Shown here: positions 1 through 64,000 of the stretch, piece after piece | Numbering within the stretch: position 1 is the first letter of the stretch | Layout of the letters: every line of letters begins with the position of its first letter | Source: Diphasiastrum complanatum | Taxonomy: Eukaryota > Streptophyta > Lycopodiopsida > Lycopodiales > Lycopodiaceae | Assembly: GCA_029204225.1 (NCBI GenBank) | Contig: CM055098.1 | Coordinates: forward strand, 10,491,246 to 10,555,245 | Length of the DNA stretch: 64,000 bases | Reading direction: 5' to 3' | Position numbers and translations under genes: made by a program | The notes under the pieces: model-generated | Database searches by the model: none | Seen by the model: only the letters and a program-made list of their open reading frames with translations | What the model was told of the DNA's origin: nothing

Positions 1-206
1 ATTCTACTAGTATTGTCTACTTCAATCAAGCAAGTGCATTGTTTCTAGTATTCTATGATTTGATTTTGTTAGAGATCATTCTTAGATATTTATAGGAAGT
101 CTATTACTGATCTTTTCAGGTCCCTAAGAAGTGGGATAAGGTAGACCTTCAATTAAATCAATAGAAGTAACCTTCATTTGTGTCAAGTCCTTGTTTAGGA
201 GACTAG

Positions 207-1787
207 ATGGCATCTATAAATGCATATCTTTTGGATACTAATGAAAGGCTCAACAAAACTAACTATTCCGTATGGAAAGTTAGAATGGAATCTATCATGA
301 TCATGCAAGATCTGATGGAAATTGTAAATGGTAATGAGGGTGAACCTATTCATCCTCAAGAAAAAGCCAAATACATCAAGAGGTGCAATGTTGCACTACA
401 TTGCATAAAAATGAATGTTGCAAATGAACTCTTAAGAGAGGTAGGAGATTGCACTTCAGCTCAAGATGCTTGGGAGACTTTGCAAAAGGTCTATGAATCC
501 AAGAACCAAACTAGAATGTTAGCTTTGAAGAATCAAATCTATAGAAGCTATCAAAAGAAAGGAGAGAGTGCACATACTTTTGTCCTAAGAGTAAAGGAAT
601 CGAACAAAGAGCTAGCCTTTATAGGTGACCTTATCAAGGATGAAGAGCTTGTTCAACTCATATTGAATGGACTAAGCTTTGAATTTGACAATTTGGTTCA
701 GGGATATGCAATTATGGGTAAGCTACCCATACTTGAAGAACTCCAACGCACACTCATGGCCGAGGAATCAAGAAGGAGCCAAATGCAAGAGAGGATGGAT
801 AGGCTTTCCATCCAAGGTGGAGATGACCAAGCTCTCTTCACCAAAGGCAAAGGCAAGTCCAAAGGCAAAGGATCAACATTCAAGAAGTCTACAAAGCTTG
901 AGGATCAAGAAGGACCCTCAAAGGCATCTCCATCAACCACCAAAGTCAAGAAGGACAAATCAAAGGTGAAGTGCTACTATTGTAGCAAGATGGGGCATTA
1001 TGCCTCGGAATGCTTCAAGAGGAAGCAAGATCAAAGCCAAGCCAACATGAGCAAAGAGGAGGACGAGGAGAGTTCACATGAGGACTCTCTCATGATGTCC
1101 ATATTTTCTTCAACAAGCTTCAAAGGAGAAGATCCTTGGTGGATTGACTCGGGTGCTAGTTCACACATGACTAGTAAAAGGGAGTTTTTCTCTTCTCTCT
1201 TATCTTATGATGGACCTATAAAGTCTATCTATACAGCAAATGATGAAGCTTGTAAGATTGAAGGAGTTGGTAGCATTCCCCTTTGCTTAGGATCTTCCAA
1301 AAAGATCAACATAGAAGGTGTTTTGTACATTCCTACAATAACAAAGAATCTACTAAGTGTTGGCCAAATGGTAGACAATGGTTTCAATGTTGACTTTGCT
1401 TCAAATGAATGTTTCATAAAGAAGAAGGGTAAGATAGTGGCTAAGGGCACTAGACTTGGCAAACTTTATAAGTTGGATGCATTTGTGGATACTAATGTTG
1501 TCATGTTGGCCGAGAAGAGCAAGATATCTACCTTTACTTTATGGCACAAAAGACTTGGACATGTCAACTCGGGTTCCATGGAGGCTATGATCAAGGAGGA
1601 GTATGCTTTAGGCCTACCAAGGTCTATTGGGAAGGAAGACAAGGTTTGTGAAGCTTGTGCCTATCCAAGGCACATAAGAAGGTGTTTCCTAACTCCATCA
1701 CAAAGTCATCTCATCCTCTTGAACTCATACACTCGGATGTGCACATTGCTAGCAGCAAATCTAATGGAGGCTCATCCATGTTTTTAA
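207..1787 (+). pseudogene. copia A gag-protease ORF (gag, zinc knuckle, retropepsin, pre-integrase)
   Basis: The 526-residue frame starts at ATG 207. Residues 1-200 form the copia gag core (NYSVWKVRMESI near 20-30). Residues 256-269 are a CX2CX4HX4C nucleic-acid-binding knuckle (CYYCSKMGHYASEC), preceded by a Lys/Ser-rich basic linker. The retropepsin active site DSGAS begins at residue 314, followed by the family motif NLLSVGQ. A GAG-pre-integrase motif (LWHKRLGHVN) lies near residue 445. The frame is then lost: from about 1664 the integrase continues in the next frame, so the last 40 or so residues here are out-of-frame translation. Gag assembles the particle and the protease would cut the polyprotein. 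Confidence 0.85.
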
Positions 1788-2416
1788 CCTTCATTGATGA
1801 CTACTCAAGATATTGTTGGGTGTTCTTACTTTCCTTCAAGTCTCAAGTATTTGATACTTTTGTAAAGTTCAAGTTGTTTGTGGAAAAGCATCATAATCAT
1901 AGCATCAAGATTCTTAGAAGTGACAATGGTGGAGAATTCATCTCCAATGAGTTCAAGGCCTTTTGTGAGGAGGAAGGGATCAAGAAAGAGACTTCTTGTC
2001 CTTACACTCCTAAACAAAATGGAGTTGCTGAAAGAAGGAATAGAACATTATGTGAATGTTCTAAGGCTTTAAGATTAGATGCTTGTTTGCCCAAATCCTT
2101 TTGGGGTGAGTCTCTTGTATGTGCAAACTACTTGATGAATAGGGTGTCTTGCAAAGCAATTGAAGGCAAAACTCCTTATGAGATGCTGTATGGAAAGAAG
2201 CCCAATCTTAATCACTTGAAAGTTTTTGGGTGTATATGTTATGTGCATGTGCCATTGGAAACAAGAACCAAGGAGGATCCATCTTCCACAAGAGGGATCA
2301 TGCTTGGATATGCAAGCTCAAGCAAGGGCTACAAAGTCTATCTCCCATCCTTGAACAAATTTGTTGTTTCAAGGGATGTCATCTTTGATGAACATCATAT
2401 GCATATGCTTGATTGA
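1655..2416 (+). pseudogene. copia A integrase core fragment
   Basis: Frame 2 continues the polyprotein after the frameshift near 1664. The DDE residues of a retroviral-type integrase are all present: D in IHSDV near 1735, D in RSDNGGEF near 1920, and E in NGVAERRNR near 2030. The frame continues through the copia integrase C-terminal region (KTPYEMLYGKKPN, HLKVFGC) and stops at 2416. There is no start codon of its own, and the missing knuckle-like end of the pre-integrase domain marks it as a frameshifted piece and not a separate gene. Confidence 0.85.
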
Positions 2417-2876
2417 AGAAGGCTCAAGTGCTCCAACAATCAAGAAGAAGATGGCCGAGGAGCAAGATCTTGGTTTTGAGGAGGAGCTCATGGAGGAGCA
2501 AGCACCAAACCCACCTATCACACCAAGGAGATCTTCAAGGGCAAAAGTGGAGCCATCAAGGCTCACATATCAAGGCAAAGGACAGCAAGTTGAGGGTATC
2601 TCATCCACTTCTTATGCTTTATCTAGTTTTGAAGAACCATCTAATGTTGAAGATGCATTGAACTCCAAAGAATGGTATAAAGCTATGTTGGATGAGTATG
2701 ATGCCTTGATTGAGAATGAAACTTGGTTGCTTGTTGAGAGACCTCAAAGGAATGTAATAGGATGCAAGTGGGTCTTCAAGCTTAAGTTGAATGCAAATGG
2801 GAGTGTTAACAAACATAAAGCAAGATTAGCTGCAAAAGGTTATGGGATGGATTCTATGTCAAATGGATGTCTCTAA
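2361..2876 (+). pseudogene. copia A spacer and N-terminal reverse transcriptase
   Basis: Frame 3 overlaps the end of the integrase frame. It carries the acidic spacer (EEELMEEQ), the RRSSRAKVEPSR motif, and the conserved start of copia RT (ALNSKEWYKAMLDEYDAL, then GCKWVFKLKLNANGS and KARLAAKGY). The frame breaks right after KGY. In intact copia elements about 30-40 residues (the ETFSPVAKLDTIR region) follow before QMDVxxAFLNG. Here that block is absent and the reading jumps to frame 1, so the RT lacks part of its fingers/palm region. Confidence 0.8.
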
Positions 2877-3846
2877 TGCTTTCTTGAATGGTTTTTTGGA
2901 AGAGGATATCTATATGGAGCAGTCACAAGGGTTCATCAAGCATGGAATGGAGAACAAAGTATGCCATCTCCAAAGAAGCATCTATGGCTTGAAGCAAGCC
3001 TCGAGATCTTGGAATTCAAGACTACATTGCTATCTTATTTCACTTTCTTTTGTTCAAAGTGAATATGATCCCACTCTTTACATTAAGTTTGATGATGTTG
3101 GTATTGTACTTTTACTCATTTATGTAGATGACATCATCATTAGTGGAAATAGTGTTGATGGTATTGAAAAAATCAAGATAGATCTATCCTTAGAGTTCAA
3201 GATGGTAGATCTAGGGTGTCTTCACTTCATCTTAGGCATAGAAGTACTTAGAGGGTCTGATTTTATCTTTATCAGCCAAGTAAACTATGCTCAAAGTCTT
3301 TTGAAGAAGTTTAAGATGGAAGTATGCAAAAGTGTTGACACACCAATGGAGCAAGATGTAAAAGTGCCAAATGAAGATGATGAAAGATCCTTCATGGCCA
3401 TCACTTTGTTTAGGCAACTTATAGGTTCCTTAATGTGGATCACTATAACTAGACCAGATCTTAGCTTTAGTGTATGTAGGTTGAGCCAATCCATGCAAAA
3501 GCCATTGAATATCCATTGGAAAAAGGCTAAGAGGATTCTAAGATACATCTCGGGTACATTGGATTTTGGGATTCTATATAGAGGAGATGTGATTAACCTT
3601 CATGCATTTAGTGATTCAGATTTTGCAGGGTACAAGAGGGATAGGAAATCAACAAGTGCCTATTCAACTTTCAGAGGAGAAGGTGGTTTCATGGCTTTCA
3701 AAAAAGCAAGAAACTACATCTCTATCTTCAACCGAGGCCGAGTACAAACCTTTGACAACCACTACAAAGGAGGTACTTTGGATCAAGAGATTATTGGTGG
3801 AACTAGAGATCATGGATTCAGAGGAGGCACCAATCATCTACAATGA
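2842..3846 (+). pseudogene. copia A reverse transcriptase and start of RNase H
   Basis: Frame 1 resumes at QMDVSNAFLNGFLEEDIYME, the second conserved RT block. The catalytic YVDD box is at 3121-3132. It continues with IYGLKQASRSWN, LGIEV, the copia thumb motif GSLMWITITRPDLSFSV and KRILRYISGT, then the first RNase H block (FSDSDFAGYKRDRKSTS near 3606-3660). A second frameshift near 3665-3690 moves the remaining RNase H to frame 2. The polymerase active site is present, but the protein cannot be made in one piece. Confidence 0.85.
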
Positions 3847-4084
3847 GAATATATCAGCCCAACACCTTGCATCTAACCCAATCTTCCATGCAAGATCTAA
3901 GCACATTGAGATATGCCATCACTTTGTGAGAGAAATGGTGCAAGCCAAGGAGATTGCTTTGGAGCATGTTCCAAGCAATGAATGTGTAGCTGATCTACTT
4001 ACTAAACCACTTCAAAAGACATATTTTATGAAGTTCAGATCATCACTTGGAGTGATTAGTAAAGCAATGATTGAACCAAGCTAG
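3690..4084 (+). pseudogene. copia A RNase H, C-terminal part
   Basis: This frame-2 continuation of RNase H shows the block VVSWLSKKQETTSLSSTEAEY, the catalytic-Asp region (here YNEN where active copies have CDN), and the terminal motif HARSKHIEICHHFVRE. It ends with the usual VADLLTKPL and a stop at 4084. The CDN to YNEN change removes a residue normally needed for catalysis. The open frame begins upstream at 3602, but its first ~90 nt are out of frame relative to the protein. Confidence 0.8.
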
Positions 4085-4097
4085 ATAGTGAGGAGGA

Positions 4098-4615
4098 GTG
4101 TTAAAAATTCACAATTCTAGCTTGACTAGTTTTGGTCATATGACTTGTAAATAGTTAGATGGTCATGATGTGGCTTGTCACACGTGCCAAATAGCATAGG
4201 ATTCCATTCATAAGGATGTTCTCAAGTAGATCTAAGTGTTAGAACCTTTGGAATGAGTCCAAATTATGCTTAGATACAAGGGAGAAAAAATAGGAGCTAT
4301 TTTTGGTAATTTTTGCATTGTTGAGGGATCTCCAAGATTCCAACCCTAACTTGGTAGGGATGAAAGATCCACCAAAATTAGCATTAGGGATAGGTTTAGG
4401 GCTACTCATACCTGCCCAAAACCGTGATGGATCATGTATATATAGGTGATGATATCTCACCAAAATAAATCAAGCAATTTCATGTTTTTTCTCTCATAAT
4501 GGTGCAATTGCTCTCTATGTTCATAATTGTTTGAGTACTTGTGATTACTAATGATTATAGGATTGAATGTAGGTATGGTGTACAGTACTCAGACTGTGGG
4601 AGGCCGTACTTTCAC
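4098..4615 (+). repeat. putative 3' LTR of copia A
   Basis: It begins at TGTTAAAAATTC immediately after a purine-rich tract and 14 nt after the polyprotein stop. It is AT-rich and has no coding signal. The end at TTTCACA is inferred from the end of copia B's 5' LTR (TTTTCACA just before its primer-binding site). Without the 5' LTR in the window the boundaries cannot be verified. Confidence 0.5.
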
Positions 4616-4767
4616 ACATGTGAAGCCTTCTTTAAGGATTTGGGCCATTTAGTGAGGTTCAAGCATAGGTTTTTGATGGATTTTGATGGTTCAACTTGTG
4701 CTAATCTTATGAAATCATAATCTATTGTTTTCCTCATCATTTCAAGTGTTTTAGGATCCTTATTTGC

Positions 4768-5557
4768 TGTAATTTTTACAACGTTCACTTCAGCACTGGC
4801 TGACATCGCACCCTTTTTACGCTCACTCCATGCAGTTGTGCTAACAAATTGGACAACGATTGCAGCCACCCACGATCTCCTACAGACAGCACATCCACTC
4901 TGTACTTTCACATCTGCACACATGTAATATTATGTATATATACATATTCTGGACACCATTTAGATGATCAAGTGAGTGAAGAAGAGACTAAGAGAAGAGG
5001 TTTGATTTCTCATATCAGACAAAATAAGCTTCGTAGGGCATGCGGTTTCGTCCGCTATTGTATTGTGCTCTGCCGCATTATTAACTTGTATACATGATAT
5101 ACTTAATCTGATACAGCTCTTTGTTCTGCATTCAGATCTGTGTTAATATTGCTATGCTTGTTCTTCATTTTATCTGAACTTTCTAGCTACACTTTCTGGT
5201 AATAGACGATTAGCTTTTAGTCTTGTCTTTCGCGAACAATTTGCGACTAATTATCAGTCGAGCACAGTCTAGCCTTCGCAAATCATTCGCGACAGATAAT
5301 TTGTCTTGCAATTCGTGACAAATTATTCATCTAGCGCTTCATCCATTAAATGTTTGGCTACGTAATCTAGAATGACTGTGATTTCTATCACTAAAGTTCT
5401 CTTCATTCTGATAGGCGTAGTCATGCTTACGGAGAAGTCAAATAATTCATCTCGTTGCGCACGAACATTTTTTGTTTGAGTTCGCTTCTCGTTCATTTCT
5501 TGTTCGAGTTCATTTATCGTTCGTGTTCGTCATTTATTCTCACCCTCTCTCCCAACA
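4768..5557 (+). repeat. truncated isolated LTR of the copia C family
   Basis: The sequence aligns by eye along its length with 47265-48145 of the copia C 3' LTR. Shared segments include CAGCCACCCACGATCTCC, ACAGCACATCCACT, the repeated GCGACTAA/GACAAATT stem-loop zone and the terminal CCCAACA (5551-5557). The 5' half of the LTR, including the TGTTGG terminus, is missing. It abuts minus-strand gypsy sequence at 5558, so the join marks an insertion or deletion breakpoint. Divergence from the 48-kb copy is high, so this is an old copy. Confidence 0.75.
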
Positions 5558-5763
5558 TATTTGGCGGTCAAAATCTTATCAACAGTGTTCTTCATGGCGA
5601 AATGTCCACCAACATCTTTGGAATGTAAAGCTTGAATAACCTTTGGAATATCTTCCGCTTCAAGACACCTTCTTAACTGATGATCTGCAACAAGCTTATA
5701 TAGAACATTGTGAATGATGGTATAAGGAGCTACTTTGTATTGAAATATTGTCTTCTTCTCCAA
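5530..5763 (-). pseudogene. gypsy integrase H2C2 domain, cut in half
   Basis: The minus-strand frame shows YKLVADHQLRRCL and then ALHSKDVGGHFAMKNTVDKILTAKY, the HH half of the HHCC zinc-binding domain. The following CxxC half and the catalytic core are absent because copia-type LTR sequence starts at 5557. The last few residues of the frame (REGENK) are translated LTR, not integrase. Confidence 0.8.
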
Positions 5764-5901
5764 GTCATATCCTTTAAGATATATCTGATCTTTGAGATAA
5801 ATAATTCTATTAGAATATAAAAAATTCGTACAAGATATCTCGAATAAATTTTTATCTGAAAAATCATCGTTTAACGGCTCTTCAATCGTTCTCGTGCTAA
5901 G

Positions 5902-6270
5902 TCATGAGAGATAATCAGAATTAGTATGATATTTTCCTTGTCGAAGCTCAACTTGATAAGTGAACTCTTGCAGCAACAAAACCCAGTGAGCTATTCGACC
6001 AGATAAATCAGGTTTATCAACAAGATACTTTAAAGCATATTGATCAACATGAAATATAAAAGCATATCCCAGCAAATAGTGCCAAAATTCTTTTACAGTA
6101 AAAATCATTCCAACTGCTTCCCTTTCTATTGCAGAATATTTTTTCTCCGAGGAATTGAGCTGTCTACTAGCATAGTATATTGGATGGTCTTTCTTCTGTT
6201 TATCCTTCTGGCTCAAACAGACACCAATAGCAAATGCTGACACATCAACATAACAATGAAATAGTTTCAT
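5902..6270 (-). pseudogene. gypsy RNase H
   Basis: The 122-residue minus-strand frame carries the Ty3/gypsy RNase H blocks: YVDVSAFAIGVCLSQ, HPIYYASRQLNSSEKKYSAIEREA, and HVDQYALKYLVDKPDLSGRIAHW. It lies directly downstream of RT. Active members have a catalytic Asp in the sequence TDHxAL; here it reads VDQYAL, so that position is kept. It would degrade the RNA strand during reverse transcription. Confidence 0.85.
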
Positions 6271-6333
6271 CCAGTTAGGTGGTCTCAGAATGGGAGCATT
6301 AATCAGTCTCTGCTTAAGTTCTTCGAATGCTTT

Positions 6334-7378
6334 CTATTGTTTTGTCATCCAAATATAAGCAACATACTTCTTAAGTAACTGTGTAAGGGCTGCAACAATA
6401 TAGGCATGATTCTGGATAAATCTTCGATAATAACCAACATGTCCTAAGAAACCTCTTAGTTCACGTAGATTCGTTGGTATCAACAAATTCTTTATGGCTT
6501 CAAATTTATCTTTGTCAACTTCAATTCCTCTGCTGGATATTCTATGTCCCAAAAGTATACCTTCTCTCATACTGAGAAAACATTTTTTGGGGTGAAGTGA
6601 CAAACAAGTGTCTCGACACCTCTGCAATGTAAGCTTCAGCTTCTGTATATGGGACTTGATATTACTATAAACACAGAAATCATCAATGAAAATTTTGAGA
6701 AATGTTCGTAGAACAGCAACAAAAGTTAGCATCATAATTCTCTGAAAAGTAGTTGGCACATTGCTAAGACCAAAGGGCATTTTTTTGTAGGCATAAGTGC
6801 TCCAATCAGTAGTAGACGTGGTCTTCAGTCGATCCTCCTTCCTTACTCCAACTTGATTATAGCCAGAGAAGCCATCACAAAAACTATAACGTTCTTGTCC
6901 ACAACAACCTGGTCTAGAATGGAATTCGTGAAGGATAATGGGTGGTGATCTTTCTTTGTAGCAGCATTCAGCTTCCTGAAATCCTGGCAAATTCGAATTT
7001 TGCCAATCTTCTTCTTTGGAATTACAACAATGGGAGATACCAATTCACTAGTTAAGACGAGATAGATAATATCTGTCTTAAGATGTTTGCTGAGTTCATC
7101 TTTCACCATCAGAGAGTACTTTGGATTGAGACGATATTGTCTTTGTCGGCGGACATGAATTGTTCTTCTTTAAGATCACTGCAATGCTTGCCAAATTCAG
7201 CAGAAATTCCTCTCAAGTCTTTGAGCGACCATGCAAATACATCTTATATTCTTTCAATAGCTTAGTAAATTCTACTAATTTTGTCTCTCCAAGGGACTTA
7301 GAAACATGCACAAATTTTTCAGGTGCAAGTTCAATCAGCTCAGTAGAATCTGGTAAAATAATACCTTCCGTCATACTA
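6334..7378 (-). pseudogene. gypsy reverse transcriptase
   Basis: Minus-strand frames together cover RT. The approach region ends near 7140 (FVHVSKSL, VEFTKLLKEY). The block SPIVVIPKKKIGKIRICQDF lies at about 7000-7050. Then come DGFSGYNQVGVRKED, MPFGLSNVPTTFQRIM and the catalytic box FIDDF (about 6677-6694, the usual Y/F-x-DD). The thumb follows (GHRISSRGIEVDKDK, LRELRGFLGHVGYYRRFIQNH). At least two frame changes and several stops interrupt it. Confidence 0.85.
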
Positions 7379-7380
7379 GC

Positions 7381-8019
7381 CTAGGTATGGCCATGAATTT
7401 CGCGTATGGTTGACTCCACAGATTTATTTTTGCTGTCAGCCTGGTCTTTATTTCCAAATTCTTGTTCGGATTCGTCAAATTCGTCATCTGTATCTTCATC
7501 ATCTACATCAAAAATTTTAGAATTTTGGTCTGCAGCTTCTGATTCACTTACATCAGCATCTGCATTGTAGACATCGAAGAATTCTTCTTCGTCATCCAAT
7601 GAATCATTATTCTCATAGCATTCGAAATAGTTTACTTCAATGTCTGATGCATTAGAGAATATATTAAGGTCATAAGAAGAATCTTCTGAAGCAAAACTGG
7701 TGTTGGACATAGGAGTTTCGCCTTCATGTCTGTCACGACTCCAGGTGATAATCTGTTCTTCTGGCTTTCCATGAATATTTGTTTCGCCAGTTGCATCACA
7801 ATCGTGATCAGGATCAGCTTTGACATCTTCCTTCGTTGTTGACTTGTTCGAAGATTTCTTCTTCAAGGAATTTCTCTGCTTCTTTGAAGATACTTTAGCT
7901 TCAGGTTTCGAGAAGCTTTTGCTTCTCATAGTCATTTTGAATAGCTTCTCAACATCACTTGGCCAAGATTGGTCAATTGTCTTTGATTGTTTGGCTTCGA
8001 TGACATCAACCTTCTGCAC
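7381..8019 (-). pseudogene. gypsy acidic linker region (between knuckles and pol)
   Basis: This is a 212-residue open frame on the minus strand with a Lys/Ser-rich first half (SKKQRNSLKKKSSNKS) and a strongly Asp/Glu-rich second half (about 110-190). It lies between the gag zinc knuckles and the RT approach region of the same element, where the protease would sit. I see no DTG/DSG retropepsin motif in it. It is most likely the low-complexity linker of the polyprotein and not an independent gene. Confidence 0.55.
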
Positions 8020-8061
8020 AACAGCATCCCTGCCGAAGGTTTTACTTTCGAATCAGTAGCA

Positions 8062-8389
8062 GCAATAGGTGTAGCAACATACTGGTACTTTTTGGACGTC
8101 GTTTCAGCGGTTGTGGACAGTCTGTATACTTGTGGCTAGGTTCTTTACAGTTCGAGCATAAAGGTATAAATCCAATCGATTTTCGTGGCTACGGACAGTC
8201 AGGCAAAAAATGTCCTGGTTCACCACAATTATAACAGTTTCCCAAAATAGTTTTATTCAAACTGGTAGGACCAACAAATTCTAGAGGATTGTGTCTAGTC
8301 GGTGCAAACTTTGGTTTGCCTTGTTGAAATGGTGTTGTAGTACCTTGAACATTATTGGTAGTTGCATCATCTTGAAATATAAAGAGCAC
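8062..8389 (-). pseudogene. gypsy gag C-terminus with two CCHC knuckles
   Basis: The minus-strand frame ending at 8189 contains CYNCGEPGHFLPDC. After one in-frame stop, the same frame continues with a second knuckle, CSNCKEPSHKYTDC (about 8110-8150). Both fit CX2CX4HX4C, the nucleic-acid-binding fold of retroelement nucleocapsids. Tandem knuckles are normal for some gypsy lineages. The rest of gag, upstream of about 8390, is not recognisable. Confidence 0.75.
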
Positions 8390-8400
8390 TTCCTGAGAAG

Positions 8401-14709
<6,309 letters not shown>

Positions 14710-16209
14710 GGAATCAGTCAGCTGCCAGTAGATTTATAGTCATTACTCGCTCACTGCATACTAGAGTGATCAACCACATGGTTTAAGTTGAACAGTGTTA
14801 CAGCTATATACAAGTACTATAAGCTGAACGATCAGAGACATTATTTGATGATTTTGATCATCCTTTGTAATTAGATTTCTAGAGACATAATCTTGAAAGT
14901 GTGATTAGTAGGCAATATATGAGCTTCATTTTTTGTTCTGAAAAGACTATATAATTAACAAAATATGTAAAGAGATTTATAATGCTGGAGTGATCAATAT
15001 AGAGTGGTTACAGCTACATAGAATCGTTACTAACTACGCAATACGAATAGAATGCATTGAACAGTTAGTATGGGCATCTACCCTGTATAGAACATGAAGA
15101 GAGATCATGATGTGAAGTGACATGCTTTTAAAATCAGTATGTACATAAACCACATACAAAATTTTCATAACCATTATAATTACTAACCTTACATACATTT
15201 GCCATCTTGATTTCTAGGCCAAATATGTTCTCAACATCGTGACACACCCTTGTCCAATCTTGGATCACCATGGTTAGCAAATGCAATTTCTCTTGAGACT
15301 GATCCATTGATTTAGTGTAAAATTTGGCTTCAGTTTTCCCTTCTTTTTTTTTTGCTGAGGTTGTAGCCCCTAATTCTAGTAATTCATCTCACACTTGAAT
15401 GTTATCAATAGGGAGGACGGTAATCCTCCCCTCCAATACTTATATACTACCTTTTAGTCTTTTGATTAATGGGTCTTCTCTTACCTTACCACTTAGTTAT
15501 TATAGAAAGATAAACGATCCACACCATAGGAGTTGTCTACAACTATCTTGCTAAACATATTTGATCAACTTTCTTGATGCGTGCAATTGCACATACCCTA
15601 AACAATCATCAATCAAAGTAGGAAAATATATCCTCAAACCTTATGGGATTGATCACTTGCAATTTTTTCAACTAGCTGATCATTTTATGCTACAAAATAT
15701 TTCATGCTATGATGGCTTCATGTGCCTGCCTAGTAAGATCAACTCTTGCCACCTCTTCTTCTAGAGTTGCAGTTGGCTTTGTATTTGTGTTAGCATTCAT
15801 ATCTTTTCCTAGACCAACTCCATTTGTATTAAAATGGTTGCAATTGTGGAATTGTCATATACCTTGACCATTTCCTCTTCATGGTTATGCCTCTCATATT
15901 AAAATGGTTGGGTCCCTTTTTGCCATCACTTAGTTTCTCTTCCGGAATAGCTTTCTCGCGAAACTACAATATTATATGACTTGCTTTAGCCTTGGATTGT
16001 GAGCTTAAAATCTTGTCTATAGAAGCTTTTAGATTTCTATCTTGGACTCTTACTAGTAGAATTGAGTCTAGTATATGCAATTATCAAGACTTTATTATAT
16101 GGGTGCTTTTGTTTCTTATTATAGCTTACCTTTGTCACCTTCACTCTAACTTTATCAGTCTCTAGATGCTCTATGAGGCATCTGTTGGGGTCAGCACAGT
16201 CCATTGTGG
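14710..16209. other. CDC48 3' flank and unassigned AT-rich sequence
   Basis: The first 150-250 bases are probably the CDC48 3' UTR; I see no strong AATAAA consensus, so the polyadenylation point is not assigned. From about 15200 on there is AT-rich sequence without a recognisable frame on either strand. It may be decayed retroelement leading into the gypsy remnant that starts at 16210. Confidence 0.5.
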
Positions 16210-16860
16210 CTAATGCGTGACCCCAATTGATGATATCGGTTGAGCTCGTATAGTGTCCTTTCGGCGTATAGGAACACTATCGGATGCATCATAGGTTGTG
16301 GATGACCAATCATCATAAACCTTGGCAAGCTTAATGTGGCCTATGGATTCAACGGTGACTCGCTTTTCACTATTGCCAAATATTATCTTACTTCGCTTCC
16401 AATCTTGAACGATGCCTGGCATTTGTAGCTAGGGTGTACCAAGAAGGAGTTTGTATGTATGTACATCTTCTGGGAGGTCTATTATAACACAATCAATGTT
16501 CCATGCATTACGTACTGGGATATTTGATAAATGCCCTATAGGGTCAGTGACTCTTTGATCTGCCATGCATAACTTGTACCGTGGTAGATTTAGCTGGGTA
16601 AAACCCCATGACTTTGTTAGTGACAAAGCCATTATGTTTACGTCTAATCCATTATGTAAGATAGTGGATACTACGGGATAGTATTTGTAAATCATAAGAA
16701 GGGTGATGCTAGTCCCCTTAGCAACGATATAATGAGTATAGCAGGACTTGGTCGAGAACGCAAGTTCAAGACTCGGTTTATATTTGATAAGAGGACTCGG
16801 TCGAGATTTGAAAAAAGAACTTGGTCGAGATTGTAAGTCAAGACTCGGTCGAGATCTCAA
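16210..16860 (-). pseudogene. gypsy retropepsin-like domain with in-frame stop
   Basis: The two minus-strand segments are in one frame, separated by a TAG at about 16429-16431 where family members have Trp (LLLGTP-stop-LQM, expected LLLGxPWL). The segments carry the retropepsin-like blocks of plant gypsy elements: NGLDVNIMALSL (active D in place of the usual D-S/T-G region), KLCMADQRV, PIGHLSNIPV and IVQDWKRSKIIFGN. TGG to TAG fits C-to-T decay of the opposite strand. The polyprotein's RT is not found next to it, so it is a fragment. Confidence 0.7.
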
Positions 16861-17252
16861 AGTCCGGACTTACTCGAGATGATATGTTACAGACCCGGTC
16901 GAGATGGTAAGTCAAGACTCGGTCGAGATTTCAAGTGTAGGAGTCGGTCGAGATGGTATGTTCAGAACTCGATTGAGGTGTGCTCACTCTACTTTACTTA
17001 AGAGGGGTCTACAACATTTATTACAAATGCCTACACATACTAGCTCCTACATGGTCATTCCATCACGTGGGATTCACCATGAGGCTCACATGATTTTTAA
17101 TAGTTGTCCTAGCTAATATTTCTTGGCTCTCATGCTCGGCTCTCATTTTTCATCCTCCTCTTCTTTCTCAGAGACCTCCTCGGTCTAAGGTGAGAGGTGC
17201 TCTTGGAATAGCTTTAGCCCAGCATCTTGGGATTCCTCAGAATCAGCCAACG
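16745..17252 (-). repeat. LTR-like segment plus CTCGACCGAG minisatellite (minus strand)
   Basis: Bases 16981-17252 are the reverse complement of 26056-26311 with clear conservation, including GAGCACCTCTCACCTTAGA, the block around GTAGGAGCTAGTATGTG, and an AATAAA inside TTGTAATAAATG. Bases 16745-16980 carry about eight degenerate units with the core ATCTCGACCGAGTC (seen here as GACTCGGTCGAGAT). The terminus at 17247-17252 reads CCAACG where CCAACA would be canonical. Confidence 0.7.
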
Positions 17253-17276
17253 GAGCTTCAATAACTAATGGGTTTT

Positions 17277-18064
17277 GACATTCTACGAGTAAATTTTTTG
17301 CGAGTTTTGCGAGTTTCTTCATGATCCAACAAAATGGTAGCACGTGGTGTGCTACACTTTTTATGCCACTACATGAATTTTTAAAAATAAGAATTGTGAT
17401 TTGATGCATATTTAAAAATTTGACTATCCATCAAATCTAAATAGGTCCATCACAAAATACTTTGTTACTCTATAAATATATGTTTACTTTTATTTTAAAA
17501 AAAAACTATTCTTGAAGTTGTAAAAGGAGCATGCCAACATGCTAGCGAGCAGATTTTTTATTTTAAAAAATGGAGTTTTTTTGAAGAACTTTTTCAAAAA
17601 ATAAATTTCTGTTTGGAGCTGATTCGGCTAGCATGCCGGTGTGCTAGCCGAGTAAATTATAGAATAGAAAAGCTATTTTGACACATTTGAGAACCAAATG
17701 CTGAGTAAAAACATTATTTCAAAATATTTATGTTCTATCTCCAAACATAGTAAGCCAACGTGCTAAGTAAAACAACTAATTTTATTTTTTTTTGCAGCCT
17801 TTAAACATAGCATGCTGGCGTGCTATATGAAATGAGTTTTTTTTTTTTTTACAGCCTCCAAAGAGAGCACGTCAGCGTGCCAAGCGTCTCGTTGGAATTT
17901 TTTATATTATTTTATACTTTGTGGATTTTTAACCAATGTACCAACCCACATTCTTAATAATAAACATTGAAGTAGTAGGATAAAAAAGGTGGCACACCAT
18001 GTGCTATCTTTTTATTGAATGATGGCAAGAAAGAAACTCGCAAAAAATTTACTTACAAAATGCC
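17277..18064. mobile_element. foldback/MITE-like element, 788 bp, with ~75-bp terminal inverted repeats
   Basis: The left end (GACATTCTACGAG, AAATTTTTTGCGAG, then TAGCACGTGGTGTGCTAC near 17338) and the right end (GTGGCACACCATGTGCTA near 17989, CTCGCAAAAAATTT near 18038, AAAATGCC at 18064) are imperfect inverted copies over about 75 bp. The left copy has one extra TTTTGCGAG. There is no ORF. Internally it is AT-rich with five imperfect dyads of the type AGCATGCC-GGCATGCT. I could not identify a target-site duplication. Long terminal inverted repeats without coding capacity suggest a foldback or Mutator-type non-autonomous transposon. Confidence 0.7.
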
Positions 18065-18350
18065 AAGGCACATAACTAATTAAACAAATCTATCTCAAAA
18101 TTGACAATTTTTTGGACATCTCAAGCACAAACTTGCAAATACTGGACTTGCACCAAGGATATGGATTAGTCTATAGTCCATCACACTTCCACACGTGTAA
18201 AGGACTCTTGTAGCCTCTATCTGAAGGTGAAGTAAAAAAACTAATACTATCTCTCTTGCCATACTCACCACATTAAAACTAGATTATTAGCACTTAAATT
18301 GTGCTAATATGTGACTAGTTTTAGATCATACACTTAATATCTTATACAAG

Positions 18351-18362
18351 GCTCTGATACCA
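18351..18362 (-). promoter_or_regulatory. primer-binding site for initiator Met-tRNA (minus-strand element)
   Basis: GCTCTGATACCA is the exact reverse complement of TGGTATCAGAGC, the plant tRNA-iMet primer-binding site. It is followed at 18363 by TGTTGAAAATA, i.e. on the minus strand a 5' LTR ending in CAACA directly before the site. The internal region should lie at lower coordinates, but the foldback element starts only 290 bases away and no polyprotein of matching type follows, so the element is disrupted. Confidence 0.85.
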
Positions 18363-19950
18363 TGTTGAAAATATAATTTATGAGGACCTTGAATGGATTC
18401 TATCAATTTATACGAGTGATTGATTAGATTACTACCTTCATTCCTATCAATCTTCAAAGCTAGAAATGAAACAATCTTGATATGTAAGCGAGAGAAATTA
18501 AAACAAAGTGTAATGGCTCAATAGGAGAGAGGAATCACACCAGCAACATGTAGCTACAATCAACAAAATCAAGCATACACTTTTGAGATCCTAATCTGTA
18601 TACTTATACTCTTCGAGGCCCATGCATCACTAGTAGTGCACTGTGATACCTCACTGGACACATCAGTAGCCTAACTGCGCTGGCTCATTCACTTATCCTA
18701 TGAGTTACTATTAGATCCATACATATCCACCTTCTTTAGTTTTAGGCCTCCAACCATTAACTATGACTTTAATTCCATGAGGGCCCCAACCCCTCATAAT
18801 CATAATTAATTTATGGGTCGAGGCAGGCCTACTGACCTCCTTACAAGATAATAATTTGAGATCAGTCCAAATGTGGGCATGACACAGTCTAGCTACTATA
18901 TCAACTAGGGACCCCTACCACCATAGTCTCTAGCTACTTGTAGTTGTTTCTCTTTCAAACATCCAAATGAGAAACAAAGATTAGTTCAAAACCTCACACC
19001 TCTAGTTTTTCTATGGTTCCATTTGTTGTACTTTTTAGAGTACACGATCTTGTCTATTAGGTCCAAATGCAACACCAAAGTAATATGGTCAACCATATAA
19101 TATATTGCATTTGATTTTACAAGAGAAATTGACTATTCAATTCTTATAATCCTTGTCATGTCCCAAGTTCTTTGTCTTTTATGAGAATTGTTGCTCAATA
19201 AAGTGACTAATTAGCCTACAACGATGCTTATTAGACAATCATTATAATTTTATCTTGACTAGAAGTGTTTATGATCTTAAATGTATGTCTCTCTAATCAA
19301 GATCCACATTTTTTAAATATACTTATCTCAATGAACTCTCTAAAGTTGATAGAAGCATATGAATTTACAATAGAGTAAAACTACAATGGGAGGTAGACTT
19401 TCACCAAGGGAGTAGAATACCTTTCACAACTTACAGTAGAAATTGTAATTTAACTACCAACAATAAGCTCATGCAGGCTGTACTCCACCATATAAGGACC
19501 CGATATTGGGCCCAAAACTTGTTTATTGTGGGGATGGGGCCTTATTCCACTCTAACAGATTGTGGTCTTGTAATTCTACATTCAAGTTTGGTTTAGTAAT
19601 ATACAAGTGTTGGAGGTGGGGTCATACCTCTCCACATGTCAGTGAGGATGACTGGTCTTTGGGAAGATGAGGTACTCAAGAGCAGGGGTGGGAAAAAGAA
19701 CTTGTCTCAAACACATGTCAATGGGGACATGCCCTAAGTCCGTGCTTTTGAAATAATCATTTGGATACATGAGTAATAGAGATTTCTAAATCCCTTATGG
19801 CTATATGGGTACCTAAGTCTTGTTGTTATGTAACATTGTTTGATTGATTAATCATTTTGATCCTTTGCTTGTTATAAAAGATAGACTTGATTTGAAAGCC
19901 ATTGATACTTGAGAATTTTTAGTTTTTTTACTAGTACAACTGGTATAATA
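18363..19950 (-). repeat. 5' LTR of a minus-strand element (outer end unresolved)
   Basis: The sequence starting TGTTGAAAATA at 18363 is the inner end of an LTR. The outer end is not determined, because no second copy of this LTR is found in the window. The stretch up to about 19950 has no coding signal on either strand. Confidence 0.45.
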
Positions 19951-21295
19951 ACCATATTTGATAAAGAAAAAAGTGAAATAGGGATCATGCAAAAACATAT
20001 TGTTTCAACAAATTATCGTGTATGTAAATTCATTTTAAATCTTCATGCTCATTACAAAGATTCCATGACTAGTGCAAAAACTTTTTGATATCTTTCAAAA
20101 GCCTTAGGAATTATTCCATTGTGTACATCCTTGAAAGACCTTATCTTTTAAATTTCATGCATTAAACTCCGATGTGTTGATGATCATTGACATATATTGG
20201 GTGTTCCATGTAGTTATATCACAAAAATGTCTACTCAATAGAAATGATAACAATGTTTATTTCTTGCTACTAAATTAGCTTCAATGTAGAATGGTTATTA
20301 GGGAATTTCACAAGTGTTTTCTTGAGTTGTATTAAATATGTATACTCTAATATGCTCCTAAATGTCCAAAATACAAAAGATTACTATTGGGTAAAAAAGG
20401 TTGTATGTGTCTAAAAAGATACACTAGATTTCCAATGAACAAAATTTTGTAGTGCAATAAGAAACTTTTGATGATAAATTCACTTGCAATTTTGGTTTAT
20501 TTTGCACCACCACTTACACACATTTCTAATAAGAATAGTAAACTTTCACCAAGAAAAAGTAATGTGAAAGTCATTCTCATGACAAGATTCTAATAATCAC
20601 CAATCTAACAACACTTCTTTTATAGTAAAATAATTTTAAGTAGACTAACGATTAATTGAGAACTTTGAATTGTAAGATTAAAATAGAAACAATGACACAA
20701 GAACTATATTAAAAGTATGATACGTTGTTGAAATCTCATTGTTCCTATGCTTGAAATGTTCATAAGATGTGTGCTGGCTTTGGTCATCTAGATGCCAACA
20801 ATAAGCATGACTAGGATCAATTGGATTTGATAAAAAAAACTCATGTTGAATATGTTATTGGTATGAATTCATAGACAAAATATATAAGTACATGAAATGA
20901 CATTCATCATATTTAAGCTTGGAGGAAGAGCTATAGAAGTCAACTCCTTGTTCAGCACCCCCAACTTATTCTTTGCAATGCAACATGAATTCATGGCTTA
21001 CTTCATTCAAATGCTCGTAGTTTGGGTACATAGACATACCACGACTTGGAAGTAATACAATATGGTGACCTTGAAGGGTGGATTGGTTGGTATAGTTCTT
21101 CTCTCATCCTTGTGAGGTGTGGCGTTAGATGTTTGTTGAGTGTACACTATTCACATTGAGCTGTAGAAAAATTATTGTCATGGCAATAAGAATAAAAATG
21201 GGATAAGCCAATGTCCCAACAAAGAACAACCCAAATACAAGTAACCAAGATTCATTTCTCACATTAGGGCATTCCCACACGTGTGAATTTTCACA
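19950..21295 (+). repeat. non-coding sequence ending in the 5' LTR of copia B
   Basis: No gene is visible. The right end, TTTTCACA at 21288-21295, sits directly before a perfect primer-binding site, so the last several hundred bases are the 5' LTR of copia B. Its start could not be fixed because the 3' LTR is not recognisable downstream of 28680. Confidence 0.5.
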
Positions 21296-21307
21296 TGGTA
21301 TCAGAGC
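21296..21307 (+). promoter_or_regulatory. primer-binding site of copia B
   Basis: TGGTATCAGAGC, exact complement to the 3' end of initiator Met-tRNA, immediately after an LTR end in CACA. The gag start follows 735 bases downstream, which leaves a long leader. Confidence 0.92.
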
Positions 21308-22041
21308 CTACCTAAGTATTTGATGCATCTATCATCCATAGTTTCAAAATTTTCATGAAATCTAGATCTAGAGAGTGTTGATTGCATCTCCCATGCTATC
21401 TAAGGGATTTTTGATCAAGAGGGTTCATTATGACCAGATCTGGTACTGTACGAAAGTTGGTGCTCAGACATGTGTGAAGGATAGCCAAATTCATCTTGGT
21501 AGTTCTCTCCCAAGTCAGATCCAAATTTCATGCTTGATAGCTAGTTTGAAAGCGCTAGAATTGTCTAGCTTTTGTAGCGATTAGTTTCAATTCATTTGGT
21601 GGAGCCAATTAAAAGTTATAAGCTTTTGAAGAGGGTTAGGTAGGGCACCTAGACCTGTGTGGACACTTTTGGTTTGATCCATATCTTGCTAGTTTGACCA
21701 AAAAATTCAAGAAGAGGCTTGCCAATCCCATCTATTTGAGATATAGTGTTCATTTTGATGTCATAGCCACATTGTTTCTTACAATTTCATTGTATTAGAG
21801 TGACTTGTGGATTCTTTGAGTGTTTCACACGTGCCAAAGATAGTTTGACCCAAACTTTGCCTATACTCCATAAATTGATGAGAGGTTGATCTAGTTTGAG
21901 AGAAATTGGTAGAGCTACGAGATCCATCTCACATTTTGTCGCAAGATCTTGCATAGGAGTTGGTAATACCCTTTCAAGGATCCTATAGTGACAGAGAAGC
22001 AACATTTATTGTCTCATTACAAGGAGTCTTCACTACTTTTG

Positions 22042-22557
22042 ATGGCATCCATGGGTTCTTACATATTGGAATCTAGTGAAAGACTGTCTACCTCCAACTA
22101 CTCTATTTGGAAGGTTAGAATGGAGTCAATCTTGATACTCCAAGATGTGATGGACATAGTACTTGGGATTGAGGAGGAGCCTCAAGTCCTTCAAGAAGTA
22201 CAAAAGTATAAGAAGAGAGCTAGGATGGCTCTCCATTTTATCAAGATGAATGTCTCTAATGAGATTTTGAGAGAGGTTGGTGCTTGTGCTTTGTCCAAGG
22301 ATGCTTGGGATACTCTCAAAGCAATATATGAGGCCAAAAATACCTCTAGGCTCCTCACTCTTAGAAATCAAATATTTCAAAGTTGTCAAAAGAGTGATGA
22401 GAGTGCCACTAACTATGTTTTGAGAGTGAAAGACATTTATAGGGAGCTTGCTTGTATTGGAGATTCCATCAAACAAAGTGAGCTAGTCCAAGTCATACTT
22501 AATGGCTTGAGAGATGAATATGAAAATCTCGTCCAATCCTATGCTAACCCCAAATAA
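22042..22557 (+). pseudogene. copia B gag, N-terminal part (interrupted by insertion)
   Basis: The start is taken at ATG 22042 because the residues after it (MASMGSYILESSERL) match the start of copia A gag; the open frame itself begins earlier at a non-ATG codon. The blocks NYSIWKVRMESILILQDVMDIV, ALHFIKMNVSNEILREVG and LVQVILNGLRDEYENLVQSYA match element A. The frame ends abruptly at ANPK-stop. The continuation of this same gag is found at 27229, about 4.7 kb downstream. Confidence 0.85.
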
Positions 22558-22659
22558 AGTCACTAGATGGATCACACCGTTCCATCTCGTTATGGTTAAG
22601 AGGCAGTAATGCCTGTTGAATTCTTAGTACCTTCTTTGAGAGTCATGCAAACTTTCTTG

Positions 22660-23830
22660 TGTCAAATATCGATCGAGTCTTTCAAGTCAACAGATCTCGA
22701 CCGAGTCCTCCGTGTCAGATCCCAATTGAGTCCTCCATGTCAGATCTTGACATATTCCTCCATGTCAAATCTCAACCGAGTCCTCTGGTTAACATCTTGA
22801 CCAAGTCCTCTGGTCAAGGATTTGAAATTCAAGTAATCACGTAAATATCAAAATCTCATAGAGAAAGAAAAGTCATAGTCAATATTAAGATATAAATGTA
22901 CTTAAGACTCTAAAGAACTTTGGCAATTTTTTATTGAATTTTTTTTTAGAATTAATAGTTGTTAACATTAAATAACGTTTGTTAATGTTGAGTCATTAAT
23001 GAAAAATTTTCAAGTAGTTACGTAAATTTGAAATCAGGGCCTCTGGTTAACATCTCGGCCGAGTCCTCTGACTAAAATCTCGACCGACTCAAGCTAATTC
23101 AATCTCGATCGAGCAGAGCCTGTCTTCAATAGTTATAAAATAGCCCTGGACAAAGTCATTTGCACCTCAGTGATGTGCAATCTTTTTCATGCTTCTAGCA
23201 ACGAATTCTGGTGATCTTTTTGCTTACATGCTCATTTTTGACAACCTTCAACTCTTTGTGACTGTGCTCACTCACTCCATATGATCCTTGAGCTCCATCA
23301 GTAGTCATCAATCACAAAAACTGAGAGCCATCAAAAAACTATTTCACAAAGCCTAATGCGCCAAGAATATGCTAGGTTTACAAAAAATTTGTCACATCTT
23401 TTGCACAATGCCACGTAGAGGGATAGTATTGCTAGAGAAACACAATGCTCTAGTTTACTATTGAGAAGGAAATTTATGCTTCAAACACGACAAATTTCAA
23501 TCCTTTATTTCGTGTTTCCTTGCAGCAAGCAGTTACCTCACCAACACTTTTTCAAATCTTTTCTCCAAACTACTTCAGAAGTCGATCAAACCGAGTCCTT
23601 TGTTTTCAGTCCTATCATCACTGAGTCTTAGTCCTTGTGATAGATCTCGACCGAGTAATTACTTCAGATTTTGATTGAGTCTTCAAATTAGATCTCAACT
23701 AACTCATCGAGTCAGATCTCAACTAAGTCATTGAGTCAAATCTCAACCAAGTTATTCAGTCATATCTCAACTGAGTCATCGAGTCAGATCTCAACTGAGT
23801 CATTAAGTTAGATCTCATTTGAATTGAGCC
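22660..23830 (+). repeat. 24-25-bp minisatellite clusters, core ATCTCGACCGAGTC
   Basis: Three clusters. At 22660-22825 about six units of 25 bp. At 23035-23105 about three units. At 23644-23830 seven units of exactly 24 bp in register. The core CTCGACCGAG is a near-palindrome. Many units read CTCAACTGAG instead, which is what CpG deamination on both strands would give. The same core occurs, inverted, at 16745-16985, next to a related LTR. Confidence 0.85.
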
Positions 23831-23923
23831 CCTGTTCACTTTAGTAAGATCTCGAGTTTACCTAGAACTTTGTTTACCATTTGGATTGAGTCGAGTCTGT
23901 AACAAAACCAACAGCAGAAACAC

Positions 23924-25813
23924 ACCATGTCTTTCCATAACTCTTCCGGTTATGATGATCCTGATACTAATAATATTGATATCAACATGGGCAATCTGGA
24001 TCTCACAGAGATGAACGATTGGTACTAGAAAGCACATCAATTTCTAACACAGATTGAGCTCTAGATCCCTCTTTTGAGTGGCTATCAGAGTCCATTCTTA
24101 ATGCATATTGCATGTGCCTCTTATAACCACATTGACTGATTCTTTCGGTTCATATTACCTCCCAACAAGAATTTTGTGTATATCATCCCTATAGTTGGAG
24201 CTAAACTCCACACTTTTGGCTTCCCATGAGGACCAGATACAGTCAGTTGAACACTCCAAAAGATCGAATCCACAAGATACTACAAGTACATATATCCTTC
24301 AATGGATAAGTGAAAGAACAAAGACGGTTACAGAGTCGACGCAATCAATGACAAGCCTCTAGCTACTACATGTGCCTACTTGACAAAGTACATGCAGCAC
24401 TATAGGTCGAAGATCTTGCAAATACCAATGTCACTTTTTCACATGATGGCAGATTCCTGGCTCCACAATCAGAACTTGTATGACTGGGCATAGTTTGTTT
24501 CAAACTGCCTTCATGAGTGTATCAAGAACAAGCAGCCCTCCACCTTACTAGGCTATCTTCTGACAGATGTTACACTGCAGCAACTGAGCCACCGACCACA
24601 GAGCCGAGACCTACTGATGCTAGTTGATAAAGCTTGGGAGGTTCTAGCATCACCTAAGAAGACCAAACATGCTCATGCAGCTTCAAAGAAGAGGACACTT
24701 TCATCCTCTCCACAAGGGCCACGTCCAAAGAGACCAAACACTAGCATCATGAAGTTGACCTTGAGAAAGCAACCCACGTCCTCGGCATCACAAAAGGATG
24801 CTTCTGCAAAATAGTCTTCTGCTCAACAAGCAGACACCACCACCATGGCACGACAACCACAGACATGACAAGCTAGGCCAAGGAATAAGGTGCAAGCCAA
24901 GAAGCCTACTCCATCCAATGGCATAGAGACCAATGAAATAGAAACCAAGATGGATTCACAGGACAACAATCCACATCAGATATGACATCACAACAGCATT
25001 CTTCACCACATCATGCCATCGATGGTGCTGACACATCCATAGTTGTCGACACAACAATGGACTCACAAGTTATTCCAACACATTCAGTTGCAATTCCACC
25101 GCTACTGGATAACACGCCAATGCCGCCACGATCACCGACACACACAGACAACAGTTTTGGGAGGAGAGGGAGATGGTAATGACATCCCCAAAGAGGTAGT
25201 ACCAACTGAAGTACCGCAAGAGTAGGCCAAGTATGTCCATATTATCACAGACAGTTCATCATATTTCGATGTTGCGGACCTGATTGAAATAGAAGACGAC
25301 ATCGACGAGGGAAAGGAAGACCAACTAGGGGGAAGCCAGCTATTACCATATGCCATATCCACTCCCACCCAACTCACCCCTCCATCCACCATTCTCGCAT
25401 CCACTACCACCACTTTCATTCCTCCATCATCGCCATTACCACCCCCACATCCCTCTCAAACACTGTTTTTTGGACTAATGCCACCTCACCACACCCCCGA
25501 TAAGTACTCCATCCTTGTCAATTCTGAAGAGCTTTCAGAGGCGGCCAAACTTTCCATGCTAAGCCTATCCAAGACTAGCTACCATGTACACTTGTTGGTG
25601 AGCCAGCATAAAAAACTAATCAATTTCAACATAGCCTTGCAGAAGAAGATGGCCCAACTCTACTATAGAGCAACATTCATGTCTTTGCATTATGTCATAA
25701 TGGTGGAGGACTGGCAGGAATTTGGGTTCATACAAAAGGTACGAGAATATTTGGCACCGCTACAACTTGGCTATTACGTTTTTAGATATTTGAAGCCCTG
25801 GGAAAACAAATGA
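23924..25813 (+). pseudogene. decayed ORF of the inserted element (gag-like, unidentified)
   Basis: From ATG 23924 one frame reads MSFHNSSGYDDPDTNNID and continues to about 24950 with roughly ten stops, mostly TAG or TGA where Trp, Gln or Arg codons would decay by C-to-T change. Readable stretches include KYMQHYRSKILQIPMSLFHMM, GYLLTDVTLQQLSHRPQSRDLL and a basic tail KRPNTSIMKLTLRK (24617-24814). After a Thr/Pro-rich region another readable block lies at 25478-25813 (ELSEAAKLSMLSLSK, LINFNIALQKKMAQLYY). I do not recognise a family. The position before a polypurine tract and LTR suggests an element-encoded gag-like protein. Confidence 0.5.
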
Positions 25814-26055
25814 GTACAAAAAAGCAGTCCATGAAGCAACAAGGAGAGCTGGACATGGAGGAGGTCCTCAAGTGGGCTGGAATGTAAAGGGTCGTTGGGA
25901 GATCTCAATTTTGCGAAACAGTTTTGCGGAAATAAACACTTGGTTTTACACAAGCGAACAAATGTCTACACTTTTCCAAGTGCCAATGTGGAAGCAAAGG
26001 TGACGTCATTCGATATATGTTGCAGTGGGTCCTTCAACAAATTAGGGGAGAATGA

Positions 26056-26311
26056 TGTTGGCTGATTTTGAGGAATCCCCAAGATATGAGACTGAAAGCT
26101 ATTCATGAGCACCTCTCACCTTAGATCGAGGTCTCTGAGGAAGAAGAGAAGGACGAGAATGAGAGCTGAGAAATACTAGCTAGGACAACAGCTAGAAATC
26201 ATGTGAGCCTCATGGTGAATCCCAAGTGATGGAATGACCATGTAGGAGCTAGTATGTGTAGGCATTTGTAATAAATGTTGTAGACCCCTCTTAAATAAAG
26301 TAGAGTGAGCC
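26056..26311 (+). repeat. LTR start of the inserted element
   Basis: It begins TGTTGGCTGATTTTGAGG directly after a polypurine tract. It is the direct counterpart of 16981-17252 (inverted), and contains the conserved block around GTAGGAGCTAGTATGTG with AATAAA. Beyond 26311 the two copies differ: here there is no minisatellite, while in the 16-kb copy the minisatellite follows directly. Confidence 0.65.
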
Positions 26312-27228
26312 ACCTTTTGATGGTGACCTCTAGTGGAGGAACTAATTCCACTTGTAATTTGTGAAATTGTGGAACTGTCACTTGGGCTCCACCGAGGCAA
26401 CTCATTCGCTTATGAAGAGCCCCCCTCTCTTGTGAGGGAGCTTTTCTTGCAATGTCTTGCCCTTGTATTGAATAAAGAAGATCATCCACGAGTTTGGAAT
26501 TCATAGAGCTCCTTGATCATGATGGCTTTCTTGAGTGATTTCCTTATGATCATGCCCTTCCATCCCTTTGTGTGTGGTTGTGGAATTGGATTAATATCTG
26601 TCTGTCTTCACTATGCATTGTGGAGTAGAGTGGATTAGTTTTTTTTTTTATGTTTTAAAGTATAATCAAGCTTCAAGTAAACTACATAGGTTGAAATAGT
26701 GGCATAGCTTTTGCATATTCATCTACATTTCAGTTCTTGATATTCCTGGGAAGTTCAAGAATCAAGAGATGAGTGTTTCTTGATTCTTGTACTTGTAATG
26801 CTTGCTAATTAGTTTCTTGTTTTCTTGATTCTGTTTCTGTGGCTGCATTTAGATTAATTTGAGTCTCAAAATCTATTTTCAACTTGTTTTACATCAAGTA
26901 GAAATAGGATCAGTTGAGTGTTCATCTAAGTTGCATGCTGATCCATTGATGAGCACCATGACTTGCATGTTTCAATTGATGTAAGTATTGTTCAAGAGAG
27001 AATGGGCTCCCGAGAATCCACTGACAGATTGGATTTATAAAAAAAAAAACTATACTACAACAACCAATCTTACTGTCTGGTTGAATGTTAACCAAGATTC
27101 TGATTGCAGGAAAGACCTATAAGATTTTGGTAACATATAGTAAGCAAACACAAAATTAGTAAGGTGCAAAACTGTATTTAACCTACATAGAGAATCGAAT
27201 CCCACTGATGAGAAATCAGTAAATAGAA

Positions 27229-27870
27229 GAGCTACCAACCTTGGAGGCTTTGCAAGGAGTGCTAATAGCTGAAGAATCAAGGCATGAGAACAATCTATTA
27301 AGGAGGGACAAATTGTCACTCAATCATAATGGTGATGGCAAAGTTCTATTTTCCAAGCACAAAGAGAGGAGCGAAAAGCAAGGCCAACGCTTCTCTAAGG
27401 ACAAAACAAAAGACCAAGATGAAGAGGATGATGATTCCTCTCAAGATTCTACTTCAAAGGAGAAGAAGAAAGATGGTAAGTGCTTCTTTTGTGGCAAGAA
27501 AGGCCACTATGACACGAATTGCTTCAAGAAGAAGAACCAATTCAATCAAGCCAACATCTCTCATGAGAAAGAAGACTTTATTGCAAGTGTTGGAGAATGC
27601 TCACTTATGGCATTAAGCTTCTCCTCTTCCACCTTCAAGAAGGATGCCTCTTGGTATATTGATAGTGGAGCATCATCTCATATGTGTAGCTCCAAGGATT
27701 CCTTGTCATCTATTATGCCTTATGAAGGAATCAAGAAGTCCATATACATTGCAAGTGATCAAGAATGCAAAATTGAAGGAGTAGGGACTATTTTCTTGAA
27801 ACTTGCATCATCAAAAATTCTATCTCTTCACAAGGTTCTTTTTGTTCCCAAGTTAAAAAGAATCTTATAA
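27229..27870 (+). pseudogene. copia B gag C-terminus and protease
   Basis: Begins ELPTLEALQGVLIAEESR, which continues the gag cut at 22557 (element A reads KLPILEELQRTLMAEESR). It has a CCHC knuckle CFFCGKKGHYDTNC (near 27482-27523), a protease active site DSGASSHMCS (27661 on), and KVLFVPKLKR. The frame breaks at 27870, just where NLLSVGQ should follow; that motif is recognisable in the next frame as ISVGQF. Knuckle and protease active-site residues are intact. Confidence 0.85.
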
Positions 27871-28686
27871 GTGTTGGCCAATTTCTTGATGGTGGCCTTG
27901 ATGTCAATTTCCATATTGACAATTGTGTGATCAAGAAGGATGATGAGATCCTTGCACATGGATCTAGATATAAAGGCATCTACAAATTGGATCCAAGATA
28001 GAGTGCAAAATCTCTTGATGTTTCTTATGTATCCAAGCTCTCAAAGGAGGATGATCACACAAGATGCACATGGTTATATCTTCTTTTTTCAAGATTTATG
28101 GTGCATGATTATTTCCTATTATTCAAAGTATATGTTGAGATGGAATTCTGATTAGATCAAAGCTTTGAGGAGTGATGGAGCTCTTGGAGGAAATACACCA
28201 TATGAAGTTTTATTCAAGAAGCCTAAGGTTGATCACCTTAGTGTCTTTGTAGGTGTTTGCTTTGCATATATTCCCTTGGAAACAACTTTGAAAGATGATC
28301 CAAACTCATGGATCATGGCTGGATGCTTATTCACCAAGGAGGCCTATAAAGCCTTTATACTCTCTACCTCAAAGGGGATTGAGAATAGAGATGTCATATT
28401 TTATGAAGATCAAAATTCAACCTTGGAAGGGGCCGAGATCAAGGCATCTCAAGATGCATTTCAAATCATATTTATCGAAGACTATCAAGATGACATTGTG
28501 TTGGGGTCGAGGTTTGAGGAGGAGTATCCTCAACGGATGGATTCAAGGGGATCTTCAAGATGGAAGGCCAAGTCTTTATGGCTCATTTTTCATGGTAAAG
28601 AGAGGAAAGTTTTAGGTGGTATCCAACTTCAACATTCTCACTTATGCTTCCCTTCCATTACTCGATGTACTATCTTGCTTTATTGA
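27871..28686 (+). pseudogene. copia B remnant: pre-integrase, deleted integrase, integrase C-terminus
   Basis: After the frameshift the sequence loses the GAG-pre-integrase and nearly all of the integrase catalytic core. It resumes at GGNTPYEVLFKKPKVDHLSVF (about 28192), the integrase C-terminal motif, and reads to 28686 through ENRDVIFYED and the acidic spacer. Reverse transcriptase and RNase H are not found downstream, so this copy is cut off near 28700. Confidence 0.75.
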
Positions 28687-28799
28687 GATTTTTACATCTC
28701 AAAGTTCAAGTAAGGCAATTCTAGTTTTGTACAACATTTGAAAGCAAGATATTGTGTCATCAAAAGTATGCTATTAAACCTTGTAAGAGCAAGAATGAG

Positions 28800-29605
28800 T
28801 TTGTTTAGGTTGAGTAGATATAGTCGATGAGCAGCCCTCCGCCTGCCGATAAGGGTTAGATCATTGGATAGGTACCTAACAATGTCAAGATGCTAGTTTT
28901 AGATGCTTCCTACTCTTTTTCCTAAAACTACCACTCTTCAACACTACTCTTCCCTACACTAAACACACACACATCATGATTTTAGAGTGAAAGAGGGAGA
29001 GAAGAAGAGAAGAGAGGGAGATAGATAGATAGAAGAAGTAGAGTGACAGGGGAGGTTAGCTCATAGTGCATGCTAATGGAAAAACATTAACTAATGAAAC
29101 AAAAAACATGGAAACTAGAGAGCAAAAGCAAGACACACAAGAGCATTAGCAAGTATTGAATAGCAAATGGGGATGCTTCTTTCCAAAATGGTAGAGTTTT
29201 CTCCTTCTCATTAAGCATGAAAATATGATACAAATGGTGCTTTTTTATGGATGGGGAAGGCCCTTGCCCCTTTCTCCTATCAGCTATTCCAAGGAAGGTA
29301 AGATTAAAATCCACACCCTTCATCAAAAGCACAAACTAATCAATGGTGGAGAGAGAAACACACTTCACCTACCACCGATTGACTTTGACTAATTAATCAA
29401 ACTTAGGAACTTAAGTTTAAGCTTAACTTTGGCCTTCTACTATTATTTTTAATTACATGGCCCAAAGTCAAGTTTATGACAAAATTATTTATTTACTCAT
29501 TGGGCCATGGGCTTATACACGCAGGATGCCATGACCCTCGCAACTATTTCTACTAACTCGACTTTTTATTTATTTGCATCATGTTGGGAATACCCCCAAC
29601 ATGAC
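28800..29605 (-). repeat. LTR of a minus-strand gypsy-like element
   Basis: Aligns by eye with 38495-39115 (GAGCAGCCCTC, GGGATGCTT...TAGAGTTT, AACACACTTCACC, AATTACATGGCCCAAAGTC) and its end with 36840-36996. The inner terminus at 29586-29605 reads CATGTTGGGAATACCCCCAACATG on the plus strand, i.e. TGTTGG on the minus strand after a G-rich tract. It holds a GA-rich patch at 28985-29040. Confidence 0.65.
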
Positions 29606-32600
29606 CCACGACCTAAAGTAGTGTCGGTCCCTCAGCACTATGCTGATTTAGTATAGACTCTTTTTTGTGCACCTTTGGTGGATGAGATAGGTGGTGATGT
29701 CTACGGTGAAAGTTATTCGGTTGGTTTTTTCAAGTCCTTTGGGGTGAAAAGGGACTTGTGGACTCCTGCTAACCAATATTGGTCAACCCAAGCTTGGAAT
29801 CTCTGCGTCCATGGATCGCCAAGGAGTGTCGCTCGATAGTATATGTGCGCCACGGGTAGTTGATCTTCAATCTTTTCGGAGGCCAGTGCTTTATTCGGTT
29901 CATGATATATTGGAGGGAGAAAATTGTCCTATTTAGTCAATGCCCATCAAATATTCTAAGTCTCGGGCATAAGTGACGGCCGCACGGACTGTTGGATCAG
30001 GGCAATTGATATAATTTTTGAAAAACTGGATTAGAGCCCTTTTGGCATCTACATCTGTGTTCCATCCGTGCTCTGAAAAAATTCTTAGACAATTGCAGTT
30101 ATGGAGTGTGATTTGGTCCAAGGGAGTGATGCATTCTACCCATTTGGATCATCTCGTGCAGGGGAGAAAATGCGCATTAACCCTTAATTGGCGTGGACTT
30201 GTCACATAGGCCCTGATGGTCGCAGGGTCTCTCTCAAAGAGTTGTTGGTGCCACTCTGGTTGTGCTTGGAGCGCTGGAAGAGCTTTCAGCTCGTTACTCT
30301 TGATTGTTTGGGTGGAAAAAAATATCTGCCAGCTGCCTCGTGAGGACTCGTGGAGATGTTTGGCTAAGAATTCATTTATTTTCTCCTCCACGGACTTTGG
30401 TCGGCAAAAAGCTTAGCCGACAGATATGGATCTTGAGCCTTGAGATGTGGAAGCCTGGTGCTCCCCTCGGCTTTGGCTCGGATCTGTTTCTTGGCTCAGG
30501 TCTTGGACATTGGCATCAACTACATCTGAGCCTTGGTCCTGAACATTTAGTCCCTCTGCCTGTTTTTCCTTGTCCTGACTAGAGCTTGACATGGCAGTGG
30601 CGATGGAATCACCACAGGGGCTGGTTAAGGTTGCTACTCCATGTGCCTTTGGCATGCCTTCAAGGCATTCTTTGCCTGTGCTAACTCCTGTATTTCCCTG
30701 CGTCGATAATTGTCAAACTCGGCTTAGTACTTGGCAAATGTGTCATTGTACACCTGCACTTGCTTGGTGAGAAGATCCACCTCGGCTTTGCTGAGTGGTT
30801 TGTTGGTAGTGTCAGTTGCGCTAGCCAAGCCATCTTTTCGGTTTGCAGTGTCACCATTTCCGCTCCTAACCATAGATTTTATGTTTCCACCACTAAGAGT
30901 TGTGCCTGGAGTGGAGTGAGATGTTGGGTGACCTGCTGCTGGATCTCTTGGGCCTTTAGTTGAGCATCCGTGGTAGACTTTGAGAGGGTCGTGATGTACC
31001 CTTGGAGATCGGCTTCATGCTGCTTGAGTTTTAGCACTTTTGATTCCTTTGCTTGCTCATGTTGTTGGGCAATCAGCAGATCCTACTAGAGTTGGCTGAT
31101 TTCTACCCGCAACTGGGTGTTGCTCATGGCCAACTACAATACTCGGCCATCCAGATTTGCTCTTGTGGCTATCGCCTCTTGGAAAAATGTGCCCAAGATT
31201 TTGTAGGCCCTTGAAAGGTCCGTGAGACCGTGGCCAGTATGGTGGTGCTAGTTGGGGCTTGTTGGGATGGAGCTCGGATGACCTACACTGTGTCATCATT
31301 GTCTTCGATTAGTTTTTCAGGTGATAGCATGTCGTCAGGTGCGGTGGAGTCAGCACGATCAAGCGATGTTGCATATGTAGTCTGCACAAATGAGTCGCCA
31401 GGCAATGGTTTGTCACCCTCGGCAGCCTTCAGAGGTGAAGTGGGAGGTGTGAGAGAAGTGGTTTGGAGAGGTGTAAGAATAGATTGCTCGAATGAGAGGA
31501 TGACAGGGACCTTAGAGAATTGAAGGATGATCTGGAGGATGGATGGAGACGTGGGAGGTGAGGGACCTTGTCAAGGTGGCAAAAGATTGATCAGGTTCAT
31601 CCAAGCAAGGGTGTCAGGAGAGAGCTATGAATCGAGGGGGTTGATCTAAAGGAGTGAGGTAGAAGGGGAGACATGGGGTATGGATGAAGCGATGGTGATG
31701 GAAGCAGTGGAAGATGCATGAACGGAGGTAGAAGATGTCGAAATGGGAGCAAGAGGAGTAGACGTGGTGGTGGTAGCAGAGGGTTGAACGAAAGCAGAAG
31801 CTGTGTTTATGGAAGCAGCAGAAGTGGGTTGTGGCGGTGCAGTGCGTTGTCTAGTGGCAGGAGGGCTAGATGAAGAGGGGGTTGCGCCACACATGTGTTT
31901 GTTGGCCGTTGTGTTAGTAGTTGTTGGTTGGGTGGAGGTGGATGCAATAGCAGGAGGGTACAAGTTAGTGTGTGGAATGGTGACAGAAAGAACGGTGGAG
32001 CGGTTAAACCCGTGAACCTTCTCTTTGAGAAGCGCACAAGCAAAGTTACATAGCAATGGTCCTGCGGCAATGCGGTCACGCATGTTAGGCTTGATGGCGA
32101 TGGAGAGCTCATGGATTAGGAAGGTATGCCAGTCATATGGCACCACCGAGGGGCTCAGGAATTCTATGAATGATTCCACGATTTGGCTTAAGAGCATGGA
32201 CAGTATGCGGTCCTTGCAAAAAGTCGAAACAACTAAAAAGTTGTTCAACAAGTAGGCGGCGGCTTGGATTATGGGATCATTGATAGCTTCTATCAAACAC
32301 ATGTTGTTAATTTTGACTGGGAGCTCAGGAGCAGTCTAGATTACGTAAGGTTTGATGAGATTTTTGGCTTGGCGATGCGAGATGGGGATGATCACCAGAC
32401 ACTACATCGACAGTGACCATGGAGTTAGCATTCACTCGTACCTTGTATGTGGTACCTTGGTATAGGATATGGAAATGCAACTTTGGTGCATCCTAGGTGG
32501 CATAAGCATGAAGAGCTAGGTCCATGTTAATGTCAGAAGAGAAGAGTGCTGGGAAAAAGCCCATTGCTTCGAGAAGGGGGCCAACAGCCTAAAGCCAAGG

Positions 32601-32707
32601 GTTGATCAAGGAGTCAGATGGCAAGGTCCATATCTGGGTGGCAGTAGGTATCTCACAAGGATGACCTTCTTCATGTCAGTATCGTCAGTAGAGGAGGAAG
32701 ACGTCAT
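29606..32707 (-). mobile_element. internal region of a minus-strand, probably non-autonomous LTR element
   Basis: On the minus strand a decayed frame starts at ATG 32707 (MTSSSSTDDTD). It runs through FFPALFSSDINMDLALHAYA (one TAG where Trp is expected), then a 218-residue open stretch (31646-32302) with a hydrophobic/helical first half and a Ser/Thr/Pro-rich second half. A coiled-coil-like block (QLRVEISQL, AQQHEQAKESKVLKLKQHEA) lies near 30960-31130. Further blocks (WHQQLFERDPATIRAYVTSP, 30149-30391; RALIQFFKNYINCPDPTVRAAV, 29933-30121) end at the LTR. No RT or integrase. It resembles in style, not in sequence that I can align, the decayed ORF at 23924. Confidence 0.5.
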
Positions 32708-33059
32708 GTTGTTACATGGATGGTAAGGACTATTATCGATGGAAATGTGAAAAGGCGAAAAGGTGCTCAAAAAGGTGGAAAAGGTGTCAAAAATGGGTAA
32801 AAGGCTTAAAAACTGAGAAAAGGTGAAAATCAAAAAACCGAAAGCGGTAATGGTAGAACTGAGTGTGTAGAGGGTGGATGCAATAGGAGATGAGAGCTTG
32901 TGAGAAGTTTGGTTGCAATGGATGACTTTGAAATTTTGTTGGATTTTTTGACAGAGCCACTGAATGAAGTACCAAATGACTCGAATTTCTCCCTTATATA
33001 GCAAAAATTAGAGTGCATATTAGGAGAAGTGCACTTTTCCTAGCTCAGTTTCAACCAAA

Positions 33060-34064
33060 CTTTTTGTAGGGAATGTACATACCGATGTAACTGGCAGTGC
33101 TTCGGACCCCTACAGGTCCATTTAGCGTTGGGGGCTAAATGGCAAGTTACCCTTGGATAAGGGATACCCTTAGGATTAAGGATAAGTGTCTTAGATTAAA
33201 ATACTAGTGTCCTTGGATAAGGGTAGGTAGGTGTCTATGCCTTGGATGGAGGTATGGAACCTAGAGAGGTATTAGAAAGTAATTGGATGACTATTTTTTT
33301 AAACCTTGGGCCTCAATTTTGAACTATATCACTTTATTGGTCTTGGACCAAAGTATACTTGCACAACTTGGGCAATGGGTCCTAGTAGGAGGGCACCCTC
33401 CTAAAAGGTCCATTGAGTTTCAAGTTCCACGAGAATAGCATTCAAAGAGTCATAATTCATGGAAGATGTTTGATGACCTTCCATAAGCCTATGAAGGCTC
33501 TTGGACTCCTCTAGGCCTCTCTCTTTCTCAGTGGATGTGCATGGAACTCCGTAGTGTATTGGAGGGTACCAATTGCCATCTATATAAGGGGAGTAGGGCA
33601 TCCATTGGGGGGAGGAGATATCCCTTTTGCTTATTTTGCTTATGCTCTATTGTGGCTACTAGTGTGTAGAGTAATTTCTTGTGTGTAGTATGCTGAGGGT
33701 TTGGATCTTGCTTATGGTATGGGACATAAGTAGGGTTTGGATCTTGAGTATGCTATGGATTGTTGTGGTATGCTTGTGATTTATTTATGGTTAGCAAGGG
33801 GGTGCTAGATAGGTCTTGCTTGGAGCTTGGATATAGCTATGGTTGGGTGGTGAATACTTGAGGCCAACTTGTTATCTACCTTTGTGTATAAGAGTAGGGA
33901 CACAGGTGGAGGAGAGATCCTTGGAGGCTTGCAGATCCTTACTTGCAGGTGGAGGCATCCTAGCTTGGAGTTGGGGAAGCATCTTGGAGCTTGCAGGTTG
34001 CTTGGAGGACATTTGGAGGCTCTACCTTGGATTTGGAGGACTTCCTCCCTTCTACTTGTTAAAG
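33060..34064 (+). repeat. putative 5' LTR of a gypsy element (plus strand)
   Basis: The right end is set by a primer-binding-site variant at 34065. The left end is uncertain; TGTAGGGAATG near 33064 is one candidate. The left third contains a run of stem-loops (33111-33222). The right third is full of degenerate TTGGA/CTTGG word repeats. Confidence 0.5.
33111..33222 (+). repeat. run of short stem-loops with a GGAT loop
   Basis: Stem-loops: GGACC-CCTACA-GGTCC, CCATTTAG-CGTTGGGGG-CTAAATGG, then CCCTT-GGAT-AAGGG (33150-33163), CCTTA-GGAT-TAAGG (33168-33181), a weak TTA-GAT-TAA (33191-33199), and CCTT-GGAT-AAGG (33211-33222, extended by a T-G pair). The GGAT loop is kept while the stems change. 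Confidence 0.75.
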
Positions 34065-34076
34065 TGGTATTAGAGC
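34065..34076 (+). promoter_or_regulatory. primer-binding site variant
   Basis: TGGTATTAGAGC differs by one base (C to T) from the tRNA-iMet site. It stands about 1 kb upstream of a gag frame on the same strand. Confidence 0.75.
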
Positions 34077-35049
34077 TAGACAAAGGATGGTAACCTTTCT
34101 AACCTTCTTCAAGTTCTATTAAGATCACCAACTAAATTTTTTTGGGGATTGTAGGAAGTTTGTAGTTGAAGTACCCAATGAATCTAATTCTCTTTAGAAG
34201 AGAGTAGTGATGCTTATAGAATTGTTTAGGGGCTGATTTTTTATCATGTTAGAGAAGTTTTGAAATGGCCTTTGAGTTTTTAAAAGCTCTAAAAAAAGAT
34301 TTGTGGGACGGTTAAAGGAAGTCTTCCTCTACATACACAAACTTTTTTTTGCAAAAAGATTGATTCTAGCTATGTGTTTTGCTCAAAACTAGTGTTTTTT
34401 TTGCATAAATGAAGTGTTTGAAATTTTGATTTTTATTTTGAAGTTTTGTTTTTCAGACCTATAAATCTGAAATTCAGATTTGAAAAGTGAAATTTTCATC
34501 CAAACTTCATTAATTACACCTTTCTATCTCCTAGTTTCATAAAGATGGCAATGTAGGAAGGGAATGGTGGTGTAACTTTGTGCATAAAACAAGTTTTGAA
34601 GTTCTATTTTTTGTCATTATGAAGTTCTGATTTTTAGACCTATAAATCTAAAAATCAGATCTGAAAATTGAAGTTTTCATAAAGCTTCATTAATTTTCCA
34701 TTTCTAGACACTAGTTTCAGAGATTTGGAGATCTAGAATAGTGAGAAATGTGAAAATCTTGGTTTCTTTTGTAATGACAAATGGAAATGGAATTGGATTG
34801 GGATCTTTATGTAAGCATTAGCTTGGATTTAGCTAATTGAAGTTTACAAAAGATTTGGTTTTCATTTTTGTTTTGGATTAAGGCAAAGGTAGCTTGTTGT
34901 TGTTGTTCTCTTAAAGCTTGGATTGAGCTTGCAAATAGTAGGCTTGGATTGAGCTTACAAACAATAAGATTGAATGAGTAGAAGTAAAATGCTTTTTATT
35001 TACATTTGGTGTAAGAATTAAAGCATTTCTATCATTCTAATTTGAGCAC

Positions 35050-36640
35050 TTGTTGTTATATTTGCATAATAGGAAAACACACAAGCAACACCAATGGATC
35101 AAACCAATGATAACCCAACTTTTGATTTATCAAACCCATCCAATGTGGCATAAGCTCTTGAACTTTTATACCAACAAATTCAAGCCACTAATAAACAGCT
35201 TCTTGAAACTAATCAAAAGAACCAAGACTTAGAGTCTAGGTTAGCCAACCAAAAGAAGCATGTAGTTCCACCTATTGTAAAATTGTTTAAGGGGGAGAAG
35301 AAAGATAGGAACTTACAAGTGGTAAGTTCATGGCTTAATGTTTGGAACAAATACTTTGGCATGAACCAATTCCCTAAATGTGAAAAGTTATCCACTATTA
35401 CTATGTTCCTTGAAACAAGAGCCTTAGTATGGTGGGATGACCTAGTTGCAAAAGGCAATCAACCTTGTACATGGGATGATTTTTGCATAGTTTTTAGGGA
35501 ATACTTTCTACCACTATAAGATGACTATGAACACTTTCAAAAGTTGAGTCATATAACAATGAATAAAGGTTTGGAACAGTCTATTCAAGATTTTCATGAG
35601 TACCTGAATCCACTTTATAGTGACATTCCACCTAAGGTACAAATGTTAATGTTTATTGATGGGTTACCAAAACCAAATATGGAAGGTCCCAGTCCCCGTT
35701 TTACTTCAATCTCGAAGATCAAATATGATTATTTTAAAGGAACATCTTCAGATGATGCTGACGGTTATATTTCGCAGTTGGAATCGATTTCTAACTCAAA
35801 TAACGAAGGTACTAATGTTGACAAGCTACGAATCTTCTCTGGTCTTAAAAGAAAGCAAGCGTGCCAAGTTGGACCAGGACATGTAGCTACCTAGTTACTG
35901 CTGAAAGATGCGTTTCTAAACCAATTCAAAAAAATTGGTTATTTATCCAGAGTCCTTGGAAGACTCAACAATGTAAAGAAGAAGAGCAAAGAATCTCTTT
36001 GAGGGTATACACAAAAAGTAAAGAATCCGATTGGAAAACTAACTGGTGTGTACCCTGCCGCGATGCAAGTTGAGTAGTTTTTGGTAGGTTTACCACCAGA
36101 AATTGATTGATACTATAGACAAGGAGATATGACTTCTTTATCAGCAGTAATAGCAAGCGTTGAGAACTACGAGACTTCCAAGTTAGCACACAAAAGAAGT
36201 TCTACCAGACGTACTCGAAAGTCTAAGCATGACTCCATCAGTAGTGAAGATGAATCTAAATCCAAATCCAGTTCAAGTTCTTCTAGTTCCGATTCTAATT
36301 CCAATGACTTGTCAGACACAAAAACTGATGATGCAGATCGAAGGAAGAAACGAAAGTCCAAACGAAAAGAAGATAGCAAAACCATTGAGGACAAGTCTAC
36401 GACATCTAAAGTTAAAAAGCTTTAGAAAAGTAATATGGCTGATCTTAATAAAAAGTTCAATGATTTGAAAGTGCAAACTTCAGAGTTGCAGACAAGAGAC
36501 CGAAAGCTTCTTCTTCAAATTCAAGATTATGGTGTACGAAGTGCGGTACATTTGGACATTCTAAAGAGAGAGATGAGAGAGTGAGGTGCAAGGATGTTTT
36601 GATTGTCAAACGAACATAATCTCCTCCTCCTGATTGAACA
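35050..36640 (+). pseudogene. gypsy gag (chimeric or rearranged), plus strand
   Basis: The start is probably ATG 35094 (MDQTNDNPTFDLSNP). It is interrupted by TAA at about 35149 and TAA near 35517. Retrotransposon-gag blocks are visible (VSSWLNVWNKYF, ARALVWWDDLVAKGNQPCTWDDFCIVFREYFLPL, LEQSIQDFHEYLNPLYSDIP). From about 35710 a new gag-type N-terminus appears (FTSISKIKYDYFKGTSSDDADGYI), so two gag types may be fused here. A Ser-rich/Lys-rich linker is at 36129-36425. A CX2CX4H knuckle (CTKCGTFGH) is near 36537-36563, with the last Cys displaced. No pol follows. Confidence 0.65.
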
Positions 36641-36679
36641 TGCAAAATGGGTCCAAGTCGTTTAACTTAACACAAAACG

Positions 36680-36996
36680 AATCTAATGGCACTAAGAAAG
36701 CACAAGGAGAACTCACATGTTTCATGTGAGTTATTATTTGGGCCTTTTTAGCTTTTTATTGTGCTTGACTTAGGGCCTCTAATGTCATTTTAGAGTTTTA
36801 AGCCCCTAGTCACTTATTCCTAGTTCTACAAGTTCTACAAAACTAATTTGCGTGCTCATTGGGTTGGGCTTATACATGCAGGGAGCCAACACCCTCACAC
36901 TTATTACTCTACATGTACAATGTACTATGGTGGGGCCCACTTGGTAAGGCTTGGCCAATAGTACTTTAGTGGCGAGACCCACTAAGTGCCCAACAG
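36680..36996 (-). repeat. partial LTR (inner end) of the minus-strand gypsy
   Basis: 36809-36940 repeats 38329-38470 with few differences (CCTAGTCACTTATTCCTAGTT, CTCATTGGGTTGG, CTTATTACTCTAC). The inner terminus CCAACA at about 36991-36996 is followed by GTATCCCCAACC, a C-rich tract that is the polypurine tract on the minus strand. A perfect 10-bp hairpin with TTT loop lies at 36710-36732. Confidence 0.6.
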
Positions 36997-37159
36997 TATC
37001 CCCAACCTAAATAAGTGATGGACCCATGGCACTTGCATGTGCTTGTTGTGGAAGAAGGTTGTCGACACGTTTATTGCTGATGATGAAGTGCATTAGAAAA
37101 AGCATGGATAGAGATCGCTTATGTAAAACTTGGCTCTTTATTCGATGATGAGCCTATTT

Positions 37160-38325
37160 TGAACTCTTCAAGAAGTGTTTGGGAAGGTTGGTGGTGAACA
37201 GGTTTTGTGTAACCGACTACCATTGATGGGCATAGCAAGCGGTGTCCCATCCATTGTTTCTAAAGTCACTACCCCTTGTGATAGAATCTTGGCGATGCAA
37301 TAAGGGCCTTCAGCATGTTTCCATTCTTCTTGGAAACAATGGCTATGGGCAATATCCATTCTGTGTGTTCGATTTCATAGATGAAATTGACATCTAGAAA
37401 TTTCTATAACTCTTGCTTGATCAGCTCGATGTAGTTTGGGTTGCAACGGCAGTATCGACTCATTTTTGATATTGCTCTTTCGACCAAAGGTATGGTGTGT
37501 TGAACTACAGATGATGGAATTCCTTTCAATTCTTTGTATGACCACACAAAGTAGTCTTTACTCCATCAATAGTTTCTGCAGGTTGGTGAATTGTGAGGGT
37601 GTGAATTATGCTCCCACATGAACAATTTTGTCTTCTTCATCCGGCTCTATTAGATTCATCGGTTGAGTGCGAGTCGGTCACTCGTAGATTTGTTCTTCTT
37701 TATCCTGATTTGCATCAGGCTCTTGTCGCGCTTTTGAAAACATTATCACCACATCGTCCAAGGTATGACTTTTGAAGTTTTTTGGCACATCATGGGCTAG
37801 TGCCTTACTAGTTTCTTCCTTCAAAAGGTTGATTTTAGCTCGAGTGTGAGTGATAACTTTTGCATTGCTTCCGACATCCTGAAGTTGATGTTGAAACTGA
37901 TGACCCTTGAGCTACAGGCTAAACAACTTTCTTCTTTTCTTGTATATCGTTGATTGTTATTGCTGAGCTCTTTGACATTAGCTTCATGGTTCTGAATGTC
38001 TACGTCCATTGTGGCTATGGACTCTTCTGGTAGGTTGCTCCACTTAATCACCTGATTGTATCTTTGTTTTTGTTGGTTCTTCTTTGGTACAGGTGCTTTT
38101 GGTGGTGGCGTCTTGGAGACTTTAGCACGTGGAGACTTTTGAGGTGGCTGAACTGGTATTCATTGATGTCCATAGCGCGTAGGATCCGTCGTCTGGTGTA
38201 GGATCTGCTCATCTGTCAACTCAACTTCGTTGTCGTAAGATAATGCATGTTGCCAAGGAACTAGATTATCTTCAACAGATTCCGGAATAGGTTCTATTGA
38301 CAACCATGCTACATTTATCATGTTC
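37160..38325 (-). mobile_element. gypsy pol deletion derivative (RT N-terminus fused to integrase C-terminus)
   Basis: On the minus strand, 38325 to about 37650 is a linker. The RT approach (SQFTNLQKLLMEY, GIPSSVVQHTIPLVERA) and the first RT block (NPNYIELIKQEL, TEWILPIAIVSKKNG) follow, ending near 37330. The very next bases enter the integrase C-terminal motif in another frame (EGPYCIAKILSQGVVTLETMDG, PINGSRLHK; 37168-37320). About 700-900 residues of RT, RNase H and integrase are missing at that join. Direct LTR-like repeats lie on both sides. Confidence 0.75.
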
Positions 38326-38328
38326 ACC

Positions 38329-38665
38329 CCTAGTCACTTATTCCTAGTTTTACAAGTTCTACAAAACTAATTTGCATGCTCATTGGGTTGGACTTATACA
38401 AGTAGGAAGCTAGTGCCCTCGCACTTATTACTCTACTTGTACTGTGTATTGTGGCGAGGCCCACTTGATAAGGTCGTAGGGTGTAGCAAGTAGGATGATG
38501 AGCAGCCCTCTTCCTATCAAAAGAGTTAAAACACAAAGATAGGAATCTAACTATGCTTAGTTGCCAATTCAGTTATTTTTCTACACAAAACTAACTCTAC
38601 CCCACCTTAACTCTAATTCAACTAACACTAACCACACATATTCATCTTTATAAGAGGTGAAAGGG

Positions 38666-38752
<87 letters not shown>

Positions 38753-39115
38753 GGAGACACTCATTAGCTATTGCAAGGATCCATATGAGAAGCTTTAATT
38801 GACAAAAACAATGAATATCAAAATGGAAGGAAAATAGCAAACACAAAGAAAGAGTACAAGGCACAAAGCAATAGCACAATGAGGATGCTTGAATCTCCAA
38901 TTTTGTAGAGTTTCATCCTCTCAATTAGCATGTGAAATGGTGTACAAGAGATGCCTTTTTATTCTTGGGGATTGCTTTCTATTGGCTACTTCAATTCTAA
39001 CCCTTCAAAAGAAACACAATCTAATCTATGGTGCACAAAGAAACACGCCATTTGACTTAAATCAAACTTTGGCCTTCTTAATATTATTTTAATTACATGG
39101 CCCAAAGTCTAGTTT
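38329..39115 (-). repeat. LTR pieces flanking the gypsy derivative
   Basis: 38329-38470 repeats 36809-36940. 38495-39115 aligns with 28830-29480, but the order differs from the 29-kb copy: the piece that ends the LTR there precedes the start here. This suggests an end-to-start LTR junction or a rearrangement. The copy includes a long GA run at 38669-38750. Confidence 0.6.
38669..38750. repeat. (GA)n microsatellite inside LTR
   Basis: About 82 bp of pure GA. The homologous LTR at 28985-29040 has only an impure GA/GATA patch, so the run expanded in this copy. Confidence 0.95.
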
Positions 39116-39923
39116 ATTTGAAATACATTATATACAACTACCCATAGAAGCGCATCTGAATTACTCACAACAATAGTAAATGCATATTCATGACCCAAGA
39201 TACATAAATTTTCTTCTCTGTGTGCAGAGAGGACTTCATTACAGTTCTTATCCAAAATGGTACATTGTTTTGAATTCAATAGGGCTCTATAGCCCTGATT
39301 AGTAAGCTTGCTGACTGACAATAAATTCTTTGTCAATTTGGGTACGTACAGTACATTCTTAAGCAAGGTTAATTCACCATTTGGAAGTGTAGAGGCATAT
39401 TGATCATTTGCCTCCAATCTGTAGTGCACTTGAGTCACCAAAGTAAACATACTTCGAATGTGCTTGTCTCAGATCTTCAAATAGGAATTTACATGGTGTC
39501 ATGTGCTGAGAAACATTGGAATCGAGATACTAATCCATGACATTCTAATGGGTTCGTCTTGTACCATCAATGTCTTAATCTCTTCTTTCTAGGAGTTTCT
39601 AACAGATTCAGAGCCTCCTTCCTAGTGCTGCTACATCTTCTTTTTGGCTTCATTGTGCTTGAGAATCCGACAGTCTTTGATGTTGTGATTGGATATTTTG
39701 CGATATCTGCAAAATAGTTTGGTCTTGGTAGGTTGTTGTTGTCGACTATTCTGTGGTTGTTGTGTTGAATCTGGCCACTCCGCCTTGGTCTTCTTATCCT
39801 AAAATAACACCTTGAGATTATGGCAAATTGCTTTCTGATATTATATTGCGATTTCATTGTGTTCCCATTGGAAGGTGCATAGCTTGAGGGAAAGTGCTCG
39901 GGCCTCCTCTTGCCTCCTTTCAT
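39116..39923 (-). pseudogene. copia fragment: zinc knuckle to pre-integrase, minus strand
   Basis: Minus-strand 39450-39109 carries the copia blocks YASTLPNGELTLLKNVLYVP and NLLSVSKLTNQGY between protease and pre-integrase. Upstream (39923-39567), a frame-shifted gag tail includes a damaged knuckle, CRYRKISNHNIKDC, in which the second Cys is Arg. The protease active site itself is not readable. It differs in sequence from copia A, B and C. Confidence 0.7.
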
Positions 39924-40023
39924 TGGTTTTTATTGTGGCATGTTTTTAATTGCTTTATGCTTAGTTTAGCCGAAATTTATATTTTCCATCTCCCTTGGGG
40001 TGTTAGGTAGAAATTAATTAGGC

Positions 40024-40236
40024 ACCTTGCTAGTTGGGAAAGCCTTAGCAAGGTTTAATTTGTTTAAGGAGTTTGCTAATTGGGTAAGTCTTAGCAAAGC
40101 CCTAGTTTAGTTAAATCGCTTGTTAGTTGGATAAGCCTTAACAAGCCTAGTTAGATTGTTTTTTAGTTTTTTGGCATCAGTTGGGAAAGCCTTGATGCTT
40201 TCGTTTCCGAGCACCAGTTGGGAAGCCTTGGTGTTC
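40024..40236 (+). repeat. array of five stem-loops with a conserved loop
   Basis: Unit 1: 40024-40054, stem ACCTTGCTA/TAGCAAGGT, loop GTTGGGAAAGCCT. Unit 2: 40072-40098, stem TTTGCTAA/TTAGCAAA, loop TTGGGTAAGTC. Unit 3: 40118-40146, stem GCTTGTTA/TAACAAGC, loop GTTGGATAAGCCT. Unit 4: 40174-40198, stem GCATCA/TGATGC, loop identical to unit 1. Unit 5: 40209-40236, stem GAGCACCA/TGGTGTTC with one G-T pair, loop GTTGGGAAGCCT. Stems differ between units but stay paired. An additional 8-bp hairpin with another loop is at 40313-40336 (ACTACATC/GATGTAGT). There is no ORF across the array. Confidence 0.9.
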
Positions 40237-40339
40237 TTCCTTTTCTTCATATTCTTACTTTATTTGTAAATTTTATGTAGATCTTAGGAAGTGGACGAAC
40301 CTTCTACGCTATACTACATCCGTAAGTAGATGTAGTCAC

Positions 40340-41752
40340 CGCACAACAAGATTTACTTCCAACAAGGACCCGGTCCTTTTTTGTCTGCACCTGCTGAATT
40401 TTCACCTGCAGGGCTGGAGCTTTGTGTAAAAATCACTTTGATTTGATTCATTAGTATAAGCTCTAAATGTGATATTGTAATTAGTGTACAGATAATTAGA
40501 TTTACTGTATTTGTTTGTTATCGGAACATGAACCACTATCGTCATATCAATTGGGCACTGATCCTGTAGCCGGCTACTTGGGTTAGCCAAGTAGTCACAC
40601 GTAGGAAAACTTAGCTTGAACATTGTTATTTATAGTACTTGCTATATTCGGGGGCATGTCCCGAGTTTGTCAGTCGAATTTGGCCATATTGGGCCTGTTG
40701 GCAAGTGATAGGCCAATTTTAGTACATCTGTCTCTTCATGCAGTTTGTGAATACTCTATATGTACAGTTTCTTTGGTAATATAGTTTAAGCTTTTATTGT
40801 GCTATCTTAATGGGAATTCACGAAGAAATTGCTCAAACCAGTGTATTGCTTCGCGAAGTGGCTATGACGTAAATTTGGTCAGATATCTTTGAGTACTCCG
40901 TCAATTGGAGAGTTGAGTGGATCAGAACAGGCTGCAAGGTAGTGGTAACTCAGGGTTGAGTGGATTTTCAATCCATTTACAATGGAGGGAGAAAGTTGCA
41001 ATTTTGGGAATTGAAAGAAAGTGGTCTGCTTCTTGAAAACGGGAAGACATGGATCTTTCTCCGTACTCAACGGATTTGAGCACTGTAAATTGCTACCCAG
41101 CACTGTATGGGAAAGGCCAAGTGATTGCCAGAACGGCAGGGTCAGCCATGGAGCAATCATAGAGCAATTAATCCTTCTCTCAGGTATGGAAAGAAAAGGA
41201 AGCTAGGGTTTTAAGGAGAAAACTCACGAATTTTCCACTATTGAAGACCTTTTTTGATGTTTTCAATGGCTGCGGATGGGCGCCCTAGTACTGTGATGAG
41301 GATGCTAGAGGGTCGTGACCAACCGTGGAGTCAGTAAGATCAAGATCAAATTCTAACATGCATCCATAGTTATGGAGAGAGAGATGAAAGCTTGAATGGA
41401 GAGAAAATGGAGGAGGAGGCATAGGCCTCGCGCGCGTCAACGAGAGGGAGGCCATAGCGTTTTGAGGTGCGTAGTGGCCACATAAAGGAGCTTCAGTTCG
41501 CAGAAGCATGGATCATCATCAGAATATGAAGGAGGTCGATGGACAGTCGTGATCGATTTCTCGGGGAGCGATCTAGACCACAAGATGAATGGTGGCCATT
41601 GAATGGCAAGTAAAGGAGGCCATTAAAGGTTGAGGGGGTCCGAAGGGCCATTGGGCCTTCAAATTCATTAAAAATTTTCACTTTGAAATTGAGTGAAGGG
41701 ACCCCCCATTTAGAATGGGCAATTCTGTTGTACTTTTAGTATCTTCTTAGGC
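40340..41752. other. unassigned non-coding sequence
   Basis: No recognisable frame, repeat or regulatory site on either strand. Short open frames here have no family motifs. It may be the body of the same unknown element that carries the stem-loop arrays at each side. Confidence 0.4.
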
Positions 41753-41949
41753 TTTATTATGGCGGTCTCCCATCTAATAGATTTAGATTGATACTAAAAT
41801 GGGTTGTGTAGGGTGAGTACGGGTAAGATCCACTCAAATCACTATTCTATTGTTGCCTAGGTATCTTCTAAGGCGGTCTCCCTACTAGAAGATGGTTCTA
41901 CATATGAAGAGCATGATTAAGTTCACTATGGTTGTCTCCCAACTAGTGA
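41753..41949 (+). repeat. array of three stem-loops with a conserved 15-nt loop
   Basis: Unit 1: 41753-41781, stem TTTATTA/TAATAGA (one T-G pair), loop TGGCGGTCTCCCATC. Unit 2: 41863-41893, stem ATCTTCTA/TAGAAGAT, loop AGGCGGTCTCCCTAC, flanked by a further T-G pair. Unit 3: 41923-41949, stem TCACTA/TAGTGA, loop TGGTTGTCTCCCAAC. Inside each loop, bases 1-3 pair with 11-13 (TGG/CCA, AGG/CCT, TGG/CCA), and the outer pair of that mini-stem also switches T-A to A-T in unit 2. Confidence 0.9.
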
Positions 41950-42730
41950 TTAGAAGTAAGAACTCCACAAGGGTTGGAGAGTAAAATAACTAACTATCCC
42001 ATAAGCAATACAACAATCCAAAGGAGAAGGCCTAGTGGGGCTCGAGCACCTACCACAAGGTATTCAATCACCAATGGAAACACAAGTAAGCATACACAAG
42101 ATATCACAAAAGTGGTCTATTATAGCAAAGCTTATACAAGTGTCATTGAGGGCACACATCCACTTCCATATATGGCAAGAGTGGTGGGCCTATGCTCTAA
42201 CATGCTTATGGGACTAAATCTAAGCTTAATGCTAATTAACTTGTAAAGTTATAGTAAACTTAAAACTAAACTTGAACTTAGGAATTAACTTTGAACTTAG
42301 GAATTAAATCTTAAACTTAGACTTTCTAAATTGAACCATTACAAATGGGTGTTTGTAATAATTAAACTTAAATGGCAAAAGTTCTAGGTATAAGGTTTTT
42401 TCTAAACCTTATTTGAATTTACTTGTGGGCTTACAAAACACATGCCACAATAAATTCTTAAAACTTTAAAGGACCTTGGGGCCAACATTATCCCCCTCTT
42501 TATTGGATTGGTGGTCACACACCAATGACAGCTGCTCATTGTCGGGTTGTTTCGTCGTAGGTCTCCTTATTGAGCGTCACCTTGGTGGCATGCAATTCTT
42601 TGCCAACGGGCTCCAACATCTGCCACCATAGCTTATCCGGGAAGGGCCACAGGCCAATATCATAATGGAGCATGTTCTGGAGAAAGCCATGCATTTTTCA
42701 AATTTTCATGTGGTGTAGCAAATCAGTGGA
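41950..42730. other. unassigned AT-rich sequence
   Basis: No gene recognised. A short repeat of GAACTTAGGAATTAA occurs at about 42270-42310. The right end leads into the minus-strand gypsy gag. Confidence 0.4.
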
Positions 42731-42737
42731 ATTAAAA

Positions 42738-43310
42738 CTAGAGGTGCGGATCCTTTTTAATGGGAACTTTCCCCTTGCGATCACAATGATCATACTCATC
42801 ATCGGATCCTTCATCTTCCTCTCTAATAGTGTCATCCATTACTTCTTTCAGTTGGTCGTATGATTTAAGTTCTCTTTTGATAGATTTAGGTAAGCCTGCC
42901 AAAAAGAGTTTGATAGTCATTTTTTCTGTGATTTTCTCAGCAACGCATTCAACCTTGAGACACTTAAAGTGCTCAATGTAGGTGCGTACTTATTTGTCCC
43001 TTCTCATCTTGATATGGGATAATTGAATGAAAGGGCTTTGGGTCAACTTGGAAGGTTTGAATCGTTTGGTGAGGGCTGTGATAAGGGTTTCCCAGGAAAC
43101 TATATCAGATTCTTCAAGATTAAGATACCATTCCTTAGCATCCCCAAGTAATATCATTCTCAGAAGTATCACCATAGAATTTGCGGGCATTTTCAAAATC
43201 TTGGAAACATCTGACGGGGTCGGATCCTCCATCGTATTTTGGCGCATCAATCCTAGGGATTCGCCTTTCAATTCATGGAGCAGGGGCACCTTCAGGTTCC
43301 TTACTCATGT
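42738..43310 (-). pseudogene. gypsy gag fragment, minus strand
   Basis: On the minus strand the sequence reads KEPEGAPAP, RIDAPKYDGGSDPVRCFQDFEN, then (other frame) LLGDAKEWYLNLEESDIVSW, FIQLSHIKMRRDK-stop, VRTYIEHFKCLKVE and MTIKLFLAGLPKSIKREL. These are the capsid blocks of a plant gypsy gag. Two frame changes and a stop (near 42990) break it. The zinc knuckle would lie below 42738 and is not seen. Confidence 0.75.
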
Positions 43311-43453
43311 CACCTATAATCAATCATCACGCCAGGGTGATATCACTATAAGATTACAATAATATGATAGGAAATCGAAGGGGAGAGAGGGATATTGGAA
43401 CTAACACGCACAAAAGGTGGCCAACTCGTTTCTCACACCTCTCTTTCCCAACA

Positions 43454-43465
43454 TGGTATCAGAGC
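43454..43465 (+). promoter_or_regulatory. primer-binding site of copia C
   Basis: TGGTATCAGAGC, perfect tRNA-iMet complement, immediately after the LTR end CCCAACA. The gag ATG is at 43611. Confidence 0.93.
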
Positions 43466-43610
43466 TATTTCTGTAGCCTGATAAGCTTCCACAGTAGCAA
43501 GACTCTACTAGCCGATAGAGTAATTATCTTCTTGTTCTGTAATTTAACACCAGATTTTCATACTTAAGACATTGATAGTTTTTCCTATCACCTAGACTAA
43601 TCTTCCACAT

Positions 43611-44425
43611 GGATTCTCAAGAGAAAGCCAGTCCTATCATGGACAAGCTTGATGGAGCCAATTACCATCTGTGTAAATTTAAGATGAAAACAGTGCTAAT
43701 GGATAAAGAATTTTATGGCATTGGTACAGGTGTAGAAGGGAAACCCAAAGCTGATGATGCAAAATCGCCTGATGGAAGCTGAAGGATGGAAAGGCTTTCG
43801 CAGTGATCATCCTCAATATTTTGGATACTCAGATCGGCCACGAAGCCCAGACATCCAAAGAAGTCTAGGACATCTTGAGCACATTATATGAAGTGCAAGA
43901 TATAGCTTCCAAGCTACATCTCAGGAAGAAATTTTACTCCCTCAAAATGGCGAATGGTGATTCCCTGCAGAATCACATCAATCAATTCAAGAACCTGCTG
44001 AAGCAAATGACCACTGTCGGATCTGTCATAGACAATCAAGACGCGATGATGCAACTGCTTACAAGCTTGCCAAGCTCATACAACAGCTAGGTGATGAGCA
44101 TCAAGACACATCCAGAGCTGACTCTTTCGAGAGTCATCACAATGTTGTTGCAGGAAGATAGGCAGAGGAATGAAGCCTCAAGTTCCTCAGCTGGTTCTCA
44201 TGCCTTGTACACCAACAAGAGCACAATTAAGCAGAAGAAGAAGAAAGACCCGAAGCAATCAAAGCAAGACCAGAAACCAGCACATCACAAAGAACAATCG
44301 AATCCGCAGACGAAGAAGAAGCTTTTCTGTAGATATTGCAAACAAAACAACCACGAAATTCAAGACTGCTAAAAACTGCAAGCTAAGAACAACAACAAGG
44401 GACAGTCGAAACAAGTGGCCAATGC
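43611..44425 (+). pseudogene. copia C gag with CCHC knuckle
   Basis: Starts MDSQEKASPIMDKLDGANY at ATG 43611. Stops at about 43780 (after KSPDGS), near 43867 and near 44089 interrupt it. Gag blocks: LHLRKKFYSLKMANGDSLQNHI, FKNLLKQM, and TLSRVITMLLQEDRQRNEA. A basic linker precedes the knuckle CRYCKQNNHEIQDC (about 44330-44371), which keeps all four ligands and is followed at once by a stop. Confidence 0.85.
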
Positions 44426-44776
44426 AGCTATAGAAGCTCTATGACCAGCCTCATTGGTTGTTTAGAGTCCTATACACCCTACAGTACCAACAAATATGTT
44501 CACCTTGGTGATAATAGCACACAAGCTATTAAAGGTGAAGGTACTATAAGATTAAGCTTTGCAAATGATCAGTCTAAGCTACTTTCTAAAGTCCTATATG
44601 TACCCAATCTATCTACAAATCTGCTCTCTGTAAGTAGAATCACAGATCTAGGACATAAAGTAGAATTCGAATGTGATCAGTGCAAAGTAGTTGATAGGAC
44701 AAGCAAGATCCTAGCACTCGGAAAGAGACATGGATACTTGTATAGATTAAGTCATTGTTTTTCTGCCTCTAGTTAG
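44426..44776 (+). pseudogene. copia C protease remnant lacking the active site
   Basis: The frame contains MTSLIGCLESYTPYSTNKYVHLGDN and VLYVPNLSTNLLSVSRITDLGHKV, the flanks of a copia retropepsin. The catalytic D-S/T-G that should stand directly before MTS is absent; the bases there read YRSS in this frame. The protease is therefore dead by deletion, not by a point mutation. Confidence 0.8.
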
Positions 44777-45420
44777 GAGCTCGGTACTTCTGTTCAAGCA
44801 AATCAAGGTTTACTTTGGCATTATAGACTTGGTGATTTGAATCATGCTGTTGTACAACAAATGTCTAGTCATTTTATTGTTCTTGATCTAGACTATCCTC
44901 GTGATAAAGTCAAGTTACATGTCTGTCAAGACTATCTAGTTGGTAAACAGACTAGGAAACCATTTAGATCAAGCCATCAGCATACTGCTAGAGGATTGTT
45001 AGACATTGTGCATTCAGACATTTGTGGACCAATAAAAAATCCTTCGCTGAAGGATGAAAAGTATTTTATAACTTTTATTGATGAATTTTCTAGAAGGACT
45101 ATGGTGTACTTTATCAAGAAGAAATTAGAAGGTTTCAATTACTTCAGAATCTTCAAGGAGCAAGCAAAAAAAGAGACTGGAAGGACAATCAAGGTCGTAA
45201 GGTCAGACAATAGTGGATAGTGCATCTTTACTGAATTCAAGGAGTACTGTTAGAGCCAAGGCATTAAGCAACAATTCATCACTCCTTACAGTCCTCAGTC
45301 AAATGGCTTAGCCGAGAGGAAGAGCCATTCTCTAGTTGAATCAGCGAAATGTATGTTGGCGCATGCATCGATGCCCGAGAGTTTCTAGGCCGAAGCTGTC
45401 TCCATTGTAGGAGAGAAGCC
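44777..45420 (+). pseudogene. copia C pre-integrase and integrase core
   Basis: LLWHYRLGDLNH marks the pre-integrase domain. Integrase residues D (IVHSDICGP, near 45015), D (VVRSDNSG, near 45205) and E (NGLAERKSHSL, near 45315) are present. Stops occur after DNSG, in EYC-stop-SQGIK and near 45388. The His-Cys zinc part is damaged (HVCQDY). The integrase C-terminus and the spacer before RT are missing, about 200 residues. Confidence 0.8.
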
Positions 45421-45469
45421 ATGGACAGAGAGTGTTCCTCTATGATCCAAGAACCAAATGTGGTCATTA

Positions 45470-46250
45470 CTCAAAGCTCCTATTGGCTGCAATGTCATTG
45501 ATTGCAAAATGGATCTTCAAGATCAAGTACAATGCCAGTGGAACAATTGATCGAAAGAAGGCAAGACTGGTAGCATGAGGATTCACTCAGATTCCCAACG
45601 TCAACTATAGTGAGACTTTCAGTCCAGTAGTCAAGCATTCATCAATCCGAGCCCTCCTATCATATGTTGCAGCTGTCGACCTCGAAGTGCATCAACTCGA
45701 TGTGCAAACAACTTATCTGAATGGAGTCATACAAGAAGACATCTACATGATCTAGCCCGAAGGATACGTTTTGGAAGGTATGAATAATCATGTCTGTAAA
45801 CTCCATAAGGCACTCTACGGCTTGAAATAGTCTGCCAGAGCTTGGTTTCAGAGGATAAACACATTCCTCATCGAACAAGGTTTTCAACCAAGCACTGCTG
45901 ATTGCAACGTCTATTCTAAGTCGGTGTAGCAATCCTTCATTATCCTCACCTTATACATGGATGATACATTGCTTTTCAGCAACAATACCAATTCGATCAA
46001 GGATTCTAAGCGGATGTTATTTTTTGAGTTCGACATGACTAATCTAGGCGAAGCTCACTTCTGTTTGGGCATTCAGATCCACAGAGACAAAGTGAGACGA
46101 CTGATCTATATCACTCAACAAAGGTATCTTCACAATGTTTTTGATAGATACAATCTAATGAATTGTAAATTAGCTCACTCACCGATGGATCCAAGCCTGC
46201 GTTTGTCAAAGGACCAATTCCCCAGACCAAGCAAAAAGAGGAGCAGATGA
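45470..46250 (+). pseudogene. copia C reverse transcriptase
   Basis: Runs from the CKM/KIKYNASGTIDRKKARLVA block through NYSETFSPVVKHSSIRALLS and HQLDVQTTYLNGVIQEDIYM. The catalytic YMDD is at 45954-45965. Then follow LGEAHFCLGIQIHRDK and the thumb. Stops replace Arg, Gln and Trp codons (for instance ALYGLK-stop-SARAW for LKQS), the pattern of C-to-T decay. A frameshift near 46250 separates the end of the thumb. Confidence 0.85.
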
Positions 46251-46433
46251 GAGAGTATCCTTATCGATCGATACTTGGATCTCTCATGTACGCAATGGTC
46301 TATACAAGACCTAACATCTCTTTTGCAGCAAACTCACTCAGCCAATATATGGCTAATCATGGCATTACCCATTGAAAGGCTCTCATAAGAGTCATGAGAT
46401 ATATTCGAGCTACCATGGACCAGTCCATCTGCT

Positions 46434-46948
46434 ATGGAGAAGTCCAATGACAATCTTCATCAGCTCAGTGGATATACTGATGCAAGCTGGGGAGGAGATG
46501 TAGACAATCATAAGTCTACATCTAGATTTACATTCTTCTTCAACGGCGGTCTTATCTCATGGAACAATTGTAAGCAAACCTCTATCGCTCTTTCTTCTAC
46601 AGAAGCAGAATACATTGCTGCTTCTAATCTATTAAAGAAGCATTTTGGTTGATAAATTTACTGACAGACATTAGTTTGTATCAATATAGCCCTACAACTA
46701 TATTCTGTGATAATCAGAGTGCTATTGCCTTGTCGGCCAACCCTAGATTTCACTCTAGGAGTAAGCACATTGAAATCATATATCACTACATCAAAAGCAA
46801 GGTTCTCAACAAGGAGGTAAGCTTAACGTACTGTAGAACGCAGGACATGGTTGCAGATATATTCACGAAGGCATTAAATGTTAATGCACACAACAAGTTT
46901 TGTGCATTACTTAGTTTGAAGATCAAGGCATTCACGGATCCAGATTAA
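46434..46948 (+). pseudogene. copia C RNase H
   Basis: Two adjoining frames give a nearly complete RNase H: GYTDASWGGDVDNHKSTS, ALSSTEAEYIAAS, then FCDNQSAIALSANPRFHSRSKHIEI and MVADIFTKAL, with the stop at 46948. The catalytic D, E and D (YTDAS, TEAEY, CDNQ) are all present. A single frameshift at about 46650 separates the two parts. Confidence 0.88.
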
Positions 46949-46973
46949 GGGGGGGGGGGGGGGGGGGGGGGGG

Positions 46974-48145
46974 TGTTGGATTTAACTCCTTTACTCTCAT
47001 AAATCCTATGTTAATCTGCCTCCATTCATGCTCCTGTATTTTTCTTGTGTTGTCGCACAGTCTGCATATTTACATGTAAAATAAGACAGACGAATAAAAC
47101 GCGACTGTCTGCATAAATACAAGTAAATTTCCATAGGCGAAAAAGGTGACATTGTGTTTTTACACGTGATTTGTGACAGGCAAAAAAGGTGACACTACCC
47201 TACAAATGCTAAAGGTACTCTATAAATTAGTTTTTAAGACATTTGTCAAAGTGTCGTGTTTTTCGCATTTTCACAAACGTTAATTTCAACGAAGGCTGAC
47301 GTCGCGGCCTTCTCACGCTCATCCCCATGTACTATGCAATCAAATTTGACAACGATAGCAGCCACCCACGATCTCCCACAGATAGCACATCCACTTTGTA
47401 CTTTCTTCATCTACACACCTATAAAAATTATGTATATATATATATTGAATACCATCTGCGTATTCATCACAACACATAACAGCATCAGAGCAAAACATCG
47501 CTGATAATTAGAGACAAACATTGTAGATGCTTTCGCGCATTGAGTCTTTTTCTTCCAGATCTATATTCTTAGTAATAGGTTTATCACCTTCACAGATTGT
47601 GTGATTAGCTTTGTGAAGCATGCGGTTACGTCTGCTATTGTCTTGTGCTCACCTGCATTATTGACTTGTATATTTCGTTATACTTAATCTGATTACAACT
47701 CTGTTTGTTCTGCGTTCATATTTGTGTCAATATTGTAATGTTTTTCTACATTCTGTTTGACTTTCTTATTGCTTAATTTGGTAGTCCGCTCTTCGCGAAT
47801 TATTATTAGTCTAGCTGTTTGCGACTAATATTTAGTCTTGTCTTTCACGACTGATTATCAGTCTAGCTATTCACGACTAATAATTTGTCTAGCCGTTCAC
47901 GACAAATTATCTTTCTGATGTTTTGATGCTTAAAATTTGGTTACGTAATCAACTCGAACATGATTCCTATTACTAACGTTCTGTTCGTGTCTGATAGGCG
48001 TAAAAGAAAGAGTGAGATAGCTTATTTCGCTGCACACGGACACTTTTTATTTGAGTTCGTTTCTTTTTTGAGTTTCGAGTTCGCTTCTTTTCGTGTTCGT
48101 TTCTTTTTTAGCTCTTTTCGTTTCTCACACCCCTCTTTCCCAACA
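46974..48145 (+). repeat. 3' LTR of copia C (1172 bp)
   Basis: Starts TGTTGG and ends CCAACA, a 6-bp terminal inverted repeat with TG..CA. U3 has duplicated motifs: GTCTGCATA followed by TACA(T/A)GTAAA twice (about 47050-47130) and GGCGAAAAAGGTGACA / GGCAAAAAAGGTGACA (about 47138-47200). A TATATATATA box is near 47435. A stem-loop array is at 47804-47909. The same LTR family supplies 4768-5557. Confidence 0.9.
47804..47909 (+). repeat. array of four stem-loops with an 11-nt loop, in the copia C LTR
   Basis: Unit 1: TATTAGTC/GACTAATA, loop TAGCTGTTTGC (47804-47830). Unit 2: TTAGTC/GACTGA with one T-G pair, loop TTGTCTTTCAC (47832-47854). Unit 3: ATTATCAGTC/GACTAATAAT with one mismatch, loop TAGCTATTCAC (47854-47884). 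Unit 4: TAATTTGTC/GACAAATTA, loop TAGCCGTTCAC (47881-47909). The old LTR copy keeps unit 4 at 5297-5325 with the same stem and the loop TTGCAATTCGT. Confidence 0.88.
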
Positions 48146-49570
48146 AATACTATGTCATTGTAAATTAAACTAATAATAATTGCAAATAATTGATAAAGAG
48201 AGAGGAGTTTAGGGGTTTAAGAGTTGGCCTACTATTTAGTCTAACCTAGTTTGGTGAAGAAGAGTGGAGATTGAAATTATAATTGCATCTACAACACAAA
48301 ATAAAGATATTATTCATTTTGAAACCACCCTATAGAGGAAACAAATGCTAATCAAATAAAAATGATGGGTTATACATGAATAGATATTCATTATCCAACA
48401 TTATGGACTGTGTACATAGATTGGGAGAGACAATACCCTCAATAAGTTGAAGAAATTAAGTCATCTATGTTACAAAGACAAACAGATCATGGTTTCCATC
48501 CACTGAATGTTGGTTCAAGGACAACATATGGCATACATGATGGACAATATAAATTTATTGCTTCCAACCAAACATATAGAGGTGAAGTATCACTTTATAT
48601 GTGAGAAACTGCAATGTAGGGATATGAATGTGGCACACTACAATTGGCTAATACATTTATGAAAGCTTTGGGCAAAGACAAGTTTGAATTCTTGAGGACA
48701 AAGCTAGGCATAGAAAAGACAACATGAAATTTGAAGGACAAATCTATTATGAGAAAAATACAGGCTTTACCTTTCTTGTACTTGTCATGCTTGATGTAAT
48801 ATATTTCTATGGTTAATTAGCATGCTATCATGCAAACATGTTCCATGAATGATGTTATTAGGTTCTCAAAAACGTTAATGAGAGTTAAAAAGTGCAATCT
48901 TTTAACCATTTTTATTTTACAGTTCTTTTTCTCTCTCCAAGCTTGTAGACGGGTTGGGCTAATCTTTATCGAGCCCCAATTCTTATACATATTATACTCT
49001 TTCTCTATTATTGTAATCAATACAGTTGGGTGTGGGAGTCTGCTAGAGAGCATCTTTTCTTTTCGTGATGAATCAATGTGGTTAATCAATTACGTCGATT
49101 TTAGATTTGTGAACTGCACCATCAATAAAATGCATTACATATGCAAATGTTGGGTACCAAGAAAGATTTGATACTATATCAGGATCAAGTTTGCCCCCCT
49201 AGTTCAGTTATCAATATGAGCATCTACTTAGCCAAAAACGAGCCCGAGTAACGTATTGACTCAAAGTATGACAAAAACGTATACTAATCAAGTCGGTTGC
49301 TCGATACCGAAGTTAATACTTGATACGAGCTAGAACTGTTAACTCTAGCGAACAATGGTTTAAAATTTAGTGTAAATTTTGGAATACTACTATTTATGAG
49401 GAAGATTCTTTTTGTGGACCCACTATTACATGAAACCCACCAAAATATGGTGATGATCATGATGAGGATGAGGATGATGGGGACTATTAATTTTTCATTT
49501 GTTTGAGTGAAAAAGGCAGCCAAAGACTCTATTTTTGTGAGAGCAGCAGGTGGCAGCACAGGAATGCAAC
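48146..49570. other. unassigned sequence with a decayed reading frame
   Basis: Between about 48390 and 48760 one plus-strand frame reads continuously apart from stops (TDHGFHPLNVGSRTTYGIHD, KALGKDKFEFLRTKLGIEK). It looks like a decayed exon or transposon protein, but I do not recognise it. The rest has no gene signal. Confidence 0.4.
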
Positions 49571-49571
49571 C

Positions 49572-49695
49572 ATCCAGCAAGCAACCAGCAGCCCAGCAGC
49601 TCCAAACCCAATTGCCCTTCTTTGTGTTAATTGATCCAGCAAGCAACCAGCAGCCCAGCAGCTCCAAACCCAACTGCCTTTCTTTGTGTTGATTG
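49572..49695. repeat. 62-bp direct tandem duplication
   Basis: ATCCAGCAAGCAACCAGCAG starts at 49572 and again at 49634, and both copies continue to the TTTGTGTT-ATTG end with about four differences. It lies in the presumed 5' UTR/promoter of the small membrane-protein gene. Confidence 0.9.
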
Positions 49696-49740
49696 TTGTG
49701 TTGTTAGGAGGAGCAGCAGGAGGAGGGTGGAGGAGCGAGA

Positions 49741-52700
49741 ATGGGGATCGGGATATGGACGAGATTGAAAGACTGGATGAAGAACAGAGTGCTGGGCTTC
49801 GGATGGATCGTCATACGCTCGCGCGTCTTCAGAAAGATTCGTGGAGCAGTGTCAGCCTGCATGATTCCCTTCACAGGCTGCGCGGCTGGAGGAGCGGCCG
49901 GAGCCGGCATTGCTGCCGCACTAGGTGAGAAGCATGAATTACTCTCGCTTCAGCCTCTCCTCCCTTTCGCTTTGTAACAAACAACAACACAATTCCAATC
50001 AGTTACGTCTGCTTTGCTCACTATCTCGGTAGCACTGCATAGTTGCAAAAATGTGTGTACGGCGCGGCACAGATCTGTACACAAACCGTGAGATTGTTTC
50101 TTTAAGCTCCGTGGGGGTGGGTTGGAAGCAGCACCCATTTTTCTATATTGAAGTATATTCCTATTTGTTGTAGATTTTGTGGCTTATGCATTTCCTCCCT
50201 CTTTTCTAAATATTTCCTATTTGTTCGAAATTGGAAATTGCATCCATTGCATCCTTGGTCAATTATGATATCGGTCTCATAGACTTACTAGATGCAGCTA
50301 TGGCCGCTAGACATGGATTCAATGAGAGTGCAAGTGAGTAGATCTTTTTGGTAGATAATCTTCTCCATAAGTAGACGGAATCATGGAAGCTAGAAATACA
50401 AGTAATGGAGATAGAGAAGTAGTGGGAGACGTGGACAAATATGTCATGAATAGGACTATTTGAATCTTCCTTGTAGGATGATTACAACAAAGCATTGTAT
50501 AAGACATGTAGAGATGAATGGATACTGGAGTTTCTTCTCCAGTCTCTCCCATTGAGTGTGCCATGTGAACTCCTCTTCATGTTTCTATGATTTTTGCATC
50601 ATTGTCGACACTATCATGTTTCTTAAATGAATGCATGAGGTTTCAAGAATAGGGAAGTACAAACTCTAATTCTACAACATGTAATTGGCCCCACATGTCC
50701 AATATTGCCTGATTTCTTGTTGCATCTTGAATGCTGGGTTTTGTGATGAGAAAAATCCTTGAAGGGATCTTGAGTGTGGCAATGTAGGGCTATATTTGTC
50801 AGCCAAGATTAGACAAGTCCTTCACAAAAGGTTCTTTAGGGGAGATTTAATGTGATCGAGGGAGGCCCACGTCTCTAGTTTACTAGAAGGGATCAGCATA
50901 TTCCCCACAACCACTCTGGTGACAGTGGTGGGTTCCCACACATGTAAGGATACCACCATCGGGAGAGGTGGTGGTATCAACCAACAACACCATTAGATGG
51001 TTGCTGCACCATGACTGAGAAGCCATGGTGCACACCATGATTAAGAAGTCAGCTACGGTGCAGAATATGCTCATCCCACTAGAAGTTGTAACGATTGAAA
51101 CATCTTTAGGCTGGACTGCCATTAGGCATGGAGTTAAGCTTGAGAGTGTGCAGCTTTGTGGGGCTGCAAGGTTGTGACTTGTGAGAGTGCAAGAAATTTG
51201 CATATGGAAGAGCTTCGTGAAATAGCTCTTGTTTTGTGCTTGCAAGTAGTGGTTGCAGAAGGCAGCAATTTTGGAGGATTTACAAATGTTTTTGGCTTGA
51301 AAGATAGGCTGTTTTGAGGGCAAGGAGTTGGATCTGCAGAATAGCAGCAGGAGGTTGCTTATGAAGGCTTGAAAAATAGCCCAAAAAGAGGTTCAGGTTG
51401 CGCATGATTACTGGAGGATGTGCCATCAGTGGGAGTTTCTTTTGGGGCATTGACTTCGTGGATTTAATAGATGCTCAGAATGCTAAAATCGACAACAGTT
51501 TGAAAACATGTCAGCAGCAACCTGACATGGTGGTTTTGAATTGGTGAATATTTAGAAGCATGGTGCTAATAGACGACATGTTGCAATTGGAGTTGTAAGT
51601 AACAATCGTTATGCACGTTGACAGTATTATGAAACTGCTGGGAAACTCGTTGCTTTGGACGAGGGGTTCGAGTTATATTCAGAAGCTTGTGGACTGATCA
51701 TTTAGATTTGTCAAGGAAGAAACTAGATGATGGATTTGAGTTTCACTTTGGGTCAGAAGTCGGGGTGACTAGAGAATTTGAAAGCTGGAAATATAGTAAC
51801 GCTACTGTAAGTTCCTGTGCAAAATTTCATCCAACCATATATAGTGAGTTGGCGTTAACGTGGTTGCAAATTCATGTTCATCTACAAAATTAAAATTGTT
51901 AACAGACAATTTCTTGGGCCAAGGAGCTATGTGAAGACAACTTGCATCTTTTGGAGAAACAGTATGATTCTCTTACGGATTGGAAATATAAGTTGCATTG
52001 GAAAATTCATTTTGTGATGTACTGTCTTTGCAGTGAGGGGTCAAAGTTTTTGGCATCGATTTTTCAAGAGGTGAGTCAAATCATGAACGTGTTCTTGAAG
52101 GGTACAAAGTTCTTACATTTGATTCTTGAATGTCTGCTATTGAAAGTTCCCAGGCTTGATTAAGGACCACAAAGGGCTTTCCTCAGCAAACTAGAACGGT
52201 TCATTGTTTTGAGCTATCCAGACAGGGTGGTTTCAACAAGAAGGTAAAGCTCAAGTTACCTACTTCTGGCCAATAAAGGACGTAAAACAGTTGATCATAT
52301 CTAAAGCTACCAGTTGACACTTAATTATAAGTTTGTAGTAATACAAGAGTCTCTGGTGACTATTTGTAGAAATCAATAAGAAATTGTGATAGCAAGGTAC
52401 CTTGTAGTTGAACCTTAGAATCAAATCAATGGCTTTAATGTTTAGTGTTATAGCTTGAGAAATTGAAGAGACCCTTAGACACCTATAAATAGGCCCCTCA
52501 GACCCATTGATTTACTGAAGGTTTAATGCGAATCAATATAAATTTTTGTATCAGTCTGAGGCTGCATTTCCTTCATTTCTGAGTAAGTTCTTTTTACGTT
52601 TCTCTAGGATTGGTTCATGATAGCATAGCACCTTGTTTCTGCAATTACCTTCCCTGGATGCATGTGGTGGCTCCTTGGAGTACCCAGTGTTTTTGACGGT

Positions 52701-55700
52701 CTATAAGAACCATAATAACACTCTTTTTTTGAAGACTTTGAAGTTTGCTTGGCAAGTCTTCCATGAACTATGGTGAGCATAGTTACCAGCAAACACGTTT
52801 GTATTAACTTGCAAACTCGATTGGAAACTTCAATGCTATGGTAGGAAGTTGTGTGAATTACAATCTATAATCAAAATATCTATCAAATTTTGAATATGTT
52901 GCAATGTGATGTATCAAACTTTGAAGTCCAAGGCATATTATGAAGCTGTTTATTCCAAACGTATCCTAAATATTACCATCTTAATGTAGTGTAAAGTTGA
53001 ACTTTTTCCAATGAAAGTGTCTGTGGAACTTTTGCAACGAACTTGCAAACACGTTTGCAAACTCAAACATTTGAAGGCCGCAAACATTTGCTGGCACCTG
53101 TATTAATGAGCGAGGAGAAAATTTGAAGAATATGACTTTTACTTCCTGGCTCATAAGGTGAGACCAACATTGTGAACCTTGATTTATGGCTTTTCAAGTT
53201 GCCAGTTTCACATTGTTCTTCTGTCATTTTGAGGTCTTGCAAAACTTGCTTTCTATTCCGATACAAAATGTTCGACTTGACCTTAGCAAAATATCACAAT
53301 GAGAATGCTGAGAGACAAATGCTAATACGACCTTGTCAAGAAAACAGAAGTAACAAGCCTTACTAGTTATGCCAGTTATTGTGTTGAATTGGTCTAGGCT
53401 CACTGAAGGAAACCTATCCACTTGCAAACTGTCATTTTCTTTGGCTCTAGACCTACAGAGGTCCCGGAAACAAAAAAACCTTATCTAGAGATCACAATGC
53501 CAGGACTTTGAGATTTCTTGTTGCGTGCATCTTGTGCACCTCCTGTGAGTAAGCAGTTGGCATTGATTTTATTTGGGCGTCCAACACCTATTGCTTGTGA
53601 ATCTTAGCCTTGATCAGGTGGGGACCGTTCTTTGCATCATTTGACAACTTGATTTTTCCTTTTTGTTATTGATATCCTCATCGAGCAACAAAGTCTTCAC
53701 CAGTAGTTTATCTGTATCAAATTCAGAAAACAAGTGCTGAAACTTAGGAATGAAATGATTAAACCTTCCAAAAACATTACCTTTGATGTGCATTTGTATC
53801 CCTGTCTTAACACCCGAGCATTGTACATACTACGTATATGATTGCTTTATGATAGTTGTCACATGTCACCTCCAAGGCAATATCATTGATTGACTGTGGC
53901 TAGAAATTGAAAGTACCAAAGCCACTCCAGGCTTGACAAACCCCCATGGCTCACTCACTTTCAGCAAACGCCAATGTGCAACCAACAAACATAAAGCAAG
54001 GTTTCATCCCACAATTTAGAGTCTTTTTGGATTAGCGCTAATTAGGCTGCATACTGAGATAGCAAAACACAAGCAATGAAGACTTGGAGCACCAAACTTG
54101 AAGCCCAAGATGTGTCCCAACAGGCTTCTCACAATGTGAAGCTGCTTTCAAAAGAACGAGCGGTCAATAATGATCTGAGCCAAAATCCTTTACGTGTCAA
54201 CCTTCAACAGTGCAATAAAAGAAGCTTCAAATTTTGCCAACAAGTGAGCTTCATAATTAGGTAAGAAAAAAGAGCTGTATTAATAGCTGAAACTTTCGCC
54301 TTAACTCCCAATGAGCCTGACAAGGACCATCACTGTTGAAAAGGATGTTAAGAGCTTTGCTGGGACTTGGGTTGCTGTGCTGGCCCAACATTGCTCATAT
54401 TCATAGGCATACATTAGCATGTGGTAGATAGAGTGTGAGTTTTTAAGAATGATTTGTAATTTTCTCATGTTTCTATGAGGAATTAGCGACTTTGTTTGGT
54501 TGGCTTTGCTCTCTGGTGCTTGCTTTCAGTATAACAGACCATGTCTTCACCTGCGAGAACTTAGAAGTGCTAGGAACCATCCTGCAATCTCTAGAAATGT
54601 ATGGGAGTTAATGTGGACATAATTTTGTGCATGTGACCTGCATCTACATGTGGCATGGATTATGTCAGTAGGGTTGTAGTGTCATTAAGTCTGTGCTATG
54701 CATGCTGGAGTTGAGGACTCCACAAAATCACAGATTCTTTTACCTGAATTTAAGGTTTGTCTATGAAACTTTAAGTATGTCTATAGTTTGGTCACAAAAA
54801 AAAAAAATTGGTTTTGGAATACTATGAAAGTTTCAATCTACACGATGGAGCACACAGAGTTCAAAAATGCACAACATAAGATTGAGCATGAGGCAATAGA
54901 GTTTCATGGCCAAGGTGTGATCGAAGTAAAGTACTCATTGTAACGAGTTGGATTTGGGAGTTTAAAAGTCTAGAGGATGCAGTTGCAACGGCAATTCTTT
55001 GAGGCCTTTTTGAATAATGACAGTTCAGAAAAGCAAATTTTAGTCAAAGTTTAGAGGTTGCACAAATATTGTTCAAAAGTCAACTGATTTTGGTTGATTA
55101 TGCAAAGATTTGATGGAAATTGGCAGAAGGGTTTTTGAGCTGGACAAACTTCTCTGGCTGAAGATGTCACATGGTTCTCCTGTTTTGTTTTTAATTTCTA
55201 CATGCTCTTTATAATCTATAACCAGCCCATAAAGATTCAACTCCAATGTGAAATTCAACGCGCAGGAATAGTACTATGCATCCTAATTGGTTAATTGGTT
55301 TTAAGTGTTGAAATTTTTGCTCCAACTTTTATTAAATGGGTGGTCTATTTGACTGACCTTCGCTGGTGGTTCAGCTTTTTTTCAAAATTATTAGAACTTG
55401 TAGCAACTTTTCAAATGCTCTGCGTGGCATGAATTTTGTTAGTAACCCATGTGATTCTGTCAAGCCAAGCTACCACGTAAAACCCAGCATGGAAATATTG
55501 CACTGTGCATCGTACACTTTCTAAATTGAAATTTTGCCCAATGACATGTCAAAATACTTACTCTTACTAAACTGAACAAAGATTCTTGTTGGTTTTGTAT
55601 TGAAAAGCTTTGCCAGTTGGAGAAGGAATATTACTTGGCGTGGTTATCACAGCAGCAGTATTCGTGCTAGTGAAAGCATATCGAGAAACTACACGCCAAA

Positions 55701-55978
55701 GAGCAAGTCTTCGACACTCAATTACGCGAGTTTCGCTTTCTACGAAGGTAGCATGAGATGAACTATTCCTATCTACACATTTGTTGAAATGTGAAGATCT
55801 AGACCTGCAAGTTTAAGCTAGTTTACATTAGCTTGCATTCTTAGAGTGTTTAACTAATATATTCTTTGAAGCCTTGTTTTTGCATTCTGTTGCTCAAGCC
55901 GATACACAAATGTAAATGTCTGGAGATACGTTTTCTTTGTGGCAGGATACCTCTCGCAAAGACCGCACAAGGACGTAA
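49741..55978 (+). CDS. probable small membrane protein, three exons, 115 aa
   Basis: Predicted exons: 49741-49924, 55617-55747, 55946-55978, all with GT-AG boundaries and matching phase. The product starts MGIGIWTRLKDWMKN and has an amphipathic basic N-terminus (residues 1-40). A Gly/Ala-rich hydrophobic stretch (AAGGAAGAGIAAAL) runs straight across intron 1 into ILLGVVITAAVFVLVKAY, so a membrane hairpin or single span sits at about 42-83. A basic Arg/Ser/Thr-rich tail ends RKDRTRT. The continuous hydrophobic segment across a 5692-bp intron supports the splice choice. I do not recognise the family; the Gly/Ala-rich span is only loosely like those of some plant RING membrane proteins. Exon-like frames with splice signals at 51690-52070 inside intron 1 are not part of it as modelled. 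Confidence 0.55.
51640..52070 (+). other. exon-like reading frames inside the 5.7-kb intron
   Basis: A plus-strand frame (DDGFEFHFGSEVGVTREFESW) ends at GCTACT-GTAAGT near 51806. After AACAG at about 51904 another frame (TISWAKELCEDNLHLLEKQYDSL) runs to CAAGAG-GTGAGT near 52074. Both have good splice contexts. They could be cassette exons of the surrounding gene, a decayed gene, or chance. No family match. Confidence 0.3.
52160..55616. other. intronic sequence without recognised features
   Basis: AT-rich, no convincing frame, repeat or transposon domain on either strand. Part of the long first intron of the small membrane-protein gene as modelled. Confidence 0.45.
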
Positions 55979-56936
55979 GACATCTCTAGATTCGCATGTT
56001 CTCATGCTGCATGAAGAGGACCAATGCAAAGTCGTCTCCTAGCATTTTTTTGTCATGGGTACATTAGAAAATTGCATGTATAGTAGAAAATATGCAGGTG
56101 GGAGATGGGAAAGATGAAATATAAATGGTTTGCTGTTTTGGCTAGAATAGGTATGTAACATAATTAAATCTTTCAAGTCACTGATTTGAATCTTTTACCT
56201 GTACAATTTAAATATCTATATTTATATGCTATGCAAAGACCACCAAATTGTGCCATGTGCTAGTGACAATTGAAAAAATTATCGACACATTAACTTGCTT
56301 TGGAGCTGCCCACTTGCAAAGAGGTAGATGGGTAATAGTTTTGAAGTTGTATGTACACACAACTCAGTGACTTAATCTTCGAGTTAACTACACACAAGAT
56401 GCAAAAGTAGTCCCACAGTTAATATTGCTTGCACAAAGGAGAGCACTTGCTAGTTCTAAGTTGTAGTGGCAACTTATGTGAAACTTGCAAGTAGAATGGC
56501 CTATTGGAGGTCCATAGCATACCCATGAAGCTACTCGTTGCATGTGCAACGATGTGTAAGTGGCAAAGATTCATCCCCACATAGGGGTAAGTTTTATACA
56601 GTGAGTAATAGCTTACTAAGTGGCCTCAATCAATACAAAATAAGATACAATGTTAGAAAACTCTATTGGTGATCAAACAAGCTATTAACACATTCTTGTG
56701 AATGAGCTCACGATCACATATGAGATTCAAGTTATGTAACCACAAATACAATTGAGGTTCAAGCACACAAGGTCAACAATCAACGCAAAATAGCTCTCCT
56801 AATGTGCTATATCTCTATCGATAAAAGATGTGCAAGGGCACTTGACAAGAGCTTTTCTGATCTACTATCACTATTAATAGATTGTGTGTAAGATGACTCT
56901 TACACCAGCCCTTCATGGAATGAATTTGCAACTTGC

Positions 56937-56940
<4 letters not shown>

Positions 56941-57013
<73 letters not shown>
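56941..57013. repeat. (CT)n microsatellite
   Basis: About 73 bp of pure CT. The frames through it (Leu-Ser or Arg-Glu repeats) are not genes. The flanks 55980-57470 contain nothing else recognisable. Confidence 0.96.
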
Positions 57014-57015
<2 letters not shown>

Positions 57016-57479
57016 GTGTGAGAGAAGACTTTTTAGTAATACTATTTCTTTTGCAAACTACAAGTCATATTATCAAAATTATCTTAAATGCATCACACAT
57101 GAAAAAAAAAAACCTTTTCCAAAGGTATATAATTGGAGATCCTATGTTAAGCAGAGCTTTTACACTACAATAATAATAATTGTACCCCAATATGAAAATC
57201 TACACAAAAATATATGGCTTTCTCAAGGCATAATACACATTGACACTTAATTTCTCCAGCACCTCCTTTATGGATTAATGTGTACTATTGAAAATCCTTT
57301 GCAATTCACTAGTACTCACCATGTGCATTTTCCCCGAACATATAAAAAAGTTGATTTAGAAATATCATTTCTCATGTGGGAAGAGTGTATATTCCGCTTG
57401 GACAGAGTTTGTAGTTAGGCCTCCACCCTCATCCAAGGTTGGAAGATGGTGATGTATGAATCGAAAAGTGTAGACTTGA

Positions 57480-57640
57480 GTGGCCTACACCCTTGATTTT
57501 GTGGAGTTAGCAAGGCCAATTTACAAACTCACCACGGAACCTCATTGGACGGAGGAAGCCTTACAGGCTTTCCAAAAGCTTAAAGATGCATTGGTCTCAG
57601 CGCCAATCTTACGACCGCCCAATTGGACAATAGAATAAAG
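57480..57640 (+). pseudogene. gypsy RT-RNase H junction scrap
   Basis: One frame reads VELARPIYKLTTEPHWTEEALQAFQKLKDALVSAPILRPPNW, read in two blocks: the end of the thumb (PIYKLT) and the start of RNase H (WTEEALQAF, LVSAPIL). This is a typical Ty3/gypsy junction. No other part of the element is adjacent. Confidence 0.75.
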
Positions 57641-58945
57641 TCCTAGTTTTGATCAAATAGATGTTCTTCCCTCCACGTGCATCTACATGCAATTTCTTCA
57701 CAAGTTATTGTGATCTCCACAATCTTTTTCTATTTGTTCTTATGTTTCATATGGACAACACATAAGTATCCACAATGTAGTTTATATTCCACTCTTGAAC
57801 ACAACACATATTTTTTCCAATTTGCAATTGTCTTTCATGCTACCAAATCTCATATCCATTATAGTAAACATCAAGTAACTAATATTTATAGCCAACACAT
57901 AAGTATCCAAACATGTGACTTCTCACAACATGAGTGTAACATCGATTTTTCAACATCATCATGAATAGATCGTGAGATTTGATGGTCTATATAAACTGAG
58001 CTCAATCTCCCCAACCCGTTTAGGCTTATCCAAATGACAATTGAAGGCAGTTGTTTGGTCGTAGATCACAAATTGGAGCTTAGCCACGATGCGATGTCAC
58101 TTATCCAATTGGGCTTCTCGAAAACTACTTGAAAAAATCATTAGGGCAAGTCGTTAGCTTCAAAACAAGTTCTGTTAACATTCGATAGTTCGAACACCTT
58201 CAACTTGTTGCACCCGACTATTAGTTGTTCTTGTGTATTTCTACAAATTTTGTAGAAACATGAGTAAAATTACAAAATCGGATAGATGAATGGATGTAGA
58301 GTAAAGATCACTTATTCGGATAAATCCAATAGTTTCATGATTTAATCACGTTAGAGTTGCAAGTTATGGCCAATATGGGTGAATCAATTCTAGGAGAAGC
58401 AAATAAGCTTGATGGACTCTCAAACTATAGTGTCTGGATGTTCAAGATGAAAAACATTCTCATTGAGAAGGAGTTGTGAAAAATCATGATGGGAGAAGAG
58501 TAAAGGTCGATCACCACTAAAGAACAAATTAAGGCCTTTGATAGGTGTGTGAGATGTGCACTCACTTTCATCGACTTATCAATGGAAGATAATGTGATAA
58601 CTCACATTTTTGAGGTGACTATGCCTGGAGAGGCATGAGATTCTTTGAGAGCACAATACGAAACTTCAAATCCCTCTTGGATATTGTTTTCGCACACCAA
58701 GTTGAATTTTGCATGAATGAGAGCTATACAATGGACGAATTTCTCACCAGGATCAAGGTATCATGAACTCCATGTTGTTGGTGAATCAATTCGAGACATG
58801 GAGCTAGTATAAAAGACAATGGGCAACATGACTACAAGCTGCCAAATGTTTATGAGCTTTAGCTTCGAGGGAGAGATTGCCGACATTTGAAGAGCTCCAT
58901 TGCAATGAGAAGCACCTCAAGATCATGCTTACAACACGCACGTGC

Positions 58946-58996
58946 ACACACACACACACACACACACACACAACAACAACAACAACAACAATAACA
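58946..58996. repeat. compound (CA)n(AAC)n microsatellite
   Basis: A CA run changes to AAC triplets and ends near 58996, inside the copia gag remnant. Confidence 0.9.
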
Positions 58997-59077
58997 ATGT
59001 TAGTGGAGCCAAACCACCCATCCATGTAGAAGCTACTGATCAATCTCCAATCGGCTCACCCCAAAGCCACATGATAG

Positions 59078-59080
<3 letters not shown>

Positions 59081-59164
<84 letters not shown>
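59081..59164. repeat. (GA)n microsatellite
   Basis: About 84 bp of pure GA within the copia gag remnant. Confidence 0.95.
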
Positions 59165-59167
<3 letters not shown>

Positions 59168-60373
59168 AAGCAATCAATCACACAATAGTCAATGGTAGTA
59201 AGGTGAGTTTCCACAATGATAGATAGTCCCTATAGTGCCTATGCATATGCCCATGCAAGCCTATTGCATTCCTATACATGCAAGTCATTACTATTGATAC
59301 TCTACAATAATCCTCCTATTCCATGCAATAGCTCCACATGTCATTAGATGTGTGACTGGGCCACAAGGTTATTAATTACATTTCTAGCCTAATTCAGAAT
59401 AACGAGGCATAACAAATAAACTTGTATATTGGAGTATCGAATATCCATGTCAAGAATTATTCTGATTCTTCTATACCATACATGGACATACGTTCATGGT
59501 ATCATGTTACAGGAAGAACAAAGACATGAGGTGGTCAAGTCACGCCAAAAGTAGCCTGATGATCAAAGCATTGGTCACCATAGGCAAAAAAACATCAGAG
59601 ATTCTAGAGAGAGTGGAAAACTGAAAATTCAAATCAAGTTAGCACCTCATAAGAGAAAAAGAAAAAGGGGATGTGTTTTTACTGCCACAAGCTAGGTCAT
59701 TGGACAAAGGACTGTAAAAAAAAACAAGCTGATATTAGGAAGAGAAAGATGAAGCAATCATGCAACTTCATCAAGTTATAGGAGTTTGAGTACAATGTTT
59801 TAGGCTATTGCAAGAACTCATTCCTTTAGATGCACCTCTATATGCAAGTTGTATATAGTAAACAATTCATGTCCCTCTCTTTTTCTTGCAAGCATGCTCA
59901 TGCTTTAAATGCACATTCATAAACAAGTCAAAAATAATAAAAAAAATTCTCATCTCTCTTTTTCTTGCATACATTCTTAGGCTCTCAACGTTCATGACCC
60001 ACACACATGATCACCAACAACAACAATCAGATAAAAAAATATCTATTTGCATTCACAAAATCATTGCATATATGGTTTTAATTAATCATTGTCATATCTC
60101 TGCGCATGCACACACTTTGAATGAGAGTTAAATCCTTGAGGTAAGAAAGTAAATGCTAACCATTATGCCATAATTCCAAGACAACAAGGATTTAGAAATA
60201 TATTATCACTTGCATCTAATCTTAGAAAAACATAACTATTTCACCCCTACGTTTTTTTTGCCAATTTCCCATTTATTTTTTAAATCATCCACTTAGATCA
60301 TAGTTTCTAAGCACTTGCGTTTGATTATTGTTTTTTAACACAACATTGCCAACCAATTTTATGAAATAGTTGG

Positions 60374-60447
60374 TTTTGTTTCACAATTTGCATATGGATA
60401 ATTGTATAAGTTTTGTTTCACAATTTGCATATGGATAATTGTATAAG
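60374..60447. repeat. 37-bp perfect tandem duplication
   Basis: TTTTGTTTCACAATTTGCAT starts at 60374 and again at 60411, and both copies run identically to GTATAAG. The interval 59770-60550 has no gene. Confidence 0.93.
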
Positions 60448-60557
60448 CTATGTCATGTAAATGCCCCAACCATTGGTGCCAATCAACTCATAGCGAGGTT
60501 TGGTCAAAAACCCTAAATGTAGATGTGGACCAATTGAAACGAATTCTCCATCATTGC

Positions 60558-60672
60558 GTACACACACACACATTAGACACACACACACACACACACCCCC
60601 CAAACACACGCACGCACGCGCGCGCACACACACACTCACACACACACACACACACACACTCTCTCTCTCTCA
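60558..60672. repeat. complex CA/CG/CT microsatellite
   Basis: CA runs interrupted by CCCCC and CGCACGCGCGCG, then CT. The CG-alternating part is a candidate for left-handed DNA, but that is speculation. Confidence 0.9.
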
Positions 60673-60924
60673 TTATCTTCTCATGTGTGTGGTGTTAATA
60701 AGGAAGGTTGTGATTTTCTTTCTAGCTATTAAGTCCTCTCACCGAGTTGCCTAAATTCCATGGCTACCGCTACCCTATGTATAAGACTATTATGGAGCTA
60801 AAAATATGCAGTTTTCGCAAATCTGCAAATATTTTCTTGTTAGGTGAATTGAACATGTAGAGGGCTCTTGTAATGTGGATTTGATGTGGTTGAGTCGGTT
60901 TTGCTCAAGACCCCAACGAGCTGA

Positions 60925-61330
60925 TAGGGCGAGCTAGGTTCCTTGTGGAACGGGTTGAAAGAAGTTGGTTCCAAACCAAAGAAGAATTTCAAAATTTATG
61001 TTTTTGGCTACAAGAAATAGCCTTCTTGGCGAGCTAGGTTCCTTGTGAAATTAGCAAAACAGGTTGGTTCTACACCAAAACAAAATTTCTAATTTCTTTT
61101 GTCTTAGTTACATGTTATATGCTTCTTGGCAAGGGCCTTTGCTACGTCCTCTAGGTAACTAGGCTTTGCGCCTGCTAATTAAAATGATTGCCTAAGTTAA
61201 GTGGATACACTCTCTCACTTAAGCTAGGCCGTTGGATGTCATTTAAAGCTTGTGCTTCACCTAACAAAGGCATACTTTGCTATGTCCACTAGGTAACTAG
61301 GCTCCATTTCTATAGATACAAAATCTATAT
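60925..61330. repeat. two pairs of diverged direct repeats
   Basis: GGCGAGCTAGGTTCCTTGTG occurs near 60928 and again near 61028, with similar following sequence for about 90 bp. TTTGCTA(C/T)GTCC then CTAGGTAACTAGGCT occurs near 61139 and again near 61276. A 13-bp imperfect hairpin (CCTAAGTTAAGTG / CACTTAAGCTAGG) is at 61191-61228. Probably LTR-derived, lineage unknown. Confidence 0.6.
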
Positions 61331-61797
61331 TTAGGGTGTTTTCACACATAGGCCCAAGGCATGTCTATTTGTCAAAAACCTCAACCCTCACTGGAGTTAA
61401 AAGGTAGGAAGGCCATCCCATTTCACATAAGAAAGCAAAGGCCCCCCATGTGGAGATGACTTGGAGACCTTGAAATTTAAATTTTTAGGTGGGAGATCAT
61501 CATGTTGGTTGTTATTGGATAGAGGAGAAAGAACAAAGGCCCACCAACCGAAAAAATACCGAAAAACAAAGGGAACACATGAAAGGTATGTGTGACTCAT
61601 CGTCGCTATTGCACCTCCTAGTGTGTGAAAACACCCTTAAATTGGCCTTGGACCACCCACACCAACCCTTTAAAAAGTTCCTCACACTAGAATACTAGAA
61701 GAGCAAAGTAGAGGAGGAGGAGGAGGAGAAGAGGGAAGAGAGGAATTCGAGGGAAGAAGGAAGTGCTGTTTGTTGTTGAAAGAATTGGGCGATAATC

Positions 61798-62313
61798 ATG
61801 AGCACCACGACGACGAGCGCTGGGGGCAGTGGCCACTCGCTTGCATTTCGAGTGATGAGGCTATGCAGGCCTGCCTGCCATGTGGATCTTCCTCTGCTTG
61901 TAGACCCCATGGATCTTTCCCTTGGCCAGGACTGGATAGACACAGGAACTCAGTCTAAACTACTAGATATGCCTGAACATGAACATGACCATGGGGATCC
62001 ATTGAGATCAGGACAGGAAGCAGATAACTGGGCCAGGAGATTCGAGCTTCGTGACACAGTTGATGCCCTGGGCCTCTCGGGTCTCTTGCTTCTTCCTCAA
62101 ACGTTTGGGTAAGTGAACATTACATTGCATTAGAGCATGGATCACGATATGGGTTTGTTTGGTAGAGCAATTATTTCTTTGAGCTAAATTGTTTGAGCTT
62201 GTTTTGTTTCGGATGCATGTGTGTCTAGGTCAATATATCTGGGAGAGACCTTCTGCAGCTACATCAGTGTTGGAAATCATACAACCCACCTTGTCAGGGA
62301 TGTGGTGATCAAG
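61798..62313 (+). CDS. TRAPPC13: TRAPPC13 homologue, exons 1 and 2 (continues beyond window)
   Basis: Exon 1 is 61798-62108 and exon 2 is 62229-62313, with GT-AG boundaries and matching phase (the GGG codon is split 2+1). The start MSTTTTSAGGSGHSLAFRVM fits the plant homologues, whose N-terminus is HSLAFRVMRLCRP. The diagnostic blocks are DALGLSGLLLLPQTFG, then SIYLGETFCSYISVGNHT and VRDVVIK. TRAPPC13 is a non-essential adaptor subunit of the TRAPP tethering complexes that activate Rab GTPases at the Golgi. About 130 residues are present out of an expected 430-450. Exon 3 (expected to begin with the AEIQT/ERQRI-type block) is not in the window. A purine-rich GAGGAG stretch lies in the 5' UTR (61705-61745). 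Confidence 0.9.
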
Positions 62314-64000
62314 GTGAAATAATACTTACTCTTTGAAGGTTGCTTATCTTTGTATTAAGTTGCACATTTGGGTATGGAATCTTAATTCTTCCTATTTCTC
62401 TTACCAGCATTACAAATTGTCAAAGCCTCTGTCAAGTTTTATCCACATTACTGCAGTAATCTCCAAAAGCTAATTGTTCGAGAAAATTGTAAATTACCCT
62501 TCAAGCAAAGTCAGTTTTAGCTTCCTTAAATTCAGGACCTATTTGAAACACATCTAAAATCCTAAAGGTCTTGCCAACGTTTTCAGTTCATTATTGAGGG
62601 CATTGTATCATATGGCAAAATTGTCTTGTTCTTTTAACAACAACAGGTCCGTGGGCTTTTTGTCTAACAGGCATTATGCCCATAAAGCCCTCCATGGGCT
62701 AGTACATGTAACTGAATTATGCCTGGAATCTTTGTATATTACCCACAAATTTTTTAGCTATTTGTAGTGGAGATAAAATGGACCATAAACTCCTTACGTT
62801 TTGTCAGTGAACAAAAAAGAATGGTGTAGACAATTTGATTGCAAGTTAAAGCGTAGGATAAAGTCTTAATGGAAGGAGTTTATGGGATTAAGAATCTCCA
62901 TAACTCTGCTATCTCTCGAGATCTAGTTCCCTAGAAATAGGATCATAAAGATAAAGCTCATTGATGAAAGTGCTCCATTTACAATTTAAGATCTTATTGG
63001 CCAACCTCTCGTCTTTAAAACCCTAAAGAGGTGCTGCAAGTGCTCTTTTAGTCTCAGCTTTGACCAAAACATCAAACTTTTATCTTGGGTTAATGTTATG
63101 TCTTCAAACGACATAACTAGATTGGCCATTGTTTTGGGTTGATGCCAATGCTAGCAAGGACAAGACATTGCCAATGGTAGCAAGGACATGTTGTCATCTA
63201 CTATTAAGGGTAAGTGCATCTTCAAGGGTGAGTATCTACCCCTGAGGCATCCTCACAAATGAACACCTGTCGTATTGGACGTAGGTGTTTATTGTATGGG
63301 TTCAAGCTCAACGTTGTTTTGGGTTGATGCCAATGCTAGCAAGGACAAGACATTGCCAATGGTAGCAAGGACATGTTGTCATCTACTATTAAGGGTAAGT
63401 GCATCTTCAAGGGTGAGTATCTACCCCTGAGGCATCCTCACAAATGAACACCTGTCGTATTGGACGTAGGTGTTTATTGTATGGGTTCAAGCTCAACGAT
63501 AGCTGAGGTCTTGGGCTTTGGAGAAGCTCTTGGAGGGAGCTTATGGTTGGGCAATGAGTGGCTAGCGATCTTTGTGTTTTGGATCATCCATTTTGGTTTA
63601 TGGTGATGGCACACATGAACTCGACAATGAGATAGGTTTCATATCTTATTTTTCATGCTGTTTTAGGTGGTATAAGAGCCAACTTTTGTTTTCTGGGTAA
63701 AGGACTAATTAGAGTTTGGAAGTTAGTGTATGCATTGCAAGGTTTTTGACTACAATAATGGTTTGATGGAGCAAGGTCGTTGGTTGGCACCAAGTGTAAT
63801 AATTTAGATCCATGCGTGGAACCAAAAGGAAAGTTTTGCCCACAATTCTATGTTGGATGAGTGGTTTCAGCATATACCATGCATGCTAAAGAATTTGCAT
63901 GCATGTGGGATTTGTAGAAAGATTTTCCTCGATGTATAATTCTAATTTATGACATGTTTATGGGCTTTAACTCATATGTGGAAGGTTTATAGATTTATCA
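62314..64000 (+). other. TRAPPC13 intron 2, with retroelement-like sequence
   Basis: No exon 3 is found. From about 62840 the sequence changes character, and a primer-binding-site-like TGGTATAAGAGC (two bases off the consensus reading, 63668-63679) suggests an LTR ending just before it. The internal region would run out of the window. The LTR start is not determined. Confidence 0.45.
63129..63498. repeat. 185-bp perfect tandem duplication
   Basis: 63129-63313 and 63314-63498 are identical base for base by eye. Each copy also contains a short internal repeat (TGCCAATG(C/G)TAGCAAGGACA). Confidence 0.95.

Follow-up and report, generated by a model that had tools for sequence, protein, structure and literature searches.

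Covarying hairpins repeated near the end of a Ty3/gypsy-type LTR, with a possible role in RNA selection by Gag

The window analysed here, a 64-kb stretch of contig C7 from a genome, probably that of a plant, with a size of 1.74 Gb, contains nested pieces of copia and gypsy retrotransposons. Positions 41726–42487 hold, on the minus strand, a 762-bp long terminal repeat (LTR) of a Ty3/gypsy-type retrotransposon, which reads TGTTG...CAACA on the plus strand. A genome-wide DNA search with 41640–42500 scored 40 of its 944 candidates, which gave 43 matches; of the matches, 31 start at query positions 83–90 (41722–41729) and 39 end at 809–861 (42448–42500), and it is these shared start and end points that delimit the LTR. 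Mean pairwise identity is 0.79 inside 41726 and 0.30 just outside, and the dispersed copies have in common the sharp TG...CA ends that define an LTR. The copies compared below number 24, from 34 loci with a match; those left out are nine duplicates (L005, L012, L016, L020, L021, L022, L024, L030, and L031) and L007, where the match is short.

Just ahead of the LTR start in the sense direction is a polypurine tract-like run read from the sequence, AAAGAGGGGGATAA (42488–42501, minus strand), followed upstream by a gag remnant in two frames (42738–43304, minus strand) that matches PF03732 (Retrotrans_gag) with an E value of 1.8e-05 (25.3 bits; cut-off 24.1), a second piece falling under the cut-off (E 0.0014, 19.2 bits). 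Because this polypurine run and broken gag lie beyond one end of the LTR and copies carry a primer-binding site (PBS)-like sequence beyond the other, at 41726, we infer that the repeat is the 3′ LTR of a gutted element whose sense strand is the minus strand. The initial annotation, which described the hairpins discussed below, had given no host element; the host is an LTR retrotransposon. Of six flanks of 10 kb, one (L070, around the L006 copy) carries gypsy-type RT_RNaseH domains (PF17917/PF17919) downstream of the copy. The flanks, L069–L074, extend the loci L025, L006, L032, L014, L035, and L003, respectively, and add no new copies; the other five were without gypsy-type domains, with other genes in L069, copia pieces in L071 and L072, no family in L074, and no ORF of 180 aa in L073. 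Judged from the profile matches to PF03732 in the window and PF17917/PF17919 in L070, the internal part of the element would encode gypsy-type Gag and Pol domains. Beside the gag remnant, a nested element contributes TGGTATCAGAGC at 43440–43470, which we take to be a typical copia primer-binding site, and a perfect head-to-tail duplication of 185 bp lies further along, at 63129–63498.

Three hairpin units, here called array 2, are found on the minus strand near the 41726 end of the LTR. Unit 1, nearest the LTR end, occupies 41753–41781; unit 2, with an 8-bp perfect stem and a switched inner pair, occupies 41863–41893 (minimum free energy −11.2 kcal/mol), and unit 3 occupies 41923–41949 (−9.1 kcal/mol). 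On the plus strand the layout is a stem arm, T or A, GGNNGTCTCCC, A or T, two bases, and the second stem arm. An exact GGYKGTCTCCCNNC is present in the window only at these three units, and allowing up to two mismatches gives 14 occurrences versus 5.9 expected, a number reached by none of 100 shuffles. A covariance model of 63 family units, when run on the 64-kb window, picks exactly units 1–3, which are themselves among its training rows.

Several features of the array that had been proposed from the window alone are borne out by the copies. The three loop-sharing units with closed stems lie at the positions just given, and their pairing is kept across copies; the 2-nt bulge is retained in the 63 aligned units; and the switch of the inner pair from T-A to A-T recurs widely, with 43 of the aligned units having U-A, 18 having A-U, and 2 being unpaired. 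The description of the stems as unrelated was too strong, the inner pairs being common to the units and the stems ending in -YTA/TAR. Across copies the stems are mostly TCTAYTA, TCTTCTA, and TCACTA, and the TTTATTA of the window deviates from the other unit 1 copies. Likewise, the statement that the sequence between units is not repeated is nearly right, the exception being a weak 31-nt repeat (74%) between 41722–41752 and 41844–41874. Between units 1 and 2, a stretch at 41806–41845 (minus strand; mean identity 0.83–0.84) is conserved nearly as well as the hairpins and has a similar counterpart in L004 and L008; it could be a further leader element, and part of it may form a small hairpin. Two candidate features were set aside by eye: an upstream ORF within the loop (AUGGGAGAC...), rejected as not preserved in units 2 and 3, and a larger stem around window unit 1, not counted as not preserved in all copies. 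Rfam searches matched no described family, giving nothing up to an E value of 5 for 41500–42600 and a single match of 24.4 bits, against a gathering score of 40, for 39800–40600.

The pairing was assessed on units cut by position with pairing disregarded. Set A1 comprises 63 of 65 distinct units, aligned without gaps under a model of 7 pairs, a 2-nt bulge, 3 pairs, and a 7-nt loop (630 cells). Excluded from it were unit 2 of L014, which lacks 3 nt at the bulge, and unit 2 of L006, with an arm 3 nt shorter; before the 65 were counted, identical units had been removed, as had the non-homologous unit 1 of L027. Standard pairs account for 94.1% of cells, compared with 79.7% in shuffles and at most 54.3% in slid controls, 94 cells are changed on both sides (31.9 in shuffles), and the covariation score is 0.434 (0.185 in shuffles), with none of 500 shuffles doing as well on any of the three measures. 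Double changes touch 6 of the 10 pairs, no more than in shuffles (6.1). Within unit 1 (21 sequences), one of ten pairs is double-changed, from U-A to C-G, and the score of 0.098 is lower than that of one slid control (0.125, at +3). The covariation is thus mostly between unit positions and families and represents few independent events, so that support for the structure is good when units and families are compared and weak within one unit.

Among 21 copies, identity is 0.88–0.96 in the stems, 0.79–0.91 in the cores, 0.48–0.76 in the spacers, and 0.77 in the rest of the LTR. The core of unit 3, at 0.79, is close to the LTR mean, and two other LTR stretches, 42306–42345 and 42426–42445, are conserved as strongly as the hairpins.

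Across the whole genome, a strict array-2 motif occurs 756 times (414 + 342), and its reversed control not at all (0 + 0). The bare 11-nt loop has 1213 matches against a reversed-pattern background of 834. The initial annotation had made its reading depend on most genome copies of the loop having complementary flanks; among the first 28 bare-loop places listed (of 1213, all on contig C1), at least six of the seven stem pairs form in 17 and at least five in 21, as that reading requires, and the share genome-wide may be lower than in this sample because of the size of the reversed background. The seven stem-poor places of the 28 are also without TA ahead of the loop, and one runs into masked N. 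Three pairs examined in the 67 strict copies listed (of 756) are Watson-Crick in 63, 64, and 67 of them, with two pair types each, where the letter sets of the pattern would yield Watson-Crick pairs by chance half the time and the 67 copies are mutually related. The outer pair is A-T in 50, T-A in 13, and A/A in 4; the next is C-G in 55, T-A in 9, T-G in 1, and C/A in 2; and the inner pair, at which the pattern admitted only A or T, is T-A in 55 and A-T in 12.

The position of the array within the element can be read from its surroundings. A PBS-like sequence, TTGGYRNNNTTGC (minus strand), adjoins the LTR end in 7 of the 24 copies (L003, L006, L014, L015, L025, L032, and L035), three of which have TTGGCGNNNTTGCC; the window copy has no PBS at its 41726 end. 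The exact string of LTR end plus PBS, CAACATTGGCGCCGTTGCC, whose PBS presumably matches tRNA-Asp, has 354 copies in the genome and none in the control. By sequence, then, the family appears to possess the tRNA primer-binding site of an LTR retrotransposon. Of 37 LTR-end-plus-PBS places on C1–C2, five have a strict array-2 hairpin 60–219 nt upstream in the sense direction (0.006 expected; none on the wrong strand) and 32 have no strict array-2 hairpin nearby; the core of array 1, described below, lies 143–151 nt upstream at three of seven such places on C1 below 54.8 Mb, four being without it. Since the PBS-like sequence is next to the hairpin-bearing LTR end, we read the array-2 hairpins, which lie within the last ~225 nt of the LTR, as part of its U5 or 5′ leader, and their placement relative to the PBS would fit a location in the leader of the genomic RNA. 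A putative TATA region at 42127–42175 (minus strand; mean identity 0.79–0.85), read from the sequence as CCATATATGG and TTGTATAAGC in the sense direction, is about 180–225 nt upstream of unit 3. TATA-like sites precede the first hairpin by about 170 nt in L004 and L008 and by 258 nt in L070; a TATAWA scan of the array-1 copy L043 found none in the LTR, where TATAAG was seen by eye.

Folding energies are less uniform. Folded singly in the sense orientation against 200 shuffles, unit 2 has a z score of −2.84 (2 of 200 as good) and unit 3 of −2.29 (6 of 200); window unit 1 is not better than shuffles (95 of 200 as good), and its relative in L003 is matched by 2 of 200. The L070 leader is slightly more stable than shuffles (z −1.62), and the whole 275-nt stretch of the window is no more stable on either strand (z −0.16 and +0.59). 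As the window leader does not fold better than its shuffles, the claim of structure rests on covariation and not on folding energy. Cells with G-U versus A-C on the sense strand number 13 versus 11 and 11 versus 5, counts that decide neither between the strands nor for RNA.

When the window was scanned for adjacent hairpins that resemble each other in the loop and differ in the stem, the scan yielded array 2, a further array termed array 1, a pair near 47810/47888, and a weak pair at 35926/36412. Array 1 (40023–40238, plus strand) consists of five hairpins with the core GUUGGGWAAGCCU or nearly so, in another LTR that ends in CCAACA at 40364. Its copies L041, L043, L052, L053, and L056 run on into TTGGCRNCRTTGCCGC after the LTR end, and the array-1 LTR appears to have the same kind of primer-binding site as the array-2 LTR. 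Units found by the core alone number 92 in 30 loci (L039–L068), with all seven pairs formed in 69, six in 18, and fewer in 5. In set A3, the 49 distinct ones among these units, 95.3% of cells are paired (69.7% in shuffles), 109 are double-changed (36.7 in shuffles), and the covariation score is 0.781, compared with 0.291 in shuffles and at most 0.224 in slid controls; the L061 row owes its pairing to a gap that the aligner introduced, and has 2 of 7 pairs without it. Compensatory changes therefore beat the controls by cells and by score in both A1 and A3, and the number of A3 pairs with a double change is again not above shuffles (6 of 7 versus 5.8). The 17-base core of array 1 has 3146 genome copies and none in the control. 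In L066, more hairpins of this type occur at 916–948 and 987–1011, about 700 nt off the main array and perhaps in a second LTR.

The initial annotation's overall reading is supported as to a hairpin array with stems that keep their pairing, and does not hold in the form given as to a separate array with a different loop, as the hairpins of arrays 1 and 2 seem to be of one kind, present as variants in two families of LTR. Their cores align as GUUGGGWAA--GCCU and GUUGGGAGACNGCCA. A model built on array 1 only (R2), run on the window and 39 loci (239 kb), found eight distinct array-2 units with E values of 0.004–0.28, among them window unit 3, matched at 41919–41953 (E 0.0085); its other matches were mostly array 1 itself, and most array-2 units of the searched loci were missed. 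In the reciprocal direction, the array-2 model (R1) picked up none of the array-1 hairpins at E values up to 1. The two forms also occur together: in L004 and in L008, a single leader combines a hairpin of the 13-nt core, whose stem has 7 pairs, with one of the 15-nt core, in which 5 of 7 pairs form, on other stem sequences. These regions (L004, 1100–1570; L008, 1100–1560) are probably a third LTR family, judging by the TATA-like site, the ACAACA end, and the segment that they share; no PBS was found in either. These comparisons suggest that the two supposedly different loops are variants of one module. Its presence in two LTR families could be accounted for either by shared descent or by exchange, and the number and order of the hairpins differ among copies and families.

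The pair near 47810/47888 belongs to a third array in the window (47806–47907, plus strand), which has a relative near 5205–5330. It comprises four head-to-tail 26-bp units with GTC/GAC stems, the 52-nt copies being 63–77% like the first; judged by eye, the first and last units pair well. Two pieces were folded, of which one has a z score of −2.31 and the other, badly cut, gave nothing. The host is an LTR-like repeat whose CCCAACA end is at 48145; it has a TATA-like site near 47420–47445 and a diverged relative that ends at 5557; as the repeat and its relative both follow copia-type pieces, it is probably copia.

Repeated hairpins near the LTR end, with pairing and loop kept and in more than one LTR family, are thus supported by observation, and that the array is a hairpin array of an LTR leader we regard as very likely. 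The three window units represent one copy of a repeated module of the U5 or 5′ leader of a Ty3/gypsy-type LTR retrotransposon, as anatomy and copies indicate, and the covariation between units and families points to a module composed of a 7-bp stem whose sequence is largely free, a short bulge on the 5′ side, and an apical loop that is G-rich and fixed. From the TATA-like sites and the PBS, transcription would place it near the 5′ end of the genomic RNA, between start site and PBS, where the hairpins would be transcribed and folded. That they act as folded RNA rather than DNA is probable. Free stems with a fixed purine-rich loop resemble repeated protein-binding hairpins, and in an LTR leader the first candidate ligand is the element's own Gag or nucleocapsid. 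Several apical GGGARA loops per leader, each on a separate stem, would be bound by this protein, selecting genomic RNA for particles much as leader hairpins do in retroviruses, and selection would then act on pairing and loop sequence only. Binding or packaging by Gag is accordingly our first choice of function, by analogy and held tentatively, and the explanation as a whole, a repeated leader hairpin module bound by Gag for RNA selection, seems to us about evenly poised between right and wrong.

Other explanations account for parts of the same evidence. Leader elements serving reverse transcription, RNA export, or translation control, for example by keeping the PBS region open or guiding strand transfer, would have an equal claim on the anatomy, lying on the sense strand 60–219 nt upstream of the PBS, and U5-IR and like structures serve reverse transcription in other elements (PMC3601003, PMC4974528). 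Three to five hairpins with one G-rich loop nonetheless suggest a set of repeated binding sites more readily than a single scaffold, and their number and order vary by copy and family; we give this alternative a minor though real chance. Sites acting in DNA, with a protein on the core and the inverted flanks as cruciforms or palindromic sites, find a parallel in other plant LTRs, as the palindromic repeat motifs of Sirevirus LTRs are proposed cis-regulatory sites, and the G-U and A-C counts favour neither strand. The Sirevirus arms hold a CGG-CCG core and lie upstream of the TATA box, according to the same source (PMC2829016), whereas here the arms vary with pairing kept and the hairpins are downstream of TATA-like sites, so that a role at the DNA level seems unlikely.

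The hairpins could also have no function at all. Reverse transcriptase readily switches templates, and tandem duplication, with the stems maintained in perfect form by such switching (quasi-palindrome correction), would agree with the small amount of covariation within one unit position and with the inner pairs common to units. This process leaves unexplained the conserved 13–15-nt core, the kept bulge, and the like cores in different LTR families, and the hairpins are conserved better than their own spacers; we consider it quite improbable. Recognition of the hairpins by the host as a silencing trigger is a very remote prospect. Stems of 7 bp are short for dicing, and selection on the element should purge such hairpins, even though small RNAs are drawn to palindrome-rich regions of Sirevirus LTRs (PMC10760457).

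A more ambitious form of the Gag-binding reading is that the variable 7-bp stem and GGGARA loop, in its 13- and 15-nt forms, constitute a Gag-recognition code of a plant Ty3/gypsy lineage, present three to five times in each leader and transferred among families. This we think rather doubtful; if it were true, the two loop lengths may set specificity, including the trans-packaging of gutted copies such as that of the window. Large plant genomes consist in good part of LTR retrotransposons, and a covarying hairpin with hundreds to thousands of copies and a like loop in several LTR families offers a concrete and cheap target for tests of packaging signals, and could also be used as a marker of leader ends in annotation. 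A literature search, with subscription papers mostly outside its scope, found neither an earlier report of this hairpin nor any account of an RNA signal that would let a plant gypsy element package its own RNA selectively.

Among known systems, the packaging signals of STNV-like viruses, icosahedral RNA viruses, resemble the present hairpins in being stem-loops that share a loop motif while the stems vary; they are spread across the genome, and the present hairpins are instead clustered in the LTR leader. A further likeness is the use of several short signals, which in those viruses are degenerate (PMC6475782). The Ty1 leader consists of specific single structures and is not known to carry a reiterated hairpin on interchangeable stems. 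It does resemble the present case in that the 5′ end of an LTR-retrotransposon RNA is structured and takes part in packaging and reverse transcription (PMC5454406, PMC4974528). Packaging hairpins of retroviral 5′ leaders, such as the purine loop of MMTV, share a leader site near the PBS and a purine-rich loop (PMC8096270); they belong to other elements, whereas here one kind of hairpin is repeated three to five times and Gag binding is only proposed. In plants, a maize survey reports peaks of structure in copia LTRs and no obvious peak in Ty3 elements (PMC10760457). The nearest plant precedent is the set of repeated motifs in Sirevirus LTRs, likewise many palindromic repeats, which PMC2829016 places in a copia genus, with a CGG-CCG signature, upstream of the TATA box and with CpG islands. 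The present array is gypsy-type, combines variable arms with a conserved loop, and lies downstream of TATA-like sites. The array does not fit the Sirevirus type of motif, as the arms vary, the core is conserved, and the hairpins of L070, L004, and L008 are downstream of their TATA-like sites.
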